A stretch of DNA of 46,890 nucleotides from Thermodesulfovibrionales bacterium (GTDB lineage Bacteria; Nitrospirota; Thermodesulfovibrionia; Thermodesulfovibrionales; CALJEL01), in contig JAOACK010000010.1 of assembly GCA_026417875.1 (NCBI GenBank), positions 1-46,890 of the forward strand. The letters run 5' to 3'. A program made the translations under genes and the position numbers. Shown piece by piece: positions 1 to 46,890 of the stretch (positions within the stretch are counted from its first letter, which is position 1; every line of letters starts with the position of its first letter). The notes under the pieces are model-generated. The model was not told the DNA's origin. It made no database searches and worked only from the letters and a program-made list of their open reading frames with translations.

Positions 1-19
1 AGATGTGTATAAGAGACAG
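1..19. other. Tn5/Nextera mosaic-end adapter remnant
   Basis: The first 19 bases, agatgtgtataagagacag, are identical to the Tn5 mosaic end used in transposase-based sequencing libraries. They are not genomic. They also create a false start to the first reading frame (residues MCIRDR), a known artefact peptide. Genomic sequence begins at about base 20. Confidence 0.97.
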
Positions 20-1112
20 GATACAGATAGACCTTGGACTGCCGGCCTATACAGGCGGCACAAAGGCAACTATAGACGTCTTTGCAATTACCTTTGCACT
101 GATGGTCGGAACTGCCGGACTACCCCATATTATCATCAGATTCTTTACAACACCAACCATAAAGGGAGCCAGAGCATCAGCTGGATGGGCACTTCTATTC
201 ATAGCAATACTCTACACAACAGCACCTGCTGTAGGAGCCTTCGCCAAACTTAACTTTATACAGACCCTTCACAACAAGACCTATGAAGAGGCACCATCCT
301 GGTTCAAGAACTGGGAAAAGACAGGTCTCGTTGCATGGAAAGATAAAAATGGTGATGGCAAGATACAGTTCGGCAAAGGTGAGGCCTTAAAAGGCAAACT
401 TGAGTTTGCAAAGGATGAAACAGGTAAGCCTTTAATCGGACCGCACGGAGAAAGGGTTGTCAAAACAGAAGCAAATCCAGCATCTCCAAATGAACTTTAT
501 GTTGACAGGGACATAATGGTTCTTGCAAATCCAGAAATTGCAAAACTTCCTGCCTGGGTAGTTGCCCTTGTTGCAGCAGGTGGACTTGCCGCAGCCCTTT
601 CAACTGCAGCAGGACTTCTTCTTGTTATCTCCTCTGCCCTTTCCCATGACCTCATTAAGAATGTGATTGCACCAAAGATATCGGAAAAAACAGAACTTGT
701 CTGGGCAAGGATTGCAGCAGGCCTTGCAGTAATTATTGCTGGCTATTTCGGTATTAATCCACCGGGATTTGTTGCTCAGGTTGTAGCCTTTGCCTTCGGG
801 CTTGCAGCTTCATCCTTTTTCCCTGCGATACTGCTTGGAATATTCTGGAAAAGGACAACAAAGGAGGGAGCCATTGCAGGAATGCTTACAGGTATAACCT
901 TTACGGCAGCTTATATTATTTACTTCAAATTTGTTAATCCTGCAGCTAACACACCAGAACACTGGTTCCTCGGTATATCTCCTGAAGGGATTGGCACAAT
1001 CGGAATGCTCATAAACTTTGTTGTTACAATTATAATATCTAAACTCACCAAAGAGCCTCCTAAGGAGGTTCAGGAGATGGTTGAAAGCCTCAGGTATCCA
1101 AGAGAAGCTTAA
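20..1112 (+). CDS. Sodium/solute symporter (acetate/ActP-like), 3' part
   Basis: This is the C-terminal part of a sodium:solute symporter (SSS family). The 5' end is cut off by the contig edge, and the apparent start codon lies in adapter sequence. Visible are the motif GLPHIIIRFFTTP near the beginning, about six further membrane segments, and a long hydrophilic insert (about residues 85-170) containing KDKNGDGKIQFGKGEA, which looks like a calcium-loop type sequence. Such inserts occur in the acetate permease-like subgroup annotated next to acetyl-CoA synthetase. The gene lies 57 bases upstream of the acs reading frame, which supports uptake of acetate or another short carboxylate at the inner membrane. 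Substrate is inferred from family and context only. Confidence 0.85.
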
Positions 1113-1120
1113 AAATCAAT

Positions 1121-1141
1121 GCCCTACCCCTAGGGTAGGGC
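1121..1141 (+). promoter_or_regulatory. Perfect 9-bp hairpin between symporter and acs
   Basis: GCCCTACCC and its exact complement GGGTAGGGC flank a three-base loop (CTA). No T-tract follows, so this is not a standard intrinsic terminator. It may stabilise the 3' end of the symporter message or adjust its ratio to acs. Confidence 0.5.
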
Positions 1142-1169
1142 TATTAAAATCAATCTGGAGGAGGTTAAA

Positions 1170-3153
1170 ATGGCAGAAAAGGTTATCGCAGAAAAGATTG
1201 ATGTATTACTTGCTGAAAAAAGAACCTTTCCACCCTCAAAAGAATTCTCCGAAAAGGCTCATATAAAAAGTATGAAGCAATATGAGGAGATGTACAGAAG
1301 ATCTATTGAAGATCCTGAGGGTTTCTGGGCAGAGATGGCTGAGAAACACATAACATGGTTTAAGAAATGGGAAAAGGTTCTTGAGTATGACTTTAACAAA
1401 CCCTATATTAAGTGGTTTATAGGAGGAAAACTCAATGCCTCCTATAACTGCCTTGACAGGTTCATCAATACACCTGTAAGAAACAAGGCAGCAATTATCT
1501 GGGAGGCTGATGATGGCTCTTATAAGACCCTGACCTATCAGCAACTTTACTGCGAGGTGAACAGATTTGCAAATGTTCTTAAAAAACATGGAGTCAAAAA
1601 AGGTGACAGGGTGACCATATACCTTCCCATGATACCAGAGCTTCCAATTGCCATGCTTGCCTGTGCAAGGATTGGTGCCATTCACAGCGTTGTATTTGGT
1701 GGATTCAGCGCACAGGCATTAAGGGACAGAATACAGGGACTGCAAGGCAAAGTTAGTTATAACAGCAGACAGAGGTGTAAGAGGTGAAAGACTGGTTCAA
1801 CTAAAGGCAAATGCAGATGAGGCACTCCAGGAATGCCCGACAGTGGAAAAGGTAATAGTTGTAAAAAGAACACAAGGAGCTGACATGGAACCTGGAAGAG
1901 ATATCTGGTGGCATGAGGAGATGAGTGCTCCAGACATTAAAAACTACTGTGAACCTGAATGGATGGATGCAGAAGACCCGCTCTTTATCCTCTATACCTC
2001 AGGCTCTACAGGAAAACCAAAAGGTGTGCTACACACAACTGGTGGATATATGCTTTATACAAACATGACCTTCAAATACATCTTTGACTATCATGATGAG
2101 GACATCCATTTCTGTACAGCAGATATTGGGTGGGTAACAGGTCATAGCTACATTGTTTATGGTCCCCTCAGTAATGGAGCAACAAGCCTCATGTTTGAGG
2201 GGGTACCAACCTATCCTGATCCCGGAAGGTTCTGGCAGATATGTGATAAACACAAGGTATCAATCTTCTACACTGCACCAACAGCTATAAGGGCATTGAT
2301 GAGAGAAGGTGAACACTGGGTTCACAAACATGACCTGTCATCATTAAGACTTCTGGGTTCGGTGGGAGAACCTATAAATCCAGAGGCATGGATCTGGTAT
2401 CATACCCATGTTGGAAAGGGCAAATTACCCATTGTTGATACCTGGTGGCAGACGGAGACAGGTGGAATACTTATAACGCCACTTCCTGGTGCAATGACAT
2501 TAAAACCAGGGTCTGCAAACAGACCCTTCTTTGGAGTTGTTCCCAAGGTTCTGAAAGAAGATGGTTCACCAGCAGGGGTGAATGAAGGTGGTTATCTTGT
2601 TATAGAGAAGCCCTGGCCAGGCATTCTCAGAGGAACATATGGTGATCCTGAAAACAAAAGGATAAAGGAAGTATATTTCTCAAGATTCCCTGGCAAATAC
2701 TTTACAGGTGATGGAGCAAGGGTTGATGAAGATGGTGATTACTGGCTAATGGGAAGGATTGATGACGTTATAAATGTATCAGGCCACAGACTCGGCACTG
2801 CTGAGATAGAATCAGCCCTTGTGAGCCATGAATCAGTTGCAGAGGCAGCAGTTGTGGGGTTCCCTCATGAGATCAAGGGTGAAGGTATTTACTGCTATGT
2901 GACACTTAAAGAAGGTTATGAACCCTCTGAAGAACTCAAGAAGATACTGGTCGGCCATGTCAGGACCGTGATAGGTCCTATAGCCACACCTGATAAACTT
3001 CAGTTTGCACCAGGCCTTCCAAAGACAAGAAGTGGAAAGATAATGAGAAGAATCCTGAGAAAAATAGCTCGCGGAGATATTGAAGACCTCGGTGATACCT
3101 CAACCCTTGCTGACCCTTCTGTTGTGGATAATCTGGTAAAAGGAAGGCTGTAA
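1170..3153 (+). CDS. acs: Acetyl-CoA synthetase, split by a one-base frameshift
   Basis: AMP-forming acetyl-CoA synthetase, which converts acetate, ATP and CoA to acetyl-CoA. The first frame (1170-1787) carries the N-terminal domain and [13 protein letters not shown], then runs off into a stop. The second frame resumes with TADRGVRGE and contains the AMP-binding signature [21 protein letters not shown], and the C-terminal SGKIMRR with the lysine acetylated in relatives. Removing one G from GGG at 1736-1738 restores a continuous protein of about 660 residues, the usual Acs length, reading [19 protein letters not shown] across the joint. The start has a strong GGAGG site at 1158-1162. Everything else looks intact, so the shift is either an assembly or sequencing error or a very recent mutation. 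Identity is certain; functional state is not. Confidence 0.93.
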
Positions 3154-3174
3154 AGTAAACCTTATAAAAGTTTT

Positions 3175-3204
3175 AAGAGGGCTGAGATAAACTTCAGCCC
3201 TCTT
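3175..3204 (+). terminator. Intrinsic terminator after acs
   Basis: An 11-bp perfect stem (AAGAGGGCTGA / TCAGCCCTCTT) with an 8-base loop lies 22 bases after the acs stop and is followed by a modest T-rich stretch. It ends the symporter-acs transcription unit. Confidence 0.75.
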
Positions 3205-3332
3205 CATTATATCTTCAAAATCCCGCAAAATCATAAATTTGACACATTCGCTTTAAATTCCTGAATAAGTTTTAAAATATATGGAAAATGACTTTAACGA
3301 TAGATAAAACTTCAAGATGAGAAGGCCTTAAG

Positions 3333-3361
3333 TTGAATACTTCTATAATTTTTGCTATAGT
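3333..3361 (+). promoter_or_regulatory. Sigma70-type promoter of the PstS-like gene
   Basis: TTGAAT (3333-3338), a 17-base spacer and TATAGT (3356-3361) precede the ribosome site AAAAGGAG (3371-3378). This argues that the in-frame TTG at 3333 is not the start codon and that translation begins at ATG 3384. Confidence 0.6.
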
Positions 3362-3383
3362 ATCAAATAAAAAAGGAGCTTTG

Positions 3384-4268
3384 ATGAATTATAAGAGGTC
3401 TTTCATTACAATAGCTGCTTTTCTATCCTTTCTTATTCTCACAGATACCATTGCCCATGCACAAAAAATTCTAAGAATTAGAGGGTCAAGTACTCTCCAT
3501 CCTGTAGCCACCATTGCAGCACGTATCTACGGAAAAAACCATAATATAAGAATAATTGTTGAAGGTGGCGGTTCAACAAAAGGTATAGAAGGTGCTGGCC
3601 AAGGGGCTGTTGATGTAGGAACAGCATCAAGAAACATTTATCCAGAGGAAAAGAAGAAATACCGTGATCTTATTGTACATACCATTGGCTACGAAGGAAT
3701 AGCAATAATTTTGAATAAAGAGAATCCTGTTGATAATCTAAGCTCAAAACAGATAATAGATATTTACACTGGCAAAATCAGAAACTGGAAGGAGCTTGGC
3801 GGATCTGACAGACCTATTAAACTTATAAGCAAGGAATCTGGCAGCTCTACTCTTGATTTGTTTCTTGAACACTTTAAAATGGAAGTAACTAAGAAAGAAA
3901 ATCTGATGTATTATAAAATAAAGGGTGATAAAGAATATTCAGAAACAGGTGCCAGAATAATCGGTCAGGACAGTGAGGTTATTGGGGCAGTCTCAGCTGA
4001 ACCCGGTACTATTGGATATGTATCAATAGTCACAGCAGAGAAGGCTGCAAGAAAACTCAAAAAGATAAAAAGGATTAAGCTTGATGGTGTAGAAGCTTCA
4101 AAAGAAAATGTTAAAAACAAAATCTATCCCTTAATGAGACCTCTTAATCTTATAACAAAAGGACGGCCAGCTGGCGACATAAAAGAATTTATAGAATTAC
4201 TACTCTCAGATAAAGGGCAGAATATTGTAAAAAATCTTGATTATATTCCAGTAAGACAGGAGATGTAA
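3384..4268 (+). CDS. PstS-like phosphate/oxyanion-binding protein
   Basis: Periplasmic substrate-binding protein of the PstS type, 294 residues. A signal peptide covers residues 1-26 (hydrophobic core [14 protein letters not shown], cleavage after AHA). The mature part shows the anion-binding loops of the family: [23 protein letters not shown] and [12 protein letters not shown]. The start is set by AAAAGGAG six bases upstream of the ATG. No pstC, pstA, pstB or phoU is nearby. Instead the next gene, one base downstream, is a chemoreceptor, so this protein may serve as a ligand-presenting partner for chemosensing rather than transport; that is inference. The ligand could be phosphate or another oxyanion. 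Confidence 0.85.
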
Positions 4269-4269
4269 A

Positions 4270-5976
4270 ATGAAAGGACTTTCTATCAGAGTAAAGATAT
4301 TACTTACCCTCTTGGGACTCACTCTCCTATCAGCAACGGGAGTATTTATCTACCATGTCATCGAGATGGCTGAGAAGATTGAAGAAACATCCTCGGAAAA
4401 ATACAAGCTCTTCTCATCCTTCCGGGCATCACAGGCACTTGACCTTCTCATAACAGACGATCGCAATGGCCTTAAGATCCTGACAGATGAGGTTAAAAGT
4501 TCAAAGGATGTCCTTTATGCAGTATTTACAGATGCTGATGGAAAGGTTATACACCATACATTCAGAAGCGATGTACCACAGGAACTGCTATCAATCATAA
4601 GGGAAGGTCGGCCGGTCGCAGAGGAATTTATCCTTCAGGATTTTGGAAGACACTATAGCATAATATCACCTATAGGAGACTATGGATACCTGACAATAGG
4701 TTTTAAGAAACCCTCAACATTTGAGCTTATAAAAGAAGAGAGCGGAGATCTGCTTATAGTCTACGGAATAGCCCTGTCTCTTGGTCTATTACTATCATTT
4801 TTTATTTCTTCAAGGATACTTAATCCTCTGAAGGACCTGATGTCAGGTATAGAGAGATTCGGAAGGGGTGAAAGTGTAGAGATAAAAATAAGATCGAAGG
4901 ATGAATTTGGTAAGATAGCACGGGTATTTAATGAAACACAGCAAAAACTTAAAGGCCTTGTGCTGACAGCAGAAGAAAGAGAAAGGATGCAGGAAAATAT
5001 AGTAAACTTTCTTAATCTCCTGAGCGCTGCATCCGAGGGAGACCTCACTCAAAGGGCTGAGGTTACACCTGATGTATTTGGTTCCCTTGGTGACGCCTTC
5101 AATCTCATGGTAGAAGGTCTCACAGAACTTGTAAATGATGTTAAGGGCTCTGTTGAAGGAGTCTCCAGAGAGGCGACAAGAATACTGAATATCCTGAAAG
5201 AAATGGAAAAGGGTGCAGAGATCCAGATGGGAGAGGTAAAAAAGGCAACAGAAGCAACCGATGAGGCAGCGCGTTCAGCAATGGCAATTAGTGAAAAAAC
5301 ATCAGAGGCACATCAGATAGCATCTCTAGCAACAGAGGCAACCTCAAGGGGTTCAAAGACAGTTCTTGAAGCAATTGATGGAATACAGCTGATAAGGGTC
5401 ACCATACAGGCAATCAATAAGAGAATGAAATTTCTTTCTGAAAAACTTATGGAGATAGGAACTATATCAGGTCTCATTACAGAAATAGCCAACAGGACAA
5501 ATCTCCTTGCTATCAATGCCTCCATAGAGGCCTCAAGGGCAGGTGAGCAGGGTAAAGGATTCATTGTCATAGCAGAAGAGATAAGGGCACTTGCTGAGCG
5601 AGCAGCAAAATCAACAAAACAAATAGGTGATATCATTGGAGCAATCCAGACAGAATCAGGAGAGGTTACAAGACATCTTGAGGAGGCTACAGGATTTGTT
5701 GAAAAGGAAACAAGGACAGCACAGGAGACAGGAAAGGTCTTTACAGAGATAGAGGATATTATAAAAAAGATAAGCACTCTAATTGAAGAAATACATGAAG
5801 CCTCAGAGGGTCAGAAGGAATTGAGCTCAAGGGTTGTTCTCTCAATGGAAGAGGTGCAAAGGATATCTCTTCAAATGCTCAAGCTCGTGCATGATTTCAG
5901 GGATGTAGCAAGAACCCTTTCTGGAACATCCGACAGACTCATGGGCTCAGTTAAAAAGTTTAAGGTAGAGGCATAA
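4270..5976 (+). CDS. Methyl-accepting chemotaxis protein, PilJ-like
   Basis: Chemoreceptor of 568 residues in the inner membrane. TM1 is at about 8-28, a short periplasmic region at 29-158, TM2 at 160-180, HAMP at about 181-233, and a second HAMP-like segment at 243-300 ([20 protein letters not shown]) that resembles the arrangement in PilJ of type IV pilus systems. The signalling hairpin tip [20 protein letters not shown] is intact at about 412-431. It overlaps nothing, starting one base after the PstS-like gene, so the two are co-translated neighbours. No C-terminal pentapeptide for CheR/CheB docking is visible. The operon of cheA/cheW-type genes converging from 13000 to 6923 is the likely signalling partner. 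Confidence 0.9.
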
Positions 5977-5992
5977 AAAATTTTTTAGGTAT

Positions 5993-6496
5993 ATGGAATT
6001 AGCAATTCATTTCAGACCCTATCTTCAGAGAATTTCAGAAATAATCAATAAAAGTGAGAACATAACTCTCAAGGTCTCTTCATTAAGGATACTGGCAAGA
6101 GATTTTGTTCGAAGATTCATACAGAATCTTGTAGCCAATGTTGACCTTGATGAGCTCAATAATATCAGCGAATCAGAAGATATTAAGGACAACCTGTTCC
6201 TTAAAAAGCTTGACGGAAATTTGATCAGGTATGATTCTGTAAAAAGAGAGGTTCTAATAAGCACCACATGCCCCTTTGTTCATTTTTTTGAGGAAATCAG
6301 AGATGATACCTTCTTAAAGGAATACGAAAAGAGCTTTAAAAGAGAAGGCATCATGCATCCTCTCTGTATAGTCCATCAGATTATAAGAGAGGAATTGTTC
6401 TCAAGAATAAGAAAAGGACCGCTGTTTACCCTCCTGTACTCCTCGGCACAAGGAATATTCTCACAGGAGCCATTACTGTCGAAAAAAGAGAACTAA
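5993..6496 (+). CDS. Unknown 167-residue protein with Cys/His cluster
   Basis: I do not recognise this protein. It has no signal peptide or membrane segment. It follows the chemoreceptor by 16 bases with a weak AGG ribosome site. The C-terminal half carries C93, H97, H122, C125 and H128 (within TTCPFVHF and MHPLCIVHQ), a set that could bind a metal or a small redox ligand. The sequence is rich in charged residues and predicted helix. By position it could modulate the receptor or the chemosensory operon. Codon use resembles its neighbours. Confidence 0.7.
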   Translation: MELAIHFRPYLQRISEIINKSENITLKVSSLRILARDFVRRFIQNLVANVDLDELNNISESEDIKDNLFLKKLDGNLIRYDSVKREVLISTTCPFVHFFEEIRDDTFLKEYEKSFKREGIMHPLCIVHQIIREELFSRIRKGPLFTLLYSSAQGIFSQEPLLSKKEN

Positions 6497-6922
6497 CCAT
6501 GCTGAATATGTCAGAAGACTCTTTTCGAGAACTCCTTAATGCTTACGCCTGTGCTTTCTTGATACTATAATATACTGAAAAGTAATGTTGATATTTCAGT
6601 CCTTAGGAAAAAATCTGAAGACGGGATTTTCGATAAATTATAAAGTCTATGGAAAGTTTGAATAAAACAGCATAAGAAACTGCCCGATTGTGGTGAAGCA
6701 TCTGAAGAATCAATTAAGACTGCTTAACAAGTAGGCACGGCAGGAAATATAATACATCTGTATAACATAAGAGCTCAAAAATAGCTAGGTTTCATGGCTT
6801 GAATTTTAAAAAAATTAAATACAGTAACAATCATCCTTCTTTGTTATAAATACTTCTCAATGAGAATTCCCCTGAATTACTTACAAGGATATTTGGGCTA
6901 CTGAAATAAAAAACTTTCTGCT
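6497..6922. other. Gene-free convergent intergenic region
   Basis: These 426 bases separate the ends of two convergent units. I see no coding frame longer than about 24 codons, no strong terminator and no tRNA. A small inverted repeat, TTCTCA-A-TGAGAA, lies at 6854-6866. The stretch looks like decayed sequence. Confidence 0.5.
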
Positions 6923-9235
6923 CTATGAAAGGGATAAATATTTTCTTAAGATCTCAAGCATTGCCTTTTCTTCAAAGGGCTTAACAATAAAGTCCTTCAC
7001 ACCACTCTGTAAGGCCTTGATCCTGTGCTTCTCAGCACTCCTTGACGTTAGCACCACAACCGGAATATCTCTCCACTTTTGCGAGGTCCTGATCCTGTGA
7101 ATCAGTTCATAGCCGTGCATAACGGGCATCTCAAGATCTGTTATTAGAAGGTCAACGTTATGGTCTTTAAGAATATCCAGTGCTTCAGCTCCATTTGTAG
7201 CAGTAAGAACCTTTAATTTCATTCTTTCAAAAAAGGCTGTAAGATATTTCCTCACACTTAGAGAATCATCCACCACAAGTACGGTCTTTGAATCTTCTTT
7301 CTGTTTTTCTTCTAAAACCAGGGCGGTTTTTATCTCAGACCTGAATATGCCCAGAGGGTTTAGAACAAATCTCAGTTTTCCGTCTCCTGAGATCGTTGAG
7401 CCTGAATAAACAGAAAGACCTGAAAGAAATTTATTCATGGGCTTAATTATGGTCTCCTCCTGGCCTGCTATTTCATCAACAACAAGCCCGGCCCTTCTGT
7501 CTGTTAGATTGCAGATAATAAGCGGTTTTTTTTCGGACCTCTCATCAACAAGACCAAGGACATTTGAAAGTCTTTTTATTTCTATCTCTACGCCTCTGTA
7601 ATTAAACAACCTTAATCCATCCTCGAGATCAATCTCTGTAACCTCGTCAACAAAATTCATGGGAATTGCAAATTCTGTATTACCTGCCTTTACAACTATT
7701 ACATTAGTTATAGCAAGAGAGGTGGGAACCTTTATTGTAAAGGTAGTTCCCATACCAACCTCAGAATCAACCTCTATGGATCCGCTGATCTGGGCTATCA
7801 GATTTCTAACGGCATCCAGACCCATACCCCTTCCTGAACCCATATCAGCTGCGGTACTTGTCGTAAAGCCCGGCATAAATATAAGACTCAGTAGTTCCTG
7901 TTTGGAAGGCCTGTAATCAGGCCTCATGAGCCCGAGTTTTACAGCTTCCTCAAAGATCCTGTATGTGGGTATACCCCTTCCATTATCATGCACCTCAACA
8001 AGAACGAGAGCACCCTCTCTTCTTGCGCTCAACATAATAACACCGGTAGCTTTTTTTCCTTTCTGCCTTCTTTCTTCAGGTCTTTCTATACCATGTATAA
8101 TAGCATTCCTGATAAGATGCATCAGAGGATCAAAGAGTCTCTCAAATATAACCTTATCAATCTTTGTATCTCCACCATTAATAAGAAGCTCCACTTCCTT
8201 ACCATACTGTTCAGCCATCTCTTTTACTGGTCTGGAAAATCTCTGGAAGAGCCTTCCGATCTCTATCATCCTCATCTCTGATATCTCTGTTCTGAGGAGT
8301 TTAATAAGATTATCCACTGATTTTAGATCATCACCGAATTCATCAAAAAATTCTGAAAGGCTCTTAAGGGCCTCTGTTATGTCGGCAATCATCTCCTGAA
8401 GTTTTCTTGAGAAAAGGTTCAGATCATCATATCTGTCAAATTCCAGCTCTCCAAATTCAGCAAGCAGAGGATCAACATATCTAACACTTCCGGGTAGGGA
8501 ATAGGAATAACGTTCTGAAAAGGAATTAACCTCTTTAAGGAGCCTGGCACCGGCAATAGTTATCTCTTCGGAAAGGTCTGATTTTTTTTTAATCTTCTGA
8601 AGGAGATAATTCTTCTTAATAGTTATCTCTCCAATAAGATTCAGTATATTCTCTATCTGGGCGATGTGCACTCTGACAAAATTTCCTGTAAAAAGGTCAA
8701 TATCTTCCTTTCTCCTCCCTATGCTTAATCTTTTTTCTGCTGCAGGAGTTATAATCTCGTGCTGCAGAGTTGGAGGTTCGAGAGCTCGGTCTTTAATTGT
8801 ATTAACCGGTTCCACTTCAGAGCCAGAAGTCTCAACTGTTTTCTCTTCTGAACTCTTCAGTGATGCTTCTATGTATTTTATAATCTCTTCATCCCTGCCA
8901 GGGGTCTCTTTTTCGCCTGATGATATCCTTCTTACTTCATTCTTTATTGCATCAAGCCCGTAAAGCAGAAGGTCTCTGATAGAGCTGGTAACCTTTCTTT
9001 TACCATCCTTTATTTCTTCAAGAATATCTTCCATCCTATGGGCTATTCTGCTTATACCATTGAGTTTTACCAGAGCAGCTGCTCCCTTGAGTGTATGGGC
9101 GGATCTGAAGAGAGACTCTATTGATGATGTGTCTACATCCTGTTCGAGACCGGATATTCCTTCCTCAAGGTTATGAATGTGCTCCTCTGCCTCCTGGAGA
9201 AAGAACTCAAGAAGTCCCGAAGTGTCGTATGACAT
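6923..9235 (-). CDS. cheA: CheA-type hybrid kinase with C-terminal receiver (ChpA-like)
   Basis: Central kinase of the chemosensory operon, 770 residues, cytoplasmic. Domains in order: HPt (about 1-105) with phospho-acceptor H47 in SAHTLKGAAA; a linker; a dimerisation region; HATPase with N-box HLIRNAIIHGIERPEER and G-boxes DNGRGI and GSGRGMGLDAV; a CheW-like domain (about 510-640); and a receiver (about 650-770) with DDS, D in LITDLEMP, and K in IVKPF. The receiver at the C-terminus is the arrangement seen in ChpA and FrzE-type kinases, where it may act as a phosphate sink. Its ATG overlaps the cheW stop by one base. The stop codon is TAG. There are no cheR, cheB or flagellar genes nearby. 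Confidence 0.93.
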   Translation of the reverse strand: MSYDTSGLLEFFLQEAEEHIHNLEEGISGLEQDVDTSSIESLFRSAHTLKGAAALVKLNGISRIAHRMEDILEEIKDGKRKVTSSIRDLLLYGLDAIKNEVRRISSGEKETPGRDEEIIKYIEASLKSSEEKTVETSGSEVEPVNTIKDRALEPPTLQHEIITPAAEKRLSIGRRKEDIDLFTGNFVRVHIAQIENILNLIGEITIKKNYLLQKIKKKSDLSEEITIAGARLLKEVNSFSERYSYSLPGSVRYVDPLLAEFGELEFDRYDDLNLFSRKLQEMIADITEALKSLSEFFDEFGDDLKSVDNLIKLLRTEISEMRMIEIGRLFQRFSRPVKEMAEQYGKEVELLINGGDTKIDKVIFERLFDPLMHLIRNAIIHGIERPEERRQKGKKATGVIMLSARREGALVLVEVHDNGRGIPTYRIFEEAVKLGLMRPDYRPSKQELLSLIFMPGFTTSTAADMGSGRGMGLDAVRNLIAQISGSIEVDSEVGMGTTFTIKVPTSLAITNVIVVKAGNTEFAIPMNFVDEVTEIDLEDGLRLFNYRGVEIEIKRLSNVLGLVDERSEKKPLIICNLTDRRAGLVVDEIAGQEETIIKPMNKFLSGLSVYSGSTISGDGKLRFVLNPLGIFRSEIKTALVLEEKQKEDSKTVLVVDDSLSVRKYLTAFFERMKLKVLTATNGAEALDILKDHNVDLLITDLEMPVMHGYELIHRIRTSQKWRDIPVVVLTSRSAEKHRIKALQSGVKDFIVKPFEEKAMLEILRKYLSLS

Positions 9236-9642
9236 CAGGCGGTATTCCTCACCATATAGGTCTCAAAGAACTTATTTATATCAATGATACCATCCTCAGG
9301 AACTGACTCTGCGAATACAAAATTCGGAAGACCTTCGGAAAGAAATCCTATCAGTTCCCCCCTTACCTCAACAACCATTAGCATATCAGGTTCTACGGCT
9401 GTATCGGTCCTTCGTTCCAATCTATTGAGGTCAATAACTGGGATAACAGTTCCCCTTAGGGGTATTGCTCCTCTTATATAATGCGGGGCAAGGGGTACAG
9501 GAAAGATTTCTTTGACCTCCACCACCTCTTTTAAGATATCAACAGGAATATAATAAACACTCGTCCCTCTCCTAAAGGAGCAGTAAGAGGGTCTCTTTAT
9601 TTCCTCTTGGAACTCATTCTCTTTCTTTGCTATCTCATCCAC
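9235..9642 (-). CDS. cheW: CheW-like coupling protein
   Basis: Coupling protein of 135 residues that links receptors to the CheA kinase. It shows the CheW fold pattern: YCSFRRGTSVYYIPVDILKEVVE, PHYIRGAIPLRGTVIPVIDL, and the late strand ELIGFLSEGLPNFVF. The start overlaps the upstream receiver gene by eight bases and the stop overlaps cheA by one base, so translation of the three is coupled. It is close to the minimal CheW length and carries no extra domain. Confidence 0.9.
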   Translation of the reverse strand: MDEIAKKENEFQEEIKRPSYCSFRRGTSVYYIPVDILKEVVEVKEIFPVPLAPHYIRGAIPLRGTVIPVIDLNRLERRTDTAVEPDMLMVVEVRGELIGFLSEGLPNFVFAESVPEDGIIDINKFFETYMVRNTA

Positions 9643-10000
9643 CGAGGTGTTTTTTTACGGTCAAAAGAAGTTCAAGGGGTTCACAGGGCTTGGTGAGATA
9701 TTCATCAGCTCCCTGTTTTGTTCCCCAGAGTCTATCACTCGGCTGATCCTTGGAGGTAAGAAGAATCACAGGAATGTTCTTGAGCTTTTCATCACGCTTT
9801 ATATCTCTACAGACCTGGAAACCATTTTTCTTTGGCATAACTACATCAAGGATAATCAGATCAAATGGCTCAGATCTCACAAGTCTTTCTGCCTCTTCAC
9901 CATCCGTTACAACAACAAGTTCATGGCCTGTCTGTGAGAGTACGCTTTTTATAAAATGAATATCTGTAGGGCTGTCCTCTGCAATGAGAATTCTTGACAT
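9635..10000 (-). CDS. Single-domain response regulator (PilH/CheY-like)
   Basis: Receiver domain only, 121 residues. Acidic pocket ED at 8-9, phospho-acceptor Asp in LIILDVVMPKKNG, Thr in LLTSKDQ and Lys in LTKPCEP are present. The pattern DRLWGTKQGADEYLTKP is typical of PilH-type regulators of twitching motility rather than flagellar CheY. It is placed directly before cheW in the operon, and probably accepts phosphate from the hybrid CheA. Confidence 0.88.
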   Translation of the reverse strand: MSRILIAEDSPTDIHFIKSVLSQTGHELVVVTDGEEAERLVRSEPFDLIILDVVMPKKNGFQVCRDIKRDEKLKNIPVILLTSKDQPSDRLWGTKQGADEYLTKPCEPLELLLTVKKHLGG

Positions 10001-10005
10001 GCCTC

Positions 10006-11271
10006 CTATTTCCCCTTTCTCCTGAGAATTCCTGCCCTTGTAAGTGTATAAATAATTCGTTTCACTTCGTTTTCCTCCATTCCGCTCATTTTAATTATAT
10101 CATTGAGGGTTCTTTTTCCGTCAATAAGGGAAAATATCCTGAGCTCGTTATCATCAAGATTTATATCTTCAAGAGCAACATCTGTCATGAGCCTTATAAA
10201 TATTATGTCAGGGTCCTGGAACATCTTGGCTGCATATTTCCTTTCATCAACCCTTCTTGCTCCTTCAAGTATAAGATGAGATGCCGGAATTCGAACCTTT
10301 ACATCAGTAAGATGAGGTGGAATCTGCATCCTCTCAAAGAAAAAATTTCCGCTATCAAGCTCCATTGAGGAGTATACGGCTTCTCTGGTTCGTTCCTCGA
10401 GAATCTTCATAATTTCAGACTCTGTTAATATTTTTTCATCAACAAAGGCCCTGAGAATCGGTATACCTGATTTCTTGGCTGTCCTGTAAGCCCTGTAAAA
10501 GGCCTCTCTTGAGACATTCAGTTTTTTCTCTATTATCTCTCCTGAAAGTAAACTCCTGCCCTGCTTGCTTGTAGAAGCATAATAGATATTTCCTTTATCA
10601 AAATATATCTCTGCTGTCATGAGCGGAGAGTAAAGCGAAAGTTTCCCTGTTGCCTTCGTGGAATCAAGAAGTTGTAAAAGATCTGAAACACTGAAATCTG
10701 ATAGATCACCGCTCAAGATTATGCTGGAGGTCTTTACAACTCCTGAATGTTTGAGAATATCAGAAAGTGTCCTCTGTATCAGAACGGGAAGCTCTTTGTA
10801 AAGATACCTGCTCAAAAGTCTGTCTATAGTCTCCTCCACCGCACTCTCGGTAACTACCTCAGTCTCTTCAACAACCTCTGCGATACCTTCGAGTTCCTCT
10901 TCAGGGCTCAATATAGAATTTACCTTCTCAACAAGTTCCTCTGGCTGAAAGGGCTTAATAAAATAATCAATAACTCCGAACTCTTCTGTAAATTTCTCTC
11001 CAACAGCTTCTCCTTTAGCCGTAATAAGAATTATTGGCACATCTTTAAGTGAAGGATTCTTTCTGGCAAGTTTGCAGAACTGATAGCCATTCATTTTTGG
11101 CATAACGAAGTCTACAAGAATGAGAGATGGGGAGACTTTCTGTGCAATATCGAGACCTTTCTCACCATCCTCTGCTGTAAAGACATTGTATCCATTTTCC
11201 TTTAATACAACTTCTGCTAACTTTCTTACGGTAGCACTGTCATCAATGACAATTACATTTCCCTTTGGCAT
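10006..11271 (-). CDS. Receiver-PATAN (DUF4388) response regulator
   Basis: Response regulator of 421 residues. The receiver occupies about 1-122 (IDDSATVRKLAE, Asp in LILVDFVMPKMNG, Lys in FIKPF). After an acidic linker, residues about 185-290 form a PATAN/DUF4388 domain (LSGDLSDFSVSDLLQLLDSTKATGKL, AEIYFDKGNIYYA), followed by a helical tail ending in a winged-helix-like segment (LNDIIKMSGMEENEVKRIIYTLTRAGILRR). PatA-type proteins of this design act in cell polarity, surface motility and pattern control. It sits between the heme sensor and the PilH-like gene, three and five bases away. Output target is unknown. Confidence 0.88.
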   Translation of the reverse strand: MPKGNVIVIDDSATVRKLAEVVLKENGYNVFTAEDGEKGLDIAQKVSPSLILVDFVMPKMNGYQFCKLARKNPSLKDVPIILITAKGEAVGEKFTEEFGVIDYFIKPFQPEELVEKVNSILSPEEELEGIAEVVEETEVVTESAVEETIDRLLSRYLYKELPVLIQRTLSDILKHSGVVKTSSIILSGDLSDFSVSDLLQLLDSTKATGKLSLYSPLMTAEIYFDKGNIYYASTSKQGRSLLSGEIIEKKLNVSREAFYRAYRTAKKSGIPILRAFVDEKILTESEIMKILEERTREAVYSSMELDSGNFFFERMQIPPHLTDVKVRIPASHLILEGARRVDERKYAAKMFQDPDIIFIRLMTDVALEDINLDDNELRIFSLIDGKRTLNDIIKMSGMEENEVKRIIYTLTRAGILRRKGK

Positions 11272-11274
11272 TGA

Positions 11275-12156
11275 TTATTTCTTCCTCAAAATATCCATTG
11301 CCTTCATGAGGCTCAACTTCATCCTCGTAAAGGCATTTGCAAGAGTCTTTATCTCATTTTCTCCTTTCACAACAAAATCTCTCTCAAAATTACCTCTACT
11401 TATCTCATCGGCAGTTTCAACGAGTTCCTCGATGGGTTTTATGATACTGCTCTTGATCAGCCTGTCGATAACTAAGATTATAATGAGGAATAGAAGACTG
11501 TACACAATAGAAAATATCATAAGTGCCCTCATGGCATTCTGAATAGGTACATCTGCTGGCACATATACAGTATTGGCGCCTATAATCTCTCCATCCTTCC
11601 AGTTATATCCCGAGGTGGTGCCATATCTTCTTCGCTGGTCCTCTGTTGCCATCTCAGGGTCTCCATGACACCTGAGACAGTAAGCCTCAACCACAATAGG
11701 GGTCATTATTACATAAGAACTGCCGTGCTGTGTATCGATAAAGCCACGCCACTGCTCTCTGAGCTTTCCAGTCCTGAAATCATTAATCTTATCTGTCTCA
11801 AACTGATTTGCCTTATTGACCGGATTGAGAGGATTAAGACATGCGAATTTAAAAGAGTACTGCCTATCAGATTCTGTAATTATATCTGATATCTCTCTTA
11901 TTACATAAAAACCTGAGGTAAGCTCAACAGGTTCTTTATCTGTAAACTCTTCAAGCACCGGTCTCATGGTGCCACCAACATATTGCTTTATAGCATCCAT
12001 GGCTCTGAGCATCATCTGTGCTCTCTCAATACTTTCCTTCTCTGCATTTTTTAAAAGGACCTGGTAACTTATCAGGATGATTAAAGGAAGTGAAACGATG
12101 TAAACAATAACCATTATCAGTGTGAAGCTTTTCCTTAATTTGAGATTCCCGAACAT
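11275..12156 (-). CDS. Membrane heme-c sensor (Tll0287/DUF3365-like) with HAMP
   Basis: Inner-membrane sensor of 293 residues. TM1 is at about 12-33, an extracytoplasmic domain at 35-210, TM2 at about 213-236 and HAMP at about 236-285; the protein then stops. The periplasmic domain contains C160-L-R-C163-H164, a c-type heme attachment motif, in the context of DUF3365/Tll0287-like sensors (GFIDTQHGSSYVIMTPIVVEAYC). There is no kinase, cyclase or receptor signalling domain. Because it is translated with REC-PATAN, CheW and CheA genes, it probably passes a redox or gas signal through HAMP to a partner such as the PilJ-like receptor. That pairing is inference. Confidence 0.85.
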   Translation of the reverse strand: MFGNLKLRKSFTLIMVIVYIVSLPLIILISYQVLLKNAEKESIERAQMMLRAMDAIKQYVGGTMRPVLEEFTDKEPVELTSGFYVIREISDIITESDRQYSFKFACLNPLNPVNKANQFETDKINDFRTGKLREQWRGFIDTQHGSSYVIMTPIVVEAYCLRCHGDPEMATEDQRRRYGTTSGYNWKDGEIIGANTVYVPADVPIQNAMRALMIFSIVYSLLFLIIILVIDRLIKSSIIKPIEELVETADEISRGNFERDFVVKGENEIKTLANAFTRMKLSLMKAMDILRKK

Positions 12157-12166
12157 TCTTCACCCC

Positions 12167-12688
12167 TTATATTTTATATTTTGAACTAAACTTTTCCTGC
12201 TCATGAGCAGGTAACTCCTTTATCAGTGAATCTACAAAAATCTTGTATTCATCCTCTGGCATGGAATTACCTCTGGAATATGAAATTTTTGAAAAAAGAT
12301 CATCTATTATCAATTTACCTATAGGACCTATTAGTTCAATAAACTCTTTCTCGAGTTTCTGAATCTTTTCTGGAGTGATCATCATCCCCGTTTTTGTTTT
12401 AAGGGATTCTGCTGAAGGTAAACCAAGGGCATCTATGAATTTATCCGTGCATCCACCTTCTATCTTTTGAGGAGGGGTTACGCCTCTAAGAAAAAAATGT
12501 TCAATAGGAACAGCATTCTTTAACTTTGAAAAACATTCCTCATTTTTAAAAGTTCCTAAAGTTACATACATGACCTCTCCATTTTCTATATATACCTTGA
12601 GGAGATGATTCTCATTCTGAAGTTTAACTGAAATAACTCCTGATTCCCCTTTTCTGAGATATTGTTTTATTATCTCAGCAAGTCCCAT
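12167..12688 (-). CDS. Unknown 173-residue protein of the chemosensory operon
   Basis: Cytoplasmic protein without membrane segments. Residues 1-75 (GVISVKLQNENHLLKVYIENGEVMYV) resemble the strand pattern of PATAN/DUF4388 domains, in which a ligand-like sheet is followed by GxVxYV. Residues about 108-173 (EKIQKLEKEFIELIGPIGKLI and onward) resemble a C-terminal helical module found in several signalling proteins, where the phrase LIGPIAK/LIGPIGK recurs. Both resemblances are from memory and weak. It is ten bases upstream of the heme sensor gene. Role unknown, probably an accessory of the pathway. Confidence 0.65.
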   Translation of the reverse strand: MGLAEIIKQYLRKGESGVISVKLQNENHLLKVYIENGEVMYVTLGTFKNEECFSKLKNAVPIEHFFLRGVTPPQKIEGGCTDKFIDALGLPSAESLKTKTGMMITPEKIQKLEKEFIELIGPIGKLIIDDLFSKISYSRGNSMPEDEYKIFVDSLIKELPAHEQEKFSSKYKI

Positions 12689-12691
12689 CCC

Positions 12692-13000
12692 TTAACAGCC
12701 TCTGAGACTCCTGATATAGGTTCCAATCTTCTTTCCATCTTTAATAATATATCTTACAGATACCTTCTCTCCTATCTCTATCTTAAGTCTCTCAATTCTT
12801 GAAAATACCGCATCATCCTCAAAAATTATTGTTACTTCTGCACCGTTTTTGTCCTGGACAACAATTGTCTTCTTTGCTTTATCAACACTAATGAGTTTGC
12901 CTTTAATAAGCTCTGTGTTCTCTGAACTGACTGCAGAGGTGATTGCAAAAACAAAGAATATCAGAGTAATAAAAATTGGCACTAACCTGGTTCCTTTCAT
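12692..13000 (-). CDS. Small secreted OB-like protein, unknown function
   Basis: First gene of the chemosensory operon, 102 residues. Residues 1-25 form a signal peptide or anchor (LVPIFITLIFFVFAITSAVS). The rest is a small beta-rich domain (IKGKLISVDKAKKTIVVQDKNGAEVTIIF) typical of tiny periplasmic OB-fold proteins that bind nothing known. One Cys is at the C-terminus. The start has AGGAGG nine bases upstream, behind an extended -10 promoter. Function not assigned. Confidence 0.7.
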   Translation of the reverse strand: MKGTRLVPIFITLIFFVFAITSAVSSENTELIKGKLISVDKAKKTIVVQDKNGAEVTIIFEDDAVFSRIERLKIEIGEKVSVRYIIKDGKKIGTYIRSLRGC

Positions 13001-13037
13001 GGCCTAACCTCCTTATAGGGCCTTTAAACTTTTTTTC

Positions 13038-13046
13038 ATTATACCA
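13038..13046 (-). promoter_or_regulatory. Extended -10 promoter of the chemosensory operon
   Basis: On the minus strand TGG-TATAAT (TGn plus a perfect -10) lies 38-46 bases before the first start codon at 13000. No convincing -35 was found, as is common for extended -10 promoters. Confidence 0.5.
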
Positions 13047-13112
13047 TAAAAAATTCAAGAATTTTTAACGAGATTTGCTTTTTGAATTTTCCTTTCTATC
13101 TATCTGACACAT

Positions 13113-13142
13113 TTGACATTATAAAAGAATAAACGTTATTAT
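13113..13142 (+). promoter_or_regulatory. Promoter of the DEAD-box helicase gene
   Basis: TTGACA (13113-13118), an 18-base spacer and TATTAT (13137-13142) give a predicted transcript start near 13149, only about 14 bases before the terminator-like hairpin. Confidence 0.6.
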
Positions 13143-13162
13143 AGTAAAAGTTTCAGCTTATC

Positions 13163-13197
13163 CCTCAGGGGATTGGTAGAAACCCCTGAGGTTTTTT
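13163..13197 (+). terminator. Intrinsic terminator in the helicase leader (putative attenuator)
   Basis: A perfect 9-bp stem CCTCAGGGG / CCCCTGAGG with an 11-base loop is followed by TTTTTT. It lies between the helicase promoter and its start codon, with no + strand gene upstream to terminate. TTATCCCTC at 13158-13166 could alternatively pair with the ribosome-site region GAGAGGATAA at 13211-13220, so two exclusive folds are possible. Confidence 0.7.
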
Positions 13198-13222
13198 ATT
13201 TTAACGATAAGAGAGGATAAAA

Positions 13223-14773
13223 ATGAAGTTTAAAGATTTTTCTTTAAGTGAGGAGACTATCAAGGCTCTTTATGAGATGGGCTTTGAGGAGCCCACCCCT
13301 GTTCAGACCCTTGCTATTCCCCTGATACTCAAAGGCAGAGACATCATAGGTCAGGCACAGACAGGCACTGGTAAGACCGCTGCCTTTGGCATACCGATTG
13401 TAGAGAGATGCAAAAAGGGTAAAAATCCGTTTGCATTAATACTTGAACCAACAAGGGAACTGGCCCTTCAGGTATCTCAGGAGATTCATAATATAGGCAA
13501 ATACAGAAAATTGAGGATCCTACCAGTTTACGGTGGTGCATCCCTGGAAAGACAGGTAAGGGCTTTAAAAAATGGAGTTAATATCCTTGTTGCAACTCCG
13601 GGAAGATTAATAGATCACATAAATAGAAATACCCTGTCTCTTTCTGATATCAAGATAGTGGTACTTGACGAGGCTGATGAGATGCTTAACATGGGATTCA
13701 TAGAAGATATTGAGACCATATTAAAAAATATAACATCAGAACACCAGACACTGCTGTTTTCAGCCACCATGCCCTTACCAATAATAAATATTGCTAAAAG
13801 ATATATGAAAAACCCTGAAAAGGTGAGGATAAATACCGAGGAGATCATTGTTCCTGAGATAAGGCAGATTTTTTATGAAGTAAAAGAAGAGGATAAATTA
13901 AATGCCCTTTCCAGGCTCCTTGATGTGGAAAATCCGAGGCTTGCCATGGTATTCTGTCATACAAAAAAAGAGGTTGATGAGATCTCAATGAAACTCAATG
14001 AGATGGGATACAGTGCTGGTGCACTCCATGGTGACCATACACAGAGCAAGAGAGAAGCAATAATTGGAAAGTTTAAAAAAGGTATGCTTGATATACTCGT
14101 TGCAACTGATGTTGCTGCAAGGGGACTGGATATAAAGGATGTAACCCATGTTATTAACTACAGCATACCCCAGAATCCTGAAAGATATATACACAGGATT
14201 GGAAGGACAGGAAGAGCTGGACAGGCAGGTATAGCGATCACCTTTGTAACATCCAGGGAATACAGACATCTAAAACTTATAGAGAAATCTGCAAAAACAG
14301 TGATTGATAGAAAAAAATTACCAACCAGAGAAGAGGTTATTAAGGCAAGACAGAAAAAGATACATAAGGAGATAGAAGAGATAATAAAGTACAACAAACA
14401 CTTGGATTATGTATCCGCTGTCAATCAGTTGTCAAAATTACACAGCTTAGAGAAAATTGCTGCTGCAGCATTATATTTTGCCTATGGAGAGACAAAGCCG
14501 GCTCAGGAAAAAGATGAAATCTCGGGTTCAAATGGAATGACCCGTCTTTTCATGACAATAGGAAAAAAGGACAGGATAAAAGTAGCAGATATTGTAAAAT
14601 CAATAGCTTCTGAAGCCAAGATCGCTCCTGCCAGTATAGGAAATATAGATGTACTGGAGAAATTTAGCTTTGTAGAGGTTCCTGAAGAACTTGCAGAAAG
14701 GGTAATCCATTCTGTTGATGACATGGTGTTGAAGGGCAGGCGGATCAGGATAGAAAGGGCAAAGCTCAGATAA
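13223..14773 (+). CDS. deaD: DEAD-box RNA helicase, DeaD/CsdA-like
   Basis: ATP-dependent RNA helicase of 516 residues, acting in ribosome assembly and mRNA turnover, often cold-responsive. Motifs in order: Q motif PTPVQTLAIP, Walker A AQTGTGKT, PTRELA, GG, TPGR, DEADEM, SAT, and the second RecA-lobe motif HRIGRTGRAG. Residues about 435-512 form a DbpA/CsdA-type RNA-binding domain (MTRLFMTIGKKDRIKVADIVKSIA, ending in the basic GRRIRIERAKLR). The start follows GAGAGGATAAAA. The 70-base leader holds a complete intrinsic terminator, suggesting transcription attenuation or autoregulation. Confidence 0.94.
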   Translation: MKFKDFSLSEETIKALYEMGFEEPTPVQTLAIPLILKGRDIIGQAQTGTGKTAAFGIPIVERCKKGKNPFALILEPTRELALQVSQEIHNIGKYRKLRILPVYGGASLERQVRALKNGVNILVATPGRLIDHINRNTLSLSDIKIVVLDEADEMLNMGFIEDIETILKNITSEHQTLLFSATMPLPIINIAKRYMKNPEKVRINTEEIIVPEIRQIFYEVKEEDKLNALSRLLDVENPRLAMVFCHTKKEVDEISMKLNEMGYSAGALHGDHTQSKREAIIGKFKKGMLDILVATDVAARGLDIKDVTHVINYSIPQNPERYIHRIGRTGRAGQAGIAITFVTSREYRHLKLIEKSAKTVIDRKKLPTREEVIKARQKKIHKEIEEIIKYNKHLDYVSAVNQLSKLHSLEKIAAAALYFAYGETKPAQEKDEISGSNGMTRLFMTIGKKDRIKVADIVKSIASEAKIAPASIGNIDVLEKFSFVEVPEELAERVIHSVDDMVLKGRRIRIERAKLR

Positions 14774-14809
14774 TCAGCTGATCACTGCATTAATCTTGAG
14801 TTTTTTTGA
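14766..14809 (+). terminator. Possible terminator after helicase
   Basis: CTCA-GAT pairs with ATC-T-TTGAG-side bases across a loop holding the palindrome ATCAGCTGAT, and seven T residues follow (14802-14808). The stem is weak. It overlaps the 3' end of tatA on the other strand. Confidence 0.35.
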
Positions 14810-14978
14810 TATCCACTTTTTCTTTAATCTCAGTGTCTGGCTCACTGCTGAGACCTTCCCTGAATCCCTTTATCGCCCGACCTATACCTTTTCCAAGCTC
14901 GGGCAGCTTGCTCGGACCAAAGATCAGAATAGTGATAACAAGTACGACCATCAACTCAGGTAATCCAAGACCGAACAT
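14790..14978 (-). CDS. tatA: Twin-arginine translocase subunit TatA/E
   Basis: Small pore-forming subunit of the Tat export system, 62 residues. A short membrane segment (LPELMVVLVITILIFGPSKLPELG) is followed by the amphipathic helix KGIGRAIKGFREGL and an acidic-basic tail, the exact plan of TatA. No tatC or tatB is adjacent. It is last in a minus-strand series, 42 bases after the ArsB/NhaD-type transporter. Tat substrates in this window were not identified. Confidence 0.92.
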   Translation of the reverse strand: MFGLGLPELMVVLVITILIFGPSKLPELGKGIGRAIKGFREGLSSEPDTEIKEKVDIKKTQD

Positions 14979-15020
14979 TTTATGCCTCCATGTTTGAAGA
15001 TTTTTTCTCTAATTAAACTG

Positions 15021-16385
15021 TCACATATTCAGTATATAATATCTCAACCATATATACACTGTAGAAACCACCACTGTCATTATCATTATCGGCATTCCAT
15101 ATGCCATGAATTTCATGAATGTTATCTTCCTACCTGTCTTCTCAGACATCCCAACAACGATAACATTTGCAGATGCGCCAATTGCTGTCCCATTTCCTCC
15201 AAGACACGCACCAAGTGCCAGAGACCACCATACAGGCATAAGAGCAGGATTCTGTAAAAGCTGAACTCCTGATAGATTTGGCCAGAGCTGTTTAGCCATA
15301 TCAATAACCAATGGATTCATTGTCGCGACATAGGGTATGTTGTCAACTATTGCTGAAGCAAATGCAGAAAACCACATTATTACCATTGAGGTTGCAAAAA
15401 GATTACCATGCGTTAAGTTAATTACCTGAATCGACATCCACTTAATCAAGCCTACTTTTACAACGCCGCCAATAATAATGAACAGTCCAATAAAGAAAAA
15501 GATTGTGGGCCATTCTACCTCTGCAAGTATGTGATAAGGTTCATGGGTTTTTGAAAGTAGCAGTAAAAGTCCGGCACCAAAAAGTGCCACTGTCGCGGGC
15601 TGGAAATGAAGCATACCATGAAAGACAAAGCCAGAAAGCACTACAGCCAGGACGAATAAAGATTTTTTTAGCATTACCGGATCCTTTATCGCCTGCTTTT
15701 CATCCATCTCCATTATCCTCTTTTTAAGTTCATCCCTTGTCCTTAGCTTCTTTCCCCAGATTAGTTTAATAGCAAAGATATAAAAGACCATTATTACAGC
15801 TATAACAGGAGTAAGGTGATAGATAAAATCCATGAAGGTCAGTTGAGCCTTTGATGCTATCATTATATTTGGTGGATCACCTATAAGTGTTGCAGTACCT
15901 CCGATATTTGATGCAAAGGCGCATGAAATAAGATAAGGTATGGGGTCAACCTCGAGTGCATCTGCTATAAGCAATGTGACCGGTGTAATTAATAGAACTG
16001 TTGTGACATTATCTAGAAATGCACTTAGGACTGCTGTAACAACGGCAAAAATTGCCATTATCCTGAAAGGCTCTCCCTTACCCCATTTTGCGCTCTTAAT
16101 AGCGATATACTCAAATAACCCTGTTGGACGCATAAGATTGATTATAACCATCATTGAGATAAGAAGGAATATAACATTCCAGTCAATACCGAATTCCTCT
16201 GCATGAAATGCCTCATGCTGATTAAGTATTTTAAATACAAGCATTAAAGCAGCACCAAAAACCGCAATTACGGTCTTATGTATCTTTTCTGATATGATTA
16301 TCGCATAGGTCAATAAAAAAATCGTTGTTGCAGTCCAGAAGGCCGTATCCATTACAAATGGCTGTGATGTTGCTTCCTGTGTCAT
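15021..16385 (-). CDS. ArsB/NhaD-superfamily transporter
   Basis: Polytopic inner-membrane transporter of 454 residues with about 11-12 segments. The repeated family signatures are visible: LDNVTTVLLITPVTLLIADAL followed by ASNIGGTATLIGDPPNIMI in the first half, and SAIVDNIPYVATMNPLV and GACLGGNGTAIGASANVIV in the second. These match the ion transporter superfamily that includes NhaD sodium/proton antiporters and ArsB. The substrate cannot be read from sequence. Its start overlaps the stop of a CBS-pair protein by four bases (ATGA), so the CBS protein is probably its regulatory partner. Confidence 0.88.
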   Translation of the reverse strand: MTQEATSQPFVMDTAFWTATTIFLLTYAIIISEKIHKTVIAVFGAALMLVFKILNQHEAFHAEEFGIDWNVIFLLISMMVIINLMRPTGLFEYIAIKSAKWGKGEPFRIMAIFAVVTAVLSAFLDNVTTVLLITPVTLLIADALEVDPIPYLISCAFASNIGGTATLIGDPPNIMIASKAQLTFMDFIYHLTPVIAVIMVFYIFAIKLIWGKKLRTRDELKKRIMEMDEKQAIKDPVMLKKSLFVLAVVLSGFVFHGMLHFQPATVALFGAGLLLLLSKTHEPYHILAEVEWPTIFFFIGLFIIIGGVVKVGLIKWMSIQVINLTHGNLFATSMVIMWFSAFASAIVDNIPYVATMNPLVIDMAKQLWPNLSGVQLLQNPALMPVWWSLALGACLGGNGTAIGASANVIVVGMSEKTGRKITFMKFMAYGMPIMIMTVVVSTVYIWLRYYILNM

Positions 16386-16873
16386 TTCCTACCTCCAGAG
16401 TTTTCTTCGAGCATTGCCTTTGTTATTGCAAAGAATACATCCCTTTCATAAAGCATCCCCACAACTTTACCAGATCTGTCCACTACTGGCAGTCTCTTGA
16501 TATTGTGCTTAATCATGTGATCAACGCATTCCATTAAGGGTGCTTCTTCATCTACGGTTATTACAATCTTGCTCATAATATCCCTGACCAGTCTGTCCGA
16601 TAATCTTTTAGCTATGCTTTCTATCATTCCGTCCCATGTGAAATCACCTAAATCCATCATGGTAAGATAAAAAGGGAAGACTGCTTTTAAAATATCCCTC
16701 ATTGAGAGCATACCTATAAGCCTTCCTTTTTCATCAAGAACCGGTAATCCCTTAACCCCTACTCTTTCTTCATCTCTTCTTGCAGTTCTTAAGAGATTTA
16801 CTGTCTCTTTTAAGGTATTTTCCGGTCTCAAATAATCCTGAATTGGGATCATCAAATCCTTAGCCTTCATCAT
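16382..16873 (-). CDS. CBS-pair protein coupled to the ArsB/NhaD transporter
   Basis: Stand-alone pair of CBS domains, 163 residues. Both halves show the pattern (KDLMIPIQDYLRPENTL...GLPVLDEKGRLIGMLSMRDILKAV and VRDIMSKIVITVDEEAPL...RLPVVDRSGKVVGMLYERDVF). CBS pairs bind adenine nucleotides and gate linked proteins. Translation is coupled to the transporter by a four-base overlap. GGGAGGA directly precedes two tandem ATG codons; the second (16870) may be the used one. Confidence 0.88.
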   Translation of the reverse strand: MMKAKDLMIPIQDYLRPENTLKETVNLLRTARRDEERVGVKGLPVLDEKGRLIGMLSMRDILKAVFPFYLTMMDLGDFTWDGMIESIAKRLSDRLVRDIMSKIVITVDEEAPLMECVDHMIKHNIKRLPVVDRSGKVVGMLYERDVFFAITKAMLEENSGGRK

Positions 16874-16932
16874 TCCTCCCTGTACTGGAGATTCCGATGT
16901 GGAATCTTAATTCACGGCTTGTTATATAAAAT

Positions 16933-17391
16933 TTATCCAGAACCTTCGGTTAATACTTCATTAGAAAGTGCGTCAAATAATTCTACAGGCCTCACCACTC
17001 CTATAAATTTTTTTCTGTCTTCAAGCACCGGTAGTAGGTCCAGTTCATTATGGACCATTAATTCTGCTGCTTTTGTGATGGAATCATCGGGTACAACATA
17101 GTATTCTGCAGGTACCATAATCTCGCTAACAGGTTGTTCCATCAAATTCTTAGAAGTCCTTGAGGCTTCTATTACCTTTAAAAGGTTCTTTAAAGTTACG
17201 GTACCCAAAAGATTATATTTCTCATCAAAGATAAGCAGTACAGAGGGATCTAAATTCTTTTTCGTCTCGAAGAGTGAAAGTTTAATTATTCTTACTGCCT
17301 TGCCAATGGCAAGCCAGTAAGGCACATGGGGATATAATGAAATACTGACCATAATATCTTTTACTCTCTTAGCTCTTTTACTTTCTGACAT
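16933..17391 (-). CDS. CBS-pair protein (paralogue of 19019-19540)
   Basis: CBS-pair protein of 152 residues. It is clearly related to the gene at 19019-19540: both share VKDIM, the phrase P-H-x-PYW, LxFDEKYNLxGTVT, KxLxExPVSEIM and LLPVLExxKKxIGVVR, but this one lacks about 21 residues in the middle. It has a good GGAGG site. It lies 100 bases downstream of the DASS transporter and 59 bases upstream of the next CBS gene, suggesting an old duplication around the transporter. Likely an adenine-nucleotide sensor for anion uptake. Confidence 0.85.
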   Translation of the reverse strand: MSESKRAKRVKDIMVSISLYPHVPYWLAIGKAVRIIKLSLFETKKNLDPSVLLIFDEKYNLLGTVTLKNLLKVIEASRTSKNLMEQPVSEIMVPAEYYVVPDDSITKAAELMVHNELDLLPVLEDRKKFIGVVRPVELFDALSNEVLTEGSG

Positions 17392-17491
17392 TGGTCCTCC
17401 AGATTAATTAATTTTCAAAACCTGGGTCCATCTTTATATCTTTTTATTCATCTCTTCACAGCAATGTTATTTCTAAATCAATCCGCATCTT

Positions 17492-19009
17492 CTATCTGAT
17501 AAGAACAGGCATACCAAGAAATGGCCATATTGTAAGTATGGCTAATGCAAGAACAATGATCAAGATTGCACTCGCCGGAATTCCATAACCAAAAAATTGC
17601 CCGGTAGTAAACTGTCTGGACTCATAGGCTATAGCATTTGGTGCAGCACCAATCAGGAGTAAAAAAGGCATTCCAGCCGTAACGAGTGATGCGTATAAAA
17701 CTACTTCTGGTGAAACTCCAAGATATTTAGCTATAACAAGAGAAACAGGTAAAGAAATAGCAATTGCAGCAACATTCATTATAAAATTCGTCATTATCAG
17801 AACAAAAGTTGCAATGCTCAGGACAAAGACAAGCCAGTGCGCCTTTTGAAACATTGCAAGCCACTTAACAGCCATCCACTGTGCAGCACCTGTCTTCCAT
17901 AAACAGAAACCTATGCTCATGGCACCGCTGAAAAGTAGAATGATATTCCATGGTATCTCTTCAAGCTCCTTAACAGTAAGTACCCTGAATAGAAAGAATA
18001 ATAGAGTTGATACAAGCATTATGGCTGATCTGTCCTGTGCCTTTAATGCAGGAATTACAGATTGTAGGGACATGGTGATAACCACACCAGCCACACAAAA
18101 GATAACAAATTTCTCATCCCTGCTGAGAGGACCGAGCTGTTTTGAGAGCTGCCTGACTTTATCTCTTAAACCAGGTATCATCTTTTTTTCAGGTCTTGAG
18201 AAAAACATCAACATCGCCCAAATGAGGAAAACCATTGTCCATCCTATAGGAAACATATATTTTGTAAGTTCAAAAAAGCTTATATCAGTACCTGTGAATT
18301 CCTTAAACATACCTGCTGCAGCTGGTGCTCGGGCAGAACCCAGGATTGTTACAATACTGCCCGCACCGGCGGCATAAGCCATACCTATAAAGAGAGAGCG
18401 GCCGAATTTTGTGGGCTTATCTCCTTCTCCATAAAGGGCATTAATAGCCAGCAGTATAGGAAATACTGTTGCTGCTGCAGCGGTATGAGCCATAAAGTGG
18501 GCAAGCCCTGCTGTTACCACAAGGGCACCTAATAAAATCATGCTTGTTTTTTCACCTACTATTTCTAGCATCTTGTAAGCGAGCCTCTTTGTAAGACCTG
18601 TCTTCGTAAATGCCAGACCCACTACAACAGAACCGAATATAAACATAACCGAGGGGTCCATAAAATCCCTGAAGGCCTCTTTTGCAGGACGGATGCCGAA
18701 CAATGCCTGAAAAACACCAATCGCAATAGATGTTACTCCAATTGGTACAACCTCAAAGACCCACCATATACCTGCCATCAAAAAAAGTGCAATTGCTCCT
18801 TTTCCCTCTTTTGTGAGTGGAAATACCTTTCCAGTAGGATCCACTGCATCCTTCAAGGGAGGCATAAAATAGACTGTAAAAAAAATTCCAAGTCCCAGAA
18901 GAATATAAAAGACCCTCTTCCAGTCGAAAGGTATTCGTGGAGATACCAGAGATATCTCTTTAGGCTGTTCTGGTAAGCCTTCAGCAGTCTTAATATCCTT
19001 TTCTGTCAT
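17492..19009 (-). CDS. DASS/SLC13 family anion transporter
   Basis: Divalent anion:sodium symporter family protein, 505 residues, with an N-terminal cytoplasmic stretch of about 30 residues and about 11 membrane segments. Family features seen are WWVFEVVPIGVTSI near the first third, the re-entrant loop regions LAHFMAHTAAAATVFPILLAI and TNFIMNVAAIAISLPVSLVIA, and LLIGAAPNAIAYESRQFTTGQFFGYGIPA near the end. Members carry dicarboxylates, citrate or sulfate; which one is not visible. It is preceded by a CBS gene nine bases upstream in the gntR operon. Confidence 0.9.
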   Translation of the reverse strand: MTEKDIKTAEGLPEQPKEISLVSPRIPFDWKRVFYILLGLGIFFTVYFMPPLKDAVDPTGKVFPLTKEGKGAIALFLMAGIWWVFEVVPIGVTSIAIGVFQALFGIRPAKEAFRDFMDPSVMFIFGSVVVGLAFTKTGLTKRLAYKMLEIVGEKTSMILLGALVVTAGLAHFMAHTAAAATVFPILLAINALYGEGDKPTKFGRSLFIGMAYAAGAGSIVTILGSARAPAAAGMFKEFTGTDISFFELTKYMFPIGWTMVFLIWAMLMFFSRPEKKMIPGLRDKVRQLSKQLGPLSRDEKFVIFCVAGVVITMSLQSVIPALKAQDRSAIMLVSTLLFFLFRVLTVKELEEIPWNIILLFSGAMSIGFCLWKTGAAQWMAVKWLAMFQKAHWLVFVLSIATFVLIMTNFIMNVAAIAISLPVSLVIAKYLGVSPEVVLYASLVTAGMPFLLLIGAAPNAIAYESRQFTTGQFFGYGIPASAILIIVLALAILTIWPFLGMPVLIR

Positions 19010-19018
19010 AGATCCTCC

Positions 19019-19540
19019 TTATTGCTGGCTTAAAATTTCACTGCACAGTTCGTTAAATACTTCAATTATTCTCACAACGCCAATTAACTTTTTCTTATTT
19101 TCAAGAACGGGCAGCAGTATTAGATCATGATGGAGCATGAGATAAGCTGCCTTGGTAACAGGATCACCAGGCTCAATATAAAATTTTGCCTGAGACATTA
19201 TTTCACTTACAGGCTTTTCTGCCAATTTTTTAGTCTCTGTGGTGAAAAGACTATCCCAGATAACAGATAGGTCTACCTCTAATTCTTCGTGAACCTGAGC
19301 CTTGATTACAGGCTTTAAAAATTTAGGCTCCAGTCCTTTAAGGATATCAATGTGTGTAACAGTTCCAACAAGGTTATATTTTTCATCAAACACAAGAATG
19401 ACAATCGGTCTGATGCACTTACTACTTTCAAGAATCGCCTTTTTTATAACCTCTATAGCCTGTCTTATTGAGAACCAGTATGGAATGTGCGGAAACTCAA
19501 AGACATCCAGCATGATATCCTTTACTGTTTTACGTGCCAT
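19019..19540 (-). CDS. CBS-pair protein of the DASS operon
   Basis: CBS-pair protein of 173 residues, paralogous to 16933-17391 but with an extra charged segment at about 70-100. First CBS: DIMLDVFEFPHIPYWFSIRQA...LVFDEKYNLVGTVTHIDIL. Second: VSEIMSQAKFYIEPGDPVTKAAYLML...LLPVLENKKKLIGVVRIIEVF. It starts after AGGAGG, 12 bases after gntR and 9 bases before the transporter. Probably gates or reports on the transporter through AMP/ATP binding. Confidence 0.87.
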   Translation of the reverse strand: MARKTVKDIMLDVFEFPHIPYWFSIRQAIEVIKKAILESSKCIRPIVILVFDEKYNLVGTVTHIDILKGLEPKFLKPVIKAQVHEELEVDLSVIWDSLFTTETKKLAEKPVSEIMSQAKFYIEPGDPVTKAAYLMLHHDLILLPVLENKKKLIGVVRIIEVFNELCSEILSQQ

Positions 19541-19552
19541 AAATCCTCCTTT

Positions 19553-20290
19553 TTATTTTCTCTCCAGCTCTATAAAGAGTTTAAATCTATCCGGTCTTTT
19601 AATGGAGCGTGTATATTTTATCTTTTTTTGGGCTGAATAAAAAAATTGTTCCAGAAGCAGTGCTGCAGAGCCCTCTGGAAGTCCCAGAAGTCTGCCTTCC
19701 TCCTCATTTAGATAGGTAATACCTATGTAATCCTGGACACTTGTAATCTTTATACCGCATCTTTTTTCAAGAATCTCAATCAGGGAATTTGTTTCAAGGT
19801 TTTCAACAAGAGGCAAATGGCATATATGGTATGGAATATAAGTCTCCTGTAATAGAACGGGCTCATTATCAACAAGTCTCAACCTCTTTATATAAATAAT
19901 GTGTTTGTCTTCAGGGATATCAAGTTTAATATCAAGGTCTTCTACAGGCATGATAACAGTCTGCGCCAGAACTTTTGTAGAGAAACTTATTCCAGCCTCA
20001 AGCATAAGCTCCTTGAAACTTGTTGCCATTACTAAACCTTCAGGAATGATTCTTTTACAGACAAAGGTGCCTTTACCCTGCTGACGCCTCAGATAACCCT
20101 GTCTGACAAGTTCGGCTACTGCCAGTCTAACAGTTGCCTTGCTTACATTGTATATCTTACATAGCTCTTCCTCAGTTGGAATCTGAGAATCAACAGGCCA
20201 CTCTCCACTTTCTATTTTTTCAAGCATTATCTCATAGAGCTGGAGATATAGCTTTTGTGGATTTTCCCTATCTATGACTACTTTTGACAT
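19553..20290 (-). CDS. GntR-family regulator, HutC type with UTRA domain
   Basis: Transcription factor of 245 residues. Winged helix at about 8-78 (LYLQLYEIMLEKIESGEWP, IPTEEELCKIYNVSKATVRLAVAELVRQGYLRR, GKGTFV), followed by a UTRA effector domain at about 95-240 that ends in FYSAQKKIKYTRSIKRPDRFKL, typical for ligand-binding HutC relatives. It heads the operon of the CBS and DASS genes and faces the PEP-synthase-like gene. The start has no Shine-Dalgarno sequence. A perfect consensus promoter lies upstream. It probably controls both directions in response to the transported anion or a metabolite. Confidence 0.9.
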   Translation of the reverse strand: MSKVVIDRENPQKLYLQLYEIMLEKIESGEWPVDSQIPTEEELCKIYNVSKATVRLAVAELVRQGYLRRQQGKGTFVCKRIIPEGLVMATSFKELMLEAGISFSTKVLAQTVIMPVEDLDIKLDIPEDKHIIYIKRLRLVDNEPVLLQETYIPYHICHLPLVENLETNSLIEILEKRCGIKITSVQDYIGITYLNEEEGRLLGLPEGSAALLLEQFFYSAQKKIKYTRSIKRPDRFKLFIELERK

Positions 20291-20300
20291 AATATAATAT

Positions 20301-20310
20301 CATTATAATG
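20301..20310. promoter_or_regulatory. Palindrome CATTATAATG, candidate GntR operator
   Basis: A perfect 10-base palindrome lies just downstream of the predicted gntR transcript start and 11 bases before its start codon. A second one, ATAATATTAT, is at 20326-20335 over the gntR -10. The region is very AT-rich, so chance is possible. Confidence 0.35.
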
Positions 20311-20322
20311 AATTTTTAAATA

Positions 20323-20351
20323 ATTATAATATTATTCTTTTTATTTGTCAA
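20323..20351 (-). promoter_or_regulatory. Consensus promoter of gntR operon
   Basis: On the minus strand TTGACA (20351-20346), a 17-base spacer and TATAAT (20328-20323) form a perfect sigma70-type promoter. Its -35 overlaps the -35 of the divergent promoter on the + strand. Confidence 0.75.
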
Positions 20352-20374
20352 GGCACTGTGTTTTATTTTATAAT
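20345..20374 (+). promoter_or_regulatory. Promoter of PEP-synthase-like gene, overlapping -35
   Basis: TTGTCA (20345-20350), 18 bases and TATAAT (20369-20374). The predicted start point falls on or beside the ATG at 20380, so the message may be leaderless. Confidence 0.6.
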
Positions 20375-20379
20375 TAACA

Positions 20380-22902
20380 ATGAATATCTTTAAAAAAACC
20401 CCTCATGAAGAACCTGAAGCATTATTTAAAAAGAAGTATTCTGCCTTTCAGAACCTTCTTAATAAAAATAATCAGGTCCTGGAGATAATGGCTGACATGG
20501 AGGAAAAACTATCAGGAGAATTTCTTTTTGACAGGCATTATATAGAAAGCAATATAAGTGCTCTCAAAGCAGGTGTTAAGGAGATAATTGATAATCTCAA
20601 TAATATATCAAAAAACAAATATACCGCCCTATACGATAGGTTCAATCACATAGTCCTCTCTATTGAAAAAGCTTTGAGCAGAAAAAAGGAGGTTCCTGTT
20701 GGTGACCTTGTTATACCCTTTGAGAGTATAGATAGAGAAATGCTCGATTTTGTTGGTGGCAAGAATGCAAATCTTGGAGAGATAAGAAATCGGCTCAAAA
20801 TGTCCACTCCTGCAGGCTTTGCAATAACTGCCTACGGATATAAAAGATTCATGGAGCATAACGGACTTGTTGAAAAGATAAAGAGAAGATTACCGGATTT
20901 ACAGATAGATAATATTGAGCAGCTTAACAGGATAAGCAGAGAGATACAGTATATGGTTATCAGTGCTGAAATTCCTGAAGATTTAGATATAGCCATAAGT
21001 GAAGCAATTGAAAAATTGAAAATTAAAAGACTTTTAACTTCCAACCTTGCTGTAAGAAGCAGTGCCCTGCATGAAGATGGTGATTTCAGTTTTGCAGGAC
21101 AGTATTCAACATTCTTAAATGTTCCACCTGAGTTAGTGAAAAGCAAATACAAGGAGGTAATGGCAAGCCTCTTCACTCCGCAAGCAATATTTTACTACAA
21201 GTCAAAGGGATTTGAGGAATATGAGATGATAATGTCAGTGGGTGTCATGACCATGGTTGATGCTATTACAGGCGGAGTAATGTATTCCAGAAATCCCAAT
21301 TCACCTCTTGATGACAATATCATAATCAGTGCCATAAGAGGACTCGGGAAATGCGCAGTTGAAGGAGTTGTTACACCAGATACTTATATTGTATCGAGAC
21401 CTCATCCCTACACAATAATAGAAAAAAGGATACCGGTGCAGGAGACCATGCTTATATGTAAACCAGATGGAGGACTGGAAGAGATCCTAGTTCCTGAAGA
21501 AATGCAAGGCAGGCCATGCCTGAGTGATGAACAGATTAAAGAACTTACAGATTATGCTGTAAAAATTGAAGAGCACTATAAATCTCCTCAGGACATAGAA
21601 TGGGCAATAGACAAAGAGGGAAGGATATATATTCTTCAGACCCGGCCATTAAGGGTTACGCAAAGAGGAGGTCACCAGCAGACAATTCCAAGAAAAATTA
21701 AAGGATACAATATACTCCTTGACAGAGGTGTAATAGCATGTAAAGGCATAGGTTACGGTAAGGCATTTGTTCTTAAAAAAGAAGAAGACCTCAAAGACTT
21801 TCCAGAAGGTGCTGTTCTTGTGGCAAGGCATACATCAACAAAATTTGTTACAGTAATGAACAGGGCAAGTGCCATAATCACTGATGTTGGAGGAATTACA
21901 GGCCATATGGCATCACTTGCTCGTGAATTCCAGGTGCCTGCAATTCTTGATACAGAGATAGCAACAGAAATTATTAAACAGGGTCAGGAAATAACAGTGG
22001 ATGCCTTTAACTGTAATGTCTATGAGGGTCGGGTAGAGGAATTACTCAGGTTCTCAAAAAGGCATGAGCCATTCAAAAATACAGAACTCTTTAAGACCCT
22101 GGAAAAGGCACTTAAATGGATTGTACCGCTGAACTTGGTTGATCCTGATGACCCGAATTTTAAACCCGAATTCTGCGAGACACTCCACGATATAACCCGT
22201 TTCTGCCATGAAGCAGGGATGAACGAGATGTTCAGAATTAAAGAGACACCCTCAGGACATTTCGGTGAAGCAAGGAGATTGTTAGCAGGAATACCTCTCA
22301 GTGTATCTCTGATTGATCTGGGTGGAGGAATAAAACAGGAAGAAAAGAGACTTTTACCCGAGCATATAATCTCTGTACCTTTTAATGCCTTTTTTAAGGG
22401 ACTTATCTCTATGAAATGGCCCGAACCAAAACCCTTTGATACAAAAGGTTTTTTAGCAATGATGGCGCACACAGCAACTATCCCCGAGCAGGAGCTTCGC
22501 AAGACAGGTGAAGCAAGCTTTGCCTTCATTTCTAAAGAATATATGAACTTCTCCCTCAGGCTGGGATATCATCTATCCACTGTTGAAGCCTATGCTGGTG
22601 AAAATATCAACGATAATTATATAAGATTTTTCTTTAAGGGTGGGGGTGCTGCCATGGATAGACGATTGAGAAGGATAAGGCTCATAACGGATATATTGAA
22701 GAGGCTTGATTTCAGAGTCAGGGTCATTGAAGATATAGTTGATGCAGTAATCACAAAATACAGACAGAAGGCAATTGAAGAAAGATTACAGATACTCGGA
22801 AAGCTTACAGTATATACCAAACAGCTTGATATGGTGATGTATAATGATGCTATTACTGACTTGTATATTGAAGAATTTGTAAATGAATATCTGAAAAATT
22901 GA
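20380..22902 (+). CDS. PEP-synthase-like protein lacking the PEP-binding barrel
   Basis: Protein of 840 residues. Residues 1-110 are a helical extension. Residues about 112-425 are the ATP-grasp, pyruvate/phosphate dikinase N-terminal domain (VGGKNANLGEI, STPAGFAIT, AVRSSALHEDG, MYSRNP, DIEWAID, QTRPL). Residues about 455-555 are the phosphohistidine swivel domain, with H509 in GGITGHMASLAREFQVPA. The last 275 residues do not show the TIM-barrel motifs of PpsA or PpdK and form an unfamiliar domain (FGEARRLLAGIPLSVSLIDL, TGEASFAFISKEYMNFSLRLGYH). So phosphotransfer to an unknown acceptor is possible, but pyruvate to PEP conversion is doubtful. An alternative start is ATG 20488 with GGAG before it. 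It shares a promoter region with gntR. Confidence 0.82.
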   Translation: MNIFKKTPHEEPEALFKKKYSAFQNLLNKNNQVLEIMADMEEKLSGEFLFDRHYIESNISALKAGVKEIIDNLNNISKNKYTALYDRFNHIVLSIEKALSRKKEVPVGDLVIPFESIDREMLDFVGGKNANLGEIRNRLKMSTPAGFAITAYGYKRFMEHNGLVEKIKRRLPDLQIDNIEQLNRISREIQYMVISAEIPEDLDIAISEAIEKLKIKRLLTSNLAVRSSALHEDGDFSFAGQYSTFLNVPPELVKSKYKEVMASLFTPQAIFYYKSKGFEEYEMIMSVGVMTMVDAITGGVMYSRNPNSPLDDNIIISAIRGLGKCAVEGVVTPDTYIVSRPHPYTIIEKRIPVQETMLICKPDGGLEEILVPEEMQGRPCLSDEQIKELTDYAVKIEEHYKSPQDIEWAIDKEGRIYILQTRPLRVTQRGGHQQTIPRKIKGYNILLDRGVIACKGIGYGKAFVLKKEEDLKDFPEGAVLVARHTSTKFVTVMNRASAIITDVGGITGHMASLAREFQVPAILDTEIATEIIKQGQEITVDAFNCNVYEGRVEELLRFSKRHEPFKNTELFKTLEKALKWIVPLNLVDPDDPNFKPEFCETLHDITRFCHEAGMNEMFRIKETPSGHFGEARRLLAGIPLSVSLIDLGGGIKQEEKRLLPEHIISVPFNAFFKGLISMKWPEPKPFDTKGFLAMMAHTATIPEQELRKTGEASFAFISKEYMNFSLRLGYHLSTVEAYAGENINDNYIRFFFKGGGAAMDRRLRRIRLITDILKRLDFRVRVIEDIVDAVITKYRQKAIEERLQILGKLTVYTKQLDMVMYNDAITDLYIEEFVNEYLKN

Positions 22903-22952
22903 AACCTTTAGACCTGCCTTACAATTGAGTTCTCAGATATTTAAGTCTTTTA

Positions 22953-23396
22953 TTAAACTTCACCCTCAGCTCTTTTAACTTTTAATTTCTCTATCTCTTC
23001 CTTCAAAAGCCTGTTTTCCCTTCTGAGCCTGAGCCATTTAATAGCTCTATCTATGGTGAAGAGTATATGTTCTTTACGAAAGGGCTTTGTTATAAAGTCA
23101 AAGGCGCCCTTTTGCATTGTTTCTTCTGCAGACTCCGTTGTTCCATAGGCTGTTATGATAATAACAGGAATGTCTTCATCAATTTTTTTAATCGATTCAA
23201 GAAGTTCTATACCATCAAGCCCTGGCATCTTCAGGTCGGCAATAACAAGGTCGTATCCTCCCCGCCCTGCTAATTCAAGTGCCTCTACTGGATTATTAGT
23301 AGTTATGATCTCATAAGGTGTCTTATCCCTGATTATCATACTCAGGAGCTTTAACATATCAGGTTCATCATCAACAGCCAGAATTCTTTCAGCCAT
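22953..23396 (-). CDS. Response regulator, receiver plus coiled tail
   Basis: Receiver domain of 147 residues with DDEPDML, phospho-acceptor Asp in LVIADLKMPGLDG, Thr in IIITAYG and Lys in ITKPFRKEH. After the receiver comes a charged helix (RLRRENRLLKEEIEKLKVK) like the linker of NtrC-type regulators, but the AAA+ and DNA-binding parts are absent. It lies 66 bases downstream of the histidine kinase and probably forms its partner. Output is likely by protein contact. Confidence 0.9.
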   Translation of the reverse strand: MAERILAVDDEPDMLKLLSMIIRDKTPYEIITTNNPVEALELAGRGGYDLVIADLKMPGLDGIELLESIKKIDEDIPVIIITAYGTTESAEETMQKGAFDFITKPFRKEHILFTIDRAIKWLRLRRENRLLKEEIEKLKVKRAEGEV

Positions 23397-23462
23397 TATT
23401 TCCTCCCTTTTTAATGTTTAAAGTAACTTGTGACAGGTTAATAAGCATAATTTATCCTGTTG

Positions 23463-25709
23463 CTATTTCTGCTGTTGAACTCCTGCTCCATTTATTGCAG
23501 GAAGTGTTATTATAAATGTTGTTCCTGGCTGTTCAGATTCCTCTTTAGTCTTTGTCTCAAAAGTGATGGTTCCTCCATGTTTTTTTACAATCCAGTATGA
23601 TACTGAAAGACCGAGACCTGTTCCCTCACCAACTTCCTTAGTAGTAAATAAGGGATCAAAGATTCTGGACCTGAACTTTTTATCTATTCCACATCCAGTA
23701 TCTGAAATTCTGATCTCTACATCACGGCCACGGTTTACTGTCCTTGTAGAAATGGTCAGGATTCCACCCCCCTTCATGGCATATACAGCATTGTTTATTA
23801 TATTCAAAAAGACCTGATGAAGTTCATCAGGGTCTCCTCTTACCTGCGGTAATGATTCCGCCATGTCTAAATTCAGCTTAATTTTATTAACGAGAAGGGT
23901 ATTGCCCGCCACTGAAAGCACCTCTTCAATATTCTTGTTAATATCAACATCTATCCTCTTCTGTCCTTCAGCACGGGCGAAACTCAAAAGGCTCTCTACA
24001 ACCTTTTTTGCCTTTAGCCCCTGCTTCTCGATTGTCTTTAAAATATCATAGAACTCAGAATCAGGAGGTGTCTTCTCTAAAAGCATATCAGTAAAGCCAA
24101 GAATAATTGCCAGTGGATTATTTATCTCGTGAGCAATTCCGGCAGAAAGGGTACCCATTGATGCCAGTTTCTCGGTGTGAAGCATCTGTTCCTGCATGGC
24201 TATTCTTTCGGTAATATCTCTTCCAATGGCAAGGACCTTATAAACATTGCCAGCTTCATCAAGAAGACCGCTGAAATTAATACTCAGCCAGTATATCTTA
24301 CCATCCATTACCAGATCAGTTGTAATCTGCTCTCGTATATTAGAGCTAAAAACTTGATTGCTCGCCTTCAGTAATAGCTGTGCCACTTCATGAGGAAAGA
24401 TATCATTGAGATGTCTGCCCGCTATATCCTTGAGTTCCTTTCTGAGAAAATTGCAGCCATAGTTATTCATATTAATCACTGTACCCTCTGGACTTATAGT
24501 AAAAATAATATCATCCGCCTGTTCAACAAGAGAGCGGTACTGATATTCCCTTTTTTTTAACTCACCGGTTTTTTCTGTAACCTCTCTTTCAAGAGAGCTC
24601 GACCATCTAAGTATCATGGCAATGATAAAAAGGCCACCAAAGATTACAGCCATTATAACTATCCCCTCCATAATGAACTGTCTCATCTGTATATCATGAA
24701 TCGCTCCTTCAACCTCGCTTATAGGAGCCACTACAGCAACAGACCAGATGTGATTGCCACCTTCATTCAGACGGATCGGAGCATAGGCAATAAGTTTCTT
24801 TATCTCACCCTGGGCTCCCCTGTGCCAGCCCGAGATATACCAGCTCGTGCCCTCCTTACCCTTCAGCATCATTTCTTTCTGTATCTCGTTGATCCTGGCA
24901 AAGGATATAGTTGGTTTTTTTTCCTTTCTTGCCTCAAAAGCGTTCTTTCCTATAAATTCTAATTCAGGATGATATAAAAAGGTACCTTTACTGTCTATAA
25001 CCCATGCATAACCTGTTTTTCCTGATCTGATCCCACTGGTTATCCTCTTAATGAGGTCAGTTACATCAATATTAAAAATCATTACCCCTGAAAAAAGATT
25101 TGTCGCAACCGGATGCTTTTCGTCAACAGAAACCTGCCACACCGGCACCATCATACTCATTGTCGGGCCAGTGTTCCTTTCGGGTATGGGGGGAAAAACT
25201 TCTGTTATTAAAATCCTGCCCATATTCTTTCTATCCCCTGCCCATTTTAAGTAATTCATATCTTCGGTTGAAGGACTTATTTTTCGATAGCCATCTCGAT
25301 TCACAAGATGGACCCTTTTGCCTCCCTTTTCTATATACCTTATCTCAAAGGCACCTTCCTCTTTAATACTTGAAAAGGCTATTGCCATCCTTTTATCTAT
25401 AAAGACCTTTTCAAAATATTGTATGGATGGAGAGAGGCTAAGCAGAAGAAGTTCTCTCTTAAGAGCATTAAGACTGTTTTCTATCTGGCTTGCTGCATGG
25501 CGGGCAAGGACTAACTGTTGCTGGTTAAAGTCATTTATTACTACCTCCCTTACCTTCTTTGCGGACATCCAGCCAAGGAGTAAAATAATACCGACCAGAA
25601 CAGGAACCGTTAAGGCTACTATCTTTTTGATATGTCTTAATTTAAAACTGAATAGATACCTGGCAGGGAAACCTTTAAATGCAGTTAAAAGAGAGCCTAC
25701 TATCTTCAC
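23463..25709 (-). CDS. Sensor histidine kinase: Cache, PAS, HisKA, HATPase
   Basis: Membrane kinase of 748 residues. TM1 is at about 29-49, a double-Cache extracytoplasmic domain at about 60-330 (GYAWVIDSKGTFLYHPE is the typical distal Cache strand pattern), TM2 at about 343-366, PAS at about 385-495, HisKA with the His in SAGIAHEINNPLAI, and HATPase with N-box VFLNIINNAVYAM, DTGCGID and GTGLGLS. The start codon is GTG with no Shine-Dalgarno; a TATAAT lies seven bases before it, so initiation may be leaderless. Cache ligands are usually small organic acids or amino acids, which fits the transporters nearby. Confidence 0.92.
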   Translation of the reverse strand: MKIVGSLLTAFKGFPARYLFSFKLRHIKKIVALTVPVLVGIILLLGWMSAKKVREVVINDFNQQQLVLARHAASQIENSLNALKRELLLLSLSPSIQYFEKVFIDKRMAIAFSSIKEEGAFEIRYIEKGGKRVHLVNRDGYRKISPSTEDMNYLKWAGDRKNMGRILITEVFPPIPERNTGPTMSMMVPVWQVSVDEKHPVATNLFSGVMIFNIDVTDLIKRITSGIRSGKTGYAWVIDSKGTFLYHPELEFIGKNAFEARKEKKPTISFARINEIQKEMMLKGKEGTSWYISGWHRGAQGEIKKLIAYAPIRLNEGGNHIWSVAVVAPISEVEGAIHDIQMRQFIMEGIVIMAVIFGGLFIIAMILRWSSSLEREVTEKTGELKKREYQYRSLVEQADDIIFTISPEGTVINMNNYGCNFLRKELKDIAGRHLNDIFPHEVAQLLLKASNQVFSSNIREQITTDLVMDGKIYWLSINFSGLLDEAGNVYKVLAIGRDITERIAMQEQMLHTEKLASMGTLSAGIAHEINNPLAIILGFTDMLLEKTPPDSEFYDILKTIEKQGLKAKKVVESLLSFARAEGQKRIDVDINKNIEEVLSVAGNTLLVNKIKLNLDMAESLPQVRGDPDELHQVFLNIINNAVYAMKGGGILTISTRTVNRGRDVEIRISDTGCGIDKKFRSRIFDPLFTTKEVGEGTGLGLSVSYWIVKKHGGTITFETKTKEESEQPGTTFIITLPAINGAGVQQQK

Positions 25710-25783
25710 ATTTTTATTATAACAATAAACAGTCCAGGTCGACGGTTATTAAAACTTTCAACATCTTTGTCTATACAGTCTAT

Positions 25784-26221
25784 TTATTCTGGAAGTTTAA
25801 CAACATATACAGAGCAGGGAGCATGCCTCACCACCTTTGATGCAACACTGCCAAGCTTGAATCTTGATGATTTACTAAGACCTCGGCTTCCAATGATTAT
25901 AAGGTCTATCTTCTCCTTTTCAGCATAATCTATTATGGCATCAGGGATTGACACGGAAGCAACTATATGCCTGCACGTGGCAATTATATCTTCAGCAGCT
26001 AAAATCCCGCATGCCTGCTGAACGATATATTCGCCTCGTTTTTCAAGGCTTTTTATTAACCTATCCCTTTCTGAAGCCGAAATTTCAAGGTCTATACCCT
26101 CTATATATGGAATAACATTAATAAGACATATATTTGCTCCCTTTGTCTTTGCATAATCTATCGCAATCTTAAGTGCCTCCTCAGAATATTTTGAACCATC
26201 AACAGGTACAAGTATTTTCAT
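25784..26221 (-). CDS. Universal stress protein UspA
   Basis: Single-domain universal stress protein, 145 residues. It shows ILVPVDGSKYSEEALKIA at the start and the ATP-binding motif IIGSRGLSKSSRFKLGSVASKVVRHAPCSVYVVK (G-2x-G-9x-G-S/T). It follows the membrane protein gene by 36 bases in the TauE/SafE unit, with GGAGG before its ATG. It likely senses ATP state and modulates a neighbour, but no partner is proven. Confidence 0.92.
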   Translation of the reverse strand: MKILVPVDGSKYSEEALKIAIDYAKTKGANICLINVIPYIEGIDLEISASERDRLIKSLEKRGEYIVQQACGILAAEDIIATCRHIVASVSIPDAIIDYAEKEKIDLIIIGSRGLSKSSRFKLGSVASKVVRHAPCSVYVVKLPE

Positions 26222-26257
26222 TTTTATCCTCCTTTATTTAAATTTCACCTTTTAATT

Positions 26258-26959
26258 TTAATGTTTAGCCTTGGTCATCGAAAGACCGATACCTTCAAAA
26301 AGATAATAAATTGCGAATCCCCACCACATTGTATAAAGCACATAAAATATAAGCAGTCCAGCCATCAGAACTGCCTTCTCAGTGACCTTTACTGCCTCAA
26401 TACCGTAAAAATTATGAGCTGTTTCCACAGCCTTCTTCATAACATCAGAGACGATCCTTGACTCGTTAATTTTACCTTCCTTTTTCAGTTGCTTGTCAAG
26501 GACCTTCATGACATTCCACCAGGAAACCATAACCTCTTTTTCATCAAATCCGTATCTTTCTGATACTTTTTTACCATCATTTTTATACATATCATCTGAA
26601 TCCCTTAATGCCTTCTCAAGAAGACTGCCAAGATCAGCAACTATTTTTATCTCCCTATCTTTTACCTCTACACTGGCACCTGCTACTGTAAGCACCTTAA
26701 CAGCCTTTTCCACCTGATCTGGTTTTTCCATCGTAATTGTTACAGAAATCTCTTTACCTATAAATTTTTTATTGGCCTCCATAACTTTGGGTATGAAGTA
26801 AGAAGAGCCCTTTGAGAGCTTGTTAAACATATCATCTGCGAATTGAAGACCGTTTTTACCATCGCCAAAAATAGGTGAGAAAATCAGAAAGAGTACTCCA
26901 AAGAATGAAAGGCCGAGGGAAATACCTACAGATAATGCTCTTTTATTAATGGCTGCCAT
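26258..26959 (-). CDS. Unknown membrane protein paired with TauE/SafE exporter
   Basis: Protein of 233 residues with one membrane segment at each end: about 8-30 (LSVGISLGLSFFGVLFLIFSP) and about 196-222 (AVLMAGLLIFYVLYTMWWGFAIYYLF). The region between is mostly helical and polar, probably extracytoplasmic, with KFIGKEISVTITMEKPDQVEKA and an unusual WW pair (VSWWNVMKVLDKQL). I recall similar genes next to TauE/SafE exporters in sulfate reducers, but no function is known to me. It is one base after the exporter stop, so an exporter subunit is a reasonable guess. Confidence 0.75.
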   Translation of the reverse strand: MAAINKRALSVGISLGLSFFGVLFLIFSPIFGDGKNGLQFADDMFNKLSKGSSYFIPKVMEANKKFIGKEISVTITMEKPDQVEKAVKVLTVAGASVEVKDREIKIVADLGSLLEKALRDSDDMYKNDGKKVSERYGFDEKEVMVSWWNVMKVLDKQLKKEGKINESRIVSDVMKKAVETAHNFYGIEAVKVTEKAVLMAGLLIFYVLYTMWWGFAIYYLFEGIGLSMTKAKH

Positions 26960-26960
26960 C

Positions 26961-28208
26961 TTACTCCTCCCCTCTTAATTTTTTGATATTTGTAAAGAAC
27001 TTGCCGACAACCCATATGCCGAAGATGCCAACAACTATCCAGAAGATAATGTTACCCACAAACTCTATAGCTCCAACAGTAGATTTTGAAATCTTAAGAT
27101 ATTCAAGCTCAACCATCTTTTTAGGCAAAGTACTTGCCCTGTTTACAAATCCAGCAAGTATTGATACTGCATAAAAGCCTAATATATGGGAACCCTTAAC
27201 TACCTTGGTAACAAGTGCGCCTACCTGGATACCTATCAGAGAACCTATGAGCATTCCCATGGCAAGTGTATAGAATACATATCCATATATGGCATACTGT
27301 GCAATGGATGCAAGACCTGCTGTGAAGATAATCTGGAGTATATCTGTACCAACTGTAGTTGTAGCGGAAACACCAAAGAGATAAACAAACATCGGAAAGG
27401 TAATAAACCCTCCACCCACACCCATGATAGCAGCAAGCATTCCAACAATAAATCCACCGATAATCAGGAATATGGCAGAAATCTTTCTGCCACCAGATAC
27501 TAAGTGTTCATCAAATGTAATAAGTGGTGGAATCTTTATTGCCTGGATCTTCAGTGCAAGAGCCGGTGTGGTATCAGGTCCGCTGTGAGCCCCTTTTCCA
27601 GCACCACCTTTTCTGGAACGCAGATAATCTCCAAGGGCATAAAAACCCAAAAATCCAAGCAGTAAAGCATAAACAGTGCTTATGAATGCCTCGCTCAGCA
27701 AAGGGTCCTTGTTATAAAGACCTTTATTAATCGCACCTCCAACGGTTGTGCCAAAGGCAGAACCCACAAGGAACCATAATGCTAATTTTACAGAAACATT
27801 ACCGAGTTTTTTATGAACCGTCGTTCCCATTATTGCCTTTGCAAATATATGAAAAACATCAGTTCCAACTGCAAGAATACCTTTCACACCAGCTGCCATC
27901 AGTGCTGGCGTGATGATAAATCCTCCACCAGCTCCTATACACCCGGTTATGAGTCCTGCTACGAGGCCTACAGCTATGGAGATGAGAAAGATCTTTGTAG
28001 AATAAAAGGCTGGTGCATAGGCTGTTTTACCACCAAGAACTGAACCTGCCTCTGTGAAGGTTACAGCAAGGATAGGCAATGAAAGTATCATTAATATAAG
28101 AAGCTTCTTTCTGTTCTTGATGATATTCATTGAGACTTCATAATCCCATCTAGCATGGGCCCTAGAACCAGCCAGAAAAAAATTATATAACCTTCTCGGG
28201 AAACTCAT
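26961..28208 (-). CDS. TauE/SafE-family anion exporter
   Basis: Sulfite/organosulfonate exporter family protein, 415 residues. After an N-terminal extension of about 75 residues with one membrane segment come two inverted halves with the duplicated signature: GLITGCIGAGGGFIITPALMA...GTDVFHIF and GMLAAIMGVGGGFITFPMFVY...GTDILQIIF. A loop of about 60 residues (RSRKGGAGKGAH) separates them. Family members move sulfite, sulfonates or related anions. It heads a unit with the partner membrane protein and UspA. Substrate is not visible. Confidence 0.9.
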   Translation of the reverse strand: MSFPRRLYNFFLAGSRAHARWDYEVSMNIIKNRKKLLILMILSLPILAVTFTEAGSVLGGKTAYAPAFYSTKIFLISIAVGLVAGLITGCIGAGGGFIITPALMAAGVKGILAVGTDVFHIFAKAIMGTTVHKKLGNVSVKLALWFLVGSAFGTTVGGAINKGLYNKDPLLSEAFISTVYALLLGFLGFYALGDYLRSRKGGAGKGAHSGPDTTPALALKIQAIKIPPLITFDEHLVSGGRKISAIFLIIGGFIVGMLAAIMGVGGGFITFPMFVYLFGVSATTTVGTDILQIIFTAGLASIAQYAIYGYVFYTLAMGMLIGSLIGIQVGALVTKVVKGSHILGFYAVSILAGFVNRASTLPKKMVELEYLKISKSTVGAIEFVGNIIFWIVVGIFGIWVVGKFFTNIKKLRGEE

Positions 28209-28229
28209 TTTAAAACCTCCTTATTTATA

Positions 28230-28242
28230 TTGATAATATCAA
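28230..28242. promoter_or_regulatory. Inverted repeat TTGATA-A-TATCAA upstream of TauE/SafE gene
   Basis: A 6-1-6 perfect inverted repeat 22 bases before the TauE/SafE start codon. It could be a repressor or activator site for the exporter unit. Its binding protein is unknown. Confidence 0.35.
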
Positions 28243-28381
28243 AGATCTTTTCATAAAAACGCATTACTATAACACAGATCATTTAGCATTGTTAAAAAAA
28301 AATTTTAATAGACATATAAGTTTAATTAAAGCCTCACTGCTTCTAAAAAATGGATAGATTTTTAAATATATTTTTAAAAAT

Positions 28382-29614
28382 TTAAGAATTAAAAAATATC
28401 CATAGTCCTGTTATTAAAAGACTCAAGAGAGTGACAGGTACACCAGCCCTTGCATGCTCTGTGAATGTAATCTTCACTCCATAATTTGAGGCTGTTTCAA
28501 AGACTATAAGGTTCGCAATACTTCCAATGACAATAAGATTTCCAGCATAGGTACTTGAAATTGCAAGGACATACCACTGCTCATAAACACCCTGCTCAAG
28601 AAATCTGGTCAGGAGCATAGTGGCAGGCACATTGCTTACGAGATTGCTTACAACTGTTGAGATAATGGTAAGGTTATAAAGATTATGAAGGCTCATCCCT
28701 CTGTCCTCAAGAAAACTGAGTATTCTCTCTGGAAGATGAATTATCTCTATTGCCTGGATAACTATAAAAAGTGCAGCAAAGAGAGTAAGGAGATGCCAGT
28801 CTATATTTGCAAGTATTGACCTTGTTCTCATGGTCCTGCTGCAGAGAAGAAGTCCTGCTATTACAATTGCGCTCACCTCCCTTGAAACAGGTGTGAAGAA
28901 CATTACTATGAGCAGAAGTAGTGCAATTATTCCCTTTGTGCTCTGGTGCCTGTTGAAGGGAGGGAAGGCTTCAGACTGATAAGCAGGCTGAAGGATATTA
29001 GGGGGTTGAATAAATATTTTTTTAGAATAAAGAACCTTTAGTATTAAATAAGCTCCCATGAGCGAAAAAACTGAAGGTGGAAGACACCACAGGATAAACT
29101 CTCCAAAGGGAAGTCTTCCAAGCTGTCCTATAAGCATATTCTGTGGATTTCCGATTATTGTGACTGCTGAACCAATATTTGCTGAAAGTGCAAGCCCTAT
29201 TAGATAGGGTACAGGATTCAGACCCGCCTTAATTGCTGAAACGGTGATAACCGGTGTAAAGGCAAAACATATAATATCGTTGGTAAGCAGTGAAGAAAGT
29301 CCTGCAGAGGCAAGCATCATTATAAAAAGAAATCTCCAGGGTCTATCAGTAAGACCGGCAATCTTAAGGGCAATCCATGTGTAAAAACCACCAAGTCTGA
29401 ACTGGGAAGAGATCACCATTAAAGAATAAAGGAGCAGTATGGTCGGAAAATGGATTGCCATGATTGCCTCCTCTGTACTCATAACACCAGAGGCAACCAT
29501 TGCAATTGCACCAAGTATGGCAATGCCTGTCCTGTCAAGGGCAAGGCCGGGTATCTCACCTATAGCTATGCCTGCATAGGTGAGCAGAAAGATTATGACT
29601 GTAAGGGTATACAA
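28382..29614 (-). CDS. SLC13/ArsB-superfamily transporter
   Basis: Inner-membrane transporter of 410 residues. It has the superfamily duplicated motifs LLTNDIICFAFTPVITVSAIKAGL with ALSANIGSAVTIIGNPQNMLIG, and VVSNLVSNVPATMLLTRFLEQG with GNLIVIGSIANLIVFETA. It is shorter than and distinct from the one at 15021-16385. It starts with TTG behind TGAGGA. No CBS gene is adjacent. Substrate unknown; anion uptake or sodium/proton exchange are both possible. Confidence 0.85.
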   Translation of the reverse strand: MYTLTVIIFLLTYAGIAIGEIPGLALDRTGIAILGAIAMVASGVMSTEEAIMAIHFPTILLLYSLMVISSQFRLGGFYTWIALKIAGLTDRPWRFLFIMMLASAGLSSLLTNDIICFAFTPVITVSAIKAGLNPVPYLIGLALSANIGSAVTIIGNPQNMLIGQLGRLPFGEFILWCLPPSVFSLMGAYLILKVLYSKKIFIQPPNILQPAYQSEAFPPFNRHQSTKGIIALLLLIVMFFTPVSREVSAIVIAGLLLCSRTMRTRSILANIDWHLLTLFAALFIVIQAIEIIHLPERILSFLEDRGMSLHNLYNLTIISTVVSNLVSNVPATMLLTRFLEQGVYEQWYVLAISSTYAGNLIVIGSIANLIVFETASNYGVKITFTEHARAGVPVTLLSLLITGLWIFFNS

Positions 29615-29653
29615 ATCCTCATTTCCAGAGTCTGTATGGTGAGTTTACTAAGA

Positions 29654-30304
29654 CTATTTTATGATTTCTACAGCACCACTTGATATATCATACACTGCAC
29701 CCACTAACTTAAGAGCTCCTCTTTCAATCAAGCCCTTTAATACAGGGCTATTCTGCTGGATCTCTTCCTGAACAAGTAGCACATTCTCCCTTATTGCCCG
29801 TGAAATTATCTCTTCTCTGCTTCCACCTTTTGCCTCAGCTTTCCTTACAGCTGGAAGTATCTTCTTTACAATTGCTCCAATGTTGCCCTCCGTTTTACCC
29901 TTTGCATCAACAGCGGCTGTTACCGCTCCACAGTTGGAGTGTCCAAGAACAATTAAGAGAGGCACATGAAGATGTTCAGCAGCGTACTCAATACTTCCCA
30001 GTGCCACGGGATCAACAACATTTCCAGCTACCCTGATAACAAACAATTCTCCAAGACCCTGGTCGAAGATTATTTCTGGTGGAACCCTTGAATCTGAACA
30101 GGTTACAACTATAGCAACGGGATGCTGACCCTTTGCAAGCTCTCTTCTTTTCAATTCTCCAAGGTCTTTCTTTGAAATATTGCCTGAAATAAATCGCCTG
30201 TTTCCATCCATTAATCTTGTGTATGCCTCTTCACCCTTCTGCGATGATGCAAAGGCAAGGGGAATAAAAAATATAACAAAGATAATCGAAGATAACAAGA
30301 ACAT
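29654..30304 (-). CDS. Periplasmic beta-class carbonic anhydrase
   Basis: Zinc enzyme that interconverts CO2 and bicarbonate, 216 residues. A signal peptide (residues 1-20, FLLSSIIFVIFFIPLAFA) directs it to the periplasm. The zinc ligands and catalytic dyad are seen as C69-S-D71-S-R73 in VVTCSDSRVPPEI and H122-S-N-C125 in VLGHSNCGAV. The start at ATG 30304 is preferred over TTG 30310 because AGGAGG is seven bases before it. It lies next to, and on the same strand as, the SLC13-type transporter, 39 bases upstream, which may help bicarbonate or pH handling. Confidence 0.92.
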   Translation of the reverse strand: MFLLSSIIFVIFFIPLAFASSQKGEEAYTRLMDGNRRFISGNISKKDLGELKRRELAKGQHPVAIVVTCSDSRVPPEIIFDQGLGELFVIRVAGNVVDPVALGSIEYAAEHLHVPLLIVLGHSNCGAVTAAVDAKGKTEGNIGAIVKKILPAVRKAEAKGGSREEIISRAIRENVLLVQEEIQQNSPVLKGLIERGALKLVGAVYDISSGAVEIIK

Positions 30305-30387
30305 CTTCAAGCCTCCTGAGTTAAAAATTACCCCCGAAGAGGTTGTTATTTTTTTACAATAAATACATGCATGAAATCAAGCACATA

Positions 30388-31242
30388 TTAAAACTTTTTA
30401 AAGACCCTGTATATTGCTGAAAAATCATCTGACCCCATTTTCTCAGAGATTGTAATGCCGAACAGCTCCTTTGCAAGGCTTCCTGTAAATAAAGGCCTTC
30501 TCAGAATCCTTGCAAGGTCCTGAAGATAGTGAAGATCCTTGTAAATCAGGGAACAGGAAAAATGGGTTGAGAAATCCTCTTTAATAAGCTTATCTTTTTT
30601 TGCATTAAGAATCATTGAATTGCCTGCACCTGAAAGCAATATCTCGATTACCTTTTCCTTATCCAGGCCAGCCTTCTCTCCAAAGGCAACTGCTTCTGCA
30701 AGGGTTGCCATGAATGTGCCGAGGATAAGGTTGTTTATTAACTTCATCTTTGTAGCGAGCTGGGGAGTTTCAAGATAAAATATAGTCTTTCCAATCTTCT
30801 CTATAAAAGGTCTTGCCCTTTCAAAGGCGTTCCTTTCTCCACTTACAAGAACTGTGAGCATACCCTGAGAAGCAGGGATTACACTTCCAAGCACAGGTGC
30901 CTCAAGATAACTTGCATTCTTTTTGCCCAGGATCTCATAAAATTCATTCACCCTCTCAAAATGATTTGTTGTTGTATCAACAACAATCTTCCCATCACAA
31001 TTTCCTTCAATGAGCCCGTTCTTACCCTTGATGACAGAACTCACTGCCTCACTGTCAAAAAGATTTAAAAAAACCATTTCTGTCTGCGAAATCAAATCAG
31101 CAGGACTCTCGGCAACAGGACAGTTCAATGTCCTTGCTTTCTCAACGGTCCTGTTCCATACAGTTAGATTAACTCCCTCAGAGATAAGCCTCTTTGCCAT
31201 TGTCATTCCAAGACTGCCAAGACCTATAAAACCTACTTTCAT
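30388..31242 (-). CDS. NAD(P)-dependent beta-hydroxyacid dehydrogenase
   Basis: 3-hydroxyisobutyrate dehydrogenase family oxidoreductase, 284 residues. N-terminal Rossmann domain with GFIGLGSLGMTMAKRL, family motif LEAPVLGSVIPASQGMLTVLVSGE (substrate-binding region) and catalytic Lys in KLINNLILGTFMATLAEAVAFGEKAGLD. C-terminal helical domain follows. Possible substrates include tartronate semialdehyde, succinic semialdehyde and glyoxylate. Its ATG overlaps the glutaredoxin gene stop by four bases, at the end of the greA-pyr operon. Confidence 0.9.
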   Translation of the reverse strand: MKVGFIGLGSLGMTMAKRLISEGVNLTVWNRTVEKARTLNCPVAESPADLISQTEMVFLNLFDSEAVSSVIKGKNGLIEGNCDGKIVVDTTTNHFERVNEFYEILGKKNASYLEAPVLGSVIPASQGMLTVLVSGERNAFERARPFIEKIGKTIFYLETPQLATKMKLINNLILGTFMATLAEAVAFGEKAGLDKEKVIEILLSGAGNSMILNAKKDKLIKEDFSTHFSCSLIYKDLHYLQDLARILRRPLFTGSLAKELFGITISEKMGSDDFSAIYRVFKKF

Positions 31243-31481
31243 AGATAAGCCTCCTTGATCTTTTCAAGCAGTTCCTTTTTTCTTATCCTTCCATGAAGGA
31301 CCTTTCCGTCAGGAAATTCAATAACCGGAATATCAAATCTGTAAAGCTCATAAAGTTCATCATTCTCTGTGATGTCTATCTTGTTTACCTCAAGGCCGTA
31401 TTTATCCTTTAAACCATTAAGCATCTCCTCTGCCTGATCACAGAACCAGCAACCAGGCTTGTAATAAAAATTTACCTTCAT
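31239..31481 (-). CDS. Glutaredoxin-like thiol protein (CWFC)
   Basis: Small thioredoxin-fold protein of 80 residues. The active site is C12-W-F-C15 near the N-terminus (YYKPGCWFCDQAEEML), then the cis-Pro in DIPVIEFPDGKVL. Start and stop are tightly packed between neighbours (two-base gap and four-base overlap). It may reduce protein disulfides or small thiols in the cytoplasm. The CWFC pair is less common than CPYC and points to a thiol-reducing rather than iron-sulfur role. Confidence 0.88.
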   Translation of the reverse strand: MKVNFYYKPGCWFCDQAEEMLNGLKDKYGLEVNKIDITENDELYELYRFDIPVIEFPDGKVLHGRIRKKELLEKIKEAYL

Positions 31482-31483
31482 GC

Positions 31484-32233
31484 CTATTCAATTAACACCT
31501 CAACCTTATCACGGAGTTTTATATCTAATGCCTTCTGGGCAGATGACCGGTATTTAAATATCTCCAGATATCCAGAACTGTTTATAAGTGCACCGACCCT
31601 GTTGCCTGCTTCCATGTAAAATCTGAAGACAGGTATCTCTTTCTTTTTTATCCTGACCCTGAATCGCCTGTCACCAAGAATAGAGGAGTTTATGTTGGTA
31701 ATTGCATTTCCGAATCTATCTATTACTATAACCTCTCCTTTTATCTTCTTCCTAGCTACTGCAGGCTCGGGAAAAGATAGACTTGTAAACCCATCTATCT
31801 TTCTTCCAACCAGCTCAGGTGGCTCTCCCTTTGAAAGCCTTGCTGCAACAGGTGCAAAAAGATCTCTTCCATGAAAGGTATAACCTCTGACAGGTAGAGT
31901 AATTTCGTATATATCTTTTGTTAGATCTTCTTTTACAGCAAGGCTTAGTACTCCATTATCCGGACCAACAAAGCAGGCCCTTTCTGTTTTTATAATAATA
32001 GGCCCTCTCTGAGAACCAACCCCCGGGTCCACAATTGCGAGATGGACTGTTCCTCGAGGGAAATACCTTACAGCTGTAGCGAGCTTTATCGCAGCTTCAG
32101 TTATATTGAAAGGCTCTATCTCATGGGTAATATCCACTACGGTAGCAGAAGGGTTTATGGAGAGTATAACTCCCTTCATCTCAGCAACAAAGGTATCTTT
32201 TATGCCAAAATCAGTAAGAAGGGTTATGACCAT
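31484..32233 (-). CDS. SAM hydroxide adenosyltransferase (DUF62 family)
   Basis: Enzyme of 249 residues of the S-adenosyl-L-methionine hydrolase family, related to fluorinase and chlorinase but usually splitting SAM to adenosine and methionine with water. Seen are LLTDFGIKDTFVAEMKGVI, VDPGVGSQRGPI, VGPDNGVLSLA and the catalytic-region YTFHGRDLFAPVAA, followed by the C-terminal beta-barrel (VIDRFGNAITNI). It begins directly after the pyrD stop with no gap. No halide-binding insertion is visible. Confidence 0.88.
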   Translation of the reverse strand: MVITLLTDFGIKDTFVAEMKGVILSINPSATVVDITHEIEPFNITEAAIKLATAVRYFPRGTVHLAIVDPGVGSQRGPIIIKTERACFVGPDNGVLSLAVKEDLTKDIYEITLPVRGYTFHGRDLFAPVAARLSKGEPPELVGRKIDGFTSLSFPEPAVARKKIKGEVIVIDRFGNAITNINSSILGDRRFRVRIKKKEIPVFRFYMEAGNRVGALINSSGYLEIFKYRSSAQKALDIKLRDKVEVLIE

Positions 32234-33136
32234 TTAAATCTCTATACTTCCGATTATCTCCTCTATATCAGATAGACCTCTTTTTATCATATAATCTTCT
32301 ATACCCTGAATTATCCTTATTGAAGCAAGAGGATCAATAAAATTTGCTGTCCCTACCTCTACAGCAACTGCACCTGTTATAATAAACTCAAGGGCATCCC
32401 CTGCTGTCATTATACCTCCAATACCAATAACAGGTATCTTTACTGTTGAGACCGCCTCCCAGACCATCCTCAGAGCTATAGGTTTTATTGCAGGACCTGA
32501 GAGACCTGCTGTGATATTTTTAAAAACAGGCCTTTTTGTCTCAATATCAACTGCCATGGCAGGAATGGTATTAATCAAAGAGATTGCATCAGAGCCTGAG
32601 TCCTCTGCAATCTTTGAAAATTCTTTTATATCAGCCTGAGGGGAGAGTTTTGTAATGAGAAGGCTCTTTTTAAGGTTTCTCTTAACTGCATTTACCAGCT
32701 CTGCCATAGCCTGCCTGTCTGTACCGAAAAATATTCCTCCTTTTTTTACATTGGGACAGGAGATATTCAGCTCTATTGCCTCCACCTCACCATCAAGATT
32801 TTTTGCAAGCTCTAAATATTCATCAATAGAATTTCCCAGTATATTGGCAATAACAGGAACATCAAATCTCCTCACAAAGGGCAATTTTTCTTTTAAAAAT
32901 CTCTTAAGACCCACATTCTGTAAGCCTATTGAATTAAGCATACCACAGGGTGTTTCCCATATTCTTGGTGGAGGATTTCCTTCCCTGGGCTCAAGGGATA
33001 TGCCTTTCATTGCAATAGCACCGAGAACTGAAAGGTCAAAATATTCGGCAAACTCTTCTCCATATCCAAAGGTACCTGATGCTGTTATCACAGGATTTCT
33101 GAGTTGCAGATGGCCTATCTTTACTGATAGATTCAC
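32234..33136 (-). CDS. pyrD: Dihydroorotate dehydrogenase, class 1B catalytic subunit
   Basis: FMN enzyme of pyrimidine synthesis, 300 residues, oxidising dihydroorotate to orotate. Motifs: NPVITASGTFGYGEE, the substrate loop LNSIGLQNVGL, ELNISCPNVKKGG with the catalytic Cys of class 1B, TKLSPQA, and the C-terminal phosphate-binding GIGGIMTAGDALEFI. PyrD of this class works with PyrK, which is encoded just upstream with a four-base overlap. Confidence 0.95.
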   Translation of the reverse strand: MNLSVKIGHLQLRNPVITASGTFGYGEEFAEYFDLSVLGAIAMKGISLEPREGNPPPRIWETPCGMLNSIGLQNVGLKRFLKEKLPFVRRFDVPVIANILGNSIDEYLELAKNLDGEVEAIELNISCPNVKKGGIFFGTDRQAMAELVNAVKRNLKKSLLITKLSPQADIKEFSKIAEDSGSDAISLINTIPAMAVDIETKRPVFKNITAGLSGPAIKPIALRMVWEAVSTVKIPVIGIGGIMTAGDALEFIITGAVAVEVGTANFIDPLASIRIIQGIEDYMIKRGLSDIEEIIGSIEI

Positions 33137-33906
33137 CAGATGAGTTCTCCCTCTCTGAATACAGGACCCTCTTTACAGACCCTTTTATATCCTTCCTTTG
33201 TCTTTACCACACATCCAAGACAGGCACCCATACCACAGGCCATTCTTTCTTCAATAGATAAGTAGGCTTTCACACCCATTTCCTGAGCCTTCCGGTCTAT
33301 GAAGGATAGCACTGCCTGAGGACCGCAGGCATAAATCAACTCAGGAAAAGGGGATGAATGGATAAGATTATTAAAGAGGTCAATCACATTACCTTTCTGT
33401 CCTGATGAACCGTCCTCAGTAATAGTAAATACCTCACAGAAATCTTTAATATCTCCAGTTATAATCAGTTCAGCTCCTGTCCTTGCTCCGTAAAAGACCT
33501 TGGGCTTCTGACCTCTGCTTACTAACCTTTGTACGAGAAAATTCAGGGAGGCAATTCCCAGACCACCAGCAACTATCCATACTGAGAGTGCTGAATCATG
33601 CTCAGGATAGGGTTTACCGAAAGGACCTGTTACAGAAATCCTCTGCCCTGGCTTTTTTTCAGATAGCAAACCTGTACCTCTTCCACGTATTCTGTAAAGA
33701 AATTCCAGATTTTTATCTTTTAAATCGTATACACTGAAGGGTCTCTTAAGAAGGGGGTCATAACTTTCTGAGACAGAGAGCATGAAAAACTGTCCGGGCA
33801 TGGGTTCATAAAAACTCTCCAGAGGATTCAATATTAGCTTGAAAATATCAGGTGTGATAGCTGTATTTTCAATTATTTCAGCCTGGAAGGAGATAGAGGG
33901 ATTCAT
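33133..33906 (-). CDS. pyrK: Dihydroorotate dehydrogenase electron-transfer subunit
   Basis: FAD and 2Fe-2S subunit that passes electrons from PyrD to NAD, 257 residues. FAD region LLKRPFSVYDL, NAD region WIVAGGLGIASLNFLV, and the C-terminal cluster ligands in ERMACGMGACLGCVVKTKEGYKRVCKEGPVF (four Cys). It overlaps greA upstream and pyrD downstream by four bases each. Confidence 0.95.
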   Translation of the reverse strand: MNPSISFQAEIIENTAITPDIFKLILNPLESFYEPMPGQFFMLSVSESYDPLLKRPFSVYDLKDKNLEFLYRIRGRGTGLLSEKKPGQRISVTGPFGKPYPEHDSALSVWIVAGGLGIASLNFLVQRLVSRGQKPKVFYGARTGAELIITGDIKDFCEVFTITEDGSSGQKGNVIDLFNNLIHSSPFPELIYACGPQAVLSFIDRKAQEMGVKAYLSIEERMACGMGACLGCVVKTKEGYKRVCKEGPVFREGELIW

Positions 33907-34379
33907 TGATAGGATATCTCAATGATCTCGTACTCTATTGTCCTTGCCGGAGCCTTGATGGTGACCCTGTCGCCAACCTCTTTTCCAACAAGTGCCCTGC
34001 CAACAGGACTGGTAATAGATATCTTTCCACTCTTTACATCAGCCTCTTCAGGACCAACAAGATGGAATAAATATTCCTCATCAGCCTCTAGATCTAAAAC
34101 CTTCACCTTCGCTCCGAAGGCTATCTTTGATTGATTAATCCTCGATGGATCAATCACCTCAGCCATAGAGAGCTTTGTCTGGAGTTCTCTAATCCTCGCC
34201 TCTATGAAGGCCTGCTTTTCCTTGGCAGCATGATACTCTGCATTTTCAGAGAGATCTCCATGAGCACGTGCCTCCTCTATCTCTCTGATATTTTTAGGTC
34301 TTTCAACCTTCAGGAGCCTCTCCAGTTCTTCCTGAAGTTTCTGATAACCCTCTTTTGTCATTGGAATTCTTCCGTTCAT
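33903..34379 (-). CDS. greA: Transcription elongation factor GreA
   Basis: Cleavage-stimulating factor for stalled RNA polymerase, 158 residues. Coiled-coil start RIPMTKEGYQKLQEELERLL, the acidic tip region GDLSENAEYHAAKEKQAF, then the C-terminal FKBP-like domain (VGPEEADVKSGKISITSPVGRALVGKEVGD). An in-frame ATG at 34397 would add six residues, but relatives begin close to the IPMT motif. It heads the greA-pyrK-pyrD-SAM hydrolase-glutaredoxin-dehydrogenase operon. Confidence 0.93.
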   Translation of the reverse strand: MNGRIPMTKEGYQKLQEELERLLKVERPKNIREIEEARAHGDLSENAEYHAAKEKQAFIEARIRELQTKLSMAEVIDPSRINQSKIAFGAKVKVLDLEADEEYLFHLVGPEEADVKSGKISITSPVGRALVGKEVGDRVTIKAPARTIEYEIIEISYQ

Positions 34380-34476
34380 AGTATTTAAAAATATCATAAC
34401 TCACTTATTCAGGGCAATACTTTTTATAAAAATTAATTAAAGTCATCATAAGAAAACACTTCAAAAAAATTTGTTT

Positions 34477-35889
34477 TTATTTTTCTCCAATGGCAGGCAG
34501 TTCTATTGTAAAGGTTGTTCCCTCGCCCTTTCTGCTTTTTACAGATATATTTCCGTTATGGGCTGTTATAATTCCATATGTGATGGAGAGTCCCAGTCCT
34601 GTACCTTTACCAACAGGTTTTGTTGTGAAGAAGGGCTCAAAGATTCTGTTTATATGTTCATCTGGTATGCCGTTCCCTGTATCGCTTATCTCAAGCACTA
34701 CGGAATGATCTTTGCTCTTGATTGATATATCTATTTTCCCCTCACCTTTTCCTGTTTCCATTATGGCATCCTGGGCATTCTTGAGGAGGTTCAGCACTAC
34801 CTGCTTAATCTGATCTGGATCTGCATTAATAAGAGGAATATTACTATAATTTCTGTTGACGATTATCCCTGATGAAGAAAATTCGTATTCAAGAAGTTCA
34901 ATCACCTTATCAACTATCTGTCTGAGATCAATATACTCCTTGAGAGGCTCTCTCTGCCTTGCAAATTCCCTTAGGTTCCTCACAATCTTTGATGCCCTGA
35001 TCGCTGATTCATATATCCTTGATAAAAGGATTTTATAATTTTCTGGTAAAGAGTCTTCACTCATCGCCATCTCTGAATATCCCACAATTACCTGAAGGGG
35101 ATTATTTAGCTCATGACTCACACCGGCCACAAGTTCTCCAAGAGCAGTAAGCTTTTCTGCCTGTGCTGCCCTGTTGGCAATTGTCTTAATCTCTTCCTCC
35201 TTTTCCTTTAGCTGACTCTGAAGTCTCATGAAGGCATCTTTTACAGGTAAAAAGTCCTCACCGAAGTTTATCTCATCTACATTCTTACCTTCTGCGATAT
35301 CAACTGATGCCTTTATTACAGAGAAGATATTCTTCTTCAGGCTTCTGTTCACCAGCAAGAAGACAGCAAAAATAAGACCTCCACCGGCAAGCGTAACAGA
35401 AAATGTTAGGATACCCATTCTCCTTATCACGTAAATACCTCTTTCTATCCTTTCACTCATGAAATTTCTTCCGTTAACAAGGGCTTCCGCGGTGAGGTCA
35501 TCCATCTTGTCAAAGATAATCCTTACTTCGTATTCATTAATAACGCTTTTCTGAGTAATATCACTGAGCCTCTCATTAAAAACGGAAAGCCTCTGTATGA
35601 GAAAAATAGCATCTTTATCAGCACTTCCTCTATGACATTCCATGCATTCGCCAAGGATCGCCTCAAGCTCCTTAACTCCACTTGAAAGGGATTCTATTGA
35701 AGGAGTTTCTTTTTCAAATCTTATAATGAATTCGTGAAGCCTCTGACGCTGGAGCAGACTCTCTGTAGCTGTATTAATCATTATCATTTCCTTATTAAGC
35801 CTCAGGAGGCTTAAGAAGGCAACAAGTGCAGCTCCTGCAAAAAGAAAAATAATAATGATCAGTGCAATGATTAATGTTCGTTTTATCAT
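34477..35889 (-). CDS. Membrane histidine kinase with periplasmic heme-c motif
   Basis: Sensor kinase of 470 residues. TM1 is at about 5-30, an extracytoplasmic domain at 31-157 that contains C82-M-E-C85-H86, a c-type heme attachment motif, TM2 at about 159-181, a short linker, HisKA with H259 in VAGVSHELNNPLQV, and HATPase with VVLNLLKNAQDAI, DTGNGIP and GTGLGLS. Heme binding suggests sensing of redox state, oxygen or NO. No response regulator is adjacent, so it is an orphan kinase. It lies 80-100 bases from its neighbours. Confidence 0.9.
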   Translation of the reverse strand: MIKRTLIIALIIIIFLFAGAALVAFLSLLRLNKEMIMINTATESLLQRQRLHEFIIRFEKETPSIESLSSGVKELEAILGECMECHRGSADKDAIFLIQRLSVFNERLSDITQKSVINEYEVRIIFDKMDDLTAEALVNGRNFMSERIERGIYVIRRMGILTFSVTLAGGGLIFAVFLLVNRSLKKNIFSVIKASVDIAEGKNVDEINFGEDFLPVKDAFMRLQSQLKEKEEEIKTIANRAAQAEKLTALGELVAGVSHELNNPLQVIVGYSEMAMSEDSLPENYKILLSRIYESAIRASKIVRNLREFARQREPLKEYIDLRQIVDKVIELLEYEFSSSGIIVNRNYSNIPLINADPDQIKQVVLNLLKNAQDAIMETGKGEGKIDISIKSKDHSVVLEISDTGNGIPDEHINRIFEPFFTTKPVGKGTGLGLSITYGIITAHNGNISVKSRKGEGTTFTIELPAIGEK

Positions 35890-35963
35890 GGATAATTATA
35901 ACAAAAATAAGGACTTAAAAATCTTATCTGAGGCCATAAAGAGGTTTAATCAGTGGAAAAAAT

Positions 35964-36341
35964 CTAATATATTGACCTTATCCTTCCTGTCCTTTTATCC
36001 ACCACTACTATATCTAAAAGAGAACCATCAGCATTTCTTATCTCAGCAATAAATCCCCACCTCCTCTCCCTTATAATGTTTATTACAAGCCCTTTATCCT
36101 GAAAATAGGACCTGAGTATAGCCACTGCCTCCTCTTTACTTCTTACCGGTTTTTTTTCGCCATACTTCCCTTTGCCAGGACAGTAAGCTCCGTAAGGGGT
36201 TTTTCTATAACCAGGACAATCAGGACAGGCTGGCTGAGAAAAGGCTATGGAGGCAGGAAAAAAAATTAAGGTCGGGGTAAGGGATAAGCAGGAAATTAAG
36301 TGTATTATCTTTAATCTTAAATTTAAGTTCTTTAATCTCAT
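35964..36341 (-). CDS. Small periplasmic protein with CxxC and PepSY-like tail
   Basis: Protein of 125 residues. A signal peptide reaches about residue 35 (LSLTPTLIFFPASIAFS). The mature N-terminus has CPDCPGY and a further Cys (GAYCPGKG), and the C-terminal half has a small alpha/beta unit (SKEEAVAILRSYF, WGFIAEIRNADGSLLDIVVVDKRTGRIRSIY) with the look of a PepSY-type domain. Together with the Spy-like gene 28 bases upstream it may form a small envelope-stress or metal-related pair. Function unknown. Confidence 0.7.
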   Translation of the reverse strand: MRLKNLNLRLKIIHLISCLSLTPTLIFFPASIAFSQPACPDCPGYRKTPYGAYCPGKGKYGEKKPVRSKEEAVAILRSYFQDKGLVINIIRERRWGFIAEIRNADGSLLDIVVVDKRTGRIRSIY

Positions 36342-36369
36342 AATATACCCTTAACCCCAACCTTTAATA

Positions 36370-36762
36370 TTAATCCTGATCAAAAACCTGACATCCGCAT
36401 CTCATTCCACCCGTGAAGCCTCTTCCCATTCTACCACAGCCACCAGGCCCACCGGCTGGAAGACCGTAACTGGATGCTATCTTCTGGATCTTTGTCTGAA
36501 GGTCAATTATCTCCTTTCTGAGCTGAGCAATCCTGTCAAGATCTGGCTTATCTTTTTCATATTCCTGCCTGAGCTCCAGCTTCTTAATATGAAGCTCATC
36601 CCTGAGGCTCAGTGTCTCCTTCTGGAATTTTTTGACCTTCTCAATATCGACTCCCTTGATATCCATCCAGTCCCATCCTCCGTGACCCCATCCAGCATAT
36701 ACTGTAGCACCCAGACCTGAAAGAAGGATTACCGCAAGAACAAGAAATATTAATTTTTTCAT
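36370..36762 (-). CDS. Spy/CpxP-like periplasmic metal-stress protein
   Basis: Protein of 130 residues with a signal peptide (1-22). A His/Trp-rich segment after cleavage (GWGHGGWDW) is followed by two long helices (VKKFQKETLSLRDELHIKKLELRQEYEK and LDRIAQLRKEIIDLQTKIQKIA), the design of Spy, CpxP and ZraP chaperone-like proteins. The tail is Gly- and Cys-rich (GGCGRMGRG, RCGCQV). Likely binds metal or unfolded protein in the periplasm. AGGAGG lies in front of the ATG. Confidence 0.85.
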   Translation of the reverse strand: MKKLIFLVLAVILLSGLGATVYAGWGHGGWDWMDIKGVDIEKVKKFQKETLSLRDELHIKKLELRQEYEKDKPDLDRIAQLRKEIIDLQTKIQKIASSYGLPAGGPGGCGRMGRGFTGGMRCGCQVFDQD

Positions 36763-36830
36763 CTTCCTTCACCTCCTTTTTTTCATTTTATCCTATGTTA
36801 CCAGGAAATTGTGAAGGAATAGAGAAGAAA

Positions 36831-37325
36831 TTATGAAAAATTGTGAAGGAATAATAATCTCAGAACAATATTTGAATAAATTCCAGCAATAATATCATCA
36901 AGCATTATTGAAAGGCCACCCTTAAATCTTCTTTCCACACTTCTTATAGGAAAGGGCTTGATTATATCAAATAACCTGAAGAGGAAAAAGGCTATGAAAA
37001 GGTTTTTCATATCAGCCGGAATTCCAGCAATACTCACCATATAGCCTGTAAATTCATCTATAACAATATGTCTACTATCCCTTTCTTTCAGAATATCTTC
37101 AGCTCTGTCTGATACATAAACTCCAAGAAAAGATATACCAATAAAAAAAACAATAAAAAGTATCCCCTCAATTTTAAAGAACATAAAAAATAATAGAGCC
37201 AGAAGTGTACCGCATGTACCTGGTGCCAGGGGGATAAAACCTGTATAGAAGAGTGATGCTATTATAATAAAAAAATGCTGCCTTGATTTATGAACTTTTA
37301 TCCCGGGCCCAATTCCCTTATCCAA
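36831..37325 (-). CDS. pgpA: Phosphatidylglycerophosphatase A
   Basis: Membrane enzyme of phospholipid synthesis, 164 residues, removing phosphate from phosphatidylglycerophosphate. Family motifs: IPLAPGTCGTLLALL near the N-terminus, KERDSRHIVIDEFTGYMVSI with the catalytic acidic residues, and FRLFDIIKPFPI. The C-terminus has LSIMLDDIIAGIYSN. Its start lies within the last codons of the PEP carboxylase gene (eight-base overlap), so expression is coupled to it. Confidence 0.92.
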   Translation of the reverse strand: MDKGIGPGIKVHKSRQHFFIIIASLFYTGFIPLAPGTCGTLLALLFFMFFKIEGILFIVFFIGISFLGVYVSDRAEDILKERDSRHIVIDEFTGYMVSIAGIPADMKNLFIAFFLFRLFDIIKPFPIRSVERRFKGGLSIMLDDIIAGIYSNIVLRLLFLHNFS

Positions 37326-38778
37326 GAAATCTCCTTATATAAGCAGCCTCTATAACCATATCCTGAATACCTGTTCTTGCACCCTCCTTCAGGGCACTTA
37401 TTATCCTTGATGTAACTGACCTGTGTTCTATGTCAGGTTCATGATCAAAAAAATCAAATCTTATATTTTCCTTAACTTCCTGTGGCAGGAGGTCAAGGCA
37501 TGCAGGATTAAAATACCTCAATGCCCTCCTCATGTCCTTTTCAAAATTCACATAAACCTCTTTTAAGCACTGTATATCTTCTTCTGTAAGGGCATTAAGA
37601 CCTATTATCTCTGGTGGAAGACCTATGGAATAACAGGCTCCGCAGAAAGCTATAACCCTCGGAAGCCTGACCCTTCCGACACTCCTTGAATATCCGAAAA
37701 GACCAACATGGAGTTTTCTCATCCTTCTTCTGGGTATATACTGGGCTACTTCATTAATAAGAGGAGCAAGATACTCAATCTGTCTTCTATATTCAGCAGA
37801 GTATTTATCAATAAGTCTCATGCACTCATCTTCATCAATCTCTCTGAAAGGTTTTCTATCAAAGGATTTGAGCCTCTTTATTGCCTTTATTACATCTTCA
37901 ACAGGGTTATCGTATTTAAAGGCTGACTGCACAGTGAAGGTCTCCACCTCAGGATACTCAGTAATTACATCCTCCACTGTATAAGGCGTGAGATTTCCCC
38001 TGAAGGGAGGGGATCCTGCTCCAAGTATGGGATAGATCTTAACTCCGATCTGCTCAGAAAGCCGTCTCAATCTCTGAAGAGCAATCTTGTTACAGAGTAT
38101 TGCGCTTATCATTCCATAGTTCATGGCTGGATCTGACCTTGCAAGAAAGACCCTCATGTAGCTCAATTCTTTATCCCTGAGATAGGATGCAATTATATTA
38201 TTTGCCTCAAGCATATGTTCTCTGTCCTCAAAAAGAGGTATAACATTTATGCTTTCTGGATAAAACTTACCTATCCACTGGGCAACGGTTATATCTCCAT
38301 CTAATATTGGCTGGTGCTGTCTGCCTGAAATGAAATTTTTATAAAAATAATAAATTCTGTTAATCTCTTCAGCAGAGGTGGTCATGGGAAGGATCACCTC
38401 AAAGATTGGTGGTATATCATCACCATAAAAGAGCCTTGCTGCATCCATTGACCTCGGTATGCTCTCAAGGGTCTCTACAACAACCTTTGCCTCATCCCTC
38501 TCAACTGAAGGATTGGGAAGTCTGAGTGTAAGAAAAAGGTCTCTACCCAGTCTCTTATCCCTGAAAAAGTATGGATATCTTGTAAGGAGTTTTCTGACAA
38601 CAAAATCATCTATCTCCTTGCCCTCACTGTCCCACATCTGTTCGTCCGAGCCAAGGTGGCTGAAGGCATAATAGGCCTCTTGAATCTCATCATCACCTGA
38701 CATATCAGGTGTCTCAGCAAAAAAAGGGACAGTCACATTATCTGGATGCTGTGTAGACATTACTCTTGGAATCTTCAT
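37318..38778 (-). CDS. ppcA: Archaeal-type phosphoenolpyruvate carboxylase
   Basis: Enzyme that adds bicarbonate to PEP to give oxaloacetate, 486 residues, about half the size of the common bacterial enzyme. The N-terminal signature MSTQHPDN, LGSDEQMWDSEGKE, and FEVILPMTTSAEEI, VEVETF-type strand (EYPEVETFTVQSAFKYD) and RRMRKLHVGLFGYSRSVG identify the archaeal-type family (PpcA), which is rare in bacteria. No Shine-Dalgarno is seen before the ATG. The gene lies 21 bases after the metal ATPase and overlaps pgpA. Confidence 0.93.
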   Translation of the reverse strand: MKIPRVMSTQHPDNVTVPFFAETPDMSGDDEIQEAYYAFSHLGSDEQMWDSEGKEIDDFVVRKLLTRYPYFFRDKRLGRDLFLTLRLPNPSVERDEAKVVVETLESIPRSMDAARLFYGDDIPPIFEVILPMTTSAEEINRIYYFYKNFISGRQHQPILDGDITVAQWIGKFYPESINVIPLFEDREHMLEANNIIASYLRDKELSYMRVFLARSDPAMNYGMISAILCNKIALQRLRRLSEQIGVKIYPILGAGSPPFRGNLTPYTVEDVITEYPEVETFTVQSAFKYDNPVEDVIKAIKRLKSFDRKPFREIDEDECMRLIDKYSAEYRRQIEYLAPLINEVAQYIPRRRMRKLHVGLFGYSRSVGRVRLPRVIAFCGACYSIGLPPEIIGLNALTEEDIQCLKEVYVNFEKDMRRALRYFNPACLDLLPQEVKENIRFDFFDHEPDIEHRSVTSRIISALKEGARTGIQDMVIEAAYIRRFLG

Positions 38779-38799
38779 GGATATTATTTTAGCATACTG

Positions 38800-40893
38800 T
38801 CACTTTTTACTCAGAAGCCTTGAGGCATTCGCTGCTACAGCCAATGTTGGAAGTTCTTCAAGTGCTGCTGCCATAACAGGCTTTAGTATTCCCACTGATG
38901 CAAGTCCCATTGTTATTATGTCCCAGGTTATTCCAAGGGCAATCCCCTGCCTGATGACCTTATAAGTATTCCTTCCTATCTTTATAACCTCAGGAATCCT
39001 TGACCAGTCATCCCTCATAAGTGCTACTGGTGCTGCCTCAATAGCCACATCTGTGCCAGCAACGCCCATAGCAATACCAACATCTGCCTGTACAAGGGCT
39101 GGTGCATCATTAACACCATCTCCAATCATCAATACCCTGTAGCCTTCTGCCTGGAGCCTTTTCACTATCCCTATCTTGTCCTCTGGTAGAAGGTTTGCCC
39201 TGTACTCACTGATACCGAGCCTCAGACTTACTGACCTTGCAACCCTTTCATTGTCTCCTGTGAGGAGTAAAAATCTCTTTATCCCGAGTCCTTTAAGTTC
39301 TCTGATTGCCTCAGGAACCTCATCTCTTATAATATCTCCTACAGCAATGATGCCTGCAACCTTACTGTCCAGAGTCATATAAAGGACTGTGTTTCCTTCT
39401 TCCTCAAGCCTCTCTGCTGTACGGGATATCTCTTCTGGTATAAATATCCCTTTTTCTTTGAGGAGCCTCTCATTCCCAAGCAGAAGGACATTCTCCCTGA
39501 CTTTGGCAACTATACCCCTGCCAATAAAGTATTCAAAGCTCTCTGGAGGAGTAATATCTATACCATATCTCTTTGCCTCATCTATTATTGCTTTTGCAAC
39601 AGCATGATTTGAATATCCTTCCAGAGAGGCAGCCAGTCTCAGTATCTCTTCTTTCTTAAAGTTATTAAATGAGACAATCTCCCTTACAACAGGTCTTCCA
39701 AAGGTCACTGTACCTGTCTTGTCCATTACAATGCAGTCCACCTTTGCAAGGGCCTCAAGATAAAGCCCTCCTTTAATGAGAACACCCCTCTTTGCACTGC
39801 TTGCAACAGAAGCAACAACACTGAGAGGAGTAGCAAGCCCAACTGCACAGGGACAGGCAGCAACAATAACAGCAATCGCATAAATAGCCTTTCCCGATAT
39901 AAGGTAAGTTAAAAGGGCAGCCAGGAATGCTAAAGGTAAAAAATAAGCCGTAAACCTGTCGGCAAATCTTTGCACCGGTGCTTTATGGGCCTCTGCCTCC
40001 TCTACAAGCTTTATAATCTTTCCAAGTGTTGTATCCTTCCCAGTCCTTTCAGTCTTTATCTCAAGATAACCTGGACCATTTATTGTGCCTGCAAAGACCC
40101 TGTCACCAGGGGATTTTTCTACAGGTATGCTCTCACCTGTCACAGGTGATTGATCAACTGAGCTTAATCCCCTTATAACAATTCCATCAACAGGTATCTT
40201 TTCTCCCTGTCTCACTATTACAGTATCACCTGGTTTTATCTCATCTATCTTAACATCCACCTCTTTTTCACCAAGCCTTATCCTTGCCTTCTCCGGAGCG
40301 ATATCTATGAGGTCCTTTATAGCCTTTCTTGACCTTCTCAGTGTAAGGTCTTCAAGATAGTGGGCAAGGTTCATAAAAAAGGCAACAAGCATGGAGGCTG
40401 AATATTCTTTAATAGCCGCAGCACCAAGAATTCCGGCACTCATCATCAGATCAACATTAATCTGTCTCTTAAGGATACCAAGAAAAGCCCTTTTAAAAAT
40501 AGGATAGCCACCAAGGACAATAGCCAGAATTATAACTGGCAAAGGAATATAGCTGATACCTTTCTCAAGAAGGCCAAAGTACTGAAGTCCTAAGATACTA
40601 AGTCCTATGAGACCTGTAACTGTTATAAAGGCAAAACGAATCTTCTCAAAGAGTTCTTTTCCCGAACCTTTTATCTTTAATTCCTCTTCTCTTACACTGT
40701 AGCCCAGGCCCTTTATCTTCTCAATTAATCTCTCAGGACTGGTCACTTTCTCATCAAAGCTCACAACTGCCTTCTCTGAGGTTGTAATTATCTTTACATC
40801 CTTTACGCCAGAAGTATTTCTCAGGGTATCTCCTACCCTGACAGCACAATTGGCTCAACAGAGGCCTGGTATTTTTAATTCAATGGTCTCCAT
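38800..40893 (-). CDS. Heavy-metal P-type ATPase with selenocysteine HMA domain
   Basis: Inner-membrane metal pump of 697 residues when UGA codon 13 (40857-40855) is read as selenocysteine. Residues 1-70 then form a complete HMA domain whose metal motif reads P-G-L-C-U-A-N-C, with Sec in the place of the first Cys of GMxCxxC. Next come the membrane segments, actuator domain (PVTGESIPV), the metal-site [10 protein letters not shown] in TM6, phosphorylation motif [11 protein letters not shown], nucleotide domain (SNHAVAKAI with HP-like region), [10 protein letters not shown] and the final segments ([17 protein letters not shown]). The ATG at 40893 has GAGGAAGGA before it and lies two bases after the ArsR stop. 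Without recoding, translation could begin only at ATG 40764 and would leave half an HMA domain. Metal specificity is not clear (Zn/Cd/Pb or Cu). Confidence 0.87.
40821..40857 (-). promoter_or_regulatory. Putative bacterial SECIS element after UGA codon 13
   Basis: On the minus strand, 13 bases after the UGA (40857-40855), the perfect 8-bp stem TCAGGGTA / TACCCTGA (40841-40834 and 40828-40821) encloses the loop GGAGA (40833-40829). The first loop G is 22 bases after UGA, within the usual 16-37 base range for bacterial SECIS, which require a G in the first loop positions. Confidence 0.8.
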
Positions 40894-40895
40894 AA

Positions 40896-41258
40896 TTATC
40901 CTTCCTCCACATGCCTTAAACCTTCTTTAAAGAGATTCTTTATATGCTCATCATCCAGTGAATAAAAGACCATCTTTCCATCCTTTCTGTACTTAACCAG
41001 CCTCGTGGCCCTCAGTATCCTCAGCTGGTGGGAGACAGCAGACTTTGTTGTTCCAAGAAGATTTGCAATATCACATACGCAGAGCTCTTCCTCTGATAAG
41101 GCAAAGATTATCTTTATCCTCGTAGGATCTCCTAAAACCCTGAAGGTCTCAGCAAGCTGATGTAGCTTGGCATCGGGCTTCATCTTCCTTTTGACAGAAG
41201 ACACCTTCTTTCTGTCAATGAAGGCTATTTCGCAGATTTCTGTTCTGGTTCTTTTCAT
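40896..41258 (-). CDS. ArsR/CadC-type metal-responsive repressor
   Basis: Winged-helix repressor of 120 residues. It shows the alpha-3 metal motif EELCVCDIANLLG and the recognition segment KSAVSHQLRILRATRLVKYRKDGKMVFYSL. The N-terminal Cys in MKRTRTEICEIAF matches the thiolate ligand of CadC-type sensors of Cd, Pb or Zn. The start at 41258 is chosen because the upstream in-frame ATG at 41282 lies inside the operator palindrome. The stop is two bases before the P-type ATPase start, so the pair is one operon. Confidence 0.92.
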   Translation of the reverse strand: MKRTRTEICEIAFIDRKKVSSVKRKMKPDAKLHQLAETFRVLGDPTRIKIIFALSEEELCVCDIANLLGTTKSAVSHQLRILRATRLVKYRKDGKMVFYSLDDEHIKNLFKEGLRHVEEG

Positions 41259-41266
41259 ATTAATAG

Positions 41267-41282
41267 TTGAGCAATTGTTCAA
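41267..41282. promoter_or_regulatory. ArsR/SmtB-type operator palindrome
   Basis: TTGAGCAATTGTTCAA is a nearly perfect 16-base palindrome, close to the TGAACA-n-TGTTCA type of ArsR/SmtB operators. It covers the predicted transcript start of the repressor-ATPase operon. Confidence 0.7.
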
Positions 41283-41283
41283 T

Positions 41284-41311
41284 AATATAAGATAAGTAAT
41301 AAATGTGTCAA
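41284..41311 (-). promoter_or_regulatory. Promoter of the arsR-ATPase operon
   Basis: On the minus strand TTGACA (41311-41306), 16 bases, and TATATT (41289-41284). The operator directly follows the -10, so bound repressor would block transcription. Confidence 0.65.
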
Positions 41312-41387
41312 GTCTTAAATAAAAAATGCCAGTAAATAGAGGTCAAAAGTAAGGTCTTTTTATCAACTGATTTTTATTCTTTGGTTA

Positions 41388-41525
41388 CTATCTCTTTTTC
41401 AAAGAGTTACATCTATCTAAATCACACCCCTGGCAATGTCCTTTCTTTTTCAATAGGGAGCGATATAAGAGATATACCGCTCCGGCAATAATTACAGCCA
41501 TTAAAAGAATATCTGTAAAATTCAT
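41388..41525 (-). CDS. FeoB-associated Cys-rich membrane protein
   Basis: Small protein of 45 residues. One N-terminal membrane helix (ILLMAVIIAGAVYLLYRSLL) is followed by a short basic tail with three Cys (GHCQGCDLDRC), exactly the design of FeoB-associated Cys-rich membrane proteins that replace FeoC in many bacteria. It follows feoB on the same strand, and has a strong GGAGGT site. A 62-base repeat separates it from the feoB stop. Ends with TAG. Confidence 0.88.
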   Translation of the reverse strand: MNFTDILLMAVIIAGAVYLLYRSLLKKKGHCQGCDLDRCNSLKKR

Positions 41526-41546
41526 TTGACCTCCGTTCTTTCATCT

Positions 41547-41608
41547 GTCATTGTGAGGCGAATCCGAAGCAATCTCAAAACAGGATTCCTCGATTCGCTC
41601 GGGATGAC
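41547..41608. repeat. Short inverted-repeat element (REP/MITE-like)
   Basis: A 62-base sequence starting GTCATTGTGAGGCGAATC and ending, on the other strand, GTCATCCCGAGCGAATC. Its core (GAAGCAATCTC) is the type of dispersed repeat seen many times in genomes of deep-branching bacteria. It sits five bases after the feoB stop codon, inside the feo operon. Confidence 0.7.
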
Positions 41609-41613
41609 AATCC

Positions 41614-43848
41614 TTAGCTTAATCCCAGCAACCTTCCACCCTGATAAATTACAAATGCCGTAATCCATGCAAGTGCTGTATGCATTAAGACCGCCTGCCC
41701 ATAAATTCTCCATGTGCCAAATTCCTGTTTTGTGGCAATGGCAACTACAACACAGGGCCAGTAAAGGAGGACAAAGGCAATAAAGGCATAGGCGCTCAAA
41801 GGAGTAAAGACCCCTTGAAGTGCCTGTCTTAAAGGCGACCTCTCTTCTTTTTCTTCCTCTGTCTCTTCAGAACTTAGACTCTTAATGCCTAATCCAGCAA
41901 AGACATTTAAAGCTGCATCCTTTGAGGCATTTATGAATGATAACCCTGCTTCTTTTAGGTCATCTGTAAAAGAGGGCTTCTGCTCTTCTGCCTCGTCGCT
42001 CCTCTTCTCTACATATATCTCTGACATTGTGCTAACAACAATCTCCTTTGCAATAAGTCCAGATATTAAAGATGAAGCTGCCTCCCAACTGCCAAAACCA
42101 AGAGGCTCAAATACAGGTGCTATTGCCTGACCAATCATACCAAGCACAGAATCTTTTTTATTTTCAACCCCCCATGGGATATTGAGCATGAACCATACTA
42201 GTATTGAAACTGCAAGGATATAGGTCCCTGCCTTCACAACAAAGTGCCTTAATTTCTGCCATGTATGGATCATTAGGTCTCTGAATGTTGGGATTCTATA
42301 AGGAGGAAGCTCCATTATAAACATAGGTGCTTCACCTTTAAACATGGTCTTTTTAAGGACAATACCAAGAAGTATTGCCATAGCTATACCAAGTACATAG
42401 ATTGACCATAAGATTGTTCCAGCATTTTGAGCAAAAAATGCACCAATAAACACTACATAAACTGGTAGTCTTGCACCGCATGACATAAGTGGCACGAGCA
42501 TCTCTGTTAGCCTTTTGTCCCTTTCGCTTTCCCGTCTCCTCTATGCATAAATAGCAGTGACATTGCATCCAAATCCTAAAAGCATAGGTATAAAGGACTT
42601 TCCATGAAGGCCGAGTGTATGCATAAGTCTGTCTATGACAAATGCTGCCCTAGCCATATAACCACTTCCTTCAAGGAATGTTATAAGGAGCATCATCATT
42701 CCAATGACAGGGACAAAGACAAGGACAAACCCTGCTCCTGCAATTATTCCATCTGTTGCGAGGGATACTATCCACTCTGGTGCATTAATAAATCCGAGCA
42801 GTGCCTCTGTCCATCTCTTAAAGGGACCAGAGATCATCACGTCTATCCAGTCAACAAATGGTGTAGATATATCAAAGGCTAACTTAAAGACAAACCACAT
42901 GGCAAAAAGGAATACCGGGATTCCTAAAAACCTGTTCAGGACAATGCGGTCAATCCTTTCTGTAAGGTCAATCTTTCTTATAGAAGGTTTCTTTAAGACC
43001 TCCCTGGTAAGGCCTGCAGCAAGGGCATACCTTTGATCAGCAAGTATTGATTCAATATCTTCATCATGGAAATTTTTAAGGTGAGATAGGGCCTCCTTTA
43101 TAAAGGCTGTGTTCTTAGGGATATCTAATTTTCTAAAAATATATTCATCACCTTCTATTATTTTCAATGAAAGCCATCTTAAAGGATATCTTTTAGAGAG
43201 CTCAGGGAAAAGATTTTTTAAACCCATCTTAATAATTAAGAAAGCAGATTCTATATCCTCTCCATAATTCAATGCTCTTGGTGCACTGAAGGGGCTACTA
43301 GCCTGTTCTATTACTGCCTCTATTAATTCCTTTAGTCCCTTTTTCTTTGTTGCCACTGTAGGTACAACTTTAATACCTAACATCTTCTCCATCGCCTCTT
43401 TATCTATCTTGTAACCCTTAGCCTCAGCCTCATCATAGATATTAAGAGCCATTACCATAGGTATGCCCAGTTCCATCAGCTGAATGGTAAGATAGAGATT
43501 TCTCTCAAGGTTTGTAGCATCAACAACATTAATAATAACATCAGGTCTTTCATTAATAAGATAATCCCTAGCAATTATCTCTTCCTGTGTATAGGGACTT
43601 AAGCTATATATTCCAGGCAGATCCACAAGGTTTATAATTCTACCATTGTATTGAAATTCTGCAGTCCTTTTTTCAACAGTCACACCAGGCCAGTTTCCAA
43701 CATAAAGCCTTGTGCCAGCTATTGCATTTATGAGTGTTGATTTGCCTGAATTTGGATTTCCTGCAACTGCGACTGTTATTGTCTTTTTGTCTGTTATCTT
43801 TCCTCTGTCTTCTGCTATTCTAATGCTCTGTTGATCTACTGTTCTCAT
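41614..43848 (-). CDS. feoB: Ferrous iron transporter FeoB with in-frame amber codon
   Basis: GTP-dependent Fe(II) importer. N-terminal G domain: [19 protein letters not shown] (P-loop), [31 protein letters not shown]. The membrane part follows with two Gate repeats, FEGSG-like [17 protein letters not shown] and GFGCNVTA...[14 protein letters not shown] at 42543-42541 interrupts the phrase [35 protein letters not shown] in the middle of the conserved first Gate. The frame is open on both sides, and the full length would be 744 residues, normal for FeoB. A restart at ATG 42501 would give a separate C-terminal half of 295 residues. feoA overlaps the start by four bases. Confidence 0.93.
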
Positions 43849-44072
43849 CTTATTACCTCCACCTCTATCTCCTCTGCCTCCTTCTTTCTAAGGGAGAGGG
43901 AATAATTTTTAATTCTCACCTCAATGGGGTCTCCAAGCGGTGCTATCTTTTCGACCCTTACTGTTTCTCCTACAAGTACACCCATGTCCATGAGCCTCCT
44001 CTTTAAAGGGCCTATAGCCCCGATTCTTAAAATCTTTCCTGATTCTCCTGGTTTAAGCATTGAAAGGTTCAT
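43845..44072 (-). CDS. feoA: FeoA iron transport protein (first copy)
   Basis: Cytoplasmic SH3-like partner of FeoB, 75 residues: [49 protein letters not shown], the standard FeoA pattern. AGGAGG before the ATG; stop overlaps feoB start by four bases (ATGA). Confidence 0.93.
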
Positions 44073-44101
44073 AAAGATGCCTCCTGTGATATAATTGATT
44101 T

Positions 44102-44296
44102 ATTAACAGAGATAGAAGAAAGGTTATTGCTAATATCTTTGCAGATACTGCTAAATATACATTAACAGCTGGTGTAATTGGTAATATCTTGGCAGAAAAG
44201 TTTACTCTATCATTAGCAATAACAATCGGGTTGATAGTCTCTTTCCTGATATTTGTTGCATATTTTACAACTCCGAAAGATAAAAAGGAGGAATAA
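44102..44296 (+). CDS. Small two-segment membrane protein without canonical start
   Basis: Open frame of 64 residues on the strand opposite to the feo genes. It contains RRKVIANIFADTAKYTLTAG, two membrane segments and the tail TPKDKKEE. I recall similar small proteins (DUF6722-like) in other anaerobes, where they start Met-x-Asn-Arg; here no ATG, GTG or TTG is in frame at the right place. The frame opens after TGA at 44096-44098. A TATAAT at 44090-44095 puts a transcript start at about 44102, an ATT codon. Leaderless use of ATT is a guess; the gene may be decayed. Confidence 0.5.
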   Translation: MNRDRRKVIANIFADTAKYTLTAGVIGNILAEKFTLSLAITIGLIVSFLIFVAYFTTPKDKKEE

Positions 44297-44298
44297 AG

Positions 44299-44409
44299 AT
44301 GGAAGGACTCCTTGTTATGATGGGCATAGTAATATTGACAGGGATAGGCTTTGCCATTTACTTTGCTATTCAGGACTGGAAAGAAGAAAGAAAGCGCAAA
44401 GCCCATTAG
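44299..44409 (+). CDS. 36-residue single-segment membrane protein
   Basis: Small ORF starting with ATG two bases after the stop of the preceding small ORF, with AAGGAGG eight bases upstream. One membrane helix (LLVMMGIVILTGIGFAIYFAI) is followed by QDWKEERKRKAH. The excellent ribosome site and tandem arrangement support it as real. It converges with the second feoA and their stop codons overlap. Function unknown. Confidence 0.65.
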   Translation: MEGLLVMMGIVILTGIGFAIYFAIQDWKEERKRKAH

Positions 44410-44645
44410 TCTAACCTCCTTACCATTATCTTCATTGCAAGATCCCTGCTGATAGCAATACATATGTTATCAACCTTTAAAAGAAGTGGACCGGTTCCGA
44501 TATTATTCAATATCTCAATCACTTTACCCTTACGAAGTCCCCTATCCTCTGCCTGTTTTAATTGACCCTTACCTTCAGCTCTGTGACCTCTTATCTCAAC
44601 AATCTCAGCCCTCTCACCCTGTAAGAGAAAACTTAATGGAAACAT
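44406..44645 (-). CDS. FeoA-domain protein (second copy)
   Basis: FeoA-type domain protein of 79 residues: LQGERAEIVEIRGHRAEGKG, RGLRKGKVIEILNNIGTGPLLLKVDNICIAISRDLAMKIMVRRLD. It differs clearly from the copy at 43845-44072, which overlaps feoB. It follows the beta-barrel protein gene by nine bases, with AAGGAG before the ATG, so it belongs to the Fur-box unit. Confidence 0.88.
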   Translation of the reverse strand: MFPLSFLLQGERAEIVEIRGHRAEGKGQLKQAEDRGLRKGKVIEILNNIGTGPLLLKVDNICIAISRDLAMKIMVRRLD

Positions 44646-44654
44646 ATTTACTCC

Positions 44655-45440
44655 TTAAAACCTCATCGTTATTCCAGCCATAAGGCTCAGATCACTTTCG
44701 GTCTCTGTAAGTCCTGCCTTTATTCCACCAGAAAGGTCAAGACTTTCTGATAAAGTATAAACTGCACCTGCTATTAAAAATACAGGCTCTTGCTCTGAAT
44801 CTCGTTCAGGATCTCTTTCTATACCTGCGTTTGCCACTACTTTTAAAGCCTCGGTCATCCTGTATTCACCTGCCAGAGAGAGATGCCAGAGATTCTCCCT
44901 CTCACCTATATTGTTTTCATTCCTTATATACCCGGCATTCAGAAAGAGCGTAAAACTCTCAAAATCCCTGTCAAATATGAGAAATACACTTCCACCAAAA
45001 CGACCTGCTCCAAGACCCCTCTTCTCATCTCCAGCAGGTATCAAAATTGATGGCTTTAAAGCAATCCTAAATCTCTCTCCTTCATAAAATCTGTACTTTA
45101 TACCCAGCTCAATGTCAGAAATTCCAGCCTCATCAATAACTTCACCATTTTCTTCTTTCCAGTAAAGATAGGGAATAGCTAAAGCAATATCAAGGCTATC
45201 TGTTAGACCATAGGTAAGAGTATTGTTTATGTTCAGGACCTGAGTCCTTATCCCCTCTTCTTTGTCATGACTGTATTCAAACTGAAATTCATACTGCAAT
45301 CTTCCCTTACCCTGTGTGCCTGTATCATCAGTAATAAGGGGGTGATAGGAATAACCATCAGCTAAGGTCAGGAATTGCATTGTGACTGAAAAAATTAAGA
45401 TTAAAAATGTTCTTACTTTAATCTTTAAATGCTCTGACAT
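44655..45440 (-). CDS. Outer-membrane beta-barrel protein (MetA-phenol family)
   Basis: Outer-membrane protein of 261 residues. A signal peptide (residues about 8-30) is followed by the family opening YHPLITDDTGTQGKGRLQYEFQFEYS, then alternating beta strands with aromatic ends and the C-terminal strand ending in MAGITMRF, typical for insertion by BamA. It resembles the phenol-degradation MetA-type barrels, whose common role is hydrophobic or small-molecule passage; here a link to iron is likely because a Fur box lies just upstream and feoA follows. Confidence 0.85.
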   Translation of the reverse strand: MSEHLKIKVRTFLILIFSVTMQFLTLADGYSYHPLITDDTGTQGKGRLQYEFQFEYSHDKEEGIRTQVLNINNTLTYGLTDSLDIALAIPYLYWKEENGEVIDEAGISDIELGIKYRFYEGERFRIALKPSILIPAGDEKRGLGAGRFGGSVFLIFDRDFESFTLFLNAGYIRNENNIGERENLWHLSLAGEYRMTEALKVVANAGIERDPERDSEQEPVFLIAGAVYTLSESLDLSGGIKAGLTETESDLSLMAGITMRF

Positions 45441-45459
45441 TCTTTCCTCCTTTTTAAAT

Positions 45460-45474
45460 TGATATTCATTATCA
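45460..45474. promoter_or_regulatory. Fur box upstream of the beta-barrel/feoA unit
   Basis: TGATATT-C-ATTATCA matches the 7-1-7 Fur consensus TGATAAT-n-ATTATCA at 13 of 14 positions. It lies 20 bases before the start codon of the beta-barrel gene. Confidence 0.75.
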
Positions 45475-45506
45475 TTTTTAATAAAAAATAATGGAATTCT
45501 AAAACA

Positions 45507-46595
45507 TCAATTTCCTCCCACTGGAAAGACCACTATATGACTGGGATCAACCTTGATACTCACCCTGCTTCCTACAGGGAATGTCTTTGTTGAAGGCTTG
45601 ATTGAGTGGATTATCTTTCCTTGTGGAAGCAATATCTTATAAATCACCTCTGGACCAAGAAATTCAGCCTCTATTATTGAGGATTCTCCCTCTTTATCTA
45701 ATATAAAATCCACATCATCAGGCCTTATCATAATCTCAATATCTCCTCCATCACAGGGTAAGGTATCACCACAGCTAAATATACCAATATCTGAAATTAC
45801 ATAACCTTCCTCAATCCTTCCTTTTATAAAATCAGCCCTTCCAACAAAGTTTGCCACAAATCTTGTCCTTGGTCTATGGTATATCTCTTCTGGCGTGCCA
45901 ACCTGTTCAAGCATTCCATGGTTTAAAACACCAATCCTGTCAGAAAGACAGAAGGCCTCTTCCTGGTCATGGGTTACGAGGATAGTTGTTGTGCCTTTTT
46001 CTTTAAGGATTCTCTTTGTCTCTCTGCGGAGTTCTGCCCTTAAGTCAGCATCGAGATTAGAAAAAGGCTCATCAAGAAGCATCACCTCTGGTGATGTTGC
46101 AAGTGACCTTGCAAGGGCAACCCTCTGCTGCTGTCCACCTGAAAGCTCATAGGGGTATCTATCTGATAAATCTAATAGCCCTGTGAGCTCAAGCATCTCT
46201 GTTACCTTTTTCTTAATCTCACTCTTGCTACAGCCCTTTAATCCAAAGGCTATGTTTTCAAAGACTGTCATATGAGGAAAGAGGGCATAGTCCTGAAAGA
46301 CAAGCCCAACCCTTCTTTTTTCAGGCGGTATCCAATCATTACCAGCTACAACCTTATTACCGATTTCTATAGTTCCTCTGTCAGGCCTTTCTAATCCTGC
46401 AATGAGTCTTAAGAGGGTTGTCTTTCCACACCCTGATGGTCCAAGAAGGGAGAAAAACTCTCCTTTTTTAATCTCGAGCGTAAGATCTTTTATTGCTAAA
46501 ACATCCCCAAAGCTCTTTGATACTTCTTTAAGAAGCACATGCGATGCCCTGGTCTCAATTATGCACAGGTTTTCTCTATGTAATCTCAACACCAT
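45507..46595 (-). CDS. ABC transporter ATPase, FbpC/PotA type
   Basis: ATP-binding subunit of an importer, 362 residues. Walker A GPSGCGKTT, Q-loop FQDYALFPHM, signature LSGGQQQRVALARSLA, Walker B MLLDEPFSNLDA, H-loop LVTHDQEEAF, then a C-terminal TOBE-type regulatory domain with the phrase MIRPDDVDF. The partial permease upstream is of the Fe(III) type, so Fe(III) or a similar metal-chelate is the likely load; thiamine or polyamine cannot be excluded. The start at ATG 46595 overlaps the permease by 20 bases; the GTG at 46535 fits relatives better and is an alternative. Confidence 0.9.
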   Translation of the reverse strand: MVLRLHRENLCIIETRASHVLLKEVSKSFGDVLAIKDLTLEIKKGEFFSLLGPSGCGKTTLLRLIAGLERPDRGTIEIGNKVVAGNDWIPPEKRRVGLVFQDYALFPHMTVFENIAFGLKGCSKSEIKKKVTEMLELTGLLDLSDRYPYELSGGQQQRVALARSLATSPEVMLLDEPFSNLDADLRAELRRETKRILKEKGTTTILVTHDQEEAFCLSDRIGVLNHGMLEQVGTPEEIYHRPRTRFVANFVGRADFIKGRIEEGYVISDIGIFSCGDTLPCDGGDIEIMIRPDDVDFILDKEGESSIIEAEFLGPEVIYKILLPQGKIIHSIKPSTKTFPVGSRVSIKVDPSHIVVFPVGGN

Positions 46596-46890
46596 CCCTA
46601 ATCCCCGTCTTTCTTACAACTATCAAAAGGGGCATAAGCCCTGCAAGGACTATTAAGAGGGCAGGTAGTGCTGCCATATGCCAGAGGGATTCTGATGCCT
46701 CAACCCATACCCTTACAGCCAGTGTATCAAAGGCAAGGGGTCTGAGCATCATTGTTGCGGGAAGCTCTTTCATGCAATCAACAAATACAATTATCCATCC
46801 TGCCATGATGCCTCTCTTTATAAGTGGAAAGAGGACCTCTTTAAATGTCCTTAATTTGCCTGCACCGAGCACCCTTGATGCATCCTCTAT
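46576..46890 (-). CDS. ABC transporter permease, FbpB type, 3' part
   Basis: Last 104 residues of an inner-membrane permease cut by the contig end. The reading frame continues to the last base (IEDASRVLGAGKLRTF), so the in-frame GTG at 46872 is not a start. It contains the EAA-loop region (RVLGAGKLRTFKEVLFPLIKRGIMAG) and MKELPATMMLRPLAFDTLAVRVW, characteristic of FbpB-type Fe(III) permeases, and two more membrane segments. Confidence 0.88.
   Translation of the reverse strand: MEDASRVLGAGKLRTFKEVLFPLIKRGIMAGWIIVFVDCMKELPATMMLRPLAFDTLAVRVWVEASESLWHMAALPALLIVLAGLMPLLIVVRKTGIRDGVEIT

Follow-up and report, generated by a model that had tools for sequence, protein, structure and literature searches.

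Introduction

When the chain of a membrane receptor stops at its HAMP domain, which protein reads the signal? The question is posed by a 293-residue open reading frame (11275–12156, minus strand) in the window analyzed here, that is, a 46,890-nucleotide stretch of a contig from a Thermodesulfovibrionales bacterium. HAMP-only receptors are puzzling in that both the prototype HAMP structure, Af1503 of Archaeoglobus fulgidus, and an NO-binding protein of P. azotoformans are without an output. Af1503 has been described as a receptor cut down to a single cytosolic domain, HAMP, and archaeal HAMP-ended receptors as often coupled to proteins of 60–90 residues like Af1502, which have a common LGPx(x)A motif; the domain of these proteins, STAC, also connects SLC5 transporters with two-component domains in CbrA (available part of PMC4834066, CASP11 target paper). 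The HAMP-only sCache_heme protein of P. azotoformans is described, in the available part of PMC12889525, as a dimer that lacks an axial Cys and binds NO tightly, with no binding of O2. The HAMP-only sCache_heme architecture itself is already published (P. azotoformans; archaeal Af1503), and what is new here is a likely STAC partner for the bacterial HAMP-ended heme receptors, together with the effectors attached to STAC. Among the papers listed in our searches, none pairs bacterial HAMP-ended heme receptors with STAC effectors; the original STAC paper may mention bacterial cases.

The Receptor Chain Ends at HAMP

Pfam finds two domains in the receptor, a Tll0287-like domain (PF11845) at residues 36–200 (11557–12051; E = 3.3e-34, 118.8 bits against a cut-off of 24.1) and a HAMP domain at residues 236–283 (11308–11451; E = 2.7e-10), and none C-terminal to HAMP, the MCP signalling domain being absent. 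The Tll0287-like domain, or DUF3365, now goes by the name of sCache_heme. A CLRCH heme-attachment motif, read from the sequence at residues 160–164 (11665–11679), lies between two hydrophobic segments (residues 11–29 and 212–230) and, assuming the topology common to such receptors, would be periplasmic. The order is hence TM-sCache_heme (CLRCH)-TM-HAMP, followed by a stop, with HAMP as the only recognized cytoplasmic domain, and the layout given in a first-pass annotation made from the letters alone (a periplasmic CLRCH site, two membrane segments, HAMP, then the end) is confirmed. No variation is seen at C160, C163, and H164 among 8 orthologues or among 27 HAMP-ended homologues, counting the window protein; genes for cytochrome c assembly are found in the same genome, and from these and the CxxCH motif we predict that heme c is covalently attached. 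A structural model of the receptor (mean pLDDT 86.7) has Tll0287 (PDB: 5b82) as its best solved match (E = 8e-9). Because the alignments stopped short of the first helix of 5b82, we make no claim about the distal heme ligand. Three proteins with a heme domain are encoded in the genome, and the receptor is the only one of HAMP length, the open frames of the others extending to 645 and 543 residues (their greater length being judged from the open frames alone).

Could the receptor serve in redox chemistry or electron transfer and take no part in signalling, a role proposed for stand-alone sCache_heme proteins? About half of all sCache_heme domains are stand-alone, and the proteins concerned look redox-like (PMC12889525, available part). 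We consider this very improbable for the present protein, given its pair of TM segments and conserved HAMP domain, the lack of a Cys in the first helix of its sensor (residues 36–71) to serve as a redox-type axial ligand, and the dimeric, NO-binding behavior of the characterized protein with this domain order (PMC12889525, available part). The P. azotoformans protein is like the receptor in having TM-sCache_heme-TM-HAMP order, a CxxCH motif, and no Cys in the first sensor helix; it is presented in the available part of that paper with no partner named, whereas a partner family is proposed here.

The end of the chain is itself a conserved feature. The receptor stops at 11275, and the start codon of the next gene is at 11271, 3 nt on, which leaves no space in which a further domain could be hidden. 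The same C-terminal end is seen in 8 orthologues (40–85% identity, the window protein counted among them), and the end of HAMP, give or take a few residues, is the end of the chain in 34 of 34 short homologues. A frameshift that hides an output domain, which the first-pass annotation had named as the finding that would overturn its reading, is thereby ruled out, and its proposal of a receptor front-end that hands its signal to another protein is supported. The thought that the receptor might be a decayed chemoreceptor that has lost its MCP domain draws on heme-domain MCPs in sister genomes and on a degenerate receptor-STAC copy in G001, and is scarcely credible when the point of termination is conserved, along with the sequence right up to it, in 8 orthologues with identities as low as 40% and across many phyla. 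By sequence profile, the best HAMP match for the family of HAMP-ended receptors among solved structures is AF1503 (E = 3.3e-13, vs. ∼1e-7 for Tsr and NarQ in the PDB), which is also the best PDB match of the window's own HAMP domain.

The Receptor Lies in a Chemosensory Operon

The receptor gene belongs to a minus-strand unit in which successive genes are separated by gaps or overlaps of ∼10 nt or less. The unit is headed by an exported-looking protein of 102 residues (12692–13000), kept in two relatives, followed by a 173-residue protein (12167–12688), the receptor, a REC-DUF4388 (PATAN-type) response regulator of 421 residues (10006–11271), a single-domain response regulator (REC, 121 residues; 9635–10000), CheW (135 residues; 9235–9642), and a CheA-type kinase of 770 residues composed of Hpt, ATPase, CheW, and C-terminal REC domains (6923–9235). 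These Pfam assignments agree with the CheA, CheW, REC, and REC-PATAN partners listed at first pass; the gene upstream of the receptor (12167–12688), which is key to our reading, had not been singled out. A convergent unit on the plus strand holds a complete MCP of 568 residues (4270–5976; weak sCache-like sensor, HAMP, and MCPsignal), with a PstS-like periplasmic binding protein upstream (3333–4268; Pfam PBP_like_2, E = 2e-40) and a conserved 167-residue protein downstream (5993–6496). As a correction to the earlier reading, this MCP belongs to the neighboring convergent unit and lies outside the operon. The 167-residue protein contains Cys, has no Pfam match, is kept beside the MCP of the system, and is doubled in the nearest relative (L034, 3906–5104).

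The first-pass annotation had suggested a survey for conserved co-occurrence. The CheA clade of the system (at least 470 bits) was found in 16 of the 61 genomes examined, and a HAMP-ended receptor shares its locus in 11 of the 16, a stable place within the chemosensory system. In six of these the receptor is of the heme type (G000, G001, G014, G054, G018, and G019), and in five the slot is held by another HAMP-ended receptor (G009, G021, G031, G041, and G051), namely a 376-residue form with a dCache_3 input or a 274–275-residue form with an unnamed, shorter input. As for the remaining five, the heme domain is on the MCP in G002, neither arrangement is present in G043 and G006, the contig edge intervenes in G039, and in G059 the receptor sits in a separate locus. 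Two details of these genomes may be recorded: G001 holds another copy of the STAC-receptor pair that is degenerate and interrupted by stop codons (C76:3988–4474), and a PilB/GspE-like ATPase adjoins the MCP of the chemosensory system in G043 (L133, 12885–14741, minus strand).

A Likely STAC Domain in the Adjacent Gene Product

The 173-residue protein is encoded immediately upstream of the receptor, with a 10-nt gap, and appears to consist of a weakly PATAN/DUF4388-like N-terminus and a STAC-like four-helix domain of ∼70 residues (residues 104–173; 12170–12379, minus strand). The N-terminus scores 16.7 bits against PATAN/DUF4388 in Pfam (E = 0.0078), under the 25-bit cut-off, and 35% in hhalign; we therefore call it only PATAN-like. 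When residues 1–69 of the model were compared with known structures by VIA-align, no PATAN structure was among the matches listed, only common folds with low Z.

For the C-terminus, a profile of the family has AF1502 as its first PDB match (E = 4.3e-4), with GPIAK common to both. The model contains four helices, with IGPIG at the junction of helices 106–120 and 123–134, and the LGPx(x)A-type motif of STAC, recognized through the family profile, is present. Foldseek ranks Af1502 (PDB: 5a1q) first with the model as query, but with an E-value of only 0.17 (probability 0.91), and VIA-align likewise places 5a1q first for residues 105–173 (65 of 69 residues aligned, rmsd 3.1), at a Z of 5.4 that is low for a helix bundle. 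Pfam gave no consistent family match over 34 members of the STAC-like family. Each structural or profile score is modest; sequence, model, motif, and gene neighborhood nevertheless agree, and the domain is likely STAC-like. It is the single STAC match in the window's genome.

STAC Genes Lie beside HAMP-Ended Rather than Fused Heme Receptors

We compared 80 loci, 34 with HAMP-ended heme receptors and 46 with heme receptors fused to outputs, scanning every ORF (ORFs were called mechanically, with no gene finder); the flanks of the fused controls reached up to 10 kb in either direction. Outside the training operons, a STAC profile built from Nitrospirota only, applied with a single fixed search size for all loci, has matches in 9 of 28 HAMP-ended loci and in 0 of 45 fused ones (Fisher p = 7e-5, a value that overstates the number of independent events because the loci are related to one another). 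An iterated profile, grown partly on loci later counted with it, finds STAC at 21 of the 34 HAMP-ended loci and at 1 of the 46 fused ones, L112, whose operon is of the same type; no STAC lies nearby in the other 13 of the 34. No match was obtained among 4654 shuffled ORFs. The 34 HAMP-ended receptors form eight clusters at 45% identity, seven of which include a STAC match, and no HAMP-STAC fusion is found among the 46 fused receptors. DUF4388 alone had been considered as the shared feature (11 of 34 HAMP-ended vs. 1 of 46 fused loci, with seeds taken partly from counted loci) and was replaced by STAC.

The contrast extends to gammaproteobacteria. Among the best 30 loci from 274 genomes searched, STAC lies within 1.5 kb in 17 of 18 intact HAMP-ended loci and in 0 of 10 fused ones (Fisher p = 8e-7), the fused controls here being weaker than those of the 80-locus set in that their flank is often truncated on one side. 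Two loci were left out of this count, L207, whose STAC is in the training alignment, and L231, whose receptor is broken and has a STAC gene adjoining. The training loci of the profile came from other groups, with L078 added; because the Nitrospirota-only profile finds just two gammaproteobacterial loci (L208 and L217) and no plasmids, the result hinges on the widening of the profile. On plasmids (8 of 9 tblastn records), six of seven HAMP-ended receptors stand beside a STAC-bearing Ser/Thr kinase, vs. none for the one fused receptor.

The association can also be read from the STAC side. A search with the STAC protein of 173 residues gave matches in 41 of 395 genomes, and in the best 30 loci, which were examined, a HAMP-ended receptor is adjacent in 25 (16 of the heme type and 9 of the dCache genus); in the rest, the receptor is in the operon (two loci), a heme-domain MCP lies opposite (two loci), or the contig ends early (one locus). 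Window-type STAC loci with no HAMP-ended receptor nearby are L112, L168, and L169, with L170 undecided. A STAC match is present in 20 of 24 genomes from other phyla that have HAMP-ended heme receptors (none in the other 4), and in one of five genomes picked for their fused receptors, where it is itself beside a HAMP-ended receptor. Where STAC was found at new places in those genomes, a HAMP-ended receptor lies within 1.5 kb at L182, L185, L196, L203, and L206, and none lies within that distance at L181, L183, L184, L191, L201, and L204.

Do the receptors instead signal into the array through the convergent MCP, by HAMP-HAMP packing in mixed dimers or arrays that tune CheA? In four loci the convergent MCP itself carries the heme domain (G002 (L127), L112, L168, and L169; Pfam E = 8.3e-34 in the first and 9.7e-33 in L112, profile matches in the other two), and in five genomes of one genus (L128–L132) a HAMP-ended receptor is accompanied by an MCP whose two TM segments are connected by a short loop, leaving it almost no periplasmic part. 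The window's MCP has a sensor of its own, however, and the sensor-poor MCP of G043 has no HAMP-ended receptor in its locus. Five class-distant receptor-STAC pairs (L153, L155, L156, L158, and L160) have no Che gene within the surrounding sequence that was read, and outside Nitrospirota most HAMP-ended heme receptors adjoin STAC proteins, not Che genes, which also weakens any partner inferred from the CheA context alone. Signalling through the MCP therefore seems to us unlikely, and the PilJ-like receptor put forward as partner at first pass is probably the wrong one, the association data favoring the adjacent STAC protein. Receptor-STAC and receptor-MCP contacts may both be real if STAC bridges the receptor and the array. 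The sensor-poor MCPs of L128–L132, each next to an output-less HAMP-ended receptor, are in their own right a possible split chemoreceptor.

A Proposed Two-Protein Receptor

Our preferred reading, which we hold with moderate confidence, is that the protein supplies the sensing half of a redox/NO receptor built from two proteins. A STAC effector would read it in trans and feed into a chemosensory pathway of the PATAN type, probably one of type IV pili. The predicted covalent heme c on the periplasmic Cache domain would change state with redox potential or with a gas; analogy to the P. azotoformans protein favors NO over other ligands, and by the same analogy the heme may sense NO or redox state. 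TM2 would relay the change to the HAMP dimer at the end of the receptor chain, and the STAC protein (12167–12688) would bind and read the HAMP end in trans, in an arrangement resembling archaeal Af1503/Af1502. Its PATAN-like N-terminus would then act on a target common to the operon's REC-PATAN regulator, probably the type IV pilus motor, such that the heme signal meets the CheA-phosphorylated branch at the level of the output. A role in redox taxis, raised at first pass, is possible.

As in Af1503/Af1502, the receptor ends at HAMP, in a family whose HAMP domain is closest to AF1503 among solved structures, and the product of the neighboring gene has a four-helix domain of the STAC type in which a GPx(x)A/G motif occurs; unlike the archaeal pair, the window system is bacterial, has a heme-c Cache input, has STAC fused to an effector-like module, and is set in a chemosensory rather than a transport context. 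The SLC5-STAC histidine kinases CbrA and CrbS also have a small STAC domain between a membrane input and an output, in cis behind the transporter, whereas here it would act in trans behind a HAMP-ended receptor. The Geobacter heme-c MCPs GSU0582 and GSU0935 have a periplasmic heme-c sensor and HAMP but carry an MCP domain of their own (PMC8396549, available part). For the output, cyanobacterial PATAN regulators contact PilB, and in the PixD-PixE pair there is already an example of a PATAN regulator held in trans by a sensor (PMC10519157 and PMC7690835, available parts). The cyanobacterial Pix/Pil systems resemble the window in having CheA, CheW, REC, and PATAN regulators, and differ in that the window order is REC-PATAN and in the input; PilB is present in the window's genome, and we infer the link to pili by analogy with these systems.

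STAC proteins carry more than one kind of effector. Ser/Thr protein kinase domains are found on STAC proteins beside HAMP-ended receptors in L062, L072, L211, L218, and the plasmid records; adenylate/guanylate cyclase domains are found in L210, L212, and L213, over the cut-off, with L209 just below; and a caspase-like peptidase is found on the STAC protein of L048, again beside a HAMP-ended receptor. Other N-termini are unnamed, as in a 210-residue STAC family. We lean slightly toward the broader view that STAC is a general bacterial reader of HAMP-ended receptors, with interchangeable inputs and effectors paired by gene neighborhood and not by fusion. If so, inputs (heme-c Cache, dCache, and others) would end at HAMP, and effectors would dock through one small STAC domain, the effectors of the split system being PATAN-like modules, Ser/Thr kinases, adenylate/guanylate cyclases, and caspase-like peptidases. 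The association names a partner family for the heme receptors and predicts effectors from kinases to cyclases, and it turns the question of whom HAMP-ended receptors talk to into one that can be tested with purified two-protein systems.

Two observations concern particular STAC families. Type VI secretion genes are present in the stretch read in five of six plasmid STAC-kinase loci (L238, L239, and L241–L243), where a HAMP-ended heme receptor and a STAC-Ser/Thr kinase may provide an input to secretion control. In Desulfobulbales, the 210-residue STAC proteins (L059, L060, L065, L116, and others) adjoin DUF4388 proteins; their N-terminus has no Pfam match and presumably resembles the roadblock/LC7 fold.

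Other Features of the Window

A histidine kinase elsewhere in the window (34477–35889, minus strand) has a CMECH (CxxCH) motif in an N-terminal, probably periplasmic, helical region and is a second candidate heme-c sensor. On the plus strand, one gene is split into two ORFs (1170–1787 and 1843–3153) by what looks like a frameshift, either true or an assembly error; we take it, by resemblance, to be acetyl-CoA synthetase-like. The first ORF of the window (3–30, plus strand) begins with MCIRDR, which we assume to be a common assembly or adapter artefact.

Follow-up and report, generated by a model that had tools for sequence, protein, structure and literature searches.

The gene at positions 38800..40893 (-) of the window, by which we mean the whole 46,890-nucleotide stretch of Thermodesulfovibrionales DNA analyzed here, very likely encodes a P1B-type heavy-metal ATPase of 697 amino acids in which an in-frame UGA, codon 13 (40855..40857, (-)), is decoded as selenocysteine (Sec), as judged from sequence evidence. 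The Sec would be the first ligand of a UxxC motif in the N-terminal heavy-metal-associated (HMA) domain. We favor Sec decoding because of the hairpin that follows the codon, its exact coincidence with a metal-ligand cysteine, and the independent presence of a UGA in the pumps of two further genomes, G049 and G293. An initial annotation of this DNA had proposed a Sec-containing metal pump, and the proposal has gained weight: the host genome carries the sel genes, the UGA aligns with Cys, and a related pump in two further species has a UGA as well.

Gene structure and the N-terminal extension

Gene callers would likely start this gene at the GTG at 40762..40764 (-), as does the open reading frame list, in which the annotated-style frame spans 38800-40764 (-) and yields a product devoid of any CxxC or UxxC motif; the pump thereby shows how the N-terminus of such ATPases is lost to gene calling. 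The initial annotation had instead pointed to an upstream in-frame ATG just past arsR, with its own ribosome site and a single TGA as the only obstacle, at the first Cys of the HMA motif. Both points are borne out. The ATG at 40893 (-) lies 2 bases past the arsR stop and is preceded by GGAAGGA, and the sole in-frame stop between it and the true end of the gene at 38800 is the TGA at 40857-40855, set in the context G-L-C-U-A-N-C.

The residues around the UGA were also said to complete an HMA domain, and profile search and predicted fold concur. The domain (PF00403; 40696..40878 (-), residues 6-66) is whole only when codon 13 is translated; scored with C in place of U, the Pfam match spans residues 6-65 and reaches 42 bits against a gathering cut-off of 24.8, and the GxxCxxC-type ligand pair is present. 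An AlphaFold model of the 76-residue HMA segment (mean pLDDT 87.6) has the order beta-alpha-beta-beta-alpha-beta and places residue 13 in the loop directly preceding helix 1. Foldseek searches with this model return, as best matches in the PDB, MerP (1osd), ATP7B, HMA7, and MNK1 (the HAH1-Cd(II)-MNK1 adduct), so that the modelled domain resembles the HMA domains of the CopZ/MerP type. The full-length AlphaFold model (three sequences; pLDDT 47) is poor except for the HMA and nucleotide-binding parts.

By their substitution pattern, the 43 codons upstream of GTG 40764 evolve as coding sequence: compared with the homologue L049, they give a dS of 0.85 and a dN of 0.29, with 11, 13, and 29 substitutions at codon positions 1, 2, and 3, and compared with L048, a dS of 0.94 and a dN of 0.30. 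This pattern speaks against the idea that the UGA is a nonsense mutation, leaving either a decaying gene or a shorter pump, initiated at GTG 40764 and missing the metal-binding motif, an outcome that we consider improbable. Such a shorter pump would have an AGAAGG 5 nt 5′ of its GTG and would not be out of place in a family whose N-terminal domains may be absent or degenerate, and other lesions do occur, namely, an in-frame TAG in the nearby FeoB and an apparent frameshift in selD. However, the alignment shows that the AGAAGG codes for residues conserved among homologues (TSEKAV), and a chance stop would have had to fall exactly on a metal-ligand Cys, ahead of a SECIS-grade hairpin matched by 0.3% of the UGAs in the window, and to have appeared independently at the matching codon of the G049 and G293 genes.

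The hairpin downstream of the UGA

The candidate SECIS element, TCAGGGTA-GGAGA-TACCCTGA (40821..40841, (-)), is just as first described: a perfect 8-bp stem closed by the loop GGAGA, whose first G falls at base 22 downstream of the UGA. Published rules for bacterial SECIS elements call for a loop of 3-9 nt, a stem of 4-16 bp, a G within the first two loop bases, a distance of 16-37 nt from the UGA, and a minimum free energy of at most -7.5 kcal/mol (PMC13188914). Applied by script, these rules place the window hairpin within every limit, with a loop of 5 nt that opens on G, a stem of 8 bp, a spacing of 21 nt, and a core energy of -11.7 kcal/mol. Hairpins of this grade are rare in the window, where, over both strands and with the present case included, 7 of the 1960 TGA trinucleotides precede a perfect stem of 8 bp or more whose loop G is correctly spaced, and 6 (0.3%) precede a core as stable as -11.7 kcal/mol; 1.2% reach -7.5 kcal/mol. 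The whole 71-nt region folds with a z of -2.8, and none of 200 shuffles did as well. The hairpin is also more stable than those of selD (-7.4) and of two fdhA genes (-10.5 and -4.7) in the same genome. An Rfam scan of the window returned no match at the gathering score.

Among the Cys homologues, comparable hairpins are mostly missing. The best that the three close ones (L048, L049, and L050) offer is -0.5 or none, and in eight from the second clade described below, none is stronger than -1.6; an exception is L019, whose hairpin of -5.2 lies at the extreme spacing of 37 nt and is comparable to those of G049 and G293. The window hairpin codes for V-G-D-T, where the homologues have Glu/Lys-rich helix residues (VGD versus VEK or IER), a replacement that would follow from a constraint of RNA structure on the protein.

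These observations bear on whether the UGA might be a base-calling or assembly error for TGC or TGT at base 40855. The codon is one base away from both Cys codons, and the draft genome, in 179 contigs, contains other suspicious lesions (the FeoB TAG and the selD frameshift). Yet a base error would leave unexplained a hairpin that displaces the usual Glu/Lys-type residues and is missing from the close Cys homologues, and it would not account for a UGA at the same position in two other genomes; we therefore judge an error very improbable.

Selenocysteine machinery of the host

Sec decoding hinges, as the initial annotation stressed, on the sel genes being present in the same genome, and they are. 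The host genome (G000), a draft of 2.0 Mb in 179 contigs and 95% complete, contains selA (597 bits), selB (394.5 bits), tRNA-Sec (76 bits, anticodon UCA), and selD, the last scoring over its cut-off with a Sec codon and having its frame broken in the assembly. This selD (L015; G000 C28:6039-6969) has a Sec UGA at the usual site, a hairpin, and an apparent frameshift near C28:6737, which stems from an indel in the assembly or else from a recent lesion. Two fdhA genes (L103, G000 C24:5147-7150, and L105, on C17) likewise have an in-frame UGA, in ARLUHAPTV, each with a SECIS-like hairpin. Given the sel genes and the UGA–hairpin pairs of selD and both fdhA genes, the host very probably decodes UGA as Sec. 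Slight read-through is possible at any UGA, and low-level decoding by a near-cognate tRNA (Trp or other) could serve as a regulatory switch with no Sec involved; nothing specific favors such a switch, and the Cys position of the UGA, the full Sec machinery, and the SECIS-type hairpin make it exceedingly improbable.

One further lesion lies close by in the window. FeoB (41614-43848, (-)) carries an in-frame TAG at 42541-42543, where the congener G001 and another genome, G011, have intact copies of 69-70% identity; this TAG is either a nonsense mutation or a base error.

Cysteine homologues and the upstream regulator

Three homologues, L048, L049, and L050, are 60-67% identical to the window pump (67% for L049 and 66% for L048 in full-length alignment) and align with it without gaps from the same ATG start, their motifs reading GLCCQSC, GLCCADC, and GLCCSDC; all three have Cys at the UGA position, as do L019-L021. 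Every close homologue has Cys where the window gene has the UGA, and the plain stop in close relatives that would have told against the initial reading is not seen. No close orthologue of the pump turned up in the congener G001, nor did any orthologue of the window gene that has the UGA, the UGA relatives belonging to another P1B clade; a pattern search in the surroundings of the L049 genome, which covered three genomes, gave no match. Stops in the P1B homologues L023, L095, and L096 were examined and are not Sec sites of the HMA motif.

Adjoining the pump on its 5′ side and read in the same direction is a gene for an ArsR/SmtB metalloregulator (40896..41282, (-)), whose product scores over the cut-off of NF033788 and matches Pfam HTH_5. 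Its ELCVCD site and N-terminal CEI motif are akin to those of CadC of cadmium resistance. An arsR gene also lies immediately 5′ of the L049 ATPase, and CadC-like arsR genes precede the putative Sec ATPases of G049 and G293 and several Cys homologues.

Recurrence in a second P1B clade

When the DNA pattern G[LMI]xU[AG]xC was searched in 396 genomes of the phylum, 13 places were found, three of which lie within the HMA domain of a P1B ATPase, namely, in the window, in G049 (L066:1920-4046), and in G293 (L067:2472-4646). The other ten lie outside any HMA frame and were taken as chance matches. A second, partly overlapping pattern, run on all 177 available genomes of the order, brought no further convincing case, the new matches being judged by the matched motif only.

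G049 and G293 are two species of one genus (g35), which belongs to the same order as the window organism but to a different family. Their ATPases, of 708-724 residues, have the in-frame UGA at codon 12 of the HMA motif (GLSUANC and GLTUATC) and lie directly 3′ of the CadC-like arsR, while relatives in the same family, 64-71% identical, have the Cys forms GLTCASC or GLSCASC. With 34% identity to the window protein, these two ATPases belong to a different P1B clade. A maximum-likelihood tree requires two changes to account for the Sec forms, and in none of 200 bootstrap trees do the Sec rows group together, which points to two independent Cys/Sec exchanges in P1B ATPases of one order. At -5.5 and -2.9 kcal/mol, the hairpins of G049 and G293 are weak, and the core alone misses the published energy rule; an AGGC is placed at the loop by Gln-Ala codons where the nearest Cys homologues have Gln-Asp or Gln-Glu. 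The stems of the three hairpins are offset from one another by one or two bases. All three Sec-form genomes have a tRNA-Sec; in 4 of the 15 other genomes tested, none was detected, and those four have only Cys forms.

Pump class and metal specificity

The pump scores 593.5 bits with TIGR01525 against a cut-off of 346.25, and its P1B motifs DKTGT and TGES and the helix-4 CPC are all found in the alignment, in keeping with membership of that family; Pfam recognizes HMA, E1-E2_ATPase, and Hydrolase. It also exceeds the cut-off of TIGR01512 (491 bits). The best match by sequence in the PDB is the CopA-type Cu(I) ATPase 3j09. In contrast to that type, however, the pump scores higher with TIGR01512 (Cd) than with TIGR01511 (Cu), and its regulator is ArsR-type rather than CueR or CopY. 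Since the Cd-type profile outscores the Cu-type one, the most probable function of the pump is to export Cd, Pb, Zn, or Hg.

With the ZntA/CadA-type Zn/Cd/Pb ATPases (P1B-2; 4umv), the pump shares the HMA domain and E1-E2 core, the helix-4 CPC, and the CadC-like regulator upstream. A Lys in helix 5 and a D-x-G in helix 6 mark the P1B-2 subclass. The G049 and G293 Sec ATPases (P0002 and P0003) retain the helix-5 Lys and have DVG in helix 6, whereas in the alignment, the window pump and its Cys orthologues (L048 and L049) lack this signature, with Asp where the Lys would be and LEELPT as the helix-6 sequence; the window pump further differs from the ZntA/CadA type in the Sec proposed for its first HMA Cys. 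Because the window group lacks both marks, the metal assignment of the pump is tentative, and the group may form a P1B subgroup of unassigned metal specificity.

Proposed mechanism

How might such a pump work? We envision that metal releases the ArsR repressor and that SelB brings Sec-tRNA to the hairpin, allowing codon 13 to be decoded as Sec. Together with C16 and possibly C12, the Sec13 selenolate would bind a soft metal ion of the Cd, Pb, Zn, or Hg class and help to load or regulate the pump, and the ion would be exported via the CPC site in membrane helix 4. When selenium is low, translation would halt at codon 13, and the full pump would therefore depend on the selenium supply.

In most known selenoproteins, Sec serves redox catalysis. 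From its position in the motif, it is a reasonable inference that the Sec13 selenolate is a metal ligand; nothing in these data points to the redox sensing that the initial annotation named as the other option. A wider proposition, to which we lend somewhat less than even credence, is that Sec acts here as a metal ligand and not as a redox catalyst, and that at least two Cys-to-Sec swaps at the first HMA ligand, in separate P1B clades of one order and each behind a CadC-like repressor, have tuned the soft-metal affinity of the pumps while tying their synthesis to selenium. A Sec at the metal-ligand position of a pump raises the question of selenolate use in metal binding, which can be put directly to the test with the close Sec/Cys pairs described above.

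Relation to known selenoproteins

Sec-containing P1B ATPases (UxxC) are already known, though uncharacterized, and the window pump would be a further case. A "cation-transporting ATPase E1-E2, UxxC" is tabulated as a selenoprotein in three papers (PMC2398784; PMC9312934; PMC13188914), as one sequence in a marine survey (PMC2398784) and with the example accession ABB15669.1 in two reviews (PMC9312934; PMC13188914), one of which places it among transporters that are linked, for the most part, to metal resistance and whose roles, it says, call for study (PMC13188914). As compared by table entry, it and the window pump are both P1B-type with Sec in UxxC. What the present analysis adds is the operon context, the independent recurrence of the Cys/Sec swap, and a testable Sec/Cys pair. 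A more distant likeness is to the UxxU metal-binding (seleno)protein family NF041115, an HMA-like small domain that, as proposed for the window pump, has Sec at metal-ligand positions; the pump matches its profile weakly (38.6 bits against a cut-off of 95), and NF041115 is a stand-alone small protein with two Sec, as opposed to a single Sec within an ATPase.
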